DNA from: Sphingobacterium spiritivorum
Lineage (GTDB): Bacteria > Bacteroidota > Bacteroidia > Sphingobacteriales > Sphingobacteriaceae
Length of the DNA: 64,000 bases
Direction of reading: 5' to 3'
Assembly (NCBI RefSeq): GCF_016725325.1
Contig: NZ_CP068083.1
Location: forward strand, 3,720,001-3,784,000
Shown here: piece by piece, positions 1 to 64,000 of the stretch
Position numbering within the stretch: the stretch's first letter is position 1
Layout: each line of letters begins with the position of its first letter
Notes under the pieces: generated by a model
Databases searched by the model: none
Told to the model about the DNA's origin: nothing
The model's input: the letters and a program-made list of their open reading frames with translations, nothing else
Position numbers and translations under genes: made by a program

Positions 1-207
1 CGTGCGGCCACGATTCTGGGTGTTCATGTCTATGGTGGAGATATTATCATCGGACCGGATGGCAATTTTCACATTATTGACCTGAATGACTGGCCAAGTT
101 TTGCCCCATGCAGGGCTGAGGCTGCAGATGCTATCTGTAGTCTACTCGTTAACGTCTTTACAACTCAACAACATGCAAAGAGAGACATCGGTATACAACA
201 ATCCTAA
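1..207 (+). CDS. C-terminal fragment of an ATP-grasp family ligase (5' end outside window)
   Basis: The reading frame is open from base 1 to a TAA at 205-207 and encodes 68 residues. It contains VYGGDIIIGPDG followed by IIDLNDWPSFAPCR and an alanine-rich helix. A glycine-containing turn, then Ile-Asp-x-Asn-Asp-x-Pro-Ser-Phe, is the C-terminal metal-binding end of ATP-grasp ligases of the RimK/glutathione-synthase type, where the Asp and Asn bind Mg-ATP. The last 35 bases overlap the start of the CDP-alcohol phosphotransferase gene, so the two are probably translationally coupled and act in one pathway. The substrate cannot be told from this fragment. Confidence 0.7.
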   Translation, partial: RAATILGVHVYGGDIIIGPDGNFHIIDLNDWPSFAPCRAEAADAICSLLVNVFTTQQHAKRDIGIQQS

Positions 208-1120
208 TACTCCCGAAGAACAAGAAACGGCATTTGAACAATCTCTCAAATCCAATGATACAGAAGAACGAATTGACATCTGGTTTTACAGACCGATCGG
301 ATTCAAAATAGCACAGGTCTGTGCAAAGATCGGAATCACTCCCAATGCGGTTACTATTATCAGTATTTTCTTTGGTGTAGGAGCCGGTATTTTATTTTAT
401 TATCCATCACTTTGGATTAATGTGATTGGGATGTTATTACTGGTGTTTGCCAATTCACTGGATTCGGCAGATGGCCAGTTGGCCAGGATGACAGACAATA
501 AAAGTCGTTTTGGACGTATTTTAGATGGATTTGCGGGTGATTTTTGGTTTGCTTCCATTCATATTGCACTATGTCTGCGACTGATGAATGAAGGATGGTC
601 TGCATGGGTATGGGTTCCGGGCGTATTAGCCGGGGTATCGCATGTTTTCCAATCTGCAATGGCTGACTATTACCGTAATGTACACTTATATTTTATCAAA
701 GGAAAAGCAGGTAGCGAACTGGATAACAGTCGCGATCTGCAGGCAGAATTTGATCAGATGAGCTGGAGTAAACAAGCATTCAGCAAATTTGTATTGAATG
801 GTTACCTTGGGTATACACGTATGCAGGAACGTTTATCTCCCAACCTTCAGCAACTTTTGGGCTTAATCAAAGCGAAGTATGTTGACAGTTTACCGCAGGC
901 ATTGGTGACAGAGTTCAGAACCATGAACAAACCACTAATGAAGTATACCAATATTGTTCAATTCAATACCCGTGTTATCTTTTTATTTTTATGGCTTTTC
1001 ATAGGAGAGGTGTGGTTATACTTTTTCTTTGATATGTTTGTATTAAATCCTATTCTGATCTATATGATCAACAGACAGGAAAAGGTAAGCGGATACTTTG
1101 TAAATAAACTCAAAAGTTAG
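173..1120 (+). CDS. CDP-alcohol phosphatidyltransferase family membrane enzyme
   Basis: This 315-residue integral membrane protein should transfer a substituted phosphate from a CDP-alcohol to an acceptor alcohol, as in phospholipid headgroup synthesis. The signature is DSADGQLAR (D97, D100, G101, A104, R105) followed by GRILDGFAGD (G114, D118, D123). These residues bind two metals and the CDP moiety. The last two aspartates are separated by four residues rather than the usual three. Hydrophobic segments lie on both sides of the motif and near the C terminus. I chose the ATG at 173 because the ATG at 86 would put 29 extra, non-membrane residues deep inside the upstream gene. The YbhN-like gene follows 6 bp later. 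The headgroup is unknown; inositol phosphate is one possibility in Bacteroidota. Confidence 0.85.
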   Translation: MQRETSVYNNPNTPEEQETAFEQSLKSNDTEERIDIWFYRPIGFKIAQVCAKIGITPNAVTIISIFFGVGAGILFYYPSLWINVIGMLLLVFANSLDSADGQLARMTDNKSRFGRILDGFAGDFWFASIHIALCLRLMNEGWSAWVWVPGVLAGVSHVFQSAMADYYRNVHLYFIKGKAGSELDNSRDLQAEFDQMSWSKQAFSKFVLNGYLGYTRMQERLSPNLQQLLGLIKAKYVDSLPQALVTEFRTMNKPLMKYTNIVQFNTRVIFLFLWLFIGEVWLYFFFDMFVLNPILIYMINRQEKVSGYFVNKLKS

Positions 1121-1126
1121 ACTCGA

Positions 1127-2155
1127 ATGGCGAGTAAAATCTATAAAATTATTTTCTTTATTCTGGGTCTTGGTACTTTGGGCTATATGGTCTATTCCCT
1201 TGGTCCGGAAGTAATATGGGAAAATATACAAAAGACAGGGTGGTGGTTTGTACCGGTTCTGCTGAGCTGGCTGGTCATCTACCTGATGAATGCTATGGCT
1301 CTGAGAGATATTCTTCTGGAAAAGGATAACCCTAAGACACGACTGCCATTTGGTAAAATCTTTCAATTGATTGTTACCGGTTTTTCTATCAATTATATCA
1401 CACCTTTTGTGGCACTAGGAGGAGAACCATACCGTATTATGGAACTGAAGCCCTATGTAGGGAGTTCTAAAGCCGGATCCTCTATTTTGCTGTACACGAT
1501 GATGCATATCCTTTCTCATCTTGTATTCTGGGTAGCATCGGTAGGCCTTATTCTCTGGTTTGTACCTGCAAGTAAAATTGTCGTAATCGCGTGTGTGACT
1601 ATTATTCTGATGGCTGTGCTGGGGGTGTGGTGGTTTTCAAAAGGATACAAAAAGGGAATTACAGTGAGTCTGATGAAGTCTCTTAGTAAGCTGCCTTTTG
1701 TAGGAAAGAAAATAGCGCTGTATGAGCAGGAGCATCACGAACTTTTGACAGATGTAGATAATCAGGTGAGGTCGTTATATGTAGATCGTAAGAGAAATTT
1801 CTACACCTCTTTATGCTGGGAGTTTTTTGCCCGTGTAGTTGGATGTGCTGAAATTTATTTTATAGCCCACGCATTGGGACTTCCGATGACTTATATCGAA
1901 TGTCTGATTGTAAGTTCCGGATCATCTCTGTTTGCCAATCTGATTTTCTTTTTCCCTATGCAATTAGGCACGCGGGAAGGGGGGATGGCTATGGCTGTCG
2001 CCAGTGTAGGATATCAGGCTTCAGTAGGTGTGTTTATCGGTATTGCAACCCGTATCCGTGAGCTGGTATGGATTGCTATAGGTCTTCTTATGATGAGCTT
2101 TGCCAAGAGGAGCAAAACCAAGAGAGAAGCACAGTTAAATGAATCAGGAAATTAA
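1127..2155 (+). CDS. YbhN/MprF-type membrane protein (lysylphosphatidylglycerol synthase TM region family)
   Basis: This 342-residue polytopic membrane protein begins with a hydrophobic segment (IIFFILGLGTLGYMVYSL) and has about seven or eight predicted membrane spans. It carries the conserved PFVALGGEPYR loop near residue 95 and a FPMQLGTREGG loop near residue 280, both typical of the family that includes the flippase half of MprF. Family members are thought to move or anchor lipids, but few are characterised. It starts 6 bp after the CDP-alcohol phosphotransferase gene, so flipping or handling the lipid made by that enzyme is a reasonable inference. There is no aminoacyl-transferase domain, so it is not a full lysyl-PG synthase. 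Confidence 0.75.
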   Translation: MASKIYKIIFFILGLGTLGYMVYSLGPEVIWENIQKTGWWFVPVLLSWLVIYLMNAMALRDILLEKDNPKTRLPFGKIFQLIVTGFSINYITPFVALGGEPYRIMELKPYVGSSKAGSSILLYTMMHILSHLVFWVASVGLILWFVPASKIVVIACVTIILMAVLGVWWFSKGYKKGITVSLMKSLSKLPFVGKKIALYEQEHHELLTDVDNQVRSLYVDRKRNFYTSLCWEFFARVVGCAEIYFIAHALGLPMTYIECLIVSSGSSLFANLIFFFPMQLGTREGGMAMAVASVGYQASVGVFIGIATRIRELVWIAIGLLMMSFAKRSKTKREAQLNESGN

Positions 2156-2225
2156 ATGAACCGGAAGAACTGATATGGAGACCCATATGAATTAGAAATC
2201 CGGTACATAAAACAATACTAAATAC

Positions 2226-2945
2226 ATGAAAAAAATAGAAGGGTTAATATTTGACTACGGAGGGACATTAGATTCTAACGGACAGCACTGGGCTGCCGTG
2301 CTTTGGTCATCCTATCAGAAATATGAAGCCGGAATTTCAAGGGAACAGTTTGATCAGGCTTATGTATATGCGGAGCGTAAAATGGCCACTCATCCTATTA
2401 TCACGGAAGATTTTAATTTTCTTCAGGTACTTCAGGCTAAATTAAATGTACAATTTGAGTATCTGGCTTCTCAGGATATCAGACTTGATAATCAACTGGC
2501 TGATCTTATTGCAAATGATGGATATGAACTGGCTAAAGATAATGTGCTACGTGTTACGGAGAGCCTGAATCGTCTGCATGAAAAGTATCCTGTGGTGATG
2601 GTTTCAAATTTTTATGGTAATCTCACATCTGTATTACGGGATTTTGGAATTTACAATTGTTTTGACAAGATTATAGAATCCTCAGTAGTAGGTGTGCGTA
2701 AGCCAGACCCTGCAATTTATGCTTTAGGGGTGGATGTGATCGGACTGCCAGCGGCAGACTGTCTGGTGATAGGAGATTCTTACAGTAAAGATATGGTACC
2801 TGCAAAGGCCTGCGGTTGTCAGACGCTTTGGCTGAAAGGCGAAGGCTGGAAGGGGGATGATGAAGAGGAAACGAAAGATGCAGATTATACTTTTTATGAT
2901 ATAGGAGATCTGGAACGTATTATTACAAACTGGGAATCCTTATAA
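2226..2945 (+). CDS. HAD superfamily hydrolase, subfamily IA-like
   Basis: This 239-residue soluble HAD protein is probably a small-molecule phosphatase. Motif I is FDYGGTLDS with nucleophile D10. The usual general acid/base aspartate two residues later is glycine (G12). Motif II is VVMVSNF (Ser), motif III is the lysine in VGVRKPDP, and motif IV is VIGDSYSKDM with two aspartates. The order and spacing fit HAD-IA proteins with an alpha-helical cap between motifs I and II. It lies 70 bp after the YbhN-like gene, on the same strand, and is followed by a strong terminator, so it may close the lipid operon and act on a phosphorylated headgroup. Activity is uncertain because of the motif I change. 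Confidence 0.75.
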   Translation: MKKIEGLIFDYGGTLDSNGQHWAAVLWSSYQKYEAGISREQFDQAYVYAERKMATHPIITEDFNFLQVLQAKLNVQFEYLASQDIRLDNQLADLIANDGYELAKDNVLRVTESLNRLHEKYPVVMVSNFYGNLTSVLRDFGIYNCFDKIIESSVVGVRKPDPAIYALGVDVIGLPAADCLVIGDSYSKDMVPAKACGCQTLWLKGEGWKGDDEEETKDADYTFYDIGDLERIITNWESL

Positions 2946-2991
2946 AACATTCCAAAGAAAGGCTTATAAAGTATGCCTTTCAATACTACTG

Positions 2992-3018
2992 AAAATGCCC
3001 CGCTAAGCGGGGCATTTT
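2992..3018. terminator. Bidirectional rho-independent terminator
   Basis: A perfect 12-bp stem (AAAATGCCCCGC paired with GCGGGGCATTTT) closes a TAA loop. It has an A-run on one side and a T-run on the other, so it can stop transcription of both the HAD gene and the convergent DUF937 gene. Confidence 0.9.
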
Positions 3019-3022
3019 TACT

Positions 3023-3631
3023 TTATTTCTTTGTAAACATTCCGGCAATATCGTCCAGAAAATTTCCGTCTTTATTCTTATCAAAGAATCCGCTGACCAG
3101 ATCTGCAAGACCACCACCTGATGACTGCTGTTGTTGACTGTTAGCCGATGTATTATCATTTCCTCCCCCGTTTAGCAATCCACCCAGCAAGTCTCCGATT
3201 CCGCCCGAATTACTTTGGGCTGCTTTTTCTTTACCTACATAAGCCATCACAATAGGAGCGAGAGTTGAAAGTACTGTACCAACTGTTTCTGAACTTATTC
3301 CGGTCTTGGAAGCAATTTCATTTTTTACCTGATCGGAGTTTTTACCAAACATATGATTGATAATTTTGTCATCATCCTCGCTGGGGCCATCTTCTACAAT
3401 CTGATCTACACGATCCAATGCATCTCCTGTATGTTTGTTATCCAATGCATTGTTCAGGCTTTCTGCTTGTTCCGATTTTTTGCTGGAATTGTATTTTAGT
3501 GCTGCAATCATCAAGGGTACTGCAATCGCAACCATCCACTTAGCTTTGGTCTCGCTGATACCCAGTTTTCCAGCCAGTGCAGTAATGACTTTTGTGCCAA
3601 TGCCGCCCGTAATTAAATCAATCATTCCCAT
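3023..3631 (-). CDS. DUF937 domain protein
   Basis: This 202-residue protein has the features of the DUF937/YidB-like family: an N-terminal helical repeat with a hydrophobic stretch (WMVAIAVPLMIAALKY), a second helical repeat (NQVKNEIASKTGIS, VLSTLAPIVMAYVG), a Gly/Asn/Gln-rich linker, and a C-terminal DKNKDGNFLDD segment (residues 184-194) that resembles an EF-hand calcium loop. The function of the family is not known. The gene is monocistronic and shares its terminator with the convergent HAD gene. I see no signal peptide. Confidence 0.8.
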   Translation of the reverse strand: MGMIDLITGGIGTKVITALAGKLGISETKAKWMVAIAVPLMIAALKYNSSKKSEQAESLNNALDNKHTGDALDRVDQIVEDGPSEDDDKIINHMFGKNSDQVKNEIASKTGISSETVGTVLSTLAPIVMAYVGKEKAAQSNSGGIGDLLGGLLNGGGNDNTSANSQQQQSSGGGLADLVSGFFDKNKDGNFLDDIAGMFTKK

Positions 3632-3751
3632 AATTTTATAGTATTAGTGTTTTTATATGATTTTTGCAAAATCTATTCCAAAGATTCTGATGTTTGTTAA
3701 ATGTTGGTTTTTAAATTAAACAATTTCTGCAACTGCTTTGTTTGATTAATA

Positions 3752-4873
3752 ATGAGAAGTTTAACGTTTATATTTTTAGCTATTACAATGAATTCACTAA
3801 CGCCTGCTCGGGGCCAGGGTACACTTCCGGAAGATGACCGCCTAGAGGTTGTGGCAGCCTTCGGACAATCTCAGCCGATCGGTGTATCGGTATCATCTGA
3901 TAATCGTGTTTTTGTTTCTTTTCCTAAGCGGGAGCCTTATGAAATGGGATTGGCAGAAGTAAAGAATGGAAAGCGGACAGCTTATCCAAATGTAGAATGG
4001 AACCGCAAAGAAGGAAATGAGGACGAAGTATTTGTCAATGTGCAGGATATATATGTAGATGGCAACGATCATCTGTGGGTACTGGACTCTAAACCTGCAC
4101 CTCAGAATTCGGTATTCGGAAATGACGGATCCGGTGAGAAGAAAAACGGACAATTTAAACTGTTGCAAATCGATTTGCATACCGATTCGGTTCTCCATGT
4201 CTTTAATTTTGATGATTTGGATAAGGGCAAATCCGGTCTGAATGATGTGCGTGTGGATACGGATAAAAAACTGGCCTACCTTTCGGATCCGGGGCAAGCT
4301 GCCATCGTGATTCTTGACCTTATAAGTGGAAAGAGCCGGGTTGTTTTGCAGCATCATTTTTCGACTTTGGCAGATTCCGGTATGGTGCTAACTTATGAGG
4401 GTAAAAAAATGGAGGACAAGTCCGGAAATATGTTCAGGTCCAATGTAAATGGAATAGCACTTACCAAAGATTTAAGATACTTTTATTACAGACCTATTAA
4501 TGGTCTTCATTTATATCGTATAGAAACTAAATATCTGGCAGATGATAAGCTTTCTCAACAGCAACTTAGTTCTTATGTGGAGGATATGGGAGAGACTGCT
4601 GTATGCCACGGTATGGAAGCGGATGCAGCCGGCAATATTTATATCACTTCCTCTCTGGATTACAGTATTAAATATTTCACACCCGCCGGCAAACTGATCA
4701 CGCTTGTGCAGGATCCACGGTTGATCTGGCCGGATTCCTTAGGTATAGGTACAGACGGATACCTGTATTTCTCCTGTGCTCAGGTCAACAGATTACCGCA
4801 ATGGAACGGAGGTACAGATAAAACTTCTTTTCCGTACCGTATTTATCGTGTTAAATTACCGCCAACTTCTTAA
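3752..4873 (+). CDS. Exported L-dopachrome tautomerase-related (yellow/MRJP family) beta-propeller protein
   Basis: This 373-residue protein has an N-terminal signal peptide (residues 1 to about 21, ending near ARG-Q). The mature part matches the yellow/major royal jelly family: QPIGVSVSSDNRVFVSFP, then NVQDIYVDGNDHLWVLDS, then LNDVRVDTDKKLAYLSD, NVNGIALTKD, and a C-terminal segment on SLGIGTDGYLYFS. These repeats are blades of a six-bladed propeller. Bacterial members are annotated as L-dopachrome tautomerase-related, but their substrates are largely unknown. It is likely periplasmic or secreted. It is transcribed alone, divergently from the DUF937 gene, and ends at a strong shared terminator. 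Confidence 0.8.
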   Translation: MRSLTFIFLAITMNSLTPARGQGTLPEDDRLEVVAAFGQSQPIGVSVSSDNRVFVSFPKREPYEMGLAEVKNGKRTAYPNVEWNRKEGNEDEVFVNVQDIYVDGNDHLWVLDSKPAPQNSVFGNDGSGEKKNGQFKLLQIDLHTDSVLHVFNFDDLDKGKSGLNDVRVDTDKKLAYLSDPGQAAIVILDLISGKSRVVLQHHFSTLADSGMVLTYEGKKMEDKSGNMFRSNVNGIALTKDLRYFYYRPINGLHLYRIETKYLADDKLSQQQLSSYVEDMGETAVCHGMEADAAGNIYITSSLDYSIKYFTPAGKLITLVQDPRLIWPDSLGIGTDGYLYFSCAQVNRLPQWNGGTDKTSFPYRIYRVKLPPTS

Positions 4874-4891
4874 AACCGTCGAATATCAAAT

Positions 4892-4933
4892 AAAAAAATC
4901 CAGACGAATGTAATATATCGTCTGGATTTTTTT
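4892..4933. terminator. Bidirectional rho-independent terminator
   Basis: A perfect 16-bp inverted repeat (4892-4907 with 4918-4933, core ATCCAGACGA/TCGTCTGGAT) has a 10-nt loop and A/T tails. It serves the yellow-like gene on plus and the aldo/keto reductase on minus. Confidence 0.9.
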
Positions 4934-4951
4934 ATGTTTCCTGTACGTAGG

Positions 4952-5941
4952 TTATGGAAGCATAGTATGAAGTTCTTTAGTAATCGTATCAATATCTTGC
5001 TGTTCGATTTCCAAATCACCCGCTCTTGCATTGCTTATAGTCTGTGATGCATTGCGTGCCCCTGCCAGTGCAATAGTGATACCGGGCTGAGCCACTGTCC
5101 AGCCTAATACCAGTTGTCCGAGGGTCACATCGTATTTATCTGCAATAGGTTCTATCGTTTTCAGAAATGCATTTGTTCTGGCAATACTGTCATCTGTAAA
5201 AAACGGAAGATTAGCACGATGGTCTCCCGCTCCGAATTGTTGTCCGGGTTTCATTTTTCCGGTAAGGAGACCTCTTTCCATAGGACTATAAGCAAGTATT
5301 CCGATATCGTTAGCAATACAGTAGGGAACGGTTTCCTTTTCTATGCCTCTGTTGACCATAGAGTAAGGAATCTGATCGGAAATAATTGGACATACAGAAG
5401 CAGCTCTTGCCACCTGATCTTTATCATAATTACAGACTCCTGCATATCTTATTTTACCTTGTTCTATAAGTCTGGCTACGGCTTCAAAAGTTTCTTCAAT
5501 TGCTGTAGTTTTGTCATTCCAGTGAATCTGGTAAAGATCAATATAATCTGTTCCCAGTCTTTTTAGCGACTGCTCACATTCGTATATCACGCTGTCTTTA
5601 CCTGCATATTTATAGATTGTAATATCCTGTCCCTGATTGTTTTTACTGGGTCCTACAAGATCACCCTGATCTGTATCCCAGCGCATTCCGAACTTAGTCA
5701 GAATCTGAATCTTGTCGCGCGACAATCCTTTAATAGCTTCACCAACGATTTCTTCACTTGTGCCCTGCCCATAGATAGGTGCTGTATCTATAGATGTCAT
5801 CCCTTCTTCCAAGCCAGCTTGTATCGCTTTTATAGCCTCATTACGATCTGTACTTCCCCACATCCATCCTCCGGCAGCCCAGGCGCCAAAAGTAATAGTC
5901 GATAGTTGAAGATCGCTTTTTCCAATTTTCCGATATTTCAT
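4952..5941 (-). CDS. Aldo/keto reductase
   Basis: This 329-residue NAD(P)H-dependent oxidoreductase has the (beta/alpha)8 barrel fold. The catalytic tetrad is visible as D52 (SIDTAPIYG), Y57, K83 (ILTKFG) and H140 (LYQIHW). The C-terminal cofactor-binding region includes the WTVAQPGITIALAGARN segment. It resembles the group that includes YajO- and Gcy-like general stress aldo/keto reductases. Members reduce aldehydes or sugar-derived ketones, and the real substrate cannot be read from sequence. It is a single gene, convergent with the yellow-like gene and divergent from the DUF2891 gene. Confidence 0.9.
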   Translation of the reverse strand: MKYRKIGKSDLQLSTITFGAWAAGGWMWGSTDRNEAIKAIQAGLEEGMTSIDTAPIYGQGTSEEIVGEAIKGLSRDKIQILTKFGMRWDTDQGDLVGPSKNNQGQDITIYKYAGKDSVIYECEQSLKRLGTDYIDLYQIHWNDKTTAIEETFEAVARLIEQGKIRYAGVCNYDKDQVARAASVCPIISDQIPYSMVNRGIEKETVPYCIANDIGILAYSPMERGLLTGKMKPGQQFGAGDHRANLPFFTDDSIARTNAFLKTIEPIADKYDVTLGQLVLGWTVAQPGITIALAGARNASQTISNARAGDLEIEQQDIDTITKELHTMLP

Positions 5942-6052
5942 AGCGTTCGTTTTTTTACTTTCCTAAAAGTAAGAGTCCTTTTCTCAAATTAAAAGTCTGT
6001 CTTGTTATTATGAGCTTAATTTGACTATATTTAGCCAAACTATGATTTTGAA

Positions 6053-7153
6053 ATGATGAACCGAATTATTTTGATGCTTCCTGTTTTGTTTGGGCTATTT
6101 TCCTGCCAATCAACTGAAAATAAGAATAATGCTGCTCAGGATTCTGTGAAAAGTATTCAGCTGGATGCGCAGCAGGCACAGCGCATTCTGGATCTTCCTC
6201 TCCACTGTCTGACTACAGAGTATCCGAATAAACTCGGACAGGTGATAGGTAGTGAGCAGGATCTCAAAACACCTAAGCAATTAAGACCTGTCTTCTATGG
6301 CTGTTTTGACTGGCATTCTTCTGTACACGGATATTGGTCTGTTATCAAAATTTTAAAAACACATCCTGATCTGGATAAAGATGGTCATAATCGTCAGTTA
6401 CTGAAGCAACATATCACTCCTGAAAATGTACAGGTAGAGCTGGCTTTTTTTCAGGATAAAAATAACCTCGGTTTTGAGCGTACATATGGCTGGGCCTGGT
6501 TATTCAAATTGCAGGAAGAGCTGCTAAGCTGGAATGATACGGATGCCAAGCAGTGGGCGCAGAATCTACAGCCCTTAGTAGATATATTGGTAGACCGATA
6601 CCAAACCTATCTGCCTAAATTAGTCTATCCTATCCGTTCCGGACAGCATGATAATTCTGCATTTGGTTTCTCGCTTTCACTGGACTATGCAAGAGCTGTA
6701 GGCAATAAAGAGTTTGAAAATATACTGGCAGAGCATGCAAAACGCTTATATACTCAGGACAAGAATTGTGATCTGGCCTATGAGCCAAGTGGCTCTGATT
6801 TTCTGTCTCCCTGTCTGGAAGAGGCGCTTGTCATGAGTAAAATATTGCCACAGGCAGCGTATAAAACCTGGTTAAAGACTTTTATGCCACAATTGTTTGA
6901 AGCCGATTTTTCATTAAAGCCGGCTGTCGTAAAAGATCGCACAGACGGCAAGCTGGTTCATCTGGATGGTTTGAATTTCAGCCGTGCCACTTGTCTTAAT
7001 GGTATTGCAAAGGCCTTGCCTGAGTTGCACCATCTCAAAAAGGTAGGACATGAGCATCTTGCTTTCTCGCTACCTAATATCTCAAATGATGATTATATGG
7101 GCAGTCATTGGCTAGGTACATTTGCTCTCTATGCACTAGCGCATCAGGATTAG
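6053..7153 (+). CDS. DUF2891 family lipoprotein
   Basis: This 366-residue protein begins with a lipoprotein signal ending in LFSC (C18), so it is probably anchored to a membrane on the periplasmic side. The mature part matches DUF2891: PVFYGCFDWHSSVHGYWS near residue 80, FERTYGWAWLFKLQEEL near 140, IRSGQHDNSAFGFSLSLDYAR near 200, and GSDFLSPCLEEALVM near 235. The repeated aromatic and Asp/His positions are reminiscent of alpha/alpha-barrel carbohydrate enzymes, but no activity is established for the family. ATG codons at 6053 and 6056 are both possible starts. It is monocistronic. Confidence 0.8.
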   Translation: MMNRIILMLPVLFGLFSCQSTENKNNAAQDSVKSIQLDAQQAQRILDLPLHCLTTEYPNKLGQVIGSEQDLKTPKQLRPVFYGCFDWHSSVHGYWSVIKILKTHPDLDKDGHNRQLLKQHITPENVQVELAFFQDKNNLGFERTYGWAWLFKLQEELLSWNDTDAKQWAQNLQPLVDILVDRYQTYLPKLVYPIRSGQHDNSAFGFSLSLDYARAVGNKEFENILAEHAKRLYTQDKNCDLAYEPSGSDFLSPCLEEALVMSKILPQAAYKTWLKTFMPQLFEADFSLKPAVVKDRTDGKLVHLDGLNFSRATCLNGIAKALPELHHLKKVGHEHLAFSLPNISNDDYMGSHWLGTFALYALAHQD

Positions 7154-7221
7154 GTAAATTTGCTGAACAATCTGGCTTCTTTCTGTTATATTTATTCTTA
7201 ATATATTACAGTGAGGAAAGT

Positions 7222-8433
7222 TTATTGTTCAGCTATTGCTCTTATACATTCTTCTCTGATATACCAGATGTCCTCTATAGAATAAGGAATGTTATTTTGT
7301 GCTAACCATTCAGTAAGATATCTGCGATGAAAGTCTGTCTTATAATCGGTGATCTGATCGGCTGAAATATCAACTTCCATTAACAGATCCAACTCAAATT
7401 TTGTTTCATTAACTCCAATCCCTGTTGCGTCAACGATATAGTTATGAATTCGGAGATAATTATGTGCCTCCGGGATATATTCAAGACTATATTTATTTAA
7501 TATAGTTGCAACAGCAGGAGTATTTTTCTTATCCATCATAAAGATACCTAACATTAGTCTGATTTGGTTATGACCATTTTCATCAGCTAATCGTTTAAGC
7601 AGGGCGTGCTTTGTACTACAGGTTCCTGCAAATTCTTGAAATAGAATTACAGAATCTGATTTATCTGTATTTCTTTTGTAGGGAAGCTGAATTACCCATT
7701 TGACAGCAGATTCAAAATCAGCTATTCCCTTACTTAAAAACAAATCTGAAACCTTGCTGTTGCCTCTGATTTCAAAATTGAAAGGTTTGAAATATAATCT
7801 TCTGGAAAACAGGTTTGTTCTTTCATTATTCAATAAAGCATGTCCGCTTTTTTTATTGGTAAAGTAATTTAAAGATTTAATCAGATTCCGGACATGGAAA
7901 TTGGTTCCGAAATCGTCATTTTTACGACATTCATTATAGATGTCTAATGCTGTGCGAGTATTATCAAAATAGTCGTTATTTAGTAAATGGAGTATAAAAT
8001 CCTTTACTCTATCTAATGTGGACAAAAATTTAGTAGTATGAAGGGCACAGAGTTTCTCTTCTTCTATGAGCGTAAATGGATTTGATTTGCTTAACTGTTC
8101 ATTCCGGATTAGAATCTGAAAGGAGGTTTTCCTGTTTTCAGTCTGACTGACAGTTATCTTTAATTGGTAATTATCATGCTTTGTCACATCAGGGGTAAAT
8201 TTTTCTATACTTTCTCCAAATATAGATGCCAGATAATTGCTGTCAACAGGATCTATATGTGTAGTTTTCAGAGGATTTTCAGCATCTCTTATAAAAAAAT
8301 CATGTTTTCCCAGTAGAAATGAACATTCATACGCGGAATAGCCGATCTCTATCCGATAGGTATGAAACATGAAAATTTTTCGAAAAAGTATAGCAGGAAA
8401 TACCTGATCATGAGTTTGCTTAGTTTTGGGCAT
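7222..8433 (-). CDS. Uncharacterised protein with C-terminal transglutaminase-like Cys-His-Asp domain
   Basis: This 403-residue cytosolic-looking protein has no signal peptide. The C-terminal half carries FAGTCSTKHALLKRLADE with C272, PEAHNYL with H324 and YIVDATG with D335. This order and spacing is the catalytic triad layout of the transglutaminase-like/papain-type superfamily. The N-terminal 200 residues are not recognisable to me. A start at the ATG for residue 22 (8370) is possible and would begin at MFHTYRIEIG. The gene lies 31 bp downstream of an HTH protein gene on the same strand, so the pair is likely one unit. Its role (protease, amidase, or a ligand-binding regulatory domain) is open. 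Confidence 0.55.
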   Translation of the reverse strand: MPKTKQTHDQVFPAILFRKIFMFHTYRIEIGYSAYECSFLLGKHDFFIRDAENPLKTTHIDPVDSNYLASIFGESIEKFTPDVTKHDNYQLKITVSQTENRKTSFQILIRNEQLSKSNPFTLIEEEKLCALHTTKFLSTLDRVKDFILHLLNNDYFDNTRTALDIYNECRKNDDFGTNFHVRNLIKSLNYFTNKKSGHALLNNERTNLFSRRLYFKPFNFEIRGNSKVSDLFLSKGIADFESAVKWVIQLPYKRNTDKSDSVILFQEFAGTCSTKHALLKRLADENGHNQIRLMLGIFMMDKKNTPAVATILNKYSLEYIPEAHNYLRIHNYIVDATGIGVNETKFELDLLMEVDISADQITDYKTDFHRRYLTEWLAQNNIPYSIEDIWYIREECIRAIAEQ

Positions 8434-8464
8434 GTCTTTAATCCGATAAATCTAATATTATAAA

Positions 8465-9007
8465 TTATTGATGTCTACGGTAAATTGATTCTGTTTCACT
8501 TTTTCGCTCTAATTTATTCTTCTCAGTTGCTGTTTTGATAACAGCAGTAAAATCGTTGTTAGTCCAGTTTTTCCCGGAGTAAGCGCTACAATGAGCTGCT
8601 ATTTGAGCTACTGTATGCCAGTCGTTAAAAAATGGATCTTGTTTTTCTTCCAACAATATAAATATGGTTGAGGTTTGCGTAAGTTCTTTGGGTCTTTGAA
8701 CTACCTGTTTTTCTACCATCAATTCTTCTATAGGTTGTTCCGGATAAAATGTAAACAGTGAAAATTCTTCGATTATCCCCATTTCATGTGCGGTCTTTGT
8801 AAACAATTGCGCTATCTTATTTAAGTGTTTGTCTGTATATTTTTCAGTTCGAAAATTGTTTTCAATTATCCCTAAGGTGTTGCTGTCTGATCCAGGGCTG
8901 ATTTCCGAACTTACTTCCCTTTGTGTAAGTCCAAGTGTCAATCTCCACGATCTGACCATATTGATTGTAAAAAGAGCAACTGAAGAGATATATACCGGTT
9001 TTTTCAT
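8465..9007 (-). CDS. HTH (XRE-like) protein with a second C-terminal helical domain
   Basis: This 180-residue protein starts with a helix-turn-helix segment resembling XRE/Cro: NMVRSWRLTLGLTQREVSSEI, followed by TLGIIENNFRTEKYTDKHLNKIAQLF (residues about 17 to 69). This fits repressor-type DNA binding. The C-terminal part (DWHTVAQIAAHC, WTNNDFTAVIKTATEKNKLERKSE) could be a second winged or helical domain. It is the first gene of a two-gene minus-strand unit with the transglutaminase-like gene. The region in front of it is gene-free for about 700 bp up to susC, so it could regulate itself or susC. The HTH call is good; the target is unknown. Confidence 0.6.
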   Translation of the reverse strand: MKKPVYISSVALFTINMVRSWRLTLGLTQREVSSEISPGSDSNTLGIIENNFRTEKYTDKHLNKIAQLFTKTAHEMGIIEEFSLFTFYPEQPIEELMVEKQVVQRPKELTQTSTIFILLEEKQDPFFNDWHTVAQIAAHCSAYSGKNWTNNDFTAVIKTATEKNKLERKSETESIYRRHQ

Positions 9008-9722
9008 TTACCGAAAATCACTCGTTGTTTATTAATATTTTGGATGTAAATAAATTTGTATTTTATTAAAATATTGTCTATCATTGTTTTGTAGATTTAT
9101 TTTTTATTTAATCACGCTAATATTGTTTATCTAAGGCAATTTTATAAACTGCTTTATTTCTTTAGAAAGTCTGCTTTCTGTTTTTATTAATCTTTTTTAT
9201 CACTCTATATTATTTCCATAGTTATGAGAAATCAATTAAAACAGCTTTACAGGAAAATTATTAAGCATCCGGAATAATACAAGTGTTGACTTTATTTTTT
9301 ACTGACTAAAATCCGGGACATTGGAGATGTTTTATTGCCTAATGTATTCTTATTACTCTTAACAAGGGAAACAGGACCGGTAAAGTTTAGGCCAATTATT
9401 TTAATCCGATGAAAATTTGGAGTATGCGACTTTATACAAAAAAGATTGCACGGATCCCTTTTGCCTGTTCCCGAGGTTTGCATTGATTTTAAAATTCATT
9501 GGTCAAAAAGTTCAGTTATTCAATTTTAGGGTATGTCTTTCCGGGAAGATAATCCGGTTAGATTTTAATGATCAGATTTTCGAATTATTAACAATGTAAA
9601 AATATGAAATATCCGAGTAGTACATAAATCTTTACAGCGATAACAGAGGGTATAAATTATAGAACAAACTTGTTTTGCTTGATTCGGATATTTCATGTGG
9701 TCACTCCATAATTAAATTACAT
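9008..9722. other. Gene-free 715-bp region between the HTH gene and susC
   Basis: The region is AT-rich. Short open frames here (for example 9292-9483 on minus and 9417-9599 on plus) have no recognisable motif and overlap each other, so I do not call them. I see no exact TAnnTTTG promoter. The only clear structure is the inverted repeat at 9602-9698 next to susC. Confidence 0.5.
9602..9698 (+). repeat. Long-spaced inverted repeat in the susC leader
   Basis: ATGAAATATCCGA at 9604-9616 is perfectly complementary to TCGGATATTTCAT at 9684-9696. Wobble or Watson-Crick pairs extend it to 9602-9618 with 9682-9698. The spacer is 67 bp between the perfect arms, and the second arm ends 26 bp before the susC start codon. 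As RNA it would be a long stem in the 5' leader. As DNA it has the form of inverted repeats flanking an invertible promoter. I cannot decide between these from one sequence. Confidence 0.6.
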
Positions 9723-12674
9723 ATGAAACAAAAGTTATTCAATCTTTTAGTCTGTATCGTTTTTTTTAATTCACTTGCATTTGGACAGGAAAAAAACGTC
9801 ACAGGCCGGGTCACATCATCTAAAGATGAAAATCTTCCTGATGTCACAGTAGCCGTATCGGGTACATCGAGAGGAGCACGAACAAATGGTAGCGGAATAT
9901 ATAGTATTCAGGTTTCACCGGGTGAGACTTTAATTTTTAAGTATATAGGGTTTTCAGATAAATATATTGTTGTTGGTTCTTCGGATATCTACAACGTTAC
10001 TTTGGTGCCATCTGAATCCGTTTTAGATGAGGTTGTAGTAGTTGGATATGGAGCCGGCAGGAGCCGTTCATCTGTTGTCGGATCTTATGTTCAGGTGACA
10101 ACTAACGATATAAAGGGTAAACCGTCTGCTAATGCATTGGAAACCCTACAGGGAAAAGTTCCCGGTTTGCAAGTCTTTACATCTTCGGGAGAACCTTCCG
10201 TAACACAATCTGTACGATTACAGGGTGTGGGATCTTTGGGGGCAAGTTCAACACCACTCTATGTATTAGACGGAATTCCGATAAATACAGGTTCTATAGT
10301 CTCGATGAATCCGGAAGATTTTGAAAGTATAACAGTGCTGAAAGATGCTTCTGCAACTTCTATCTATGGATCACGGGCTGCTAACGGTGTTATTTATTTT
10401 ACCAGTAAGAAGGGAAAAGCTGCTGACCGGGCTACGGTAACAGCAAGAGCTCAATACGGCTGGACGGATCTCGCATCGCGTAAAATGCAGAATACATTAA
10501 TGACGTCTTCAGAGTTGCAGGAATTTTGGTTAGAAACTAAATACAAAACGCAGCAAGAGATCGATGAAATCAGGAAAAACTGGCCGAATGATTTTAAATG
10601 GGATACTTATTATTTTCAGAAAAATGTACCCCTAAAACAGATGGACCTGAATATTTCCGGAGGATCCGCCAGGACACAATACTATATTTCGGCAGGATAT
10701 ATGGATGCGAAAGGAGTCATGTACCGATCTGGCTTTGACAGAATCACGCTCAGAAGCAATGTGACATCTCATATCAATGACTGGATACAACTTGGTGCTA
10801 ATCTAGCTGGTGGGTATGACCGTAGAGAAACCAATGGATGGACATTAAATAGTACGAACGGAGGTCTGGCTCTTTTAGCTTTACCCTGGTACACACCTTA
10901 CGATAAGAATGGTAAGGAATATTATGAAGAACAGATCCCTGGTTGGGGAAGATATTCACCAAAATATCTGGCAGATAAAAATCCGAGTAGAGGACGTAAT
11001 CAACAATTCAATCCGAATGTGTTCGTTCAGGCTATACCGATCAAGAATCTGATACTACGTTCTCAGGCTGGTATAGATTACTTTAATTACAGAGGTTCAT
11101 CCAGACGAATGCCATCTTATGCAGCTTCACCCCGACAAGGTACAGGTAATGAAAGCTGGACACAAGGAGTAGCGCGTACGCTGACCAATACAATAGAATA
11201 TAAGCTGGTTTTAAAAGATAAACACAAACTGGGTATCCTGGGAGGGCATGAATTCTCGGATTATGATGAGCAGAATTTTTCTGCATCCGTTGAGGGATTG
11301 ACAGATGATGCCTTAATACTGTTATCTGCGGGGTCAAAAAACAAGAATGTTGGACAGACTAAAACACAATATGCTTATAACTCATATTTTGGAAGGTTGA
11401 GTTATGGATATAATGATACCTATTATATCGATGGTACACTCCGGCAGGATGAATCTTCCCGGTTTGGCCGGGAGAATAGGAAAGCTACTTTCTGGTCAGT
11501 CGGAGGTATGTGGAATATGAAAAAAGAAAAATTCTTATCAGATGTTGACTGGATTAATACATTACAGATTAGAGCAAGTGCAGGAACTTCTGGAAATTCT
11601 GCGATAGGTAACTATAATTCCCTTAACACTGTTTCTGCAAATATCTATGACGGACAGACTTCGTGGGGAATAGCTCAACCTGGTAATCCTAATCTGGCCT
11701 GGGAAGAACAGATCAAAACCAATTTTGGTTTCGGAGTACGGCTATTTGACAGGCTAAATCTGGACATAGAATTTTTTAACAGAGTGACTAAAAATATGCT
11801 GGTTGATGTACCATATCCATATACTTCTGGATTTTCTGCTATTACTGAAAACGTAGGTTCGCTCAGAAACAGAGGGATGGATATCAGTTTTAGTGTAGAT
11901 ATTGTCAGATCTTCCGATTATTATTTTAGTCCCTATGTCAATCTGGGGCTAGTACAACAGAAAGTAACGGAATTATTTCAGGGGAAAAATTATTGGATTA
12001 TCCCTAATACAGGGGTGAGCTGGGCTGTCGGGAAGCCTATCGAGTTTTTCTATCCGATTCAGTCTGGTGTAAATCCTCAAACTGGTCTGATGGAATGGTT
12101 TATGCCGGGAGATGATATTTCTCAGACAACAAAAGATCCCGGCCGGATTACTTCTGTGTTTAGCTCCTCTGCTTTGCAGCAGAGTACGGGTATAAAAAGA
12201 TATCCGCCGTTTAATGGAGGTTTTGGTTTTCAATCCGGCTATAAAGGTATTTATCTGAATGCAGATTTAATTTTTTCATCCGGAAAATACCTGATTAACA
12301 ACGATCGGTATTTCTTTGAGAATGCTTCAAATTTTGCAGGCTTCAATCAATCCCGTAACGTTCGCGATTACTGGAAAGCTCCAGGCGATCAGACCCGGTT
12401 TCCAAAATATGGACAGGTGAATCAATTTGATTCCGGACTCATAGAAAATGCTTCTTTTATAAGACTCAAGGGGCTGACAATTGGGTATAATCTGCCCAAG
12501 TCACTATTTCAGAATATGAAATTTTTCAAAGGAACAAGGGTCTATTATACAGGAAGAAATTTACTGCTCTTTACAAAATATCAAGGGCCGGATCCTGAAA
12601 TTGATACCAATGTCACATATGGAGCAAACCCCAATACGAAGCAGTCAGTTTTGGGAATTGAATTACAATTTTAA
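9723..12674 (+). CDS. susC: SusC/RagA-type TonB-linked outer membrane protein
   Basis: This outer-membrane importer of about 983 residues is energised by TonB. In order: signal peptide (MKQKLFNLLVCIVFFNSLAFGQ), a carboxypeptidase-regulatory-like domain (residues about 25-95), a TonB-box-like/plug start at DEVVVVGYG near residue 102, a plug domain with LYVLDGIPI and LKDASATSIYGSRAANGVI, and a long beta-barrel ending in an aromatic residue (VLGIELQF). The upstream in-frame ATG at 9675 would precede the signal peptide, so I start at 9723. There is no STN domain, so it is not of the sigma/anti-sigma transducer type. susD follows after 11 bp. No glycosidase or peptidase is adjacent, so the substrate is unknown. 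Confidence 0.93.
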   Translation: MKQKLFNLLVCIVFFNSLAFGQEKNVTGRVTSSKDENLPDVTVAVSGTSRGARTNGSGIYSIQVSPGETLIFKYIGFSDKYIVVGSSDIYNVTLVPSESVLDEVVVVGYGAGRSRSSVVGSYVQVTTNDIKGKPSANALETLQGKVPGLQVFTSSGEPSVTQSVRLQGVGSLGASSTPLYVLDGIPINTGSIVSMNPEDFESITVLKDASATSIYGSRAANGVIYFTSKKGKAADRATVTARAQYGWTDLASRKMQNTLMTSSELQEFWLETKYKTQQEIDEIRKNWPNDFKWDTYYFQKNVPLKQMDLNISGGSARTQYYISAGYMDAKGVMYRSGFDRITLRSNVTSHINDWIQLGANLAGGYDRRETNGWTLNSTNGGLALLALPWYTPYDKNGKEYYEEQIPGWGRYSPKYLADKNPSRGRNQQFNPNVFVQAIPIKNLILRSQAGIDYFNYRGSSRRMPSYAASPRQGTGNESWTQGVARTLTNTIEYKLVLKDKHKLGILGGHEFSDYDEQNFSASVEGLTDDALILLSAGSKNKNVGQTKTQYAYNSYFGRLSYGYNDTYYIDGTLRQDESSRFGRENRKATFWSVGGMWNMKKEKFLSDVDWINTLQIRASAGTSGNSAIGNYNSLNTVSANIYDGQTSWGIAQPGNPNLAWEEQIKTNFGFGVRLFDRLNLDIEFFNRVTKNMLVDVPYPYTSGFSAITENVGSLRNRGMDISFSVDIVRSSDYYFSPYVNLGLVQQKVTELFQGKNYWIIPNTGVSWAVGKPIEFFYPIQSGVNPQTGLMEWFMPGDDISQTTKDPGRITSVFSSSALQQSTGIKRYPPFNGGFGFQSGYKGIYLNADLIFSSGKYLINNDRYFFENASNFAGFNQSRNVRDYWKAPGDQTRFPKYGQVNQFDSGLIENASFIRLKGLTIGYNLPKSLFQNMKFFKGTRVYYTGRNLLLFTKYQGPDPEIDTNVTYGANPNTKQSVLGIELQF

Positions 12675-12685
12675 TAAATAAGAAA

Positions 12686-14173
12686 ATGAAACAAATGATA
12701 AAGCTCAAATCTATTATTACATATCTGACTATTACGTTTGGTTTGATTTCATGTAATGTGGAGAGATTACCTGAAGATCAAATAGATCTATCCCGCGCAT
12801 TTGAATCAGTAACCGATGCCGGAAACTGGGATAATCTATTTTACCGTCAATTGAGGGGTAACGTGTATGGTGTATATAGTTTTACTACTGAAGTACAAGC
12901 TGATATGTTGAACGCAACAGCTGGCTACGGTAACCGTAACGGAGCTCCACACAGATGGACCGACTTTCTTTCCGGAGACGGTAATATAAGTACTATATAT
13001 AGTAATTATTATTCAGCTATAAATAATATTAATATTGCCATCAGGGGATTCAAAAAAATCAGTCCTGCTAATGAGGCAGAACAGAAAAGTCTTAATCAGT
13101 ATACAGGAGATGCACATCTTGCACGGGCATATTACTATCTTAATCTTGTCTTGCGATTTTCGAAGGCTTACGATCCATCAACTTCAAAGGCAGATCTGGG
13201 TGTTGCACTGATATTAGAACCTGATGTAAATTTAAAGCCTAAAAGATCTACTGTAAGTGAGATATATACACAGATATTATCGGATATAGGTATAGCAAAA
13301 ACAAATCTTCAGAATGTACAGGGGACTAAGGGAGCGACCAGATTTACAATTGATGCCGTATGGGCATTAGAGGCCAGAGTGAAGCTGTATATGCAAGATT
13401 GGGAAGGAGCTAAGGCAGCTGCAGAAGAACTCATAAAAGGCGGAAAGTATACGCTTTATAATTCAGCTGAAGGTGTTTTGAAAATGTGGTCAGAAGATAC
13501 TAAAGATGAAATTATCTTTGAACCTGCTGTAAGGTCTCCTGACGAAAGGCCAAATACAATGAGTATATTCTATGGTTATAATACCGGAGGAAGAAATTAC
13601 AGACCTGATTTCCTGCCTTCACAATGGGTTATTGATAAATTTAGTAATACGGACTACCGTAAGGCAGCTTATTTTAAAGTAGTACCTATATTTATTCAGG
13701 GAAGTAGATATGAAGGGTTTCGGATTGTAAACAAGTGGCCAGGGAACCGTTCTTTAATGACTGATCTTAATACCAATTATAACTCACAGAAAGTTTTCAG
13801 AATAGCAGAATACTACCTGATCTCAGCAGAAGCATCCTATATGATTGATCAGCAGGAAGATGCCATGAAGCGCACAAATGAGCTGCGTAAAGCAAGGGGG
13901 CTGACTCCAATAAACCTTACGGGTCAAATGCTGTTAAATGAAATCAAAGATGAACGTTTTCGGGAATTAGCTTTTGAAGGTTTTAGATTAGACGATTTAA
14001 AAAGATGGAAAGAAGGGTTTGAAAGGAAAAATCCACAATCTATGGATATGATTATGAAAGGAGTTGATTTTGAAAGTAAGCGTGTGACTGCAGGTGATAA
14101 TAAATTTGTTTGGGGTATTCCGGAGAGAGATGTTACCGTCAATCTCAATCTGACTCAAAATCCCGGCTGGTAA
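12686..14173 (+). CDS. susD: SusD/RagB-type surface nutrient-binding lipoprotein
   Basis: This 495-residue lipoprotein has a signal peptide ending in LISC (C23), then the SusD fold: an N-terminal tetratricopeptide-like helical part (YYSAINNINIAIRGF, GDAHLARAYYYLNLVLRF, WALEARVKLYMQDW) and a C-terminal segment with RIAEYYLISAEA, RTNELRKARGL and IKDERFRELAFEGFRLDDLKRW, all typical of the family. It forms the lid over the SusC barrel and captures ligand at the cell surface. It is co-transcribed with susC (11-bp gap) and followed by a hairpin terminator. Ligand specificity cannot be inferred. Confidence 0.93.
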   Translation: MKQMIKLKSIITYLTITFGLISCNVERLPEDQIDLSRAFESVTDAGNWDNLFYRQLRGNVYGVYSFTTEVQADMLNATAGYGNRNGAPHRWTDFLSGDGNISTIYSNYYSAINNINIAIRGFKKISPANEAEQKSLNQYTGDAHLARAYYYLNLVLRFSKAYDPSTSKADLGVALILEPDVNLKPKRSTVSEIYTQILSDIGIAKTNLQNVQGTKGATRFTIDAVWALEARVKLYMQDWEGAKAAAEELIKGGKYTLYNSAEGVLKMWSEDTKDEIIFEPAVRSPDERPNTMSIFYGYNTGGRNYRPDFLPSQWVIDKFSNTDYRKAAYFKVVPIFIQGSRYEGFRIVNKWPGNRSLMTDLNTNYNSQKVFRIAEYYLISAEASYMIDQQEDAMKRTNELRKARGLTPINLTGQMLLNEIKDERFRELAFEGFRLDDLKRWKEGFERKNPQSMDMIMKGVDFESKRVTAGDNKFVWGIPERDVTVNLNLTQNPGW

Positions 14174-14213
14174 AGCATCAGATTTATAGTCTTGACTTTT
14201 CAGAGAACAGTAT

Positions 14214-14262
14214 CAATCTGCCTGAGACCGCTGTAAAAATGATGGCTCAGGCAGATTGTTTA
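14214..14262 (+). terminator. Probable terminator of the susCD operon
   Basis: A perfect 13-bp stem (CAATCTGCCTGAG with CTCAGGCAGATTG) has a 19-nt loop and is followed by a short T-rich stretch. It lies 40 bp after the susD stop. Confidence 0.7.
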
Positions 14263-14391
14263 TTAGACTGTGTAAGAGTATTTAGATAAATAACACACGA
14301 TCAAACTAACTGTAGCATACGCTAAGCTGCATTAAGGATCTTTTGCTTTGCTCAATGTTAGTATGAAATACAGATTCAGTCGCTATACTCT

Positions 14392-14655
14392 TTAATTTAT
14401 AGGTATAAGGACATTATCCTCCAACCGTAGTGCTGAAATAGTGATAGAAGTAAATCCATCTTCTTTAGAAACTATTCTGGAAAGATCCAATCCCCTTAAC
14501 GAAAATGCGTGTAATAATGCCGTACGGAAAGCTCCGCTGGAACCCGGCCGGCCATGTGCCTGTATATCCTGATTGTTGACTTCTATTAATTCCTGTACGC
14601 TGTACTTTTGAAAGATTTCCAAAAAATCCTGATAAAGTTGAATCGGTGTTGACAT
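14392..14655 (-). CDS. Small hypothetical protein, 87 residues
   Basis: I do not recognise this 87-residue protein. It has no signal peptide or membrane segment. The N-terminal third is likely helical (IQLYQDFLEIFQKY, VQELIEVNN), then a Gly/Arg/Pro turn (HGRPGSSGAFRTALLHAF), then a mixed strand region ending in ALRLEDNVLIPIN. The composition is normal for a protein and the frame is open throughout. On its own strand it is preceded by the 120-bp element at 14690-14809, which could lie in its leader. Its neighbours, susCD and otsAB, give no functional hint. Confidence 0.5.
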   Translation of the reverse strand: MSTPIQLYQDFLEIFQKYSVQELIEVNNQDIQAHGRPGSSGAFRTALLHAFSLRGLDLSRIVSKEDGFTSITISALRLEDNVLIPIN

Positions 14656-14689
14656 ACCATTTAAAATTAAAAACGTTTAACCATAAATC

Positions 14690-14809
14690 GTATTCAGAAC
14701 CTGGGCTTAAAATAAGTCGTGACTGACGTTTATTTTGGCGGACACCCGTATTATTTTACCACCGTGGTGACTCCACTCGGTTGGTATTGTTTCGAACAAT
14801 TCTGAATAC
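14690..14809. repeat. 120-bp element bounded by a 10-bp inverted repeat; rest of the 447-bp gap is featureless
   Basis: GTATTCAGAA at 14690-14699 is the exact reverse complement of TTCTGAATAC at 14800-14809. Inside are further foldable pieces: an AAAATAA/TTATTTT pair, CACCGTGGTG, and ATTGTTTCGAACAAT. It is clearly more GC-rich than its flanks. The minus strand also has a short stop-bounded frame (including VEYSELFETIPTEWSHHGG) without an ATG. It may be a structured RNA, a miniature transposable element or a gene remnant. The rest of 14656-15102 is AT-rich with nothing further that I can support. Confidence 0.45.
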
Positions 14810-15102
14810 TCTACCAAAATTATAGACTTTATTTTAGTAATCCAAATTTTTATTCATAAATATTTTTCAGACTTGTCGGGGAAACTGATTTTTTAATTCT
14901 TTTTCAGTAAAACAAGATACTGAACAGGAGTAGCTTATAATGAATCAATCCAATAGAAAAAAGGCCTTTTTGATATTAAAAATCAATTATTCTAAACAAA
15001 AATGAGGTTTTGTTGTTTACTGTATATCTGGCATACGCCTAAACTTCTCACCTATGTATCTGCTCAAAATCGTATTTGAGCTTCAAAAAAATAAAAAATA
15101 AA

Positions 15103-17289
15103 ATGAGTAAAACTATCATAGTTTCTAACAGACTTCCTATAAAAATAGAACGTACCGATCAAGGACTTAATTTCATGCCCAGCGAAGGAGGATTGGCCAC
15201 GGGTTTAGGGTCTATCTACAATACTGGTGGAAATATCTGGATAGGATGGCCGGGTATCGTTCCTGAAAATGAAACAGAAGAAGAGGAGATCAGGGAAAAG
15301 TTACGGACACTGAATCTTGTACCTGTATTTCTTGATCAGGAGGAGCTGGAAGGTTTTTATGAAGGTTTTTCAAATGAGGTTTTATGGCCAATTTGTCATT
15401 ATCGCCCGAGTTACGCAGTATATGATGAAGCGAATTGGCAAACTTATCTGAATGTAAATGTTAAATTTTCAAATATTATCAAAAGCTATATTCAGGAGAA
15501 TGATGAAGTCTGGATTCATGATTATCAGCTTATGTTGCTCCCAAGTCAGATAAGAGCTTTTAAGAATGAGATTTCCATTGCTTACTTTCAACATATTCCT
15601 TTTCCTTCCCATGAGCTTTTCCGTTTGATTCCCTGGCGAAATGAACTGCTGAATGGTTTACTGGGAGCGGATCTGATCGGATTTCATACGTTTAATGATT
15701 CGCAGTATTTTATTGATGCCTGTTCGCACATTCTGGGAACTAAAAATAAGGACAACAGTTTGCAACACGGCGGCAGGACAGTGTTTGTAGAAGCTTATCC
15801 TATGGGTATAGATAACAGTAAGTTTGAAAAACTGGCCAGGGAAAATAGTATCCGGGAACGGGCCGAGACAATCAGAGATAATTTCAGACACCGCAAAATT
15901 ATTCTGTCCGTAGATCGTCTGGATTACAGTAAGGGTATATTGGAACGTATTCACGCTTTTGAAAATCTGCTTAAGGAATATCCGGCTTATATGAAAGAGG
16001 TTGTCTACTATATGCTTGTCGTTCCATCCAGAGATCAGGTGCCACAGTATAAGATGCTGAAGGATGAAGTGGACCGTTCTGTAGGTAGAGTGAATGCGAT
16101 GTATGGTACAGAAGACTGGATACCAATTGCATACTTTTACAATTCCTATCCGATGGAAGAGTTATCCGCATTGTATGTTTCAGCAGATGTATGTCTGGTA
16201 ACTCCTATACGGGATGGTATGAATCTGGTCTGTAAGGAATATATTGCCAGTCATCCGGAGCAACATGGGGTATTGGTATTAAGTGAGATGGCAGGTGCCG
16301 CGCGGGAGCTGCCGGATGCGCTGATTGTGAATCCGAATGATGCCTATGGTGTCGCTCAAAGCCTGATGCAGGCATTGGAAATGACCAAAGAAGAACAGTC
16401 TGAGCGGATGGAATCTATGCTGGAAAATGTACGTAAGTTTAATATTCATCATTGGGTAAATCAGTTTCTGGAGAGACTCCGTGAGATTAAAGATTTGCAG
16501 GTTAAGGAATTGTCCCGAAAAGTAGGTGACAAAATCAAAGAACAGATGTGTGAAAATTACCGAAGTGCAGATAAACGTCTTATTTTATTAGACTATGACG
16601 GTACGCTGGTCGGATTTAATAAAGAGGCTGAAAAGGCAACCCCAACAAGCGAACTATATCAGATTCTCGAACAAATCAGTGAAGATCCGAAAAATCTGGT
16701 CGTTATTATCAGTGGCCGTAAACATCAGACTCTGCAAAAATGGTTTCTGGACAGGGATATGATTCTGGTGGGCGAACATGGGGCCTGGTCTAATTATCCG
16801 GACGGGGAATGGAAAGCTAAAAAAGGCTTGTCTACTGTTTGGAAGGATATTATAAAAACAACAATGGTGAAGTATGCCGATCGTACACCCGGTGCATTTG
16901 TAGAGGAGAAGAATTATTCTTTAGCCTGGCATTACCGTAAGGTGCAGAAAGGACTTGGAAGGCTACGGGCTCAGGAGTTGATGGACAGGCTGCGGTATAT
17001 TGTCCCTAACTATGGCGTGCAGTTATTGGATGGGGATGATGTGATAGAAGTGAAAAATTCGGAGGTCAATAAGGGACGTGCTGCACTGGAAATCTATAAG
17101 GATTTTGAGCCCGGATTTGTTCTGGCCATTGGTGATGATATGACCGATGAAGATATGTTTTATGCGCTTCCGGAAGAGACATTTACGATTAAGGTAGGCA
17201 ATAAAGCTTCAGCCGCACGTTATTATATAGAGGGACAACCGGAGGTATTACCCTTACTGAATGATATCATGAACTGCAAAAATAGATAA
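15103..17289 (+). CDS. otsAB: Fused trehalose-6-phosphate synthase / trehalose-6-phosphate phosphatase
   Basis: This 728-residue bifunctional enzyme makes trehalose from UDP-glucose and glucose-6-phosphate. The N-terminal GT20 domain (residues 1 to about 475) has SNRLPIKIE, EVWIHDYQLMLLP, IPFPSHELFRLIPWR, GADLIGFHTF, SVDRLDYSKGI and DGMNLVCKEYIA. The C-terminal HAD phosphatase domain has LLDYDGTLVGF (nucleophile near D496), VVIISGRK, LVGEHGAW and AIGDDMTDEDMF. Both sets of motifs look intact. I start at the ATG at 15103; the in-frame TTG at 15076 adds nine Lys-rich residues that no homologue would need. GH15 follows 3 bp later. Trehalose here is probably a stress or osmotic solute. Confidence 0.95.
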   Translation: MSKTIIVSNRLPIKIERTDQGLNFMPSEGGLATGLGSIYNTGGNIWIGWPGIVPENETEEEEIREKLRTLNLVPVFLDQEELEGFYEGFSNEVLWPICHYRPSYAVYDEANWQTYLNVNVKFSNIIKSYIQENDEVWIHDYQLMLLPSQIRAFKNEISIAYFQHIPFPSHELFRLIPWRNELLNGLLGADLIGFHTFNDSQYFIDACSHILGTKNKDNSLQHGGRTVFVEAYPMGIDNSKFEKLARENSIRERAETIRDNFRHRKIILSVDRLDYSKGILERIHAFENLLKEYPAYMKEVVYYMLVVPSRDQVPQYKMLKDEVDRSVGRVNAMYGTEDWIPIAYFYNSYPMEELSALYVSADVCLVTPIRDGMNLVCKEYIASHPEQHGVLVLSEMAGAARELPDALIVNPNDAYGVAQSLMQALEMTKEEQSERMESMLENVRKFNIHHWVNQFLERLREIKDLQVKELSRKVGDKIKEQMCENYRSADKRLILLDYDGTLVGFNKEAEKATPTSELYQILEQISEDPKNLVVIISGRKHQTLQKWFLDRDMILVGEHGAWSNYPDGEWKAKKGLSTVWKDIIKTTMVKYADRTPGAFVEEKNYSLAWHYRKVQKGLGRLRAQELMDRLRYIVPNYGVQLLDGDDVIEVKNSEVNKGRAALEIYKDFEPGFVLAIGDDMTDEDMFYALPEETFTIKVGNKASAARYYIEGQPEVLPLLNDIMNCKNR

Positions 17290-17292
17290 AGA

Positions 17293-19086
17293 ATGAATCA
17301 GAACAGACATGTTTACAATACAGGAATTATAGGTAATTGTGCTTTTATTGCACATATTAATAAGGATACAAATATAGACTGGCTATGTTGGCCTTCTTTT
17401 GAAAATTCGTTTGTTTTTGGAAGATTATTAGATCGCGAAAAAGGAGGGGAGTTCTCGATTACGCCTGCTGCGGGATCATTTGAAAGTGTACAGACTTATA
17501 TTGAAAACACTAATATTTTACAGACCGTCATCACGACAGACGAAGGTACTTATCAGGTCACGGATTTTGCTCCCCGTTATGAGCAATACAACAGGTATTA
17601 CAAACCGTTGATGCTGATCCGGAAGGTGGAGGTTATATCGGGGCGTCCCCGTGTGCGAATCAACTGCCAGCCGGTATATGATTATGGTAAAGGAATGTTT
17701 GAACGCCACAGAGGAAGCAATCATGTAGAATTTACCAATGATCAGGAAAAAATAAGACTGACTACTAATGTACCCATCAGTCATTTTTTTTCGGATCTGC
17801 CTTTGCCGCTCAATGAAACAAAATATCTGGTACTCACGTATGGCAGTTCTCTGGAAGCACCATTGATCAAGACTTCTGAGGATTTCTTTCATAATACCAA
17901 ACGCTACTGGCGCAATTGGATTAAGAAGGCTTCTATTCCTCATTTCTATCAGAAAGAAGTAATACGCTCTGCTTTGGCACTGAAAATACACCAGTATGAA
18001 GATACGGGGGCTATTATTGCTTCAAGTACTACCAGTCTGCCTGAACATCCGGGCAGTGGACGTAATTGGGATTACAGATATTGCTGGCTTCGCGATAGTT
18101 ATTATGTACTGAATGCGCTGGAGTATATCGGACATTTTGAAGAAATGGAAAAATATGCTTCCTATATTACGGGCATCACACAGTCTGATCAGGGGCGACT
18201 TCAGCCGTTATATGGTATTTTAGGTCAGCATACACTGACGGAACATACGCTTGATTATTTATCCGGATATCAGGGTAATCAGCCGGTAAGGATCGGCAAC
18301 CAGGCTTATGAACATATCCAGAATGATGTATATGGCCAGGCAATCATTGCTTTACTTCCCTTATTTACAGATCACCGATTTACCTATAAAGAGCGGGCAG
18401 GAGTAGGATACTGGTTGGATTATTTTCTGCAACGCATTGAAAAGACAATTGATGAAAAAGATGCGGGTATCTGGGAATTTAGAAATTTTGAAAATCATCA
18501 TTGCTACAGTAACCTTTTTCAGTGGGCCGGCAGTGCTGCGGCATTGAAGATTGCCAAACAGATCGGTGATCAGGATATTATGGCAAGAGCGCAAAAGATG
18601 ATGGCAAAAGCTGCTGAATATATTGAGAGCTGTTATGATGAGGAGCGTATGGTATATACCAGTGCGAGGGGAAGTTCAAATCTGGATGCCAGTACATTGC
18701 AGCTTATTATGATGCACTATCTGCATCCGGACAGTGAACGTGCAAAAAAACATTTGGAGGGACTGGAAAAGGAACTAAAAACGGAAGAGGGATTATTTTA
18801 CCGCTATCTGCATAAGGATGATTTTGGAAAGCCTAAATCTACATTTCTGATCTGTGCCTTCTGGTATGTGGAGGCGTTGGCTTGTGTGGGACGCATTGAG
18901 GAGGCTCAGGAGATTTTCGAAAATCTGATGAAATACGGTAATCATTTGATGCTGTTCAGTGAAGATATTGATGAAGAAGACGGTAGTCAGTGGGGTAACT
19001 TTCCGCAGGCTTACAGTCATGTAGGATTAATGAATGCAGCCTACAGGATAGCGATCAAACTGGATGAACCTTTGTTCCTTAAATAG
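17293..19086 (+). CDS. Glycoside hydrolase family 15 protein (glucoamylase/trehalase-like)
   Basis: This 597-residue cytosolic enzyme has the trehalase-like N-terminal beta-domain (GIIGNCAFIAHINKDTNIDWLCWPSF) followed by the GH15 alpha/alpha barrel with GSGRNWDYRYCWLRDSYY (residues about 255-272), AGIWEF, and GNFPQAYSHVGLMNAAYRIA at the end. GH15 members hydrolyse alpha-glucans or, in several bacterial and archaeal cases, trehalose. The pairing with otsAB at a 3-bp gap suggests action on trehalose or a related glucoside, but glucoamylase activity is equally possible. The segment after the AGIWEF acid region reads HHCYSNLFQW rather than the more usual Ser-Lys-x-x-x-Trp form. There is no signal peptide. 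Confidence 0.85.
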   Translation: MNQNRHVYNTGIIGNCAFIAHINKDTNIDWLCWPSFENSFVFGRLLDREKGGEFSITPAAGSFESVQTYIENTNILQTVITTDEGTYQVTDFAPRYEQYNRYYKPLMLIRKVEVISGRPRVRINCQPVYDYGKGMFERHRGSNHVEFTNDQEKIRLTTNVPISHFFSDLPLPLNETKYLVLTYGSSLEAPLIKTSEDFFHNTKRYWRNWIKKASIPHFYQKEVIRSALALKIHQYEDTGAIIASSTTSLPEHPGSGRNWDYRYCWLRDSYYVLNALEYIGHFEEMEKYASYITGITQSDQGRLQPLYGILGQHTLTEHTLDYLSGYQGNQPVRIGNQAYEHIQNDVYGQAIIALLPLFTDHRFTYKERAGVGYWLDYFLQRIEKTIDEKDAGIWEFRNFENHHCYSNLFQWAGSAAALKIAKQIGDQDIMARAQKMMAKAAEYIESCYDEERMVYTSARGSSNLDASTLQLIMMHYLHPDSERAKKHLEGLEKELKTEEGLFYRYLHKDDFGKPKSTFLICAFWYVEALACVGRIEEAQEIFENLMKYGNHLMLFSEDIDEEDGSQWGNFPQAYSHVGLMNAAYRIAIKLDEPLFLK

Positions 19087-19206
19087 TATTTCTGGATATT
19101 TTGTCATTAGAGACTGTCAACATGTCTTGTGGAAGTCAAAAAACTGCTTTTGGAATATTCCTTGATGTTGCTTTCCTGTAAATTGATAAAATAAAAATAA
19201 GTATAT

Positions 19207-21096
19207 ATGAATACAGAAAAAGGAAGCATTTCGATACACACGGAAAATATTTTCCCTGTCATTAAGAAGTTTTTATATTCAGATAATGAGATCTTTCTGC
19301 GTGAACTGGTGTCCAATGCCGTAGACGCATCTCAAAAGATCAAAAGATTGGCTTCCCTTGGACAGTATCAGAGTGAGATAGGTGATCTGACGGTGGATGT
19401 CAAATTTGACGAGACTGCAAAGACAATCACGATCTCCGATAAAGGTATCGGGATGACTGCCGAGGAAGTAAAGAAATACATTAACCAGATTGCTTTTTCA
19501 GGAGCAACGGAGTTTATGGAAAAATTCAAAGAAGCTAATGATGCAAATGAAATCATTGGTCGGTTTGGATTAGGATTCTACTCTGCATTTATGGTTGCGG
19601 ATACGGTAGAAATACAGACACTGTCGTTTCAGGATGGAGCTGAGCCCGCTAAATGGGTCTGTGACGGAAGTACTTCCTATGAGATCTCTGAGGGTACTCG
19701 CACAGAAAGAGGAACAGATATTATCCTGCATGTCAATGATGAATCTGCCGAGTTTTTGAACAAAGCTCGTCTGCAGGAGATTCTGGATAAATACTGCCGA
19801 TTCTTACCGGTTCCTATCCGTTTCGGTACCAAGACTTCTTCTGAAGCTGATGGAGAGGACGAAGAAGGTAAACCTAAATACAAATCTGTAGAGGTTGACA
19901 ATATCATCAATAATACACATCCGGCATGGACAAAAGCACCTTCGGAATTAAAAGATGAAGATTACCTTGCTTTTTACCGTGAATTGTATCCGTATTCTAT
20001 GGATGAACCCTTATTCTGGATTCACCTGAATGTAGATTATCCGTTCAATCTGACTGGTATTTTGTATTTCCCGAAAATCAAAAATGAACTGGAGATTCAG
20101 CGTAACAAAATCAAATTGTATTCCCGTCAGGTCTTTATTACAGACGAGGTAAAAGATATTGTACCGGAGTTTTTGATGTTACTGCATGGCGTGATTGACT
20201 CTCCTGATATTCCGTTGAACGTTTCGCGCTCTTTCTTGCAGGCAGATGGTAATGTGAAGAAAATCAATAATTACATTACAAAAAAGGTTGCGGATAAGTT
20301 GCAGGAAATATTCAAGTCAGACCGCAAAGGTTTTGAAGAAAAATGGAACGACATCGGTCTGTTTATCAAATATGGTATGCTGAGTGATGAGAAATTTGCA
20401 GAAAAAGCTGCTGATTTCTGCCTGTTGAAAAATACAGACAACGATCACTTTACCATCAAGGAATATTACGAAAAAGTAAAAGATATACAAGTAGACAAAG
20501 ATGGTAACATCGTCTATCTGTATACGCATGACAAAGCACAGCAGGACAGTTTTATTTCTGCTGCAAAACAGAAGGGTTATGATGTCCTTGTGATGGATGG
20601 TCCTTTGGATACGCACTTTGTTTCTTATCTGGAACAAAAAGGTGGTGAAAAAGTACAATTGAAACGTGTAGATGCGGATGTAATTGACAAGCTGATTCAG
20701 AAAGATGAAAAACAGGAATTGGCTTTGTCTGAAGAAGAAGCTAAACAGGCGACAGGATTATTTGAAAAGGCGATCAGCCGTCAGGATATGAAAGTTGAAG
20801 TGGAAGCTATGTCTGCTGATGAAGCTCCTGTGTCTGTCACACTGGATGAATTTATGCGTCGTATGAAAGATATGGCAAAGACTGGTGGAGGTATGGGATT
20901 CTACGGAACGCTGCCGGATAACTATAAAGTAACGGTAAATGGTAATCATCCTTTGATCAAACGTATTCTTACTTCTCCTGAAGCAGAAGGTGAGCAATTG
21001 GCTAAACAAGCCTTCGATCTGGCATTATTGTCAAGAGGATTGCTGACAGGAGCTGATCTGACCGCCTTTGTGAAAAGAAGCGTAGAATTGATATAA
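19207..21096 (+). CDS. htpG: Molecular chaperone HtpG (Hsp90)
   Basis: This 629-residue Hsp90-family ATPase has the length usual for bacterial HtpG. The N-terminal ATP-binding (GHKL) domain has ELVSNAVDA, ITISDKGIGM, and GRFGLGFYSAFMVAD. The middle domain has SRQVFITDEVKDIVPEFL and IDSPDIPLNVSRSFLQ. The C-terminal dimerisation domain ends in LLSRGLLTGADL. It is a cytosolic chaperone for late protein folding and stress. It is monocistronic, with a 120-bp upstream region and its own terminator. I do not see a CIRCE element. Confidence 0.97.
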   Translation: MNTEKGSISIHTENIFPVIKKFLYSDNEIFLRELVSNAVDASQKIKRLASLGQYQSEIGDLTVDVKFDETAKTITISDKGIGMTAEEVKKYINQIAFSGATEFMEKFKEANDANEIIGRFGLGFYSAFMVADTVEIQTLSFQDGAEPAKWVCDGSTSYEISEGTRTERGTDIILHVNDESAEFLNKARLQEILDKYCRFLPVPIRFGTKTSSEADGEDEEGKPKYKSVEVDNIINNTHPAWTKAPSELKDEDYLAFYRELYPYSMDEPLFWIHLNVDYPFNLTGILYFPKIKNELEIQRNKIKLYSRQVFITDEVKDIVPEFLMLLHGVIDSPDIPLNVSRSFLQADGNVKKINNYITKKVADKLQEIFKSDRKGFEEKWNDIGLFIKYGMLSDEKFAEKAADFCLLKNTDNDHFTIKEYYEKVKDIQVDKDGNIVYLYTHDKAQQDSFISAAKQKGYDVLVMDGPLDTHFVSYLEQKGGEKVQLKRVDADVIDKLIQKDEKQELALSEEEAKQATGLFEKAISRQDMKVEVEAMSADEAPVSVTLDEFMRRMKDMAKTGGGMGFYGTLPDNYKVTVNGNHPLIKRILTSPEAEGEQLAKQAFDLALLSRGLLTGADLTAFVKRSVELI

Positions 21097-21119
21097 TATT
21101 TATTTAAAAATAATTGCTT

Positions 21120-21158
21120 AATCCTCATTATGATAGAAAATAATGAGGATTTTTTTTG
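21120..21158 (+). terminator. Rho-independent terminator of htpG
   Basis: An 11-bp perfect stem (AATCCTCATTA with TAATGAGGATT) has a 10-nt loop followed by a T-run. Confidence 0.9.
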
Positions 21159-21166
21159 TCAAAACA

Positions 21167-21198
21167 TTTGGAGAGTATCGCTATTTATTCTACTTTTG
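21167..21198 (+). promoter_or_regulatory. Bacteroidota-type promoter of tRNA-His
   Basis: TTTG at 21167-21170 and TACTTTTG at 21191-21198 are separated by 20 bp. They match the -33 and -7 elements (TTTG and TAnnTTTG) recognised by the primary sigma factor of Bacteroidota. The tRNA begins 18 bp later. Confidence 0.75.
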
Positions 21199-21215
21199 TG
21201 ACATCAAATCAGACG

Positions 21216-21289
21216 GTGGTTTTAGCTCAGTCGGTTAGAGCGCCTGATTGTGGTTCAGGAGGTCGTGGGTTCGAGCCCCATATTCCACC
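21216..21289 (+). tRNA. tRNA-His (anticodon GTG)
   Basis: The 74-nt cloverleaf has acceptor GTGGTTT / ATTCCAC, D-stem GCTC/GAGC, anticodon stem CCTGA/TCAGG with loop TTGTGGT (anticodon GTG), and T-arm GTGGG-TTCGAGC-CCCAT. A G at 21215 sits where the extra G(-1) of tRNA-His would be, opposite discriminator C at 21289. CCA is not encoded. Acceptor positions 5-68 and 6-67 are both T-T as read here. A terminator follows directly. Confidence 0.93.
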
Positions 21290-21290
21290 C

Positions 21291-21320
21291 AAAGGCAGAG
21301 ATCAATTCTCTGCCTTTTTT
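21291..21320 (+). terminator. Rho-independent terminator of tRNA-His
   Basis: The stem AAAGGCAGAGA / TCTCTGCCTTT has a 5-nt loop and a T-run, immediately after the tRNA 3' end. Confidence 0.9.
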
Positions 21321-21656
21321 GTTATATGCAGTTTTTACTTTTCTGAGCTGCTCCCGCTGAACTCTTGTCTTTTTGTATATGAAGCCGATAATGACGAGTT
21401 GCTGGATATCTTTCTGCTGAAGAAATAGCGGATAAATCACTTTCCTATAAACCTTTTTAAACTTTAAGAGGTTGCAATTAGGGTGTCACTCAGGTACTTC
21501 TAATAGCAAAATATCCTTCGGTATAAACAATATAAGTAAAACTGCGTTTACTTATTATTACATACTGTTTATCAGGAGAGTCTTCTATAGCCTCTGATAG
21601 TAAACCTGTTTTTCCGTCAAAATTTTTATATTTACTACTTAAACAACGCATATACT
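21321..21656. promoter_or_regulatory. Upstream region of the sugar dehydrogenase gene with a 9-6-9 palindrome
   Basis: ATAAGTAAA (21532-21540) and TTTACTTAT (21547-21555) form a perfect 9-bp inverted repeat around ACTGCG, 102 bp before the start codon. That is the size and shape of a dimeric repressor or activator site. The rest of this 336-bp stretch is AT-rich, with no gene I can support. Confidence 0.45.
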
Positions 21657-22895
21657 ATGAAAACTAAACTTCCATTAGCTTATTTACTTTCGGGGATAGC
21701 TTTATTCTCATCCTGTAATTCGAATGCGAAAAACGGGGAGGAAGTATCCGGTACAGATACGACTTCTTATCCTTCTGTAGAAAAGAACCCTGCAAATACA
21801 GACTATAAACCTGCTTTTGTAGGTCAAACCCGTATCAAAGGAGTAAAGACAGCTACAGCATATGAAGTCAAGATTTTAAGCCGTGATCTCAAATCTCCAT
21901 GGGGTCTTGTTTCCTTGCCTGACGGACGTTTGTTGATTACAGAAAAAGAAGGAACATTACGTATTGCGACGGCGGACGGAAAACTAAGCGAGCCGATCAC
22001 CGGACTTCCTCCGGTAGATGCAAAAGGACAGGGGGGACTTTTGGGGATTGCTTTAGATCCGTCTTTTTCTTCCAATCGGATGGTGTACTGGACTTTCTCA
22101 CATAAAGTCGATGGTAAGAATCTGACTGCTGTGGGTAAAGGTAAGCTGGCGGATGATGAAAAAAGTATTCAAAATGCACAGATTATATATCAGGCAACTC
22201 CTGCATATAATGGTACTTTGCACTACGGATCACGTATTTTATTTGACAAAACGGGAAATATTATTTTCAGTACCGGAGAGCGTTCTGATTTGGAGACCCG
22301 TCCTCAGGCACAGGATCTGCAATCGGCACTGGGTAAGATTATCCGTATCACTCCGGAGGGTAAGCCTGCCCCGGGCAATCCATTTGAAGGGAATGCGAAT
22401 GCACGTCCTGAAATTTATTCGTACGGACATCGTAATGTACAGGGGCTGGCGCTGCATCCTGAAACCGGCGATCTTTGGGAAACAGAATTCGGACCGAAGG
22501 GTGGAGATGAGGTAAATATTGTGAAGCCGGGTAAAAACTATGGCTGGCCGACTATTACCTACGGACTGGAGTATAGCGGAGCTAAAATAGGAGAGGCTAT
22601 TCAACAAAAAGACGGTCTTGAACAACCGGTATATTATTATGATCCGGTGATCTCACCAAGTGGAATCACCTTCTATAGCAGCAATACAATTCCGGAATGG
22701 AAGAATAATCTCTTTATCGCTGCATTAAGTGGTACACATATCGCCAGATTAGTGATCAAAGATAATAAAGTAGTCGGTGAAGAACGTTTGCTGGCTGATC
22801 AGGGCCAACGTTTCCGTGCTGTAATTGAAGGTAAAAACGGAGAACTTTTTGCTGTAACAGATGCCGGATGGCTGGTAAAAGTTGCTAAAAAATAA
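21657..22895 (+). CDS. PQQ-dependent soluble aldose sugar dehydrogenase-like lipoprotein
   Basis: This 412-residue lipoprotein has a signal peptide ending in FSSC (C20). The mature part is the six-bladed propeller of the glucose/sorbosone dehydrogenase family: LKSPWGLVSLPDGRLLITEKEGTL, GGLLGIALDPSF, RILFDKTGNIIFSTGERSD, LGKIIRITPEGKPAPGNPF, YGHRNVQGLALHPETGDLWETEFGPKGGDE, and PVISPSGITFYSS. These carry the residues that bind PQQ and calcium in Asd/YliI enzymes, which oxidise free aldoses to lactones in the periplasm. PQQ biosynthesis genes are not in this window. It is monocistronic, with a terminator behind it. Confidence 0.88.
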   Translation: MKTKLPLAYLLSGIALFSSCNSNAKNGEEVSGTDTTSYPSVEKNPANTDYKPAFVGQTRIKGVKTATAYEVKILSRDLKSPWGLVSLPDGRLLITEKEGTLRIATADGKLSEPITGLPPVDAKGQGGLLGIALDPSFSSNRMVYWTFSHKVDGKNLTAVGKGKLADDEKSIQNAQIIYQATPAYNGTLHYGSRILFDKTGNIIFSTGERSDLETRPQAQDLQSALGKIIRITPEGKPAPGNPFEGNANARPEIYSYGHRNVQGLALHPETGDLWETEFGPKGGDEVNIVKPGKNYGWPTITYGLEYSGAKIGEAIQQKDGLEQPVYYYDPVISPSGITFYSSNTIPEWKNNLFIAALSGTHIARLVIKDNKVVGEERLLADQGQRFRAVIEGKNGELFAVTDAGWLVKVAKK

Positions 22896-22917
22896 GCTGA
22901 TACTTATCTGAAATAAC

Positions 22918-22943
22918 AAAGCCACGATATTTGTCGTGGCTTT
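22918..22943. terminator. Rho-independent terminator, usable in both directions
   Basis: A 10-bp stem (AAAGCCACGA with TCGTGGCTTT) with a 5-nt loop lies between the convergent sugar dehydrogenase and methyltransferase genes. Confidence 0.8.
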
Positions 22944-22956
22944 ACTGTTTATACGC

Positions 22957-23778
22957 TTATACTTTAGGCTTTGATGCTATTAGAGAGTAGACCATTGGAA
23001 TTTTATTTTCCATTCCTCTCACCTGAAATTGCTGAGGAGCTATTTCTACCAGATTGTTAAAACAGCTATATGGAGAATATTTGTATTCCTTAAATGATGT
23101 AACAGTAAGTTGCTGCCCTATTAAGCTGCCGAATACTTCTTCTAACGCATGATTCCAGGATACTGTTTCGTGCGTAATATCAGCTTCACGGTCAGCATAT
23201 GTGCCCGTTATACTTTCTATAATAGCTCCATCTTTAAAATAAGAATATTGGACATGCTTAAAATCGTCATCCCAGACCCACATAAACGGATGGAATTCGA
23301 CAAAAACAAATTTTCCATCAGGTTTCAGGAATTTTGAAATGACAGAAGCCCATTTGTCCAGATCCGGAAGCCAGCCGATAGTGCCATAGCTGGTATACAC
23401 GATATCGAACTCTTCATCTAATACTTCAGGAAGGGCATATACATCACTGCAGATAAAGCGTGCTGTCAGCTCTAATTCGGTGGCTAATTCCTGAGCCACC
23501 TGTATCGCATTATCTGACAGGTCGACGCCTGTGACCTCTGCACCCATACGCGCAAGTGAAAGTGTGTCCTGTCCGAAATGACACTGTAAATGCAGTATTT
23601 TCTTACCTTTTATATCGCCGAGCAATTCCAGTTCAATATCATTTAAAGATGATTTGCCCTTCTTAAAATTTTCAACGTCATAAAAGTCTGAGTTGATATG
23701 TACAGTCGTTTTAGTATTCCACGAGGATTTGTTTATTTCTATATAGTTGTTTTCTTTATTCATGTTGTAGAGAATCAT
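22957..23778 (-). CDS. Class I SAM-dependent methyltransferase
   Basis: This 273-residue Rossmann-fold methyltransferase has motif I KILHLQCHFGQDTLSLA, the acidic post-I residue in VTGVDLSDNAI, motif II region DEEFDIVYTS and motif III FLKPDGKFVFVEFHP. The substrate is not recognisable. The start at 23778 overlaps the stop of the upstream GNAT gene as TAATG, which favours translational coupling; an alternative ATG five codons later (23763) also gives a full domain. It is the last gene of a minus-strand unit: sulfurtransferase, acetyltransferase, methyltransferase. Confidence 0.85.
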   Translation of the reverse strand: MILYNMNKENNYIEINKSSWNTKTTVHINSDFYDVENFKKGKSSLNDIELELLGDIKGKKILHLQCHFGQDTLSLARMGAEVTGVDLSDNAIQVAQELATELELTARFICSDVYALPEVLDEEFDIVYTSYGTIGWLPDLDKWASVISKFLKPDGKFVFVEFHPFMWVWDDDFKHVQYSYFKDGAIIESITGTYADREADITHETVSWNHALEEVFGSLIGQQLTVTSFKEYKYSPYSCFNNLVEIAPQQFQVRGMENKIPMVYSLIASKPKV

Positions 23779-24269
23779 TAGATTTTTTTTCCTAAGATTT
23801 TAAGACTTCGTTCTATTCCATCAAGTTCGGCAATATCCGGAAGCATGGCCCATTCTTCAAAGCCGAAGTGCTCGAATAGGCGGAGACTTGCTGTATTATG
23901 TGCGAATATAAATCCGAGAAGTGTTTTGATGCCATAAGCGGGCGCCTGTTGTATAGCGTAATCAATTGCCAGTTTTCCAAGCCCCTGACCACGGTAAGCT
24001 TCATCCAGATAGATGCTGATTTCTACAGTCGCCTGATAAGCCGGACGTCCGTAAAAAGACTGAAAACTGATCCATCCGATGATAAAACCTTCTTCATTTT
24101 CAAGAACCCACAGCGGTCTTTTTTCAGGATCATGTTTTTCAAACCACGGGATTCTGCTATTGGTGCTTACCGGTTCGGTATCGGCAGTGACGACACGTGA
24201 TGCTACAGTAGAGTTATAAATTTCAACGATCCTGATCAGATCGGATAAAATGGCATGTTTGAATTGCAT
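23778..24269 (-). CDS. GNAT N-acetyltransferase, phosphinothricin/methionine-sulfone type
   Basis: This 163-residue GNAT acetyltransferase resembles Pat/MddA-type enzymes. It begins with the typical LSDLIRIVEIYNSTV helix, continues with PLWVLENEEGFIIGWISF and ATVEISIYLDEAYRGQGLGK (acetyl-CoA pyrophosphate loop RGQGLG), and ends with LGFIFAHNTASLRLFEHFGF. Family members acetylate phosphinothricin, methionine sulfone or similar amino-acid-like molecules. The real substrate is unknown. It lies 6 bp after the sulfurtransferase gene and overlaps the methyltransferase gene. Confidence 0.88.
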   Translation of the reverse strand: MQFKHAILSDLIRIVEIYNSTVASRVVTADTEPVSTNSRIPWFEKHDPEKRPLWVLENEEGFIIGWISFQSFYGRPAYQATVEISIYLDEAYRGQGLGKLAIDYAIQQAPAYGIKTLLGFIFAHNTASLRLFEHFGFEEWAMLPDIAELDGIERSLKILGKKI

Positions 24270-24275
24270 AACAGA

Positions 24276-25133
24276 TTAATTTGTGGCTTTAGTAATCATG
24301 GGCAGATCGTTTCTGGACCATTCGCTCCACGAGCCTACATAGAGCTTAGGTATTTCCAGTCCTGCTGCTGCAAATGCCAGAAGGCTGTGACAAGCCGTGA
24401 CCCCTGAGCCGCAATGAATGATAAGTTGAGATGCTCCTTTGGATTCCAGTAAAGGCTGATATTGAGCTGTCAGTTGCTCCGGTGTACGAAATATCCCTGT
24501 ACTATCCAGATTGGAGTGAAACGGAATGTTGATCGCGTTAGGGATGTGTCCGGCAATCAGGTCTATAGGTTCTGTAATACCATCATAGCGTACCTGATCC
24601 CGTACATCTATAATAGTATAGCTGTCATCGGTGGAAGCCTGTTGTACTTCAGTGAAAGAAGCTATAGGTAACAACCAGTCTCTTGCAGGATATATGGATG
24701 CCGGTAGCGGAGTTGGTAAGCTGTTGGTAAGTGCAATGCCATAATTTTTTGCCGCCTGCAATCCTCCGTCCAATAGCTGTACCTGTTCATGTCCGATTGC
24801 TTTGAGCATCCACCATAGTCTGGCAGCAGCATTGGCTCCGTTTTTATCATCATATACCACAATACGATGTGAAGGAAGTATACCTGATTCTGATAGTATA
24901 TTTGCAAAGATCTTCGGTTCTGGCAGAGGATGTCGCCCTCCGTCAGCTGCATTCTGAGGTACTGCTGCAAGTTGTGTCTCCAGATCCATAAATAGTGCTC
25001 CCTGTAGGTGTCCGGTCCGGTATTGATCTAAGGCCTGAGTACCTGCAGAAGCATCTATCAGTACAAAATCTTTTTTATCCTGATACAGCTGGTTTAATTC
25101 TTCAACACGGATTAAAGGAAAGGGAACTTTCAT
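24276..25133 (-). CDS. Sulfurtransferase, 3-mercaptopyruvate/thiosulfate type (tandem rhodanese)
   Basis: This 285-residue protein has two rhodanese domains. The first (residues 1 to about 135) lacks a catalytic Cys. The second contains the active loop HCGSGVTACHS with C241. CGSGVT is the loop form seen in 3-mercaptopyruvate sulfurtransferases rather than thiosulfate-specific rhodaneses. GQDGGRHPLPEP-like and LLDGGLQAAKNYG segments in the first domain are also typical. It probably moves sulfur from mercaptopyruvate to a thiol or cyanide. It is the promoter-proximal gene of the three-gene minus-strand unit. Confidence 0.9.
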   Translation of the reverse strand: MKVPFPLIRVEELNQLYQDKKDFVLIDASAGTQALDQYRTGHLQGALFMDLETQLAAVPQNAADGGRHPLPEPKIFANILSESGILPSHRIVVYDDKNGANAAARLWWMLKAIGHEQVQLLDGGLQAAKNYGIALTNSLPTPLPASIYPARDWLLPIASFTEVQQASTDDSYTIIDVRDQVRYDGITEPIDLIAGHIPNAINIPFHSNLDSTGIFRTPEQLTAQYQPLLESKGASQLIIHCGSGVTACHSLLAFAAAGLEIPKLYVGSWSEWSRNDLPMITKATN

Positions 25134-25501
25134 GATGCTTTTGTTTGATACGCTAAATTAGTATTATTCTTTAATAATAAGTGAGTTTTAAAGGGATATG
25201 TTCGGATTTCAAAAAGTGATTTTTTTCATTAGCTTTATGACCTTAACTTCATCCTTCAAAATAATATTCAAAGGACTTTTTAAGTTATAATCCGGATAAA
25301 AAAAAGGAGCTTAAAAATGCCTGAAATGAATAAAGAAAGCTCATTAAAAAAAAGATGGTTCCGGATAAAGTAATTCAGCAGGTAGACCGTCTTCCTTTTA
25401 GATGACAGATTACAATATAGAAGGACACAGATAATTAAAACTAATGAACACTAACACTATATCAGCTTAAATACAGGACTTGCTGGTTTTTAATCCCTTT
25501 C
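25134..25501. other. Divergent 368-bp intergenic region
   Basis: It must hold the promoters of the sulfurtransferase operon and the MBL hydrolase. It is AT-rich. An 18-codon ATG frame at 25317-25373 is preceded by AAGGAG but has no other support. I see no palindrome or exact TAnnTTTG. Confidence 0.4.
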
Positions 25502-26632
25502 ATGAAAAGAACAATTAAAATTATTAAAAAGACAATGACTATTTTTATTATAATCGTGGCTCTGGTATCGGCTGCCGTTTATTTTTATATGCAAAAAGCT
25601 GTTTTCGGACAGGTGCCTTCCGGTGTACGCCTTGAGGCAGTAACAAAATCCACACATTATAAAGAAGGTGCCTTTCAAAATGTACATTATACCCCTACAC
25701 TGACTGAAGGCTACAGTATGTTTGGCGTAATGAGTGACCAGCTCTTTAAGAACTTTCCAAGAAGACGTCCTGTGGACAGCCTTCCTTCTGTTAAGACAGA
25801 TCTACATGCCCTGGCTCCTGATAGCAATGTATTAGTCTGGTTTGGTCATTCTTCCTATTTTATCCAGCTGGATGGAAAACGTTTTCTGATAGATCCTGTA
25901 TTCAGTGGTAATGCTTCGCCTATTCCGGGTACAAACACGGCCTTTAAAGGAGCAGATATCTATAAACCGGAAGATATGCCGGCAATCGATTATTTACTCA
26001 TCACACATGACCATTATGATCATCTGGACTATGAAACGATACTTGCATTGAAAGGTAAGGTGGATACGGTGATCTGTGGATTGGGAGTCGGCGCTCATTT
26101 TGAAAAATGGGGATACGCTGTGGATCACATTATAGAAAAGGATTGGTATGAACATATTTCTTTAGCCCCTGGTTTTTCTCTGGATACAGCGCCAACCCGA
26201 CATTTTTCAGGCCGTGGATTCAAACGTAATAATACGCTTTGGCTTTCTTTTATATTGAAGACACCAAGTCTGACCCTTTATCTTGGTGGAGACAGTGGCT
26301 ATGATACACATTTTAAAGAAATCGGTGATAAATTTGGCCAGATAGACTTGGCGTTGCTGGACAACGGTCAATATAACAAAGCATGGCAGGCTATTCATAT
26401 GTTGCCGGAAGAAGTAATAAAAGCATCAGCAGATCTACATACCAAGCGATTGTTTCCTGTCCATTCATCCAAATTTATGCTGGCACAGCACCCCTGGGAT
26501 GAACCTTTGTCCCGTACGTCCAAATTAGCAGCTGAAAAGGGGATATCTCTGGTAACACCGATGATAGGCGAAGTGGTGAGACTTACCGATCCGGATCAGG
26601 GATTTAAAAAATGGTGGGAGGGAGTAGAATAA
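25502..26632 (+). CDS. MBL-fold metallo-hydrolase, UlaG/NAPE-PLD-like, membrane-anchored
   Basis: This 376-residue protein has one N-terminal hydrophobic segment (TIFIIIVALVSAAVYFY), which suggests a signal anchor facing the periplasm. The metallo-beta-lactamase domain begins at NVLVWFGHSSYFIQLDGKRFLIDPVFS and has the metal motif THDHYDH (H169, H171, D173, H174), a later histidine in TAPTRHFSGRG, an aspartate in YLGGDSGYD and a final histidine in FPVHSSKF. The RHFSGRG and VWFGHSS motifs are those of NAPE-hydrolysing phospholipase D-like and UlaG-like enzymes. A lipid or phosphodiester substrate is an inference. Confidence 0.85.
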   Translation: MKRTIKIIKKTMTIFIIIVALVSAAVYFYMQKAVFGQVPSGVRLEAVTKSTHYKEGAFQNVHYTPTLTEGYSMFGVMSDQLFKNFPRRRPVDSLPSVKTDLHALAPDSNVLVWFGHSSYFIQLDGKRFLIDPVFSGNASPIPGTNTAFKGADIYKPEDMPAIDYLLITHDHYDHLDYETILALKGKVDTVICGLGVGAHFEKWGYAVDHIIEKDWYEHISLAPGFSLDTAPTRHFSGRGFKRNNTLWLSFILKTPSLTLYLGGDSGYDTHFKEIGDKFGQIDLALLDNGQYNKAWQAIHMLPEEVIKASADLHTKRLFPVHSSKFMLAQHPWDEPLSRTSKLAAEKGISLVTPMIGEVVRLTDPDQGFKKWWEGVE

Positions 26633-26736
26633 TACACTGCCTGACAGAGAAGAATACGGTCTGAAGCTTGAAAAATATCATTTTGCCGAGAACAAAAAGG
26701 CCGTAATCCTTATTTTATAAGTAAAACAATATACTT

Positions 26737-27714
26737 ATGAAGCAGGGAATGATTCTTTTTTGGCTACTGTACATGTTATTTTTCTGTATTCCTTTTCCTA
26801 TAGGTCTGCATCTTGCTATTTACGATGATTCCCAGTTGCCCAGTAATTCGGTGTTGTGGAGTTCTGTTTTTCTGGCCTTTTCGGTAGTTATATGGATATA
26901 TCTGCTTTCTTTTTATATCAATCAGTTTTTAATCAAAAATGTAAGGACGAAACAGGAGATTTCCAGAATCTTTCAGTCCGGGATCAGGAGAAGAGCTGTA
27001 GTTACGGAAAGTACTGTTGTCAAGTACGATGATAAAAGGGAATCAAATCTGATGCGCATAAAACTACAGTTTGAAAACAGGAATGGAGTATCTATATCGG
27101 ATGAACAGATGTTTTGGGATACCAAACCTTATGAATACCGGTTTGAAAAAGGAAAAGAAGTTAAAGTTCTTTTAAATGATGAGCCTGATAAAGAGCCTTA
27201 TTTTATTATGGAAGAGCAGCGCACCCAATATAATACAAGTGGAATACTGATCAGGGTGGCGATATTGATACTTTTCATTGCCTATATAGCAGGTTTATAT
27301 ATCTATTTCTACCATCGTGAATCTAAAGGTTACGGCTGGCATTTTGTTTCTTTCACCCATCCCGTTGTTATGACAGGATTCTCGATGCTTGTGCTGGTAT
27401 TTCTTTATAAAAGACTGGTGAAAAAATTTATATTCGGAAAAAAAGGAGATCGGAATTTGTTGTATTCAGGAGCACAGGCTATAGCCCGTATTAATCAGGT
27501 CAGGCAAACAGGACTGATGATCAACGATCAGCCTGAAGTACGCTTCGAGGTTTCTTTCACAGATACCAAAGGTCAGTTGCGGTATGCTGCATACAAGAAG
27601 ATTATTAGTCTTATTGATTTACCTCTTATTCCGCGTAGCGGGGAGATCAATATTCTCTATGATGCAGGTAAACCGGAAAATATTATTATTCCGGATCTAT
27701 TGGCTGAAAGATAG
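26737..27714 (+). CDS. Membrane protein with two DUF3592-like cytosolic segments
   Basis: This 325-residue protein has about four hydrophobic segments: two at the N terminus (LFWLLYMLFFCIPFPIGLHL, SVFLAFSVVIWIYLLSFY) and two in the middle (IRVAILILFIAYIAGLYIY, PVVMTGFSMLVLVFLY). After each pair comes a similar beta-rich soluble segment: RAVVTESTVVKYDD...KVLLNDEPDKEPYFIM and AIARINQVRQTGLMIND...NILYDAGKPENIII. The repeated plan and the small-residue start of each segment recall DUF3592-type proteins. I cannot assign a function. It is convergent with the Crp gene, whose stop lies 13 bp away. Confidence 0.5.
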   Translation: MKQGMILFWLLYMLFFCIPFPIGLHLAIYDDSQLPSNSVLWSSVFLAFSVVIWIYLLSFYINQFLIKNVRTKQEISRIFQSGIRRRAVVTESTVVKYDDKRESNLMRIKLQFENRNGVSISDEQMFWDTKPYEYRFEKGKEVKVLLNDEPDKEPYFIMEEQRTQYNTSGILIRVAILILFIAYIAGLYIYFYHRESKGYGWHFVSFTHPVVMTGFSMLVLVFLYKRLVKKFIFGKKGDRNLLYSGAQAIARINQVRQTGLMINDQPEVRFEVSFTDTKGQLRYAAYKKIISLIDLPLIPRSGEINILYDAGKPENIIIPDLLAER

Positions 27715-27727
27715 TTTACTGTTGATA

Positions 27728-28297
27728 TTAAACTTTGGATTTCAGTCTGCTTAGTGTTTCCTGCGAGATACCAAGGTAAGAGGCAACGATTTTATTAGGT
27801 AATCGGCGCACAATTACCGGGCTTTGGATCAGTAGATTACGGTAGCGGTCTAAAGCGTCCATGGATATAAAAGACTGTAACCGGCGGGTATTGTTGACAT
27901 ACCCAAACTCCAGGTATTTGCGGTAGAATTTTTCCCACTGAGGGATAATGTCCAGCAGGTGATAGAAGTCATTGTGATTAATATAAAGAAGCTCAGTATG
28001 CTCTATCGCCTGTATAAATTCATCAGAAGGATCACCTGTAATAAAACTGGTCAGTGCTGTTGCAAACTGATCTTCAAAGGCAAAGTAGCGCGTAGATTCC
28101 TGGCCGTCTTCATTAATAAAGTAGATCCTTAAGCAACCTTTGCCAACGAAAAATGTCCGTTGGCTGGTCTCACCCTGAAGAAGCAACAACTCATTCCTTT
28201 TGGGTTTTAAGGGTTTAAAATAAGACAATATAGTCTGAAGTTCGTCTGTATTTACACTAATGGTATTTTGGATGTATCTGCTAAGTTGTTCTCTCAT
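27728..28297 (-). CDS. Crp/Fnr-family transcriptional regulator
   Basis: This 189-residue regulator has the cyclic-nucleotide-binding-like beta-roll ([43 protein letters not shown]) and a compact C-terminal helix-turn-helix with [15 protein letters not shown]. It has no cysteine cluster for an iron-sulfur centre and lacks the usual cAMP-contact Arg/Glu set, as is common for Bacteroidota members. The first four bases overlap the end of ribB (ATGA), so it is translationally coupled. An FNR-like palindrome upstream of the operon suggests autoregulation. Confidence 0.88.
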
Positions 28298-28953
28298 TTA
28301 TCTGTATAATCACAGACAAAACTACGGTAAAAAATAATATCTTCTATTGATAAGACCGTTAATCCGTGAGTGATTGCAAAACGGATGATTTGCGGGAGTC
28401 TGGCCATGCTACCATCATCGTTCATAAGTTCACAGAGGACAGCCTGCGGTTCTAATCCAGCCAATAGCATAAGATCAATACTCCCTTCGGTATGTCCGTT
28501 ACGTTCCAGTACTCCACCTTTTCTTGCTCTTAACGGAAAAATATGCCCTGGCCTTGCCAGATCTTCCGGTTTTGCATTTCTGGCTGAAGCGGCCTTTATG
28601 GTTTGAACACGATCTGCTGCGGAAAGTCCTGTCGTGACTCCTTTTCTGGCCTCTATGCTGATGGTAAAAGGAGTCTGAAAAAGGCTGTTATTCTCCGCAA
28701 CCATATAAGGAAGATTAAGTTCGTCTGCTTTATGATCTGTCAGACACAGACAAACGACTCCGCTGCAATGGCGGATCATCAGAGCCATGTCTTCCTGTTG
28801 TATGTGCTGAGCTGAATAGATAAGGTCTCCTTCATTTTCTCTGTCTTCATTATCAATAAGCAGCACACCTTTTCCTTTTTGAAGATCGGTAAGTGCCTGC
28901 TCTACCCGTTGCTGACTGCTATTTCCAAAACCGGTAAGTGTTCTTTGCTCCAT
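28294..28953 (-). CDS. ribB: 3,4-dihydroxy-2-butanone 4-phosphate synthase
   Basis: This 219-residue enzyme converts ribulose 5-phosphate to 3,4-dihydroxy-2-butanone 4-phosphate and formate in riboflavin synthesis. The Mg2+/substrate loop [24 protein letters not shown], the [11 protein letters not shown] segment and [16 protein letters not shown] are all present. It is a stand-alone RibB like that of E. coli (217 residues), without the GTP cyclohydrolase II half that many bacteria fuse to it. It overlaps the DUF2798 gene by one base and the Crp gene by four. A second ribBA elsewhere in the genome is likely, which would make this a regulated extra copy; that is inference. Confidence 0.95.
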
Positions 28954-29177
28954 TATTCTTTAATAAGTAGTTTTTCAGCAATTTTTCGCGCATTAGGAAT
29001 AATAATAAAGGCAGCCATGTAGGCAACCGGAAGCATAGTTGTCCACGATTTTAGAAATTTGAAAAACCATTCTTCTCCAAAACCATACGTTCGCATCAGG
29101 CCTACAATAGCCATAATAAGGGTCATTGGAATGACAACAAATAAAGTGTTGACATATTTAAAATACTTCTGTTTCAT
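28953..29177 (-). CDS. DUF2798 small membrane protein
   Basis: This 74-residue protein has two membrane spans ([17 protein letters not shown] and [18 protein letters not shown]) with a charged C-terminal tail, matching DUF2798. The family has no known function. It is the first gene of the DUF2798-ribB-Crp operon. The stop overlaps the ribB start by one base (TAATG). The operon promoter must lie within the 75-100 bp upstream, where the FNR-like palindrome sits. Confidence 0.8.
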
Positions 29178-29234
29178 TCTGTTAATTATTTAATATTGAA
29201 TGGCACAAAAGTGCAGTGCTCTGTATTCATAAGC

Positions 29235-29250
29235 ATTGACAAATGTCAAT
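29235..29250 (-). promoter_or_regulatory. FNR-like palindrome upstream of the DUF2798-ribB-Crp operon
   Basis: ATTGACAAATGTCAAT is a perfect 7-2-7 palindrome. It contains TTGAC-N4-GTCAA, the same 5-4-5 geometry as FNR boxes (TTGAT-N4-ATCAA). It lies 58 to 73 bp upstream of the DUF2798 start. A near-match to the -7 element on the minus strand (CACTTTTG) lies between it and the gene. Confidence 0.6.
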
Positions 29251-29261
29251 AAATGAAAAGA

Positions 29262-29297
29262 AGCTATAAAAAAACTCCCGGAGGTCTTCCGGGAGTT
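29262..29297 (-). terminator. Rho-independent terminator of the S9 peptidase gene
   Basis: A 10-bp stem (AACTCCCGGA/TCCGGGAGTT) with a 5-nt loop is followed on the minus strand by a T-run. Confidence 0.88.
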
Positions 29298-29304
29298 GAT
29301 CACA

Positions 29305-31704
29305 TTATTTTTTAAGATACTTTTCTAAGAATTGGTCCTGTTCCCACAAGAGGTGAAGGATGTTTTCTTTGGCGGCGTATCCGTGTGATTCTTTCGGAAG
29401 CAGCAACATACGCACAGGAGCACCCAGATTTTTTAATGCCTGGAAGTATCGCTCTGTTTGAAGGGTGAAAGTCCCCGGATTGTTATCCGCTTCACCATGT
29501 ACCAATAACATTGGGGTTTTCATTTTATTTGCATTCATAAACGGAGACATCTCGTTGTATACCTGAGGTACGTCCCAGTAATTGCGTTGCTCATTCTGGA
29601 ATCCGAATGGTGTCAATGTTCTGTTGTATGCACCACTGCGTGCTATTCCTACTGCAAACAGATTGGAATGAGTCAGTAGGTTGGCCGTCATAAATGCTCC
29701 GTAAGAGTGTCCGCCTACGCCCACACGACTACGATCTATATAACCGAGTTGGTCCACTGCATCGATAGCTGCCTCTGCATTGGCGACTAACTGCGGAATA
29801 AAAGTATCATTGGGTTCTTCCGTTCCTTCTCCTATAATCGGGAATGCTGCATCATCCAAAACAGCATAACCTTTGGTTACCCAATATACAAATGATCCAT
29901 AGTAAGGGAATGTAAATTCATTAGGGTTGGCAGTACTCATACCTGCTGTATTTTTATCTTTATATTCAGCAGGGTATGCCCAGATCAGTAAAGGCAGTTT
30001 CTCCTTTTTTGTTCTGTCGTAGCCAGCCGGCAGATAAAGAGTACCTGAAAGATCGACTCCGTCTTTACGTTTATAGCTGATTACTTCCTTATGCACATCT
30101 TTAATACTTGCAAAAGGATTGGCAAACTGTGTCAGTGCTGATACTTTATTGTTTTTAATATTTTTGATGAAGTAATTCGGATAGTCATTTTTAGACTGGA
30201 GCATGACCAGTATTTCGCCTTTTTTTGAATCCAGAATATCGTTGATATCTTCCTTCTGATCTTTCAAGTTGGACGTATATAAACGTTTTGTTGCGAAGTT
30301 TGTAAGATCCATTTCGTTTATAAACGGAAACTGACCTTCTTTTGTAAATCCGTCGCCTATCCAGTAGGTTTTACCATCTTTGATCTGAAGTACATTTCTG
30401 TCATATTGATTTCGTTCTGTCTGTACTTTTCCCGGATCATTATACACATCCTGAAAATTGCGATCGTTAAATAGTTTCGTTTCTCCGGTTTGCGGATTCA
30501 GCAGATGCGTCTTTCGGTTGCGGGTATCATACCAGCTTTCATACAGAAAAGCACGTGTAGCATCTCCCCATAGGATACCGGCATATCTGTCTTTTGTTTT
30601 AGCCAACGCTTTAGGCTCAGAAGTAAAAGGGGCATCCCAGGTAAATACCTGATCACGATATTCTACTTTCTTAGCCTGATCTCCTTCATCCAGCGCCTGT
30701 GCAAAGTATAATGTTGAGGGTAGATCATCTCTCCAGCCCATTGCACGTTTACCGGTGCGGACAGAAGAAAACCCTTTAGGCATGATCTCTGTCAGAGGTA
30801 CATCGTTTACTTTTTTGATTTCCTCACCGTTCATATCATACACGATACTCTCCATAGGAAAGCGATTTAACGGCACAATATAGGAGTAAGGTCTTTTGAT
30901 TGTTGTCAGCATAATGTATTTGCCATCCGGAGAAAAAGAAGCGGAAGTGTAGATAGCAGCATTTTTAAATTTGGTTGTCGTGCCATTCAGGTCTACTTTA
31001 AAAAGTTCTGATGAAGCCAGTGTTTCAAAATTAGTTTCATCTTTAGGGTTTTTCAGCAAATCCTGATAGGTTCTGTTTTGAGAAACTTTACCGTCACTTG
31101 TGGATACGGTAGGTCCTGCCGGAAGATCTTTTTTCTCATCCAGTAATGCAGGTCTGTTAGCCGGAAGTACATTTACTAGCAGCGATTTTGAATCCCTGTA
31201 CCAGGAGTAAGGACTTCCGAGATTAGCATTGAGATTATCCGAAGTCAGTTTTTTAGCCTGAGCTGTTGCCAGTTCGATGATCCACAGTTCCACACCTTTG
31301 GCAGTGGTGTTTGTAAAGGCTAGGGTCTTTCTGTCCGGAGAGAATGATAAATTGGTGATTTTTGCCTGTTGAGGAAGTCCCTGTACCTGTGTTTCCGTTG
31401 CGTCTTTTATTCTTTTGATCTTCAGGTTGTATTGATACACAGCTGTACTCGAGATATTGGTAATAGGATTCACTCGCAGGCCGGCCAGTTTCATTTCTTC
31501 CTGACTGAGATCTTCAAGGGTTTTATAGGTAGGGCGGTAGGAGAGGATCATCCACTCTTTTTTGCTATCCATAGAGACAGAAGGTGGTCTGTCATATTCA
31601 GCAAGCTGTAATATTTCAGCGGATGGTTTCTGGTAAGTAATGCTCTCCTGAGCAAAACTAAAAGTCGCCAGGCCTATAAAAAGTAAAGTAAGACGTTTTT
31701 TCAT
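29305..31704 (-). CDS. S9-family serine peptidase, glutamyl endopeptidase-like (S9D)
   Basis: This 799-residue exported peptidase has a signal peptide (MKKRLTLLFIGLATFSFAQ). An N-terminal beta-propeller follows, with repeats such as SFSPDRKTLAFTN and SFSPDGKYIMLTT. The C-terminal alpha/beta-hydrolase domain has the nucleophile elbow GGHSYGAFMTANLL (Ser near residue 667), the acid in VHGEADNNPGTF and the histidine in PKESHGYAAKE. The wording of these motifs matches the S9D group that includes chloroplast glutamyl endopeptidase rather than DPP4. It probably degrades peptides in the periplasm. It is monocistronic, with its own terminator. Confidence 0.9.
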   Translation of the reverse strand: MKKRLTLLFIGLATFSFAQESITYQKPSAEILQLAEYDRPPSVSMDSKKEWMILSYRPTYKTLEDLSQEEMKLAGLRVNPITNISSTAVYQYNLKIKRIKDATETQVQGLPQQAKITNLSFSPDRKTLAFTNTTAKGVELWIIELATAQAKKLTSDNLNANLGSPYSWYRDSKSLLVNVLPANRPALLDEKKDLPAGPTVSTSDGKVSQNRTYQDLLKNPKDETNFETLASSELFKVDLNGTTTKFKNAAIYTSASFSPDGKYIMLTTIKRPYSYIVPLNRFPMESIVYDMNGEEIKKVNDVPLTEIMPKGFSSVRTGKRAMGWRDDLPSTLYFAQALDEGDQAKKVEYRDQVFTWDAPFTSEPKALAKTKDRYAGILWGDATRAFLYESWYDTRNRKTHLLNPQTGETKLFNDRNFQDVYNDPGKVQTERNQYDRNVLQIKDGKTYWIGDGFTKEGQFPFINEMDLTNFATKRLYTSNLKDQKEDINDILDSKKGEILVMLQSKNDYPNYFIKNIKNNKVSALTQFANPFASIKDVHKEVISYKRKDGVDLSGTLYLPAGYDRTKKEKLPLLIWAYPAEYKDKNTAGMSTANPNEFTFPYYGSFVYWVTKGYAVLDDAAFPIIGEGTEEPNDTFIPQLVANAEAAIDAVDQLGYIDRSRVGVGGHSYGAFMTANLLTHSNLFAVGIARSGAYNRTLTPFGFQNEQRNYWDVPQVYNEMSPFMNANKMKTPMLLVHGEADNNPGTFTLQTERYFQALKNLGAPVRMLLLPKESHGYAAKENILHLLWEQDQFLEKYLKK

Positions 31705-32010
31705 ATGTATACAAGTTGTTTTTCAAATGGTTATCCGCCAACCGGCAGATATGAATCGTATCTGTTCTTATTTCAAAAATTCCCGGTGAAAGGGTTATTT
31801 CAAAAGTTTAAGAGTTATCTTAATCTTCGAAAATACTGATTTGATTCGACTTATAAAAGTAACATTGTTGCAAAATAAAGAAATAATAGAATTACCGGCA
31901 GATCATGATCTGTAGAAGAATCAGGGAAATAGTTTACGTCAGAGCATACAAAAAAAAGAGGATACCCGAATGGATACCCTCTTATATTTCAATTAAATAT
32001 AGTAATCTGC
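31705..32010. other. 306-bp intergenic region between the S9 peptidase and dnaJ
   Basis: Both flanking genes are on the minus strand. Next to dnaJ, an imperfect hairpin with AGAGG/CCTCT arms precedes a T-run on the minus strand and probably ends the grpE-dnaJ transcript. It also contains two direct GGATACCC copies. The remainder is AT-rich leader for the peptidase, with no exact promoter match. Confidence 0.4.
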
Positions 32011-33159
32011 TTACTCGAAGTATTCTTTGATACGCTCAAAGAATGATTTTTCACTTCTTCCGGGCTGCGGTTTGAAGTTCGGCGATTCTCTTAGTTTTTC
32101 CAAAAGAGCTTTTTCTTCTGAAGAGACTGCCTTTGGAGTCCATACATTGACGTAGATCAGCTGATCTCCTTTGTGGTAAGAATTTACTTCAGGAATACCT
32201 TTGCCTTTCAGACGCAGGATTTTACCACCCTGTGTTCCAGGGTCGATTTTGATCTTTGCTTTTCCATCTATAGTTGGAATTTCTACAGATGTACCCAGCG
32301 CTGCATCTGCAAAGTTGATATACAGATCATAGATCACGTTTATTCCGTCACGCTTCAGTTGCTCATGAGGTACTTCTTCTACCAGAATGATCAGATCACC
32401 CGGTATACCGCCTCTCGGAGCTGCATTACCTTTACCACTCATGGAAAGCTGCATACCTTCACTTACACCTGCAGGAATATTGATAGAGATTGTTTCTTCA
32501 CCTCTTGTCAGTCCTTCACCTTTACAGGTTGTACATTTTGCAGTGATTTCTACACCTTCACCATTACAGGTCGGACAGGTACTTGTTGTCTGCATCTGAC
32601 CCAATATTGTATTGGTGACACGTCTTACAGAACCTGATCCTCCACAGGTATTACAGGTGTGATAAGAAGATTTATCTTTAGCTCCCGTACCATTACATGT
32701 AGTACAGCTTACCTGTTTGTTTACTTTTACTTTTTTCTCTACTCCTTTGGCAATTTCATCCAATGTGAGTTTTACTTTGATGCGCAGATTAGTACCTTTC
32801 TGTACACGTCTGCCACCGCCACCGCGTGAACCACCTCCAAAGAAACTTTCAAAAGGATTGCCGCCTCCGAAAATATCACCAAACTGGCTGAATATGTCAT
32901 CCATATTCATACCTCCGCCACCATATCCGGAAGCCGAATTACCGGCATGACCGAATTGGTCGTAACGTTGGCGTTTTTCGGGATTACTTAATATTTCGTA
33001 AGCCTCAGCAGCCTCTTTAAATTTTTCTTCCGCCTCTTTATTATCCGGGTTTTTATCCGGGTGATATTTGATGGCCAGTTTACGGTATGCAGACTTGATC
33101 TCCGAAGCATCTGCTCCGCGTGCCACGCCTAATACATCATAATAATCTCTTTTTGACAT
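32011..33159 (-). CDS. dnaJ: Chaperone protein DnaJ
   Basis: This 382-residue Hsp40 has a complete type I layout. The J domain carries HPD (residues 33-35). A Gly/Phe-rich linker follows ([17 protein letters not shown]). Four CxxCxGxG zinc repeats come next ([32 protein letters not shown]). The C-terminal substrate-binding domain ends in [10 protein letters not shown]. It stimulates the DnaK ATPase. The gene lies 11 bp after grpE in the same operon. dnaK is not in the window. Confidence 0.97.
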
Positions 33160-33170
33160 CGTCTTCCTTA

Positions 33171-33716
33171 TTATTTTCCTACTACCACTTTTGCATAACG
33201 GATTACTTTGTCGTTGAGATAGTAACCTTTCTCAATTACATCCACGACTTTATCTTTGAGATCTGCAGAAGGAGCAGGGATTGATGTGATAGCTTCCTGA
33301 AGATCTGCATCAAAAGGTTGTCCGATGACATCCATCTCTTTTAATCCTTCCTGTTCCAGTGTTTTTCTGAATTTATTATTGACCAGCTCAATACCTTCCT
33401 TTACAGATTGTACATCCTGAGCTGTTTCCATGGATTTCAGTGCACGGTCAAAATCGTCCAGTACAGATAGTAATTTAGCGATAACATCTTTACCTGCTGA
33501 TTGGATCAGTTCTACACGCTCTCTTGAAGTACGTTTTTTGTAGTTGTCAAATTCAGCAAACAGACGAGTGTATTTATCCTGTGCATTTGCTAACTGTTGT
33601 TCCAATGTTACCTCATTTGCTGTGTTTTCTGCCTGTTCACCAGAAGTGTTTTCAATGGGTTGATTTTCTTCTTGCGGAGCTTCCTGCTCACCATTTATAT
33701 GTTCTTTTTCACTCAT
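33171..33716 (-). CDS. grpE: Nucleotide exchange factor GrpE
   Basis: This 181-residue GrpE has an acidic, low-complexity N terminus, a long coiled coil ([30 protein letters not shown]), then the conserved helical bundle ([16 protein letters not shown]) and the C-terminal beta-wing ([33 protein letters not shown]). It releases ADP from DnaK. It is the first gene of grpE-dnaJ. No CIRCE-like inverted repeat is visible upstream, so HrcA control is not evident. Confidence 0.96.
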
Positions 33717-33790
33717 GATCGCTATAGAATATAATAATACTTTAAGTTGTTAAAATACCTGCTGATGCTGGCTCAAAGTTGTTGCCAAAC

Positions 33791-33848
33791 GAAAAAAATC
33801 CGACAGCTTGTCAGTTTAAATTAAAATGAACTAACAAACTGTCGGATT
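33791..33848 (-). terminator. Terminator of the FtsE-like ATPase unit
   Basis: AATCCGACAG (33797-33806) pairs with CTGTCGGATT (33839-33848). The inner arms are largely complementary, giving a long imperfect stem followed by a T-run on the minus strand. Confidence 0.8.
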
Positions 33849-33879
33849 ACAGTCTTTTTATGTCATGTCGTCAGTGCGA

Positions 33880-34560
33880 CTATATTTCCACATTGTCATG
33901 CAGTGCGCCATCCGAAGTCTTAAGGATGCGGGCAGGCATATTGCGTATAATCTGGTAATCATGTGTAGCCATCAGTACCGCCGTACCTGAAGAGGCGATG
34001 TCACGTAATAAGAGCACAATCTCTTCTGATGTAGCAGGGTCAAGGTTTCCGGTAGGCTCATCTGCGAGAATAATTTCAGGATTGTTTAGCAGTGCTCTTG
34101 CAATAACAACACGCTGCTGCTCACCACCTGATAACTCATGCGGCATTTTCTTTAATTTAGAACGAAGACCTACTTTTTCCAGTACATCCAGCATTCTGCC
34201 CTGAATCAATCCTTTGTCTGTCCAGCCGGTCGCTTTAAGTGCAAATTCCAGATTTTTTTCGATAGTACGATCGTTAAGAAGGTGAAAATCCTGAAAGACA
34301 ATGCCTAATTTACGTCTGAGGTAGGGTACATCATTGTCATGTAGCTTTCTCAGGTCGAATCCTGCTACCATTCCTTCTCCGTTGCCAATGTAAAGATCTC
34401 CGTAGATAATCTTCAGCAAACTACTTTTACCACTACCGGACTGACCGATAAGGTAAAGGAATTCCCCCTGATCTATTTTGAGATTGACATTGGACAGAAC
34501 TAAATGTTTTTGTTGGTAGATATCAACGTTTTTGAGCGTAATTACGGTATTTCCTATCAT
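33880..34560 (-). CDS. ftsE: FtsE-like ABC transporter ATP-binding protein
   Basis: This 226-residue ATPase has Walker A GQSGSGKSS, Q-loop VFQDFHLL, signature LSGGEQQR, Walker B IILADEPTGNLD and the H-loop MATHDYQI. The wording (DEPTGNLDP, FQDFHLLNDRT) matches the FtsE/LolD subgroup, and FtsE is the best fit. FtsE works with the membrane protein FtsX to activate peptidoglycan hydrolases at division. ftsX is not next to it here. A 67-residue protein gene is 7 bp upstream on the same strand, so the two are co-transcribed. Confidence 0.85.
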   Translation of the reverse strand: MIGNTVITLKNVDIYQQKHLVLSNVNLKIDQGEFLYLIGQSGSGKSSLLKIIYGDLYIGNGEGMVAGFDLRKLHDNDVPYLRRKLGIVFQDFHLLNDRTIEKNLEFALKATGWTDKGLIQGRMLDVLEKVGLRSKLKKMPHELSGGEQQRVVIARALLNNPEIILADEPTGNLDPATSEEIVLLLRDIASSGTAVLMATHDYQIIRNMPARILKTSDGALHDNVEI

Positions 34561-34567
34561 CTTATGC

Positions 34568-34771
34568 TTATAATTCTAATTTCTTAATCTGACCAAAGGG
34601 AAGCTCCTGCACAATCTGCATAATATATGCTGCCTTATCCCCAAGGCCAATTTTTTCTAAAGATTTGTCGGGTCTATCGACTCTAAAGTAAGCCAGCAGC
34701 GTAAACTCATCGTCTCTGAGCTGTACGTAATCCGGTATTTTAGCGACTCCTTTTACTTTAACGATATACAT
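34568..34771 (-). CDS. Small conserved-looking protein upstream of the FtsE-like gene, 67 residues
   Basis: I do not recognise the family. The protein has 67 residues, no membrane segment, a beta-strand start (MYIVKVKGVAKIP), a central strand pair (FTLLAYFRVD) and a helical end (GDKAAYIMQIVQELPFGQIKKLEL). It lies 7 bp upstream of ftsE, which favours co-expression and possibly a common role, but that is only context. The frame and composition look like a real gene. Confidence 0.55.
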   Translation of the reverse strand: MYIVKVKGVAKIPDYVQLRDDEFTLLAYFRVDRPDKSLEKIGLGDKAAYIMQIVQELPFGQIKKLEL

Positions 34772-34833
34772 ATCTATACAAAGTTAGAATTTTTTGATAA
34801 ACCTGACTTATGAATGCTAAAATAAAGCTATAC

Positions 34834-35847
34834 TTAAGCGTTTGCAAATAAAAACTCCAGCGTATTGACTCCATCAGCGTAATCATTCAAAGCAGGACAC
34901 TGACTACCACCTAGCCGGAATAAGGGTATATTGATCTGAAGATCAAGTGACGATGTGACACATTGAATCTGCTCAGCATGCTGATTCAGATAATTCTCTG
35001 CATCTGTTATATTGTCATATTCTTCATAGAAAACAACTGCAAGAGGAGAAGCCGTACGTGAGTCCTCCTTCAACAAAACAAATCCGTTGTCATAATGTTT
35101 ATCCCTGTTGATGAGATATAATGATTTGTTGTAATCATAGTTGTTTACATATTTATAATGATGCTGTATAGCTTCAAATGATGCTATTCCTTCAAATAAA
35201 TGTGCTACATCATAATCTTTCGGAATCAATATCTTAGATACGGATCGGCATCCTAATCCGAAATAATCAAAGATATCATGTCCCAGACCTTCCAGCTGCT
35301 CTTTCGTCTCCGATCCCGAAATTACGGCTACTGAGTTTCTGTTTTTGCGGATAATATGTGGTTTTTTACCAAAATAATATTCAAAATAGCGGGAACTGTT
35401 ATCACTTCCTGTAGCGATGACCAGATCGAAGTCTGTAAGCTGGTCTGCAATATGTACAGTTTCGGAGAAACGGGGCTCGATTGCAGTCAGCAGTTGTAAT
35501 ACTGCAGCAGTGAGTCCGGCATCATCGGAAGACACCTTTATCTGAGCTCTGAATCCGGCAATAAGTACACACAGAATGTCATGGAAACCTACTAAAGGTA
35601 TATTCCCGGCCAATACCATACCCACCGTTTTGTCAGAAGTAATATCCGGGTAAGGAGCGAGCCAGTTGTTAAGTTGTTCTGTTGTCAGATTATTTGCCAG
35701 GGCTGTCACCGCATTCTGAACATTTGAGACTGTATACCATGGGTTTCTGGTCTCAGCTCTTGTCATTATCTCTGTAAATTCTGAAGATGGATGCAGGAGC
35801 TGCTTTCCCAGCTCCGCAAATGCATGAATGCGTTGTTCTTTTGTCAA
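34834..35847 (-). CDS. Acyl-CoA reductase (LuxC-like)
   Basis: This 337-residue protein belongs to the aldehyde-dehydrogenase fold family of acyl-CoA reductases (LuxC type), which reduce fatty acyl thioesters to aldehydes with NADPH. It has the AGNIPLVGFHDILCVLIAG nucleotide-binding region, IATGSDNSSRYFEYYFG, and the active-site cysteine in YFGLGCRSVSK (C200). It is shorter than LuxC (about 480 residues) but carries the core motifs. It diverges from a dicluster ferredoxin gene across 161 bp, which suggests a shared redox role. The product and physiological use in Bacteroidota are not established. Confidence 0.78.
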   Translation of the reverse strand: MTKEQRIHAFAELGKQLLHPSSEFTEIMTRAETRNPWYTVSNVQNAVTALANNLTTEQLNNWLAPYPDITSDKTVGMVLAGNIPLVGFHDILCVLIAGFRAQIKVSSDDAGLTAAVLQLLTAIEPRFSETVHIADQLTDFDLVIATGSDNSSRYFEYYFGKKPHIIRKNRNSVAVISGSETKEQLEGLGHDIFDYFGLGCRSVSKILIPKDYDVAHLFEGIASFEAIQHHYKYVNNYDYNKSLYLINRDKHYDNGFVLLKEDSRTASPLAVVFYEEYDNITDAENYLNQHAEQIQCVTSSLDLQINIPLFRLGGSQCPALNDYADGVNTLEFLFANA

Positions 35848-35886
35848 AATCTTTAATTCTTATATGTTAAAAACATCAAATTGTCA

Positions 35887-35966
35887 TATCTTTGTCGCAG
35901 CAAAGGATTCACTTACTGAATATTACTTTAATTCTATACGATTAAAAATCTAATGTATTATCTTTG
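35887..35966 (+). promoter_or_regulatory. Two tandem -7 promoter elements before the ferredoxin gene
   Basis: TATCTTTG occurs at 35887-35894 and again at 35959-35966, both on the plus strand and both exact matches to TAnnTTTG. The second is 43 bp before the ferredoxin ATG. The first overlaps the region where the divergent reductase promoter must lie. Confidence 0.55.
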
Positions 35967-36008
35967 CAATGCAAAAATAGTTTATTTATCATAATTGAGA
36001 GGTTATAA

Positions 36009-36359
36009 ATGGCAATTAAAATTACAGACGAATGTATTAATTGTGGTGCTTGTGAACCGGAGTGCCCGAATAATGCAATATATGATGCAGGAGTAAGCTG
36101 GAAATTTTCGGAAGGAACTTCTTTGGACGGAGTTATCGATTTTGGAGATGGTGTTACATTGGATGCTAACGAAACACAGGATGCCATGTCTAATGAGGTA
36201 TATTATATCGTCTCTGATAAGTGTACAGAATGTGTAGGTTTCCACGATGAGCCACAGTGTGCAGCAGTGTGTCCGGTAGACTGTTGTGTGGATGATGAAG
36301 ACATCAGAGAGACAGAAGAAGAATTACTGGCTAAGAAAGCCTGGCTTCACGGCGAATAA
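36009..36359 (+). CDS. 4Fe-4S dicluster ferredoxin
   Basis: This 116-residue electron carrier has two clusters. The first motif is CINCGACEPECP. The second is CTECVGFHDEPQCAAVCPVDCC, with the eight-residue gap between the second and third cysteines that marks Allochromatium-type 2[4Fe-4S] ferredoxins. About 40 residues separate the two motifs, more than in clostridial ferredoxins, and a helical acidic tail follows. It is monocistronic, divergent from the acyl-CoA reductase, and has its own terminator. Confidence 0.93.
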   Translation: MAIKITDECINCGACEPECPNNAIYDAGVSWKFSEGTSLDGVIDFGDGVTLDANETQDAMSNEVYYIVSDKCTECVGFHDEPQCAAVCPVDCCVDDEDIRETEEELLAKKAWLHGE

Positions 36360-36384
36360 TAAAGATTTTATCTAATTTGTATAT

Positions 36385-36418
36385 AAAAGGCTTGTTTCTA
36401 ACGGAATAAGCCTTTTTT
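36385..36418 (+). terminator. Rho-independent terminator of the ferredoxin gene
   Basis: A 9-bp stem (AAAAGGCTT/AAGCCTTTT) with a 14-nt loop is followed by Ts. Confidence 0.8.
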
Positions 36419-36545
36419 ATTTAGTCCTGTTTTTATCGACTTGCGATAAAACAATGTGCGGTAAAAAGGATAATCCGCGAATAAAATTTGTCGGTACTAC
36501 CATATTTTTTATTTTTGTTCATTAAATAACCTTAATAAATACTGA

Positions 36546-37982
36546 ATGTTTAAATCAAAAATGGGTCTTTTGACCTTTGCAGTTCTTTCAATAGCCACTA
36601 TATTAACAGTTCTTTACGAGTTTAATTGGGTGAGTATTTCTCCTGATGTAATGATGGTAGTTCGGTGGGTTGTTGGGGTTGTTTTAGTTATTAATGCTTT
36701 TCAACGTAAGAATCTCACTTCATGGATTCTTACCTGTATGATTCTCGGGATTTTTGTGGGAATAGATTTTCCTAATTTTGCAATTGCTTTACAGCCTTTG
36801 AGCAAAGGGTTTATCAAATTGGTGAAAACAATTGTAGGTCCTATTCTGTTCGCTACTTTAGTCTACGGTATTGCGGGACACTCTGATTTGAAGCAGGTAG
36901 GTCGTATGGCCTGGAAATCTATGCTTTATTTCTTTTGTGCTACTACCTGTGCTATTTTTATAGGATTGGCCGCCATCAATATTACACATGCAGGTGTAGG
37001 TATAGATATACAGCATATGCCACATGAAGAACTTCCCGTCAAGAAGGAAAATCCGGACCAGAACTCTCTGGATCATTTGCCGGAAAATGTACATGGTGTA
37101 TTTAAGTTTACCGCATTTTTCAGAGACCTGTTTCCGGAAAATATTGTAAAGTCAGTGTATGAAAATCAGGTTTTACAGATTGTTGTTTTCTCGGTGCTGT
37201 TTGGAATAGGTCTGGCACTGGTTGAAGAAAAGAAACGAAAGCCGCTGGTCAATTTTACGGAAAGTCTTTCCGAAGCGATGTTTAAGTTTACCAATATCAT
37301 CATGTATTTTGCTCCTATTGGAGTGGGGGCAGCGATGGCTTATACTGTCGGGCATCTTGGAGTCGATATACTCAAGAATCTGTTTATGTTGCTGGCAACA
37401 CTGTATTTGGCGCTCATATTCTTCCTGCTTTTGGTATTACTTCCAGTGGCATTATATCTCAAAATACCTATTCTTAAGTTTGTTAATGCGATCAAGGAAC
37501 CTGTATCTATTGCGTTTGCGACGACCAGTTCAGATGCTGCATTGCCTAAAGCAATGAGTGCGATGGAGCGTTTTGGGGTTCCCCGCCGTATTGTTTCCTT
37601 TGTCATTCCTACAGGATATAGTTTTAATCTGGATGGTACTTCACTTTACCTGTCCTTGGCAGCTATTTTCGTAGCACAGGCAGCAGGTATGCACCTATCA
37701 TTCGGACAACAGTTGATGATTGCGTTTACCCTGATGATTACTTCCAAAGGAGTAGCAGCAGTACCTCGTGCATCACTGATTATCCTGATTGCTACAGCAG
37801 ATCAGTTTGGTCTTCCGGTATTTGTCATTGCTGCCATATTAGGTATTGATGAGTTGATGGATATGGCGCGTACATCTGTCAATGTGATTGGTAACTGTCT
37901 GGCTACCGTAGTGGTTGCAAAGTGGGAAGGGGAATTTGATGAAGAAGCACCTTATCGTACAGATGATCCGGATGCGCTTTAG
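36546..37982 (+). CDS. Dicarboxylate/amino acid:cation symporter (DAACS family)
   Basis: This 478-residue inner-membrane secondary transporter belongs to the GltP/DctA family and takes up glutamate, aspartate or C4-dicarboxylates with Na+ or H+. Visible signatures are the serine-rich hairpin loop region FATTSSDAALPKAM, the GYSFNLDGTSLYLSLAAIFVAQA segment in TM7, the second hairpin TSKGVAAVPRASLI, and DELMDMARTSVNVIGN in TM8. The N terminus has two extra hydrophobic segments, and there is a periplasmic insert of about 45 residues rich in Glu, Pro and Asn. It is monocistronic. Substrate preference cannot be fixed from sequence. Confidence 0.92.
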   Translation: MFKSKMGLLTFAVLSIATILTVLYEFNWVSISPDVMMVVRWVVGVVLVINAFQRKNLTSWILTCMILGIFVGIDFPNFAIALQPLSKGFIKLVKTIVGPILFATLVYGIAGHSDLKQVGRMAWKSMLYFFCATTCAIFIGLAAINITHAGVGIDIQHMPHEELPVKKENPDQNSLDHLPENVHGVFKFTAFFRDLFPENIVKSVYENQVLQIVVFSVLFGIGLALVEEKKRKPLVNFTESLSEAMFKFTNIIMYFAPIGVGAAMAYTVGHLGVDILKNLFMLLATLYLALIFFLLLVLLPVALYLKIPILKFVNAIKEPVSIAFATTSSDAALPKAMSAMERFGVPRRIVSFVIPTGYSFNLDGTSLYLSLAAIFVAQAAGMHLSFGQQLMIAFTLMITSKGVAAVPRASLIILIATADQFGLPVFVIAAILGIDELMDMARTSVNVIGNCLATVVVAKWEGEFDEEAPYRTDDPDAL

Positions 37983-38005
37983 ACGTCATTCTGATGATAA
38001 TATAG

Positions 38006-38036
38006 AAGGACTCGTACACAACGAGTCCTTTTTTTA
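38006..38036 (+). terminator. Rho-independent terminator of the symporter gene
   Basis: A 10-bp stem (AAGGACTCGT/ACGAGTCCTT) with an ACACA loop and a T-run. Confidence 0.92.
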
Positions 38037-38085
38037 TGGATATATTTTAAATAAATGACCTGTCAGCAATGTAACAAATGCTACA

Positions 38086-38118
38086 CGATAACGTTTTCGG
38101 AAATTATGCAAACGTTTG
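38086..38118 (+). promoter_or_regulatory. Pair of LacI-type palindromes before the GH20-GH29 operon
   Basis: CGATAACGTTTTCG (38086-38099, palindromic except one pair) and CAAACGTTTG (38109-38118, perfect) both centre on ACGT. Their centres are 21 bp apart, about two helical turns. An AACGTT core is typical of LacI-family operators. They lie 80 to 110 bp upstream of the GH20 start. Confidence 0.5.
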
Positions 38119-38196
38119 TGTGAAGCGAACTCAAGGACATAATTGATATATTTAAAGAATGTTAAACCTGATTATAAATTCTAATTGTGAGTACCT

Positions 38197-39804
38197 ATGC
38201 GTAAATATTTGATTCTTAGCTTTCTTTTATGCTTTACATGCATATGTGCTGCACAGGTAAAGAACAGTATACGGATTATACCGCAACCACAATCCGTGGA
38301 GATCGGAGACGGTGTTTTGAAGTTACAGCAGTCTGCACATATCTGGTCGGCAAGTACACAATTTACAGGCGCAGTGCAGTACCTTCAGCTGGAGGTACTG
38401 AAAAATAAATCTGCCACCTGGTTTGCAGGTGAAGATTCCAATAAAGCACTTATTCATTTTGTGTCCGATACGAAAGTATCTGAAGAAGGTTATGTAATCA
38501 GAATTGTTAAGGATAAAGTAGAAATTCGTGCATCTACAGGTAAAGGTGCATTATATGGAGCAGTTAGTTTACTTCAGATGATCCTTACCAATTCTGCAAA
38601 GACAATGGAATTGCCTTATTGTGAAATTAAGGATCAGCCTGCTTATGGCTGGCGTGGATTTATGCTGGATGAGTCCCGGCATTTCTTTGGAAAGCAAAAG
38701 GTTAAATCCTTACTCGATTGGATGGCTTTTTACAAATTGAATAAATTTCACTGGCACCTGACAGATGAACCTGCATGGCGACTGGAAATATTGCGTTACC
38801 CTTTACTTACCCTTGTCGGGGGAGTAGGGTCGTTTACAAATGCTACTGTTGCTGCTCAGTATTATCAACAGTCTGATATAGAAGAGATTGTCCGCTATGC
38901 GGCAGATCGTAATATTGAAGTAATACCGGAGATAGATATGCCAGGCCATGCCACAGCGGCTAACCGTGCTTATCCGCAATATAGCGGAGGTGGTAATGAT
39001 AAACATCCAGATTTTACATTCCATCCTGGTAAGGAGGGTACATACGCATATCTGACGCATATACTCAAAGAAGCAAATGTGCTTTTTCCTGCCCGGATGT
39101 TGCATCTGGGAGGAGATGAGGTCTCTTTTGGTAGTGAAGCCTGGAATAATGATTTGCAAATTAAGGAGTTGAAAACTAAATATCAGCTGACAGATAATAA
39201 ACAGGTAGAAACCTATTTTATGCGCCGTATGGCAGATAGCGTTTATAATATGGGAGCAAAGGTAATAGCATGGGATGAGATGGCTGATGCCGGATTACCC
39301 AAAGATAAGACTATCCTGATGTGGTGGCGACATGACAAGCCGGACCAGTTGAAAACAGTCCTTCAAAACGGATATCCTACCATATTGTGTCCGCGTCTTC
39401 CGCTTTATTTTGATTTTGTACAGGATGAGAATCACCGTTATGGACGTAAATGGGGAAAAGGTTTCAATGCTCTTGCAGATGTATATCATTTTCGTCCGTC
39501 AAAATACGATTCATTGACAGTACGCAAGGATCAGATACTGGGAATACAGGCGAATCTCTGGACGGAAACTGTAACCAATACGAATAGACTGGATTATTTG
39601 ATTTTTCCAAGACTTGCAGCTATGGCTGAAGTAGCGTGGAGTACAGATAAAGTGAAGAATTTTGAACGCTTTTGCGATTACCTTCCCGCTCATCTCCGGC
39701 TGTACAGAGCTGCAGATCTGTATTATTTTGATCCGTTTAATAAGACCAATCCGGAGCCTGTTGTTTACAAAACACAGCGCGCCTATATCGATAACCCTGA
39801 ATAA
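38197..39804 (+). CDS. Glycoside hydrolase family 20 beta-N-acetylhexosaminidase
   Basis: This 535-residue exported enzyme releases terminal GlcNAc or GalNAc by substrate-assisted catalysis. A signal peptide (MRKYLILSFLLCFTCICAAQ) is followed by the GH20b domain (residues about 25-145). The catalytic barrel has YGWRGFMLDESRHFFGK, NKFHWHLTDEPAWR, IEVIPEIDMPGHATAA and the catalytic pair in LHLGGDEVSFG (D307, E308). Length and motifs are complete. It precedes the alpha-fucosidase gene by 2 bp, so the operon likely trims fucosylated, N-acetylhexosamine-containing glycans such as mucin or N-glycan pieces in the periplasm. Confidence 0.95.
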   Translation: MRKYLILSFLLCFTCICAAQVKNSIRIIPQPQSVEIGDGVLKLQQSAHIWSASTQFTGAVQYLQLEVLKNKSATWFAGEDSNKALIHFVSDTKVSEEGYVIRIVKDKVEIRASTGKGALYGAVSLLQMILTNSAKTMELPYCEIKDQPAYGWRGFMLDESRHFFGKQKVKSLLDWMAFYKLNKFHWHLTDEPAWRLEILRYPLLTLVGGVGSFTNATVAAQYYQQSDIEEIVRYAADRNIEVIPEIDMPGHATAANRAYPQYSGGGNDKHPDFTFHPGKEGTYAYLTHILKEANVLFPARMLHLGGDEVSFGSEAWNNDLQIKELKTKYQLTDNKQVETYFMRRMADSVYNMGAKVIAWDEMADAGLPKDKTILMWWRHDKPDQLKTVLQNGYPTILCPRLPLYFDFVQDENHRYGRKWGKGFNALADVYHFRPSKYDSLTVRKDQILGIQANLWTETVTNTNRLDYLIFPRLAAMAEVAWSTDKVKNFERFCDYLPAHLRLYRAADLYYFDPFNKTNPEPVVYKTQRAYIDNPE

Positions 39805-39806
39805 TA

Positions 39807-41315
39807 ATGAATATGAAAAACAAATTATATACGGCCTTACTGGCTGGTGCAGGTTTGCTCAGTACGCTTTCCGCACATGCACAATGGACCGGGCCTAAAC
39901 AAAAGCCAAAAGAAAGAATCGAAGTCAAATACGGACCACTAACACCTGCTCATCGTACAGATGAGGATATGGAGCGTTTTCGTCAGTATGGTCTGGGACA
40001 GTTTATCCATTGGGGGCTATATGCTATTCCCGGAAATGAATGGGAAGGAGTAAGTGCACGAGGTGGCGCTGCTGCATCTGAATGGATACGTACATGGAGC
40101 GGAACTACTGCACCTAAAGATTGGAGAAATACATATGATAATCTTTACAAACAGTTTAATCCGAAAGACTTTGATGCCAGACAATGGGCAAAGCAGGCGA
40201 AAGATATGGGTGCCCGATATGTAATATTCACTACCAAACATCATGACGGATTTGCCTTATGGCCTACAAAATATACGGATTACAACATTACAAAATCACC
40301 TTATAAAAAAGATATTGTAAAGCAGGTAGTGGATGCTTACACCGCAGAGGGTATTGATGTGTATCTGTATTTTTCTATTCTGGAATGGAATAACCCTGAT
40401 TATATGGGTAAAGAACCTAAAACAGAAGAGGAAAAGGCAAAATATACGAAGTTCCTGACCTACACTAAAAATCAATTGCTCGAATTATTGAAAAACTATC
40501 CGCAGATAAAGGGATTCTGGTTTGATGGTACATGGGATCAGTCCTGGATCAAAAGCTATGATTTTACTTATAAACTGGAAAAAGAATTGCGTGAAAAACA
40601 TCCCGGACTTATTATCGGAAGCCGTTTTCGGAATGATGAATTCGGAAAACGTCATTTTGACTCCAACGGAGATATGTTAGGTGATTATGAACAGGGATGG
40701 GAGCGGAAACTGCCTGAAGAATACAGTTGGCTGGAAGGAAGGGACTGGGATTGTGTCATGACCATTCCTCCAAATGGGTGGGGGTATATGAAAGACTGGA
40801 CAGGATTATATACCAAGACTTCAGATGATCTTATTGATATGCTCATGCATTCTGTATCCATGGGCGGTAATTTTGTGCTAAACTTTGGTCCTGACGGCAA
40901 TGGTAAAATGCATCCCGGAGAAGATAAATTAGCGAAAGAACTGGGAGATTGGATGAAAATTAATGCTGAAGCGGTGTATGGTGTCAAATATGCAGGACTT
41001 GCACCATCTAAATATGGATACTTTACACGTAAAAATGACCAGGTATACCTGACTGTGTTTAACAGACCTGTTAATAATATAGTGCGCATAGCGATTGATA
41101 AGAAAGCTACGGAAATACCTGAAAGTGCTTCTTTATTAATTAATGGACAATCTTTAACATTGAAACGCAGTGATATCGGTTTGGATCTGGATAAGAGTAC
41201 GTATTTCGATGTTATTCTGCCTAAAGATTTCCAATCCGAGAAGCCTTTTGTTATTAAGATTGCTACTAAAAAGGGCGATGTAAAAACAGACAAGCTAATG
41301 GATGCGAAAATGTAA
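39807..41315 (+). CDS. Glycoside hydrolase family 29 alpha-L-fucosidase
   Basis: This 502-residue exported enzyme removes alpha-linked L-fucose with retention. After a signal peptide (ending ALA-type at SAHAQ) comes the barrel with FIHWGLYAIPGNEW, AKQAKDMGARYVIFTTKHHDGFALW and the nucleophile in FWFDGTWDQ (D240). The C-terminal beta-sandwich follows (YFTRKNDQVYLTVF). Start at 39807 or at the ATG six bases later are both possible. It is the second gene of the GH20-GH29 operon and is followed by a terminator and then the repeat array. Confidence 0.95.
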   Translation: MNMKNKLYTALLAGAGLLSTLSAHAQWTGPKQKPKERIEVKYGPLTPAHRTDEDMERFRQYGLGQFIHWGLYAIPGNEWEGVSARGGAAASEWIRTWSGTTAPKDWRNTYDNLYKQFNPKDFDARQWAKQAKDMGARYVIFTTKHHDGFALWPTKYTDYNITKSPYKKDIVKQVVDAYTAEGIDVYLYFSILEWNNPDYMGKEPKTEEEKAKYTKFLTYTKNQLLELLKNYPQIKGFWFDGTWDQSWIKSYDFTYKLEKELREKHPGLIIGSRFRNDEFGKRHFDSNGDMLGDYEQGWERKLPEEYSWLEGRDWDCVMTIPPNGWGYMKDWTGLYTKTSDDLIDMLMHSVSMGGNFVLNFGPDGNGKMHPGEDKLAKELGDWMKINAEAVYGVKYAGLAPSKYGYFTRKNDQVYLTVFNRPVNNIVRIAIDKKATEIPESASLLINGQSLTLKRSDIGLDLDKSTYFDVILPKDFQSEKPFVIKIATKKGDVKTDKLMDAKM

Positions 41316-41347
41316 CTGGCCGTTTTACCAGACTCTTGAATAGTGAT

Positions 41348-41382
41348 AGCCAGATTTGAATATGTTCAAATCTGGCTCTTTT
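41348..41382 (+). terminator. Rho-independent terminator of the GH20-GH29 operon
   Basis: A 13-bp perfect stem (AGCCAGATTTGAA/TTCAAATCTGGCT) with a TATG loop and a T-rich tail. Confidence 0.9.
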
Positions 41383-41429
41383 GTTTAAAATTTTCTATGG
41401 AAATAAGACGGTTTCTCTTGCGTGCAGTT

Positions 41430-41885
41430 ATAGCACATTAGGGTCTTACTAGCTTTTTCTGGCGCAAGCATATTGCTTGTGCCTTCTTCAATAATAACAA
41501 ACTGTTTTTATGCGTCAGTTGGTGTCCCCACCAACTGTATAGCACATACGGTCTTATTCGTTTTTTCTGGCGCAAGCATATTGCTTGTGCTTCTGTAGGC
41601 TGCCGGTTAGAACACTGACAAACGCGTTTCGTTGATTCGTTTTTATCTTACAGGCTTCAACCTCTCTGCCCTTAGGGCATCTCTCCTTGAAAAGGAGAGA
41701 AGAGTAGTCCGGTGAAATCTCTATATTATCTCCGTTTCTGGCGCAAGTCATGTTGCTTGTGCCTCTGTAGATTGCCGGTGAGGAAACCGGCAAACGCTTT
41801 CGTTGGTTCGTTTTATCTTATTAAGTTTCAAACCTCTCTGCCCTGCGGGCATCTCTCCTTAGAAAGGAGAGAAGAGTAGTCCGGT
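41430..41885. repeat. Composite array of palindromic intergenic repeats
   Basis: Several modules recur here between convergent genes. Module A is GCGCAAGCA-TAT-TGCTTGTGC at 41461-41483 and 41569-41590, and a variant at 41740-41763. Module B is a double hairpin, GCCC-N3-GGGC plus CTCTCCTT-N3-AAGGAGAG, followed by AGAGTAGTCCGGT, at 41655-41713 and 41827-41885. Module C is a 9-bp hairpin at 41516-41537. A TATAGCACAT lead is repeated near 41430 and 41538. The last two A-to-B blocks form a direct repeat of about 171 bp. Stems are kept while loops vary. No protein is encoded. Confidence 0.85.
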
Positions 41886-41900
41886 CAAACTTGGCAAGTT

Positions 41901-43388
41901 TTATTGTAGAGATATAACAGCGTCATGAAGTATGGATATACTCTCTTCCATTTCTGTTGTAGTAAAATGCCCGAACCCTAATCGGGCGGCTGTAAGTGAT
42001 GCATTTTGGTATAGTAAAGTGCGCGGGATAAAAAGATTGTTTCTGGCACAGGAACGGCTTAATTGCAGTAGATTGATCGGTTGTTTCCAGGTTGCCCATA
42101 CCGCAAGTCCTCCTGAAGGTTTTCTGAAATCCAGATATTCATGCAGCCGTTCTTCCAGAAGAGAGGTGAAATAATCTCTGCGTTCCTGATATATTTTAAG
42201 TGACTTTTTGAGGTAGCGATGAATATCTCCTTCTTCTATCATTTCACCAAGTACCTGCTCCATCATAATATCCCCTTGCCGGTCAATAATGCCCAGATGT
42301 TTTCGCATTTCAGTCATCAGATTTTCCGGAGCAACGATAAAACCTGTCCGGAATCCCGGTGCCAGAGATTTACCAAAAGAACCGATATAGACTACCATGC
42401 CATTAGTATCAGCACTCGCTAAGGGAAGTACCGGAGCTTTATCGTAGTGAAAGTCATAGTCATAATCGTCTTCCAGTATAATAAATCCAAATTGGGAGGC
42501 TAAATGCAGCAATTGGATACGACGCTCTGCACTTAGGGTGACTGTCGTTGGATAGTGGTGGTGCGGCGTGATATATAGCATACGCACCTGTTGTCGTTCA
42601 CATATTTCCCTGACAGCATCCACATCTATACCTTCTTCGTCTATAGGGACAGACATAATATGTGCTCCGGATTTCTGAAAGATCATATTGACCGAAAAAT
42701 AACTCATCTCACCCACTAATACGATTTCTCCAACGGATAACAGGATTTCAGAAGCAATGTACACACTCATTTCTGTGCTGCGAGTGATCAGGATATTATC
42801 TTTTGAAATATGCAGACCACGAGACAGATTGAGGTAATTGGATAAATTCTTTTTGAAGTATTCGCTTCCGTCATGGTTGTAATACCCTAATTTTTTACGG
42901 TTGCTCTTACGTTTCAGGTTGGCACTGTATAAACTGGAAAGATGATCTATCTGTGTTAGCCGTATATCGGGTATGCCGTCATTAAAGACATATTCACAGG
43001 CTGAATGTTCGAACGGGTTATCCAGCAACATCGATTTCCGGAATGAATATCCTGTAGAAGAAGGATATACGGCAAGTTGATTTTGTTGGGCAGACCGGAT
43101 TTTCTGAGGTTTATCATCGGACTTAGCCAGGACAAATGTACCTTGATTAGGACGCATTTCTACCCAGCCTTGTGCATGTAATTCGTCATAAGCTGCTACT
43201 ATGGTGTTCCTGTGTATGTGTAGTAACATGCCTAAAGTCCTTGTGCCGGGTAGTTTAGTTCCCGCTGTCAGAAAACCTCTTTGTATAGCATTTATCAGCT
43301 GATTGCTGATCTGTAAGTATACAGAAGTCTCTAAATTTCGATCAATTTCAATAAAACTTTGGTATGGAACACTAACCGGACTAGCCAT
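41901..43388 (-). CDS. MocR/GabR-type regulator (GntR DNA-binding domain fused to class I aminotransferase-like domain)
   Basis: This 495-residue regulator has an N-terminal winged HTH of the GntR type (residues about 18-90: YLQISNQLINAIQRGFLTAGTKLPGTRTLGMLLHIHRNTIVAAYDEL) and a fold-type I PLP-binding domain with YITPHHHYPTTVTLSAERR, LEDDYDYDFHYD and the PLP lysine in YIGSFGKSLAPGFRTGF. This architecture is that of GabR, PdxR and other MocR proteins, which sense amino compounds as PLP aldimines. It diverges from the biotin operon. Two TGGTAY repeats 34 bp apart span its first codons, so it probably controls itself and that operon. Confidence 0.92.
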   Translation of the reverse strand: MASPVSVPYQSFIEIDRNLETSVYLQISNQLINAIQRGFLTAGTKLPGTRTLGMLLHIHRNTIVAAYDELHAQGWVEMRPNQGTFVLAKSDDKPQKIRSAQQNQLAVYPSSTGYSFRKSMLLDNPFEHSACEYVFNDGIPDIRLTQIDHLSSLYSANLKRKSNRKKLGYYNHDGSEYFKKNLSNYLNLSRGLHISKDNILITRSTEMSVYIASEILLSVGEIVLVGEMSYFSVNMIFQKSGAHIMSVPIDEEGIDVDAVREICERQQVRMLYITPHHHYPTTVTLSAERRIQLLHLASQFGFIILEDDYDYDFHYDKAPVLPLASADTNGMVVYIGSFGKSLAPGFRTGFIVAPENLMTEMRKHLGIIDRQGDIMMEQVLGEMIEEGDIHRYLKKSLKIYQERRDYFTSLLEERLHEYLDFRKPSGGLAVWATWKQPINLLQLSRSCARNNLFIPRTLLYQNASLTAARLGFGHFTTTEMEESISILHDAVISLQ

Positions 43389-43405
43389 AATATAAAAACT
43401 GGTAC
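43360..43405. promoter_or_regulatory. GabR-like direct repeats between the MocR gene and the biotin operon
   Basis: TGGTAT at 43360-43365 and TGGTAC at 43400-43405 are direct repeats with exactly 34 bp between them. Their complements are ATACCA and GTACCA. B. subtilis GabR is known to bind two ATACCA direct repeats separated by 34 bp. The first copy lies inside the first codons of the regulator gene, and the second about 24 bp before the biotin operon -7 element. Confidence 0.6.
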
Positions 43406-43428
43406 ATATTTAATGTCCGGCAAGATAC

Positions 43429-43436
43429 TACATTTG
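43429..43436 (+). promoter_or_regulatory. Promoter -7 element of the biotin operon
   Basis: TACATTTG matches TAnnTTTG exactly. The ATG at 43458 follows 21 bp later, which leaves a short 5' leader and supports that start over the longer frame beginning at 43359. Confidence 0.65.
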
Positions 43437-43457
43437 ACCCAAATTAAAGAGATCGAT

Positions 43458-44069
43458 ATGTACAATCTACTTCAACACATTGTGGATAATGATATGCTTC
43501 ATGCTAAATGGCTGAATACGCTTTCCTTTATGGAAAATGCAGGAGCGCGAAAAATATCTGCCTGTGAACATACAACAGATGTAAATCTGATACAACTAAA
43601 ACATGCCGCTGAAGAGCATCGGCATGCCTATTACCTCAAAAAACAAATTGCGAAGACCAATGTTGATACCTGTAATACATACAGGACTGATGAGCTTATT
43701 GCTTCAGCCTGTACACGTCATTATTTGCAGCAATTGGATATACATGCCTGTCGCTATCTTAAAAATACATTTGATTTAAGGGATAATGAACTCAAGTATG
43801 CGGCTTATTTGTTTGTAACCTATGCTATTGAAGTACGTGCAGATGACTTATATCCTATCTATCAACAGGTATTGGATGCATCGAAGAGTAAGGTCATGGT
43901 CAAATCTATTATTCTGGAAGAAGAGGGGCATCTGGAAGAGATGATCCATCAGCTCGAAGTCTTTGCGTCCGACTGGGAAGTACATGCAAAGAAGATACAG
44001 GATATGGAACAGCAATTATTCGAAGAATGGGTAACAGCGATAGCGCTGGAAGTAAAGCATGATAAATAA
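43458..44069 (+). CDS. Ferritin-like diiron protein, first gene of the biotin operon
   Basis: This 203-residue, all-helical protein carries the full six-ligand set of a ferritin-like carboxylate diiron site: E26 (SFMENAGARK), E53 and H56 (AAEEHRHAYY), E125 (TYAIEVRADD), E155 and H158 (LEEEGHLEEM). The two ExxH pairs sit in predicted helices 2 and 4. There is no signal peptide. The start follows a TACATTTG element; an in-frame ATG at 43359 would run into the divergent regulator. The last 11 bases overlap bioF, so the two are translationally coupled. Ferritin-like proteins can be oxygenases, oxidases or iron stores. Its place before bioF makes a role in biotin precursor supply a good hypothesis, but no function is proven. 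Confidence 0.75.
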   Translation: MYNLLQHIVDNDMLHAKWLNTLSFMENAGARKISACEHTTDVNLIQLKHAAEEHRHAYYLKKQIAKTNVDTCNTYRTDELIASACTRHYLQQLDIHACRYLKNTFDLRDNELKYAAYLFVTYAIEVRADDLYPIYQQVLDASKSKVMVKSIILEEEGHLEEMIHQLEVFASDWEVHAKKIQDMEQQLFEEWVTAIALEVKHDK

Positions 44070-45171
44070 TCTTTCGCAACTTCTGAACGATAAGCTGGAG
44101 TTAAGAGCAGATAAGGGTAATCTAAGGAGTTTAAAGATTCCAGAGCAGGGAATTGATTTTTTTTCCAATGATTATCTGGGTTTGGCTCGGAATCCTGCAT
44201 TTCATAAACAACTGTCAGAAGAGATACATGCTGATCCGTCAATTCTCGGAGGCGCTACAGGATCCAGGCTGATCAGCGGTAATTCTGTTGAGAAAATGCG
44301 TGCAGAACAGGAAATTGCTGTATTTCACGGATATCCGGCAAGTCTGTTGTTTGCCTCCGGTTATATGGCCAATCTGGCGCTACTGTCTGCTTTACCTGGT
44401 CGGGGAGATACCATTATTATGGACGAACTGATTCATAGATCCGTGCATGACGGAGCGGCTTTATCTGCAGCCCAAAAATGGAAATTCAGACATAACGATC
44501 TGAATAGCCTGGAGGATAAGCTGCGGAGAGCCAGCGGTCAGATTTACGTCGTGGTGGAGAGTTTATACTCCATGGATGGTGATTTTGCTTCTTTGAATGA
44601 GCTTGTTGTGTTGACCCGACGATACAATGCTGCGCTTATTGTAGACGAGGCACACGCATTTGGTGTCTTTGGATATGGTCTGGTACACCATTATGGTTTA
44701 CAGAAGCACGTATTTGCAACGGTGATTACCTATGGAAAGGCTTTAGGAGCACATGGTGCAGCTGTATTAGGGGAGGAGTTGCTCAAATCTTACCTTGTCA
44801 ATTTTGCATCTGCCTTTATCTATAGTACTGCATGTCCGGATCTGTTTGCTCGTCATATACGATTGGGGTATGCGTTTTTGAATGAACATTCTGAACTTTC
44901 AGCTCAATTGAAAAGACGTATAGCTTATTTCAGGCAGAAGAAGATTTCTTCCGCTTCAGATCCGCTGAGTCCTGTTCAGGCTGTTATCATTCCGCAGCAT
45001 GAAGTCTTGATCCATCTGCAGCAACAGCTCCAGAAGAACGGACTACAGGTCTATGCTATTTATAGTCCTACCGTAAGGGAAGGGCAGGAGCGTCTGCGTA
45101 TCTGTCTGCATCAGTATAATACGGAAGAAGAGATAGATGCGCTGACCGCAGAAATTAATAGTGTACTATAA
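44059..45171 (+). CDS. bioF: 8-amino-7-oxononanoate synthase (KAPA synthase)
   Basis: This 370-residue PLP enzyme of the alpha-oxoamine synthase family condenses pimeloyl-thioester with L-alanine to give KAPA. Key segments are DFFSNDYLGLA, GGATGSRLISGNS, the acidic residue in LIVDEAHAFGVFG and the PLP lysine in TYGKALGAHGAAVLG. The size is normal. The related AKB ligase and serine palmitoyltransferase share the fold, but the position upstream of bioD, bioB and bioA settles the role. It overlaps the ferritin-like gene by 11 bp. Confidence 0.93.
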   Translation: MINNLSQLLNDKLELRADKGNLRSLKIPEQGIDFFSNDYLGLARNPAFHKQLSEEIHADPSILGGATGSRLISGNSVEKMRAEQEIAVFHGYPASLLFASGYMANLALLSALPGRGDTIIMDELIHRSVHDGAALSAAQKWKFRHNDLNSLEDKLRRASGQIYVVVESLYSMDGDFASLNELVVLTRRYNAALIVDEAHAFGVFGYGLVHHYGLQKHVFATVITYGKALGAHGAAVLGEELLKSYLVNFASAFIYSTACPDLFARHIRLGYAFLNEHSELSAQLKRRIAYFRQKKISSASDPLSPVQAVIIPQHEVLIHLQQQLQKNGLQVYAIYSPTVREGQERLRICLHQYNTEEEIDALTAEINSVL

Positions 45172-45210
45172 GATAATACTGAGCAATTTAAATAAAAGAG
45201 CATTTTCAGA

Positions 45211-45831
45211 ATGAAGCAACAGATTTTTATTAGTGGAATCGGAACAGGTATAGGTAAGACTATTTGCTCAGCTGTATTGGTTAGATTATGGGGTGCCGAT
45301 TATTGGAAACCTATACAATCCGGTGATCTCCATCATTCAGACAGCATGCTCGTAAGTGAACTGACTGGTCGCGATACTGTTATTCACCCCGAGCGTTTTA
45401 AGCTAAAATTAGCTGTTTCTCCTCATGAATCAGCTGCTGCTGAAAATTTACAGATAACATTAGAAGATTTCAAACTTCCGGTTACTCCCCGGTCATTGGT
45501 GATAGAAGGTGCAGGCGGGTTGTTTGTTCCGGTCAATGAGGAAGCGTTTATCATTGATCTGATTTCAAAATTATCCATTCCGGCTGCACTTGTTGTCAGG
45601 GATTACCTCGGTTGTATCAATCACAGTTTGCTTTCTATCGCAGCACTCCGGCAGCGTCATATTCCACTTCGTTATCTTATACTCAACGGGTCATTCAATT
45701 CGCATAGCGAAAGGATTATCCATAAAGCAGTAGATTCATCAACAGCCATTTTACGTATACCGGACCTCCAATCTTTAAGTTCTCAGGAACTGGACAGCGT
45801 GTGTCGGGATCTGGTTGAACAGATCACATAG
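45211..45831 (+). CDS. bioD: Dethiobiotin synthetase
   Basis: This 206-residue ATP-dependent enzyme closes the ureido ring of dethiobiotin from DAPA and CO2. It has the P-loop GIGTGIGKT at the N terminus, YWKPIQSGD, the Mg-binding EGAGGLFVPVNE segment and an LVVRDYLGCINHSLLS region that corresponds to the substrate loop. It is slightly shorter than E. coli BioD (about 225 residues). It is the third gene of the operon, 39 bp after bioF. Confidence 0.93.
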   Translation: MKQQIFISGIGTGIGKTICSAVLVRLWGADYWKPIQSGDLHHSDSMLVSELTGRDTVIHPERFKLKLAVSPHESAAAENLQITLEDFKLPVTPRSLVIEGAGGLFVPVNEEAFIIDLISKLSIPAALVVRDYLGCINHSLLSIAALRQRHIPLRYLILNGSFNSHSERIIHKAVDSSTAILRIPDLQSLSSQELDSVCRDLVEQIT

Positions 45832-45885
45832 TTATAAGGTACAATAGATATACCGTACCACCGAAATATTAAAAAATACAAATTT

Positions 45886-46890
45886 ATGAGAAGAATTATG
45901 AATACAGCAATCAGAACCAACTGGACGAAAGAAGAGATTCAGGAAATTTACGATCAGCCGTTGCTGGAATTGGTCTATCGTGCAGCTACCGTACACAGAG
46001 AATGGCACCGTGCATCAGAAGTACAGGTATGTACCTTATTATCTGTCAAAACCGGAGGCTGTCCTGAAGATTGTTCCTATTGCGGACAGGCTGCCCGATA
46101 TCATACGGACATCAAGGTGCAAGCTTTGTTGCCGACGGAGACCGTTATTGCCCATGCACAGAAAGCCAAAGATTCGGGTTCTACCCGCTTTTGTATGGCT
46201 GCTGCGTGGAGAGAGGTTCGTGACAACCGTGATTTTGACCGGGTTATCGATATGGTAAAGGGTGTAAATGACCTGGGGCTTGAGGTCTGTTGTACACTGG
46301 GTATGTTGACTGAAGAGCAGGCTGTCCGGTTAAGGGACGCAGGTTTGCATGCTTACAATCATAATCTGGATACTTCAGAGCAGTATTATGAGGAGATTAT
46401 CTCGACACGTAAGTTTGATAACCGTATCAATACAATCAACCATGTGCGTAAAGCAGGTATTACTGTTTGTTCGGGGGGGATTATAGGCCTTGGAGAAACC
46501 CATAAAGATCGTATTTCTATGTTACTGACATTGGCTACTATGCCAAAGCATCCTGAATCTGTTCCGGTCAATGCATTGGCAAGGGTTAAAGGAACACCAT
46601 TAGAACATAATCCTAAAGTTGATATATGGGATATGGTACGTATGATAGCTACAGCCCGTATTGTAATGCCGGCATCCGTTGTGCGTCTTAGTGCCGGACG
46701 TATCGAGATGACAGAGACGGAGCAAGCCTGGTGTTTTATGGCGGGTGCCAATTCTATTTTTACAGGAGAACACGAAACCTTGCTTGTAACGCCCAATCCG
46801 GGAGTATCCGAGGATATGCAGATGTTCCGGAACCTGGGACTGAAACCTATGGAAAACAAAAAAAGCGAAAGCTCATGTCAGGTACATTAA
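45886..46890 (+). CDS. bioB: Biotin synthase
   Basis: This 334-residue radical SAM enzyme inserts sulfur into dethiobiotin. The [4Fe-4S]-SAM motif is CPEDCSYC within [16 protein letters not shown]. Cysteines and arginine that hold the [2Fe-2S] sulfur donor are seen in FCMAAAW, EVCCTLG and [25 protein letters not shown] is also diagnostic. ATG codons at 45886 and 45901 are possible starts. The end overlaps bioA by 16 bp. Confidence 0.97.
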
Positions 46891-48146
46891 AAGAGCGTGA
46901 CAGAAAGGTTAACTGGCATCCGTATACGCAGATGAAAGGTGCAGAAGACGCTATACCCATTGTCCGTGGAAACGGAGCATATCTTTACGACGATAAAGGC
47001 AATCGTTATATTGATGCCGTTTCTTCCTGGTGGGTGACTTTGCACGGGCATGCTCATCCTTATATTGCTGAGCGTGTCTCTGAGCAGTTACTTACACTAG
47101 AGCAAGTGATATTTGCCGGATTTACGCATGAACCAGCGATCAGACTTTCTGAAAATCTGCTCAGGCTGCTTCCGTCCACTCAGCAGAAAGTGTTTTATAC
47201 GGATAATGGCTCTACTGCAATAGAAGTTGCACTCAAAATATGTATACAGTATCACTATAACCAAGATCGGAAACGATCTAAAATACTGGCTTTTAAGAAT
47301 TCATATCATGGAGATACATTTGGAGCTATGTCTATTAGCGGAAGGGGGGTATGGACAGCTCCCTTTGCAGATATGCTCTTTGAGGTTATCTTTATTGATG
47401 TTCCCACTCAAGCAAATATAAACGTACTGTTTGGCATTATAGACCGGTATGCAGATGAGCTGGCTTGTTTTGTTTATGAACCGCTTGTGCAGGGAGCTGC
47501 AGGAATGTTAATGCATAGACCGGAGGATTTGAGTATGCTGATGGATTATTGCCGTAGCAAAGGTATATTGCTGATACAGGATGAAATATTTGTAGGTTTT
47601 GGTCGTACAGGACGTCTGTTTGCTGCGGATTATTTGTCTGCATATCCCGATGTTATGTGTTTCTCTAAAGGGCTGACCGGAGGGACTATGCCTTTAGGGG
47701 TGACGACCTGTTCAGATGCGATATATGAAGCATTTTATTCTGATGATAAGAAAAAGGCACTTTTTCATGGTCATTCTTTTACAGCCAGTCCTCTGGCCTG
47801 TACTGCGGCTTTAGCAAGTATGGAACTTCTGTTGCAAGCGCATACGCTGGAGAATATTCAACGGATAGTATTGCAGCATGAACGCTTTGCTATGGAGTTA
47901 AAATCGCATCCTCAGGTGGTAGTTGTCAGACAGCAGGGAACTATTCTGGCGTTAGAATGGAGAACAGGAGAAGAAACTTCCTATTTCAGCGATATGCACG
48001 AAAAACTGTATCCTTATTTTCTAAACAAAGGGATTCTGCTTCGCCCTTTGGGGAATATTATTTATCTGGTTCCTCCATATTGCATAGCAGATGAAGATCT
48101 GGCTTATATCTATGAAACGATATTGGAGGCCTTAGACTCTTTATAA
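46875..48146 (+). CDS. bioA: Adenosylmethionine-8-amino-7-oxononanoate aminotransferase (DAPA aminotransferase)
   Basis: This 423-residue class III PLP aminotransferase converts KAPA to DAPA using SAM as amino donor. Diagnostic motifs are [12 protein letters not shown] at the start, [43 protein letters not shown] and the PLP lysine in [17 protein letters not shown] start at the ATG at 46875, because the longer frame from 46731 would read through the middle of bioB. It is the last gene of the operon. I see no strong terminator directly after it. Confidence 0.95.
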
Positions 48147-48175
48147 GAGATAAGTATTTATGAAAGTGTGGCTGT

Positions 48176-48213
48176 GATATTCAGGATTATACCAGGTATT
48201 CTTTCTGAATATC
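48176..48213 (+). promoter_or_regulatory. 9-bp inverted repeat between bioA and the two-component genes
   Basis: GATATTCAG (48176-48184) and CTGAATATC (48205-48213) are perfect arms with a 20-bp spacer. It may be a weak terminator for bioA or a site for the response regulator gene that starts 82 bp downstream. No T-run follows. Confidence 0.35.
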
Positions 48214-48295
48214 GCGTCTAATATTTGTTTGGATATCAACTTTATTGGTCTATATTAAGAATAATGCCGAAATTTGATGTTGAAAAAAATCAAGT

Positions 48296-48976
48296 ATGGA
48301 TATTCTTATTATTGAAGATGATCTCAGAGTAGCACAGCTGATTGAGCGTGCTGTCCAGGAACAGGGATTTCAGACGATGATTGCTTATGATGGAATGTCT
48401 GGCAGGAAATTAGCCTTGCAGCATGATTTTAGCCTTATTATCACGGATATTGTATTGCCAAAGATGGATGGATTGGACGTGTGTAAAGAGGTGCGTCAGT
48501 TGAAACCGGATCTTCCTGTTATTATGCTGACAGCATTGGGTACTACTGATAATAAAGTTGAAGGATTTGATGCCGGAGCAGATGATTATCTGGTCAAGCC
48601 TTTTGAAACGAGGGAGTTGATCGCTCGTGTACGTGCTTTGTTGAAACGTAAGGATCAGTCTGCGAGTGTGGCATCTTTCGTGTTGAGATATCATGATCTT
48701 GAAATGAATCTCAATACCAAAATGGTAAAGAGGGGTGGTCTGGAAATCGAACTTACACCCAAAGAATTTAACCTGCTTCAGTATTTTTTAAGTCATCCTG
48801 AAAAAGTGCTCTCCCGATCAGATATAGCTGAACATGTATGGGAAACGCATTTTGATACAGGTACCAATTTTATAGATGTATATATTAATTACCTCCGTAA
48901 GAAAATAGATAGGGATTTTGATCATAAACTGATTCATACTAAACCCGGAATGGGATTTATCTTAAGAAAGGCCTGA
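48296..48976 (+). CDS. Two-component response regulator, OmpR/PhoB family
   Basis: This 226-residue regulator has a receiver domain (residues 1-120) with acidic pocket EDD (residues 7-9), phospho-acceptor D51 (LIITDIVLPKMDG), a threonine switch in IMLTALG and a lysine in DDYLVKPFE. The C-terminal winged-helix domain carries LTPKEFNLLQYFLSHPEKVLSR and NFIDVYINYLRKKID. It is coupled to the sensor kinase gene by a one-base overlap. The stimulus and target genes are unknown. Confidence 0.95.
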   Translation: MDILIIEDDLRVAQLIERAVQEQGFQTMIAYDGMSGRKLALQHDFSLIITDIVLPKMDGLDVCKEVRQLKPDLPVIMLTALGTTDNKVEGFDAGADDYLVKPFETRELIARVRALLKRKDQSASVASFVLRYHDLEMNLNTKMVKRGGLEIELTPKEFNLLQYFLSHPEKVLSRSDIAEHVWETHFDTGTNFIDVYINYLRKKIDRDFDHKLIHTKPGMGFILRKA

Positions 48977-50346
48977 TGGTAGCAAGAGCAAGATTAACCC
49001 TGTTATTTACGTGTATCACGGCTGCAATATTACTGATTTTTGGGGCTGTCTTGTATTTTTCTGCCAAACAAAACCGTCAAAAAGAATTTTATGATCTGTT
49101 AAAAAAAGAAGCTGTTACAAAGGCTAATTTATTTTTTGAAGCAGGAGTAGATGCTAAAGTTTTACAAAATATTTATCATAATAACCGTAAGATAATCAAT
49201 GAGGTAGAAGTTGCTATCTATAAACATGATTTCCATCTTTTATATCATGATGCGGTAGATATAGACGTCGTGAAAGAAGACTTTTCAATGATTGACCGGA
49301 TTTATCATAAAGGTGAAGAACGATTTTATCTTAATGACTGGCAGGTAATAGGTATCAGACATACATACAAAGGACAAACTTATATAATTACGGCTGCAGC
49401 CTATGACCAGTATGGTTATAATAAACTGGCTAATATGTTATGGGTTAGTATTACTGTTTTTGTGATCTCTATCCTTTTTATTTATGGTGCGGGTCGGTTC
49501 TTTTCACGGAGAGCATTTGCTCCTGTACAGGAAATGACAGAAAGGGCTCGTCAAATATCAACAACCAGTCTGCATATGAGATTAGATACTGGGCATTCCA
49601 AAGATGAACTAACACAACTGGCGGAGACATTTAATGATCTGTTGAACAGACTTGAAAATTCATTTGATGCGCAAAAACAGTTTGTATCAAATGTTGCTCA
49701 TGAACTTCGTACCCCACTTGCTGCGATAACTGCAGAACTGGAGTTGTCTACCTCCCGTGAAAGAAGTGTGGCTGAATATCAGGAAGTTATCCGTAATACT
49801 TTGAACGATGCAAAAAAACTAGGTCGATTGGCTACCAGCCTTCTGGATTTTGCAAAAGCTACTTATGATCCTGTAGAAATATCTTTTAAACCCGTACGTG
49901 TGGATGAAATTTTGCTGGATGCACAGCTGCAGGTGCAAAAGGTAAATAAGAATTATAGACTATCTATTCACTTTGAACAGGAGTTTGAAAATGATAAACA
50001 AATATCTGTCAAAGGCAATAGTTACCTGCTGACGGTTGCATTTGCCAATTTGTTTGAAAATGGTTGTAAGTTTTCAGATGATAAACAGTGCCGGCTGACT
50101 GTTTCCTTTACAAAAACTATCATGACATTACGTTTTTCTGATCAGGGTATTGGTATCCCGGAAGAGGACCTGCAGCATATTTTTACCCCATTTTTTAGAG
50201 GGCAGAATAAAATGTTTGCTGATGGTAACGGAATAGGACTCCCGCTTACCAAGAAAATTATTTCACTTCACAAAGGAGATATTACTGTCATTTCTTCACC
50301 GCATACCGGAACAGTATTTACAGTTACATTGCCCGTACTGGATTAA
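48976..50346 (+). CDS. Sensor histidine kinase
   Basis: This 456-residue membrane kinase has a first transmembrane helix (LTLLFTCITAAILLIFGAVLYF), a periplasmic domain of about 120 residues, a second transmembrane helix (WVSITVFVISILFIYGAG), a HAMP region and a dimerisation domain with VSNVAHELRTPLAAI (H242). The ATPase domain follows, with FANLFENGCKF (N box), FSDQGIGIPE (G1) and GNGIGLPLTKKI (G2). It resembles the CusS/RagC-like kinases common in Bacteroidota, several of which sense metals or envelope stress. That specificity is not shown here. Confidence 0.95.
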   Translation: MVARARLTLLFTCITAAILLIFGAVLYFSAKQNRQKEFYDLLKKEAVTKANLFFEAGVDAKVLQNIYHNNRKIINEVEVAIYKHDFHLLYHDAVDIDVVKEDFSMIDRIYHKGEERFYLNDWQVIGIRHTYKGQTYIITAAAYDQYGYNKLANMLWVSITVFVISILFIYGAGRFFSRRAFAPVQEMTERARQISTTSLHMRLDTGHSKDELTQLAETFNDLLNRLENSFDAQKQFVSNVAHELRTPLAAITAELELSTSRERSVAEYQEVIRNTLNDAKKLGRLATSLLDFAKATYDPVEISFKPVRVDEILLDAQLQVQKVNKNYRLSIHFEQEFENDKQISVKGNSYLLTVAFANLFENGCKFSDDKQCRLTVSFTKTIMTLRFSDQGIGIPEEDLQHIFTPFFRGQNKMFADGNGIGLPLTKKIISLHKGDITVISSPHTGTVFTVTLPVLD

Positions 50347-50480
50347 TCAACCTCTCTGCCCTTCGGGCATCTCTCCTTTGGAAGGAGAGGGAAGTTATAA
50401 CAAACAGTTGGCGGGGACGCCAACTGGCGCAAATCTGATAATCTTAAAAACGAATTCCTATCCTTTTTAAGGAGCGAAGA
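50347..50480. repeat. Second cluster of the palindromic intergenic repeats
   Basis: A module B copy (50347-50396, GCCC-TTC-GGGC then CTCTCCTT-TGG-AAGGAGAG) is followed by a module C hairpin at 50405-50426 (stem CAGTTGGCG/CGCCAACTG, loop GGGA), a piece of module A (TGGCGCAA) and a decayed CTCTCC-type hairpin at about 50454-50476. It lies between the kinase and the giant surface protein gene. Confidence 0.8.
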
Positions 50481-50640
50481 ATATGTGTTAAAAAATGTCT
50501 GGTTTACTTAGATACTCCTTTTTTTGCAAATAGCAATTGTCCGTTTTTTGTCCGCTTAAATACATTATAGAATCATTTTCATTTGCAGAAATTAGGTAAT
50601 GATTTTAGTCTAAAATTACCTGATATCAAGAAATACTATA

Positions 50641-53600
50641 ATGAATAAAACACTCTTGTGTCTTATGAAGAGACAATTACTTTTTTCACTGTTCCTTATT
50701 ATCACCCGCCTGAGTTTTGGCCAATGTCCGCAAATGGACCAGCCACAAAATAAGCAGGTCTGTAATGGAACGACCACTGCTCCGGTTAATTTTACCAGCA
50801 GTACGGCTAATGTGGTATACAGTTGGACAAATTCCAATCCGGCAATAGGCCTTGCCGCTAATGGAAGAGGTAATATCCCCGCTTTTAACGCGGTAAACAC
50901 CGGAACAGGACTGCTAACGGCGAATATAACAGTTACACCAAAGTTGGAAACCGTTCAAACTTTTAGTTATACCGGGGCGGTGCAAACATTTGTGGTGCCA
51001 GCGGGGGTAACCAATATTAAAATAGACGCAAGAGGTGCGCAAGGCGCAAGTGCCATCTATAACCAGCCAGGTACGAAGCCTGATGATTTGGGAGGCAAAG
51101 GTGGAAGAGTTACAGCTGACTATCCGGTTACACCTGGCCAAACAATTTACGTAATGGTTGGTGGTAGCAACGGTTATAATGGTGGTGGAAGCGGTGGTGG
51201 CAGTATTGCACAACCTAATGGTGGCGGTGCTTCAGATATTCGTATAGGAGGAACGGCATTAACAAATAGAATTATCGTTGCTGGCGGTGGTGGTGGTGCT
51301 GGTAATAATTGTAGCAATACTGCCGAACCTGGCGGAGCTGGTGGCGAACTAACGGGTGGAACAGGGAATCAATGCGGGAGCCTAACAGGTATATCGGTAG
51401 GACAAGGGGGGACTCAAACACAAGGCGGTGAGCCAGGAACTGGCCAAAGTACTCAAGTAGGCAACGTTGCTGCAACTGCAGGTCAACTGGGACTTGGTGG
51501 TAATGCAGGAATCTTATTCGGTACTGCTGCCGGCGGTGGTGGGGGCGGTTACTATGGCGGGGGTGGTGCAGCTTATGGTAGTGGCGGTGGTGGCAGTAGT
51601 TATACCAATCCGCAGGCTATTTCGGTACAACATACACAAGGTTTTCAGGATGGCGATGGTCAAATCATCATTACTTATGATATGTCTTGTGCCAGTCCGG
51701 CAACCCAAGCCTTTACTTATACCGTTAGCCCAACGCCAGTTGTTGCACAACCGAAAGACCAAAGCGTATTTACGGGTACCAATACTGCAGCTGTAAACTT
51801 CAGCAGTCCTACTACCGGAGGGTATGTAAGCTACGATTGGATCAATAATACCCCAGCTATAGGCCTTGCAGCCAATGGAACAGGCAATATCCCCGCCTTT
51901 ACAACAGTAAATGCCACTAATGAACCGATAACGGCAACGCTTACCGTTACGCCAAAATTAACAGAAGGTATACTCGATATTGACCAATCGATAGCAAGTA
52001 ATTGTACTGCAAATATTTCACAATCCAACCTGGCCCAATCTTTTAAGCCTGTAACCAATTCGCTTATGGGAGCGAGTATTTTTTTGAATGCAACTGGAGG
52101 TAATGGAAGTATAACCATTTCCTTATGGGATAAATTGCCTAATGCCGGTGGCGTGCAGCTGGCCACCGGTACGGCAGCTTCTTCTCCAAGTTCTTGGGTT
52201 AATGTTTTTTGGTCTCCGGTTTCTGTTACTCCCGGCAACACTTATTACCTGGTGTTTACAGGTACGAATAACCTCAACTGTATTGCAGGTTCCACTTCCA
52301 ATCCCTATCCTGATGGACAAGTATATGCCAATGCTGGCTATCAGTCGTTTCCAAGTTATGATTATGCTTTCCGAACCTATAGTCCGGGTGCAACAAGTTG
52401 CGCAGGTACTTCTCAACAGTTTCAGATTACTGTTAAAGTGCTCAAACCAGATGCAAATGGCATACTCTATGTCAAAAAAGGAAGTAACGGCCTTGGCGGT
52501 AGCTGGGCAAATGCCGTCTCAGAACTGGCCGATGCATTGGTGATGGCCAAAACCTTAAATGCGGTTACGCCTGGTAAGGTAAAGCAGATCTGGGTAGCTG
52601 GTGGGAAATACCTACCCTTATACAGCCCTGAAGACGGGGCAAACTTTGGTACGGATAAAACCCGGGATAATACCTTTCTATTGGTGAAAGATGTACAACT
52701 ATATGGTGGCTTTGCAGGTATCGAAACTACATTACAGCAAAGAGATCTGTCCATTGCAGCTAATCAGAGTATTTTAAGTGGTGATTTTAATAATGACGAT
52801 GTGGTTACAGGCGCAGGAGCAACGCTCAGCTTTTCAGGCAATGGCGAAAACACATATCATGTATTGCTTTCCGCAGGTGATGTAGGTACCGCCGAGCTAA
52901 ATGGTTTTGTAGTGAGAGGCGGCAGTGGTAGTAGTGGCATTTTGACAGTAAACACTTTAAACATATTCAAAACCCAAGGTGGAGGCATGAACATTACCGC
53001 ATCAAGCCCTACAATTACCAATTGTGTTTTTGAAAACAACCATGTGCAAACTGGTTTGGGAGGGGCTATCTATATAAACACGCCTAATGGAGCCATCATA
53101 GCGGCACCAACCATTTCTAAAAGCAAGTTCTTAAATAATAAAAGCGCTAACATTGCAGGTCAGGGCTGGGGCGATGAAGGGGCAGGAGCGATGTACAACG
53201 TCAATTCAAATCCAATAATTACCGATTGTAGTTTTGTGGGAAATTTGGTAACAGGTGGCAGGTTTGGTGGTGCCATTGTTAATGTTTCTTCGGAAGTACA
53301 ATTTACCGATGTCACCATTAGTAATAATGCTTCAAAAGGCTTATTTGGCGGAGGCGGTGGTTTAGCCATTTTTGGTAATAAAACAGCCACATTAAATAAT
53401 GTCATCTTTACAGGAAACAGTACTGATGTAAACGGAGGTGCTATATTTAACGGCTCAGGAGCAGTTGCTGTCCTCAATAATGTATTGTTCAGCGGTAACT
53501 TGGCTAATTATGGTGCCGCCATTTATAACAACAACTCGTCGCCAGTTTTAACCAATGTTACCATTAGTGGAAATCAGGCCAATGTGAATGGCGCAATTTA

Positions 53601-56600
53601 TAATACAAACACTTCGTTGCCACAACTGCAAAACACGGTGGTCTTTGGTAATAACTCAGGCGTTGTAAACAGCTCGGGGGCTGATGTGCCAGTTTACCGA
53701 AATAGCTTAGTACAGGGTGCCAATGGTGCAGGGCTAATTACGTTTAACGGAACTGCTGCAGACCTATTTGTAGCTCCGCTCTCACCTGCTTTATCTATTG
53801 GTGGAGATTACAGGCCTAAAATAGGAAGCGATTTGGCCAATGCAGGCGACCAAACATTATTTGTGGGTTTAAATGCCAATACCAAAGATTTAGATGGTAA
53901 TGCTCGCTTAATGGGTAGTAATATCGACTTAGGTGCTTATGAACTGCAAACCCAGCCACAAACCATTACAGCCGCTAATGTTTCAAAAACCTATGGCGAT
54001 GCTGATTTTGAACCCGGAGCCACAGCAAGTTCTGGTTTAACGGTAAGTTATGTCTCAGCAGATAACAGTATTGCCGAAGCTTTTCAGGATGCAGCAGATG
54101 CCAATAAGTGGAAACTGAATATCAAAAAAGCAGGCACGGTAAATATTACCGCAAGTCAGCCGGGAAATGGTGCTTTTAGCCCTGCTCCAGATGTAATATT
54201 CAGCTTAACTATTAGCCAAAAACCGGTTACGGTTAGTTTCAAGCCTAGTGCCGTGTTTACCAAAGTGTACGATGCGGGTACGGCTGGAACGGTGCAGGCT
54301 ATAGACCTGATGCTGGCCAATGGCGATGTGGTCAATAGCGATGATGTACAATTGAGCCTAAGCTCGGCTACAGTTCAATACAATACCAAAGATGTTGGAA
54401 CGGCAAAAACGATTACTCTCCCAATAGGAAATGTAATTTTAACAGGAGCACAAGCCGGGAATTATAAAGTATCAAATATTAGCGATCTCTCAAATGTCAC
54501 TGCTGCCATTACGCCAAAAGCACTAACAGTTACCGCCAACAATTTCAGTAAAGTGTACGATGGTGCTGCTTATTATGGTGGTAATGGAATAAGCTTCAGT
54601 GCTTTTGCGCTGGGCGAAGACCAAACAGTACTTGTCGGCAAACTGGCTTACACGGGTACCGGACAGGGAGCTGTCAATACAGGTAATTATACCATTGTAC
54701 CTGGCGGATTGACCTCTGCCAACTATGCACTTAATTTTGTAAGCGGACAATTAACCATCTCGCTAAATAGTGTAAATACATTAACATTCAATGCTCAAAC
54801 AGCAGGCAGTATCTTAAATAAAACTTATGGAGATGCTGATCTGAATGCTTCGGCCAATGCCAGTAGCGGCTTGCCGGCCGGCTACCAAAGCAGCAATACT
54901 GCTGTAGCTACGGTGAGTGCTACCGGTCAGGTGAGTATTTTGGGTACAGGAACGGCAATCATTACAGCAAATCAGGAGGGTGATAACAATTATGGTGTAG
55001 CAACACCTGTCAGTTTTACCTTACAGGTGGCAAAGAAAAGGCTCTCAGTGACGGCAAACGATTTCAGTAAAACCTATGATGGCATTGCCTATGTTGGTGG
55101 AAACGGAGTTAGTTTTAATGGTTTTGTAAATGACGATTCACCGGCAGCATTAGGGGGCAACTTAGCCTACGGCGGTACTGCTCAGGCTGCAGTTAATACA
55201 GGTACTTATTCGATTACGCCGGGTGGACTATCCTCTGGAAATTACGATTTCGACTATAAAAATGGTACGCTGAGCATTGTACAGTCCGGGGCAAATGTTA
55301 TTACGTTCAACAGTCAGGTACCAGGCGCTAATTTGCAATTAACCTATGGCAGTGCAGACGTTAATGCTTCGGCAATTTCTTCTTCGGGGCTAATCGTCAG
55401 CTATGTGAGCAGTAATCCGGCAGTTGCTGCTGTAAATGCCTCGGGGGAGGTACAAATTTTGTCAGCTGGTGCAGCAACCATTACAGCCAGTCAACCGGGT
55501 GATGTCAACCACGCCGCGGCATCCCCGGTAAGTTTTAATATAAATGTTGTACAAAAAGCATTAACCATTACTGCCAACAATTTTAATAAAATGTACGACG
55601 CGCAAAGTTATTCAACTGGTAATGGTGTAAGCTATAATGGTTTTGTAAATGGAGAAAATGAACAAAATTTGCAGGGCGCATTAAGTTATACCGGTACGGC
55701 AATTGGGGCCAAAAATGTGGGTAGCTATTTCATCACACCGGGAGGATATACTTCCGCAAATTACGCCATTACCTATCTGGATGGCAGTCTTACAATCACT
55801 AAAGCCAACTTAACGGTTATGGCTGATGCGAAGACTAAAGTATTTGGAACGGCAGATCCTGCTCTGACTTATAAAGTCACAGGTATGGTCAATAATGATG
55901 CGGCTACTGTAGTAACAGGAACATTGAAACGTGCAGCAGGAGAGAATGTAGGAACGTATGCGATCAGCAATAACGATCTGACCGCTTCTAACTATACGAT
56001 CACCTATACAGGAGCCAATCTTACCATTACGAAGGCAACTGTTACAGGTATCACGTTAAGCGATGCCAGTTTCACTTACGATGGAAGTTCTAAATCTATT
56101 CTTGTAACTGGTACTCTTCCTTCAGGTACAACCGTGAGTTACACCGGTAATAATCAGACAGCTGCCGGCAGCTATCCGGTTACGGCTAATATAGACGGAG
56201 GTATCAATTATAATAACCTCTCTCTGCAGGCTACATTGAAGATCAATAAAGCCAAACAGGTGATTAGCTTCAAAGAAATCCCTGCGGTGTACCGCGATGC
56301 AGGTCAATTGACACTTGATATTACCAGCAACAGCCCGCTGCCGATCCGTATCTACAGTGATAATACCTTAGTTGCTGAAGTTACAGGTAATCAGGAGGTG
56401 ACCGTGAGAGGAGTAGGTTTAGCCCTTATCCGTGCAGAGCAGGCAGGAGATGCAAACTATATCGCAGCTGATGCGGTGACCCGTGAACTTCGTGTCCGCA
56501 ATGAAGACGGAGCTAAATTACCGGTACGTGTACATCCTGCAGTTTCACCAAACGGAGATGGTATCAACGATTACCTTCGTATCGAGGGCATAGATGAATA

Positions 56601-56799
56601 TCCGGAGAACAAAATCGGAATCTTTGATGCCAACGGTAACCTGGTTCAGGAACTCAAAGGGTACGATAACCATAGCAACCGATTTGACGGTTACAAGGAA
56701 AGTCGTGCAGTCCCTGCCGGTACATACTTCTATATGCTTGAAGTAAAGATCAACGGTAAATGGGTTTATGACAAAGGCTTCTTCGTTGTCAGATATTAA
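50641..56799 (+). CDS. Giant mosaic surface protein with MBG/YDG repeats and a gliding-motility-type (T9SS) C-terminal domain
   Basis: This 2,052-residue exported protein begins with a signal peptide (also possible from the ATG at 50665). In order: a PKD-like segment (residues about 30-105); a glycine-rich domain with many GGGG runs (about 105-345); a second PKD-like segment sharing PAIGLAANG and GNIPAF with the first (about 360-440); a jelly-roll-like insert (about 443-585); a right-handed beta-helix with NNVIFTGNSTDVNGGAIFNG-type repeats (about 600-1,100); alternating Ig-like and YDG/MBG repeats (about 1,105-1,965) with a period near 520 bp; and a C-terminal domain with VSPNGDGINDYLRIEGI and a final FFVVRY. 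That last domain directs secretion by the type IX system and attachment to the surface. A PorP/SprF partner follows. Confidence 0.88.
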   Translation: MNKTLLCLMKRQLLFSLFLIITRLSFGQCPQMDQPQNKQVCNGTTTAPVNFTSSTANVVYSWTNSNPAIGLAANGRGNIPAFNAVNTGTGLLTANITVTPKLETVQTFSYTGAVQTFVVPAGVTNIKIDARGAQGASAIYNQPGTKPDDLGGKGGRVTADYPVTPGQTIYVMVGGSNGYNGGGSGGGSIAQPNGGGASDIRIGGTALTNRIIVAGGGGGAGNNCSNTAEPGGAGGELTGGTGNQCGSLTGISVGQGGTQTQGGEPGTGQSTQVGNVAATAGQLGLGGNAGILFGTAAGGGGGGYYGGGGAAYGSGGGGSSYTNPQAISVQHTQGFQDGDGQIIITYDMSCASPATQAFTYTVSPTPVVAQPKDQSVFTGTNTAAVNFSSPTTGGYVSYDWINNTPAIGLAANGTGNIPAFTTVNATNEPITATLTVTPKLTEGILDIDQSIASNCTANISQSNLAQSFKPVTNSLMGASIFLNATGGNGSITISLWDKLPNAGGVQLATGTAASSPSSWVNVFWSPVSVTPGNTYYLVFTGTNNLNCIAGSTSNPYPDGQVYANAGYQSFPSYDYAFRTYSPGATSCAGTSQQFQITVKVLKPDANGILYVKKGSNGLGGSWANAVSELADALVMAKTLNAVTPGKVKQIWVAGGKYLPLYSPEDGANFGTDKTRDNTFLLVKDVQLYGGFAGIETTLQQRDLSIAANQSILSGDFNNDDVVTGAGATLSFSGNGENTYHVLLSAGDVGTAELNGFVVRGGSGSSGILTVNTLNIFKTQGGGMNITASSPTITNCVFENNHVQTGLGGAIYINTPNGAIIAAPTISKSKFLNNKSANIAGQGWGDEGAGAMYNVNSNPIITDCSFVGNLVTGGRFGGAIVNVSSEVQFTDVTISNNASKGLFGGGGGLAIFGNKTATLNNVIFTGNSTDVNGGAIFNGSGAVAVLNNVLFSGNLANYGAAIYNNNSSPVLTNVTISGNQANVNGAIYNTNTSLPQLQNTVVFGNNSGVVNSSGADVPVYRNSLVQGANGAGLITFNGTAADLFVAPLSPALSIGGDYRPKIGSDLANAGDQTLFVGLNANTKDLDGNARLMGSNIDLGAYELQTQPQTITAANVSKTYGDADFEPGATASSGLTVSYVSADNSIAEAFQDAADANKWKLNIKKAGTVNITASQPGNGAFSPAPDVIFSLTISQKPVTVSFKPSAVFTKVYDAGTAGTVQAIDLMLANGDVVNSDDVQLSLSSATVQYNTKDVGTAKTITLPIGNVILTGAQAGNYKVSNISDLSNVTAAITPKALTVTANNFSKVYDGAAYYGGNGISFSAFALGEDQTVLVGKLAYTGTGQGAVNTGNYTIVPGGLTSANYALNFVSGQLTISLNSVNTLTFNAQTAGSILNKTYGDADLNASANASSGLPAGYQSSNTAVATVSATGQVSILGTGTAIITANQEGDNNYGVATPVSFTLQVAKKRLSVTANDFSKTYDGIAYVGGNGVSFNGFVNDDSPAALGGNLAYGGTAQAAVNTGTYSITPGGLSSGNYDFDYKNGTLSIVQSGANVITFNSQVPGANLQLTYGSADVNASAISSSGLIVSYVSSNPAVAAVNASGEVQILSAGAATITASQPGDVNHAAASPVSFNINVVQKALTITANNFNKMYDAQSYSTGNGVSYNGFVNGENEQNLQGALSYTGTAIGAKNVGSYFITPGGYTSANYAITYLDGSLTITKANLTVMADAKTKVFGTADPALTYKVTGMVNNDAATVVTGTLKRAAGENVGTYAISNNDLTASNYTITYTGANLTITKATVTGITLSDASFTYDGSSKSILVTGTLPSGTTVSYTGNNQTAAGSYPVTANIDGGINYNNLSLQATLKINKAKQVISFKEIPAVYRDAGQLTLDITSNSPLPIRIYSDNTLVAEVTGNQEVTVRGVGLALIRAEQAGDANYIAADAVTRELRVRNEDGAKLPVRVHPAVSPNGDGINDYLRIEGIDEYPENKIGIFDANGNLVQELKGYDNHSNRFDGYKESRAVPAGTYFYMLEVKINGKWVYDKGFFVVRY

Positions 56800-56893
56800 T
56801 CAGAGGAAATCTGTGTTGCAGCTCCAGGATGAGCTGTAACACCGGATTTCTTTAGTAGAGTAACAGTATAAAAAAACAGAAATAACAAGGGCT

Positions 56894-57796
56894 ATGAACT
56901 TGAAAAAGATAATATCAGGCACGTTATCGTTACTATGTGTCAGCCTGGCCTTGGGTCAGCAATATATCGATCCGGCGCTTTCCGGTTCGTTTGGGAAGAT
57001 GCTGAATCCGAGTTACAATGCATTGCTGAAAGGAGGCGAAGGAGATGCAGCGCTTCTTTACCGTTACCAATGGGCCGGAGTTGACGGAGCTCCCAAGAGT
57101 ATCTGGTTCAACGGTAATATAGCTGTTGGTAATCGCGGCATTGCTTTAGGTGTAAATTTCAAACAGTTTAAGATCGGTGTTGAACGCAGTACAGAAGCCT
57201 CGGCGAATTTTACCAAAACACTTCAGATCTCAGATGAGGAATACATTGGTCTGGGAGTGAACCTGGGCTACACGCAGCAGCGTGGAGATTACAGCTCCCT
57301 TGATCCGGGTGATCCTGCCTTTCAGACGGAACAATACGGAACATTGTTGTACGGATTGTCAGCGTCATTAGTGAGACCTGATCGATATTATGTAGGCGTG
57401 TCTATGCCACGTTCTATTTTCGGATCAAAGGAATCCAACTATGTGCGTCAGTTTGGTCGTGACAATACGTTTTACGTATCCTCGGGAGTGATCTTTGATC
57501 TGGACAATCAGATGTACATCCGTCCGAGTTTACTGGCGAGCTACCGTCCTGTTACAGGGGTTCAGTTTGATGGTACAGTGATGTTATTCTTTCATGAGAA
57601 ATTTGGTATCGGAGGAGGTTACAGACAGCGTGGAGATCTGATGGGAATGGCTGAATTCAATCTGGGCAGACTTCGGGTCGCTTACAGTTATCAGCAGAAC
57701 CTGAAGAACAGTGATTTGAACCGTTACATCGCTAACAGTACCCATGAACTGGGACTGTCTGTGCGATTCGGAAATCAAAGCAGATCAAGATTGTAA
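56894..57796 (+). CDS. PorP/SprF family type IX secretion outer-membrane protein
   Basis: This 300-residue protein has a signal peptide (ending SLALGQ) and a beta-barrel composition with the typical start QYIDPALSGSFGKMLNPSYNALL. Later come GIALGVNFKQFKIG, YVGVSMPRSIFG, and a C-terminal HEKFGIGGGYRQRGDLMGMAEF segment, as in PorP/SprF. In Flavobacterium, SprF supports secretion of the giant adhesin SprB, and paralogues sit beside other large type IX secretion substrates. Here it lies 94 bp after the giant surface protein, so it is probably its dedicated partner. It is followed by a terminator. Confidence 0.93.
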   Translation: MNLKKIISGTLSLLCVSLALGQQYIDPALSGSFGKMLNPSYNALLKGGEGDAALLYRYQWAGVDGAPKSIWFNGNIAVGNRGIALGVNFKQFKIGVERSTEASANFTKTLQISDEEYIGLGVNLGYTQQRGDYSSLDPGDPAFQTEQYGTLLYGLSASLVRPDRYYVGVSMPRSIFGSKESNYVRQFGRDNTFYVSSGVIFDLDNQMYIRPSLLASYRPVTGVQFDGTVMLFFHEKFGIGGGYRQRGDLMGMAEFNLGRLRVAYSYQQNLKNSDLNRYIANSTHELGLSVRFGNQSRSRL

Positions 57797-57822
57797 TTAT
57801 AACATATCCTATATTAAATAGG

Positions 57823-57857
57823 AAGGGTTCTGAAATTAATTTCAGAACCCTTTTTTA
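57823..57857 (+). terminator. Rho-independent terminator after the PorP gene
   Basis: AAGGGTTCTGAAATT (57823-57837) is followed directly by its reverse complement (57838-57852) and a T-run. The hairpin would form with a small loop opened at the centre. Confidence 0.88.
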
Positions 57858-57960
57858 TTTCTCCTAACCCGTAATTGCAACAAAAGTGAAACTTATAAAC
57901 TTTATTAACCTCTTAAACCTTATAAAATCCCTTGTCAACCTTTTATGTATCTGCAAAAAC

Positions 57961-58001
57961 AATTCCCTCTCCTTTTTAAGGAGAGGGTTAGGGTGAGGTT
58001 C
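57961..58001 (-). repeat. Further copy of the CTCTCC palindromic repeat
   Basis: The hairpin CCCTCTCCTT-TTT-AAGGAGAGGG is followed by TTAGGGTGAGGTT. Its stem is the same as that in module B at 41655, 41827 and 50347, with another loop. It lies between the PorP terminator and the mgtC promoter. Confidence 0.75.
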
Positions 58002-58076
58002 TGAAATTGTAATATCAACCTCTGCTTTTTGGAGTTGCCTTCTAATGAAATTCTAATATTTTTCTAAAAGATCTCT

Positions 58077-58110
58077 AACAGCTCCCTGACAGTAGCTGTT
58101 TTACTTTTGC
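58077..58110 (+). promoter_or_regulatory. mgtC promoter with an adjacent inverted repeat
   Basis: TACTTTTGC at 58102-58110 matches the -7 element TAnnTTTG. Directly upstream, AACAGCT (58077-58083) and AGCTGTT (58094-58100) form a 7-bp inverted repeat with a 10-bp spacer. It would cover the region between the -33 and -7 elements, a natural position for a repressor. Confidence 0.55.
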
Positions 58111-58131
58111 AACGTCAAAAAATAAAACAAC

Positions 58132-58176
58132 ATGGATTCAGGTCCCTATTATCTTATTCACAAGCTGACAGCTTAA
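58132..58176 (+). CDS. Putative 14-residue leader peptide before mgtC
   Basis: An ATG 22 bp after the -7 element opens a frame that encodes MDSGPYYLIHKLTA and ends in TAA. It is the first ATG of the predicted transcript and lies 58 bp before mgtC. Proteobacterial mgtA and mgtC transcripts also carry short regulatory leader ORFs (mgtL, mgtP) with different sequences. The evidence is position only; there is no conservation data. Confidence 0.4.
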   Translation: MDSGPYYLIHKLTA

Positions 58177-58183
58177 TCCGTAC

Positions 58184-58234
58184 TGTTCTTGAGGGAGCGT
58201 ACCTAAGCTCCTGTTTGTATTATACAAAAGAACA
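58184..58234 (+). promoter_or_regulatory. Predicted three-helix RNA junction ending at the mgtC start codon
   Basis: TGTTCTT (58184-58190) can pair with AAGAACA (58228-58234). Between them are two local hairpins: GGGAGC/GCTCCT at 58193-58198 with 58207-58212, and TTTGTA/TACAAA at 58214-58219 with 58223-58228. The closing stem ends at the base before the mgtC ATG, so it could hide the translation start. The leader ORF ends eight bases before it. Confidence 0.45.
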
Positions 58235-58939
58235 ATGAACACACTCGATTTTACTATTCGTCTGGCACTATCCCTGTTATTGGGAGCTTCTATTGGTTTT
58301 GAGCGTCAATGGAGACAGAAGAGTGCCGGTCTGCGTACCAATACACTAGTTTCCCTTGGATCAACTGCTTTTATCCTCTTATCAGTCAGTATCGGTGGAG
58401 ACGCTACCGGAAGAGTCGCTTCCTATATTATCAGTGGTATAGGTTTTCTCGGTGCGGGAGTAATTATGAAAGACGGGATGAGTGTGCAGGGGCTTAATAC
58501 TGCTGCTACTATATGGTGTTCTGCTGCCATAGGCTCACTTGTAGGAGTGGGACTATATAGGGAGGCCATTATTCTCAGTTTTTTTGTAGTACTGATTCAT
58601 TTGCTTATGCGTCCGTTAGGTCAGCGCATCGGACAATCTCATTTTATCAAATCGTCCCTGATTCAGACAGACTATCGTTTTTCGATTATCTGCAGGGCCG
58701 AAGTGGAAAACCATATCCGTATTCTTTTGCTCCAGCAACTGGGCAATCATGAAAAGCTACTGCTCAAATCATTGAGCAGTGACGATTATGAAGATCCTCA
58801 GAAAGCTATAATTACAGCAGAGATACATGCAGCATCACAGCAGGACAGCATTATGGAACGTGTAGCCAGTTTGTTAACTATAGAAGAAAAAGTAACAAAG
58901 GTAAGTTGGGAAATTATTGGCACACAAAGCGATTTATAA
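58235..58939 (+). CDS. mgtC: MgtC/SapB family membrane protein
   Basis: This 234-residue protein has the MgtC membrane domain of four or five helices. LSLLLGASIGFERQWRQKSAGLRTNTLV is the family signature, followed by SYIISGIGFLGAGVIMKDGMSVQGLNTAATIWCSAAIG. A C-terminal soluble ACT-like domain (residues about 145-234) follows, as in longer MgtC proteins. MgtC does not itself transport Mg2+ but affects F-ATPase and Mg2+ or phosphate homeostasis. It precedes mgtA by 111 bp on the same strand. Confidence 0.92.
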   Translation: MNTLDFTIRLALSLLLGASIGFERQWRQKSAGLRTNTLVSLGSTAFILLSVSIGGDATGRVASYIISGIGFLGAGVIMKDGMSVQGLNTAATIWCSAAIGSLVGVGLYREAIILSFFVVLIHLLMRPLGQRIGQSHFIKSSLIQTDYRFSIICRAEVENHIRILLLQQLGNHEKLLLKSLSSDDYEDPQKAIITAEIHAASQQDSIMERVASLLTIEEKVTKVSWEIIGTQSDL

Positions 58940-59050
58940 TTTTCTATATGTTAAAGTGATAATGTATTTAATAGTATGTATGTGTAATATAATTAGCTGC
59001 ATAAGATTATTTTTTAAGTATAATTCCGGTTCGTAATAAAAGATTGAAAA

Positions 59051-61756
59051 ATGAAAAACAAGAATATAATTGTACCAAAAAAAGCGAATGAAACATTCAG
59101 CAGATCAGGAATGAATGAAGGAACAGCAATTAAACTTCATAATATCGCCAGGCAGGAAGACCAGTTTATTTATGCTATGATGGAGAGTTCTGCCGAAGGT
59201 ATTACATCTGCTACAGCAAAGGACAGAACACAAAGATTCGGGAAAAATGTCGTACAGCATGATCGTGCACCTTCATGGTTGAAACAACTTATACAAGCTT
59301 TTGCTAATCCGTTTATATTGATTTTACTTGTGATTGCACTTATATCTTTTGTATTGGATATATGGATGGCTTTACCGGAAGAACGTGATTACAAGACGGT
59401 GATAGTGGTATTCACGATGATGATGATAAGTGTACTGATGCGTTTTGTGCAGGAGTACAGAAGCAACAGAGCTGCCGAACAACTAAAAAGTATGGTTAAG
59501 ACCACAGCTACTGTTTTGCGTAAATATAGTGGTAAGCACGAACGTCTTATTGAAGAATTGGTGCCGGGTGATGTTATTTTCCTGTCAGCCGGAGATATGA
59601 TACCAGCCGATTGCAGGATATTGCATTGTAAAGATCTTTTTGTGAGTGAAGCCATGCTTACCGGAGAAGCTCTTCCAGTTGAGAAGAACTGGCTGCCAGT
59701 ACAACATGCCGACAAGTGTTCGCCAATAGAGATTTCCAATATCTGTTTTATGGGAACTAATGTAATCAGTGGCTCTGCGTCTGCGATAGTAGTGGCAACT
59801 GGAGGTTCAACTTATTTCGGAACGATCAGCAAAACAATTGTGGGTGAACGTCCGGAAACCGCCTTTGATAAGGGAGTTAATAAGGTTAGTTTTCTGCTTA
59901 TCCGATTTATGTTGGTCATGGTTCCCGTTATTTTTCTCATCAATGGAGTGTTGAAAGGTGACTGGATGAATGCCTTACTGTTTGCTGTGGCAGTGGCTGT
60001 AGGGCTTACACCCGAAATGTTGCCGATGATCGTAACAGCTAATCTGGCAAAGGGAGCCCTGAATATGAGTAAACGTAAGGTAATTGTCAAAAGACTCAAT
60101 GCTATACAGAATATAGGTGCAATGGACATCCTGTGTACAGATAAGACGGGTACACTTACGATGGACAAAATTGTATTAGAAAAACATCTCAATGTATACG
60201 GAGCCGAAGATGATGAAGTGTTGAAATGGGCTTATCTGAACAGTTTCCATCAGATGGGTTTAAAAAATCTGCTGGATAAAGCGGTATTAGAGCATGTGGA
60301 ATTACATGATTATCTGAAGGTGGAAGAGCATTATGTTAAGATTGATGAAATTCCGTTTGATTTTCAGCGACGCAGAATGTCCGTTGTTCTTAAAAATGCA
60401 AATGGCAGTCACTTATTAATCTGTAAAGGAGCGGTAGAGGAGATGCTTAGTCTTTGTACACATACTTTCGATCCTGGCGAGGATCGCAGTATTCATAGAG
60501 AGCAGGATAATGTTGTGGCTATGAATGATACTATGCGGAAACAGGTGTTGCGTACGGCCCGTGAACTCAATGAAGACGGATTGAGGGTGCTGCTGGTTGC
60601 GATACGTGAATTTGATGGCAATCACCCGCTTACTTACGCTGTTGAAGATGAAAACAAACTTATTCTGACAGGTTTTATTGGTTTTCTGGATCCGCCAAAG
60701 CCTTCAGCAGCTCCCAGCATAAAAGCTTTACAGGAATTAGGTATAGCTATAAAAGTGCTGACCGGAGATAACGATATCGTAACCCGAAAAATATGTCGGG
60801 AAGTCGGCATTCCGATCCGAAATATTATGCTTGGTGATGAACTTGATCTGCTGTCTGCTGAAGAACTGAAAATACAGGTAGATGATATCTCCGTATTTGC
60901 CAAACTAAGTCCCATGCAGAAAGTAAGAGTTGTACAGGTGCTCCGGGAGAAAGGACATACTGTAGGTTTTATGGGTGACGGTATCAATGATGCTGCCGCT
61001 CTCAAAGAATCTGACGTGGGTATCAGTGTGGATACTGCTGTAGATATAGCCAAAGAAAGCGCTGATATTATTTTATTGGAAAAAGACCTTACCATACTGA
61101 GAAAGGGAGTGATTTACGGCAGAAGAACGTTTGGTAATATTGTCAAGTATATCAAAATGACTGCAAGTAGTAATTTCGGTAACATGTTTAGCATGTTGGG
61201 AGCCAGCGCATTTCTGCCTTTTCTGCCCATGTTGCCTGTCCAACTTCTGGTTCAGAATCTGTTATATGATGTTTCGCAGGTTACCATTCCCTGGGATAGT
61301 ATGGATAAAGATTTTCTGGCCAAACCTAAAAAATGGGATGCCCGTGGCTTACAGCGTTTTATGTTATACATAGGTCCTATCAGTTCTGTATTTGATTTTA
61401 TAACGTTTGCAGTTCTTTTTTATGTGTTTAAAGCCAATAGTCCAGCACATCAGTCTTTGTTTCAGAGTGGTTGGTTTGTGGAAGGGCTACTGTCGCAAAC
61501 ATTAATTATTCATATGATTCGTACACGCAAGATTCCCTTTATACAAAGCTGGGCTACTGCTCCTGTAGTGGCAATGACGTCATTGGTTATAGCGTTAGGA
61601 ATGCTTATCCCATTTTTACCGATAGCATCTGCATTAGGAATGCAACCTTTGCCATGGACCTATTTCCCCTGGCTTATCGGTATTCTGTTTAGTTACTGCC
61701 TGCTGACACAAGTTGTCAAGAACTGGTATATCCGCAGATTTAAGGAATGGTTGTAA
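59051..61756 (+). CDS. mgtA: Magnesium-translocating P-type ATPase
   Basis: This 901-residue P3B-type ATPase imports Mg2+. It has an actuator-domain loop (LVPGDVIFLSAGDMIPADCR, EAMLTGEALPVEK), the TM4 segment AVGLTPEMLPMIV, the phosphorylation motif CTDKTGTLT with D364, KGAVEEML for nucleotide binding, VLTGDN and the hinge MGDGINDAAALKESDVGISV. Ten membrane helices fit the pattern. The length equals E. coli MgtA (about 898). It is the second gene of the mgtC-mgtA unit, presumably induced by low Mg2+. Confidence 0.95.
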   Translation: MKNKNIIVPKKANETFSRSGMNEGTAIKLHNIARQEDQFIYAMMESSAEGITSATAKDRTQRFGKNVVQHDRAPSWLKQLIQAFANPFILILLVIALISFVLDIWMALPEERDYKTVIVVFTMMMISVLMRFVQEYRSNRAAEQLKSMVKTTATVLRKYSGKHERLIEELVPGDVIFLSAGDMIPADCRILHCKDLFVSEAMLTGEALPVEKNWLPVQHADKCSPIEISNICFMGTNVISGSASAIVVATGGSTYFGTISKTIVGERPETAFDKGVNKVSFLLIRFMLVMVPVIFLINGVLKGDWMNALLFAVAVAVGLTPEMLPMIVTANLAKGALNMSKRKVIVKRLNAIQNIGAMDILCTDKTGTLTMDKIVLEKHLNVYGAEDDEVLKWAYLNSFHQMGLKNLLDKAVLEHVELHDYLKVEEHYVKIDEIPFDFQRRRMSVVLKNANGSHLLICKGAVEEMLSLCTHTFDPGEDRSIHREQDNVVAMNDTMRKQVLRTARELNEDGLRVLLVAIREFDGNHPLTYAVEDENKLILTGFIGFLDPPKPSAAPSIKALQELGIAIKVLTGDNDIVTRKICREVGIPIRNIMLGDELDLLSAEELKIQVDDISVFAKLSPMQKVRVVQVLREKGHTVGFMGDGINDAAALKESDVGISVDTAVDIAKESADIILLEKDLTILRKGVIYGRRTFGNIVKYIKMTASSNFGNMFSMLGASAFLPFLPMLPVQLLVQNLLYDVSQVTIPWDSMDKDFLAKPKKWDARGLQRFMLYIGPISSVFDFITFAVLFYVFKANSPAHQSLFQSGWFVEGLLSQTLIIHMIRTRKIPFIQSWATAPVVAMTSLVIALGMLIPFLPIASALGMQPLPWTYFPWLIGILFSYCLLTQVVKNWYIRRFKEWL

Positions 61757-61782
61757 GGCTGGTGATTACATCCCAAGATTCT

Positions 61783-61830
61783 ATCCCTATACACTTTTCC
61801 GGTCTGATGATCGGAAGAGTGTATAGGGAT
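61783..61830 (+). terminator. Long hairpin after mgtA
   Basis: A 19-bp stem (61783-61801 with 61812-61830; arms begin ATCCCTATACAC and end GTGTATAGGGAT) has one G-T pair and a 10-nt loop. It lacks the usual T-run, so it may act as a terminator or an RNA-stabilising hairpin. Confidence 0.65.
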
Positions 61831-61913
61831 TGGACTATTAGAGCAAATGCTTTTAGATAAAATAATTTCATAAAGAATATAATTACATTTGTTTAAATGA
61901 GTTATGATTCTTT

Positions 61914-62501
61914 ATGAAAGAAAACAGCATCAATATTAACTTATCACAAAGGAGAGCGGACAAGGGGCTGACTCAGCAAAAGCTGGCAGAATTGTCAGGT
62001 CTGACGACACGTACAATCCAACGTATAGAAAGGGGAGACGTAATTCCTCAAGGATATACTTTACAACGGATAGCCGAAGCGCTGGGTATAAACATAGAAG
62101 AGCTGAATGCTGAAATCAGGCAAAACGATTACAACAAGCAGTACACCCGTGAGATCGCCTCACTCTTTCATTTCTTACCACTCACAGGGCTTATATTTCC
62201 ATTTGGTAATATCTTATTTCCTCTATTTCTATGGATATTCTATAAACAAAAAAGTTCACAGTATGATTTTCATGGCCGTATCTCCTTAAACTTTCAATTG
62301 ACAGTCACCATATTTATGCTATTTGCTATAATATTACTGGTTTTATATTTTCCTGCAGGATTTTTTCTATTAGTTGTGACAACTGTTAGTGCTGTTGTAC
62401 TCTGTGTTTTCAATGGTATCCGTAGCTTTAAAAATCTAAAACCAATCTATTACTGTTACTTCCCTTTTCTTAAACGTATTCCGGAAAACTCGCCGGAATA
62501 A
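61914..62501 (+). CDS. XRE-family regulator with C-terminal DUF4870-type membrane domain
   Basis: This 195-residue protein has an N-terminal XRE helix-turn-helix (residues about 8-66): LSQRRADKGLTQQKLAELSGLTTRTIQRIERGDVIP, then LQRIAEALGINIEEL. It is followed by a three-helix membrane domain (SLFHFLPLTGLIFPFGNILF, LTVTIFMLFAIILLVLYFP, FFLLVVTTVSAVVLCVF) of DUF4870 type. The DNA-binding part would be held at the inner face of the membrane. Such one-component membrane regulators are common in Bacteroidota; the target is unknown. Confidence 0.85.
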   Translation: MKENSININLSQRRADKGLTQQKLAELSGLTTRTIQRIERGDVIPQGYTLQRIAEALGINIEELNAEIRQNDYNKQYTREIASLFHFLPLTGLIFPFGNILFPLFLWIFYKQKSSQYDFHGRISLNFQLTVTIFMLFAIILLVLYFPAGFFLLVVTTVSAVVLCVFNGIRSFKNLKPIYYCYFPFLKRIPENSPE

Positions 62502-62611
62502 CAGCATTTGTTATCTTTTTTTATGCAGATATTCTTATTTGTCGTCAACATGTCGTCGTTCTGTCGTTGACAGCATCAGGATGATCCGGGAACTTTGAAT
62601 AAAAAAAGAAA

Positions 62612-63886
62612 ATGAAGCGATTTGTTGTAACCCCGTTTTACTCCAGGCTCTCCGCAGAACTGTCGTTCTGCCGGAGTCTGTTTTTGAAAGTTTGTATAAA
62701 GACATCTGTCCTGTTACTTGTATTCATATGCTGCATAAAGCTTTCCCATGCGCAGCAAGAATACATTACCCGGTTAGATCAAACTAAACTATCCATATCC
62801 GAAATTGACAATAAGGTGCGTGCGGTGATGGACAGTGCGGGTATACCCGGACTTAATATTGCCATTCTCAATGATTATAAACCAGTATTCATTAAATCAT
62901 ATGGCTTCCGTGACAAATTGCAAAATGAATTAATGGACACCACTTCTCTTGTCTATGCAGCTTCCTTTAGTAAAGCAGTCTTCGGATATCTTTGTATGCT
63001 GCTCGTGCAGGAAAAGAAACTCGATCTGGACAGACCGCTTTACCAGTATTTGAGCAAACCTGTCCCTGATTATCCTTATTTTTCAGATTTAAAGAATGAT
63101 GACAGATGGAAAATGATGACAGCACGTATGTGCCTGAGTCATACTACCGGATTACCTAATGTCAGATGGTTTGATCCACGGGATGCCAATGCTGTATTTG
63201 ATTCTGTAGGTGTAATTCGTATATATTTTCAGCCCGGAACAAAATATGCGTATTCCGGAGAAGGATTTAAGCTGTTGCAATTAGCTGTAGAGGAAATCAC
63301 CGGTAAAAGTCTGGATGTACTGGCTACAGAAAAGGTTTTCAGACCTATAGGTATGACCCGATCAGGTTATGTATGGCATGATAATTTTGGAGATAAGCTC
63401 GTTATAGGACATAATGAAAAAGGATGGCAGAATATAAAGAAAAAGCGAACCGTAGCAGTTGCAGGGGGATCTATGGTCACAACTCTTGCAGATTATACAC
63501 GGTTTATAGCGTATGTCACACAAGGCAGCGGATTGAAGAAGAAATATTTTGAAGAAATGATTTCTCCACAGATAGACATTCATTCTAAGACTCAGTTTCC
63601 TCCGATTACTATGGAAACCACTACAGCCAACAGAGCTATTCATCTGGCTTACGGACTGGGGTGGGGAATAATGAAAACGAAATATGGAAGAGCATTTTTC
63701 AAGGAAGGAGGAGATGATGCGTGGAAAAACTATAATATTAATTTTATAGATAAGGGAATTTCTATCATCATAATGACCAACAGTGTCAACGGTTCAAAGG
63801 TTTTCAAAGAGCTCCTTGAAACGCTGATTGCTGATACATTCACACCCTGGAAATGGGAAGAATACTATCCGTATAACTACAGGTAG
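62612..63886 (+). CDS. Exported serine hydrolase, class C beta-lactamase family
   Basis: This 424-residue protein has a long N-terminal region (48 residues) that includes a hydrophobic signal segment (SVLLLVFICCIKLSHAQ). The penicillin-binding-protein fold has the SxxK nucleophile motif SFSK (S118, K121), YSG (Y214) where class C enzymes have YxN, and HTTGLPN near residue 177. Members are esterases, D-aminopeptidases or beta-lactamases; resistance cannot be inferred, and the Asn-to-Gly change in YxN argues against a true AmpC. It is monocistronic. Confidence 0.87.
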   Translation: MKRFVVTPFYSRLSAELSFCRSLFLKVCIKTSVLLLVFICCIKLSHAQQEYITRLDQTKLSISEIDNKVRAVMDSAGIPGLNIAILNDYKPVFIKSYGFRDKLQNELMDTTSLVYAASFSKAVFGYLCMLLVQEKKLDLDRPLYQYLSKPVPDYPYFSDLKNDDRWKMMTARMCLSHTTGLPNVRWFDPRDANAVFDSVGVIRIYFQPGTKYAYSGEGFKLLQLAVEEITGKSLDVLATEKVFRPIGMTRSGYVWHDNFGDKLVIGHNEKGWQNIKKKRTVAVAGGSMVTTLADYTRFIAYVTQGSGLKKKYFEEMISPQIDIHSKTQFPPITMETTTANRAIHLAYGLGWGIMKTKYGRAFFKEGGDDAWKNYNINFIDKGISIIIMTNSVNGSKVFKELLETLIADTFTPWKWEEYYPYNYR

Positions 63887-63921
63887 ATAACAGATATTTG
63901 GACTGATCTTTGCAAATAATT

Positions 63922-63929
63922 TATCTTTG
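63922..63929 (+). promoter_or_regulatory. -7 promoter element of the last gene
   Basis: TATCTTTG matches TAnnTTTG and lies 36 bp before the ATG at 63966. Confidence 0.5.
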
Positions 63930-63965
63930 TCATGTACAAATAGAATTATTTAAAACCCTCCGGAT

Positions 63966-64000
63966 ATGTTTTCATCAGAACTGTTAAAGCAAATAGATTT
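63966..64000 (+). CDS. First codons of a gene running out of the window
   Basis: An ATG at 63966 opens a frame beginning MFSSELLKQID that is still open at the window end. It follows a -7 promoter element by 36 bp. Too little is present to name a product. Confidence 0.45.
   Translation, partial: MFSSELLKQID

Follow-up and report, generated by a model that had tools for sequence, protein, structure and literature searches.

A probable BioE-type diiron oxygenase gene at the head of a Sphingobacterium spiritivorum biotin operon

Results and Discussion

The biotin operon and its upstream region

The window, by which we mean the whole 64,000-nucleotide stretch that was analysed, carries five biotin genes in a single run on the plus strand. 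The first of these, bioE (43458..44069), encodes a predicted ferritin-like diiron oxygenase of 203 residues, an assignment based on the open reading frame, invariant metal ligands, agreement with the residue numbers of Elizabethkingia meningoseptica BioE (EmBioE) and a structural model. It overlaps by 11 bp with bioF (8-amino-7-oxononanoate synthase, 44059..45171), which is followed by bioD (dethiobiotin synthase, 45211..45831), bioB (biotin synthase, 45886..46890) and bioA (DAPA aminotransferase, 46875..48146). Curated NCBIfam cut-offs were exceeded by bioD (TIGR00347), bioB (TIGR00433) and bioA (TIGR00508); for bioF the best family was TIGR00858, at an E value of 6e-93 and 311.5 bits versus a cut-off of 426.45. 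Since there is no other long open reading frame on the plus strand of the operon, bioC, bioH, bioG, bioI and bioW are missing from it. The original prediction, made without database searches, had described this gene content, the 11-bp overlap and the ligand set E26, E53xxH56, E125 and E155xxH158, and our coordinates and residue positions agree with it throughout. The order E-F-D-B-A was retained in 15 of 15 full copies of the operon in the genus (the window counted in), and for this reason the arrangement is not attributable to chance.

Divergent to the operon is bioL (41901..43388, minus strand), a MocR-type regulator gene that belongs to the system and on which the original prediction was silent. 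Its product has R50 in the HTH domain and the PLP lysine K340 at the numbers published for EmBioL (partial text of PMC12915131), and it is divergent to bioE in 12 of the 15 same-genus copies. Between and partly within these genes lies an operator-like element, CGGACTA-N16-CTGG (43377..43402, plus strand), a predicted BioL site whose left half falls inside the first bioL codons and which has no other match in the 64 kb of the window. A second operator-like pair, CTGG ... TCCGGC (43399..43421, plus strand), is conserved in most rows of an alignment of the upstream regions of bioE from 27 loci and is lost in the three same-genus loci where bioL is not adjacent; matched loosely, this pair is frequent elsewhere in the window. 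Most rows of the same alignment also conserve a promoter-like sequence, TACATTTG (43429..43436, plus strand), which fits the Bacteroidota promoter element TAnnTTTG.

Active site, fold and probable reaction

Published information on BioE came from PMC12915131, the one BioE study recognised in the literature listings, in partial extent. According to that partial text, BioE cuts long-chain acyl-ACP or acyl-CoA between C7 and C8 to yield pimeloyl-ACP or pimeloyl-CoA, under the MocR repressor BioL, which is reported to sense AON. The same text gives Sphingobacteriaceae among the BioE-bearing groups and uses a search rule that requires, relative to EmBioE, >40% identity and 85% coverage. Our comparison with EmBioE rests on the residue numbers printed there together with homologues from Chryseobacterium, a genus in which BioE has been reported; these are ~63–70% identical to the window protein.

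The window ligands E26, E53, H56, E125, E155 and H158 carry exactly the published EmBioE numbers (PMC12915131, in part). Ligand loss in homologues, which would have counted against the original prediction, was seen in none of the 107 homologue rows (103 distinct sequences, with at least two genomes entered twice, L005/L059 and L007/L101), whether linked to bioF or not. All six residues of the EmBioE inhibitor-contact pocket (L22, M25, K32, Y117, I124 and L131) are identical in the window, as are nine of the 11 residues in the channel list of Chlamydia psittaci BioE (CpBioE) when shifted by 15, an offset that is assumed beyond position 158; the two that differ are M25 and E190. Of the EmBioE residues facing CoA (F24, R31, K32, K46, R87, Q88 and H91), four of seven are identical and three are replaced (K46 by Q, Q88 by H and H91 by Q), and Q occupies position 46 in 100 of the 107 rows. 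The use of acyl-CoA by the window protein is unsure because of these three differences. CpBioE likewise differs at this patch, yet is a BioE (PMC12915131, in part).

The model of the window protein (pLDDT 91.4, pTM 0.89) has a ferritin-like four-helix diiron fold. The three best VIA-align matches among solved structures were all aldehyde-deformylating oxygenases (Z 16.2 to 14.9), the first aligning over 172 residues at 2.4 A and 13% identity, values to be read knowing that helical models may reach a best Z of ~14 without true kinship. Foldseek returned nothing at E <= 0.001, and its top ranks, F-BAR proteins and AetD, had E > 0.1 and were judged uninformative. The protein could not be placed credibly in any Pfam or NCBIfam family (lowest E values 0.25 and 0.41, respectively), the Pfam scan gave no P450 match, and a profile search against solved structures by sequence found none close, the best being a bacterioferritin at E 0.053. 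No relatives were found in the viral contigs and plasmids searched.

The window thus shares active-site residues, regulator and operon with the published BioE systems, to which can be added the complementarity with BioC and BioG described below, and on this sequence evidence we assign the 203-residue protein with high confidence as BioE, the diiron oxygenase that provides biotin synthesis with its pimeloyl thioester. We infer its substrate, product and regulation from published relatives. Following the published model (PMC12915131, in part), long-chain acyl-ACP, or acyl-CoA, would bind BioE with its acyl chain in a hydrophobic channel reaching the diiron site, and the enzyme, with O2 and electrons, would cleave the chain at C7/C8 to give pimeloyl-ACP or pimeloyl-CoA and a shorter fatty acid. 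BioF, BioA, BioD and BioB would then complete biotin, with the operon presumably restrained by the divergent repressor BioL.

A relative of BioE with a shifted reaction, which desaturates or hydroxylates acyl-ACP and leaves the cut to a second enzyme, would fit the structural resemblance to aldehyde-deformylating oxygenases, which use fatty aldehydes, and the desaturation and hydroxylation steps proposed by the BioE authors (PMC12915131, in part). We consider it very unlikely, given that all ligands and the named pocket residues are retained, that the operon has no additional oxidative gene and that CpBioE with chemical electron donors produced pimeloyl-ACP and undecanoic acid in vitro (same source).

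Linkage of bioE and distribution of pimeloyl routes

Linkage of bioE to biotin genes was found in 78 of 80 named loci. Where bioF does not follow, bioE adjoins bioB in 14 Chitinophaga loci and bioA in four genomes of the same family, and in two Pedobacter loci it is distant from all bio genes. BioA above the cut-off and BioF-type genes were present in all 22 genomes searched, namely the 14 of Chitinophaga, the four with adjacent bioA, three in which bioE is unlinked or linked in another way, and the genome of the window itself. A true BioF is therefore likely, not proven, in the Chitinophaga BioE genomes, because the BioF profile also matches paralogues.

BioC together with BioH or BioG elsewhere in the genome would have told against the original prediction. 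No BioC was found there, the best profile match reaching 75.9 bits where the cut-off is 184.95; BioG and BioW profiles had no match. Among 60 same-genus genomes, BioE with the full operon occurred in 15, BioC and BioG occurred together in 10 with no overlap with BioE, and BioW occurred in none. Across a draw of 395 genomes from the phylum, BioE was identified in 14, each of which also had BioB, and BioC at E <= 1e-38 was found in 0 of these 14 versus 118 of the 381 others. BioC was also absent, at E <= 1e-30, from all 50 named BioE genomes searched. The absence of BioC is weak evidence by itself because, of the 193 BioB-positive genomes of the draw, at least 61 lacked both BioC and BioE by the thresholds applied. 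In a midpoint-rooted tree of 41 of the 107 rows, the same-genus BioE proteins account for five label changes, two of them forced by well-supported branches, a pattern suggestive of horizontal transfer.

These distributions bear on the alternative raised in the original prediction, an accessory role in iron or oxygen handling for BioB, which we extend to protection of BioB and to a pimeloyl supply from an unseen gene elsewhere. Ferritin-like folds are frequent in iron storage, and the direct adjacency of bioE and bioB in Chitinophaga would suit such a role. On the other side, published relatives complement E. coli bioH and bioC mutants, which points to pimeloyl supply (PMC12915131, in part). 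Moreover, BioE does not track BioB: 10 of the 43 BioB-positive genomes of the genus have BioC and BioG without BioE, and a further 18 have bioB, without bioF, bioA or bioD nearby, and lack BioC, BioG and BioE alike. We therefore disfavour the accessory role and regard it as highly improbable. A MiaE-type tRNA-modifying hydroxylase, similar in length and ferritin-like ligand pattern and present in the operon by chance, is scarcely credible given the biotin-gene linkage described above. The Pfam scan had no PF06175 match, and the one MiaE match in the genome (154 bits) is another gene, at 1.81 Mb.

Operator-like elements ahead of biotin genes

In 74 of the 80 named loci the operator-like element lies no more than 140 bp ahead of bioE, the exceptions being L071, L095, L110, L111, L112 and L114; the count was 75 with a longer stretch scanned in three loci. 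All 14 of the other same-genus loci have it at this distance too. It also stands ahead of bioB in all 20 same-genus loci that lack BioE, a count that is partly fitted because the pattern, built from bioE promoters, was loosened after these bioB regions had been viewed; the stricter CGGACTA-N16-YGG is present in 18 of the 20. Its occurrence ahead of bioB in these loci is possibly new. In 25 loci of split-up bio genes from other genera there were two matches, both intragenic, and no bio gene had a match upstream of it. We tentatively suggest, as a possibility somewhat short of an even chance, that one MocR-type operator, CGGAC[CT]A-N16-[CT][GC]G, controls the biotin genes of the genus whatever the source of pimeloyl, lying ahead of bioE in BioE operons, ahead of bioB where the operon is of the BioC/BioG kind, and ahead of bioB genes that stand alone. 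No gene making AON was seen near the solitary bioB genes, and so a BioL-type regulator there would need to read another signal, such as dethiobiotin or biotin.

Significance

The first seven carbons of biotin are supplied by several unrelated routes, and the textbook route is missing in many Bacteroidota; BioE is an oxygen-dependent enzyme that closes this gap in the genomes carrying it. Our survey gives independent genomic support in that, inside a single genus, BioE and BioC/BioG are mutually exclusive, and that bioE in most genera keeps company with some biotin gene even after the operon has broken up. The element CGGACTA-N16-CTGG is a testable candidate operator for BioL. The original prediction of a non-haem diiron enzyme for pimeloyl supply, BioI-like with a different fold, coincides with the function published for BioE of Elizabethkingia and C. 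psittaci (PMC12915131, in part). It was almost certainly right but not new, as BioE was described in 2025, and is an example of correct functional inference from sequence alone. The founding report is that of Xu et al. (PNAS 2025). The available part of PMC13336041 treats BioE solely by citing the founding PNAS paper, and the whole word BioE is absent from PMC11089781.

Comparison with known systems

The closest parallels are in the partial text of PMC12915131. The window protein and EmBioE have in common the six ligand numbers, the six inhibitor-contact residues, linkage to bioF, bioD, bioB and bioA, and a MocR-type BioL with R50 and K340; they differ at CoA-facing positions 46, 88 and 91, and Elizabethkingia has bioEFD and bioBA under separate promoters, whereas the window has one run. 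CpBioE has the ligand numbers of the window at a constant offset of 15 and, by orthology, probably the same type of reaction, but it is reported as monomeric and ACP-only, it reportedly has Y103 and D106 where the window has H88 and Q91 (the same positions by offset), and Chlamydia lacks the BioL that the window has. The aldehyde-deformylating oxygenase of cyanobacterial type is, like BioE, a ferritin-like diiron enzyme with fatty-acyl substrates, but it is 13% identical over the alignment, deformylates fatty aldehydes and has no link to biotin. BioI of Bacillus is a haem enzyme, a cytochrome P450 of another fold that is not homologous to BioE. BioC and BioG, of the methyl-ester route, are unrelated to BioE and never accompany it in the sets tested; in sister genomes within the genus they take the metabolic role of BioE.

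Organization of the biotin operon in the window

All five genes of the original prediction were confirmed on the forward strand: bioE, an ORF at 43458-44069, followed by bioF (44059-45171, with the predicted 11-bp overlap), bioD (45211-45831), bioB (45886-46890) and bioA (46875-48146). The MocR-type regulator gene bioL (41901-43388) is on the opposite strand, pointing away from the operon. Upstream of bioE are an operator-like element, CGGACTA-N16-CTGG (43377-43402; its single match in the whole window), a second pair, CTGG/CCGG (ending at 43421), and TACATTTG (43429-43436). Of 80 named loci (the best 80 of 275 relatives), 74 carry the first element no more than 140 bp upstream of bioE, as do all 14 other Sphingobacterium loci. 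Loci of the genus without an adjacent bioL (L005, L006, L007 and L116) keep this element and have lost the second CCGG half.

Ligand conservation and fold of BioE

Neither Pfam nor NCBIfam gave a credible match to the window BioE. Loss of the diiron ligands in homologues still linked to bioF had been named as a finding that would speak against the prediction, and none was observed, all six ligands being invariant in 107/107 homologue rows (103 distinct sequences). The top VIA-align matches of an AlphaFold2 model built from 30 sequences (pLDDT 91.4) were aldehyde-deformylating oxygenases (best Z 16.2), on a scale where unrelated helical models can reach ~14, and plain Foldseek gave no match to the model at E ≤ 0.001.

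Distribution within Sphingobacterium

Among 60 genomes of the genus, the window's own included, 15 encode a full BioE, each with the order bioE-bioF-bioD-bioB-bioA, and bioL is divergent in 12 of these loci. One more genome (G034) retains a remnant of the operon, in which an N-terminal bioE fragment adjoins a C-terminal bioB fragment (L017:5633-5950). BioC and BioG were both above cut-off in the same 10 genomes, none of which has BioE (two of these BioC loci were inspected closely), and BioW was found in 0/60. BioB was above cut-off in 43 genomes; in the other 18 of these, the 12-17 kb examined around bioB contain none of bioF, bioA and bioD.

In a tree of 41 sequences the BioE proteins of the genus do not form one group, the window copy and its nearest relative standing apart from the other sets, a pattern that suggests horizontal transfer of the operon. 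Two genomes of the genus have BioE identical to that of Sphingobacterium lumbrici and S. faecium, which points to Sphingobacterium as the genus of the host.

The operator-like element at loci without BioE

A relaxed 26-bp element, CGGAC[CT]A-N16-[CT][GC]G, occurs once per locus, upstream of bioB, in 20/20 BioE-less loci of the genus (18 with a solitary bioB and two of the BioC type), with no further match in their 668,038 strand-bases; the pattern was relaxed only once these 20 upstream regions had been seen, and the strict form is present in 18. Some of these loci keep an adjacent BioL-like regulator (54% identity in L029, 60% in L035, ~39% in others). In Pedobacter and a genus of the same family, none of the dispersed bio genes inspected was preceded by the element.

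BioC and the neighbors of bioE beyond the genus

The proposed check of BioE-carrying genomes for missing BioC agreed with the prediction: BioC was absent from all 50 named genomes searched (E ≤ 1e-30) and, in a sample of 395 genomes of the phylum, from all 14 with BioE (E ≤ 1e-38; BioB in 14/14), versus its presence in 118 of the remaining 381. Among the 193 genomes of this sample with BioB, at least 61 have neither protein, so the absence of BioC alone is no sign of BioE.

Among the best 80 of the 275 relatives, bioF directly follows bioE in 64 loci, 14 loci (all Chitinophaga) have a bioE-bioB pair and two (both Pedobacter) have bioE alone. In five genomes of the same family, bioE adjoins bioA in four and is tail-to-tail with bioF in one. 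BioA was above cut-off in all 22 BioE genomes searched (14 Chitinophaga, two Pedobacter, these five and the window's), and all 22 have BioF-type genes, every one, like the window's, under the family cut-off and with paralogues among them. In all 14 Chitinophaga loci (L038 and 13 others) bioL accompanies the pair; where inspected, bioA (3 loci) and bioF-type genes (5 loci) lie elsewhere in the genome and are not preceded by the operator-like element. The Pedobacter bioE (L111 and L112, near 8001-8603) is away from other bio genes, between genes for a lipoyl-domain (E2-like) acyltransferase and a thioredoxin-like protein, as judged by eye from protein starts; these neighbors are a possible hint to the electron donor.

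Comparison with published BioE

The discovery of BioE is already in print, the founding report reportedly being that of Xu et al. (PNAS 2025, PMC12704756). In PMC12915131, BioE of Elizabethkingia and Chlamydia is described as a ferritin-like diiron oxygenase that cuts C7-C8 of long-chain acyl groups, is compared with aldehyde-deformylating oxygenases also, and is placed under the MocR repressor BioL, whose reported signal is AON; Sphingobacteriaceae are named among the carriers of BioE. The proposal of a non-haem diiron enzyme supplying pimeloyl is supported by this published function and by the matching ligands and regulator, and the window protein is very probably a BioE. All six ligands published there for Elizabethkingia meningoseptica BioE (E26, E53, H56, E125, E155 and H158) have exactly equal residue numbers in the window protein, as do BioL residues R50 and K340 in the window regulator. 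Of the other residues given there, the CoA-facing patch is shared at four of seven positions (Q46, H88 and Q91 differ), and the inhibitor-contact pocket is present in full (6/6).
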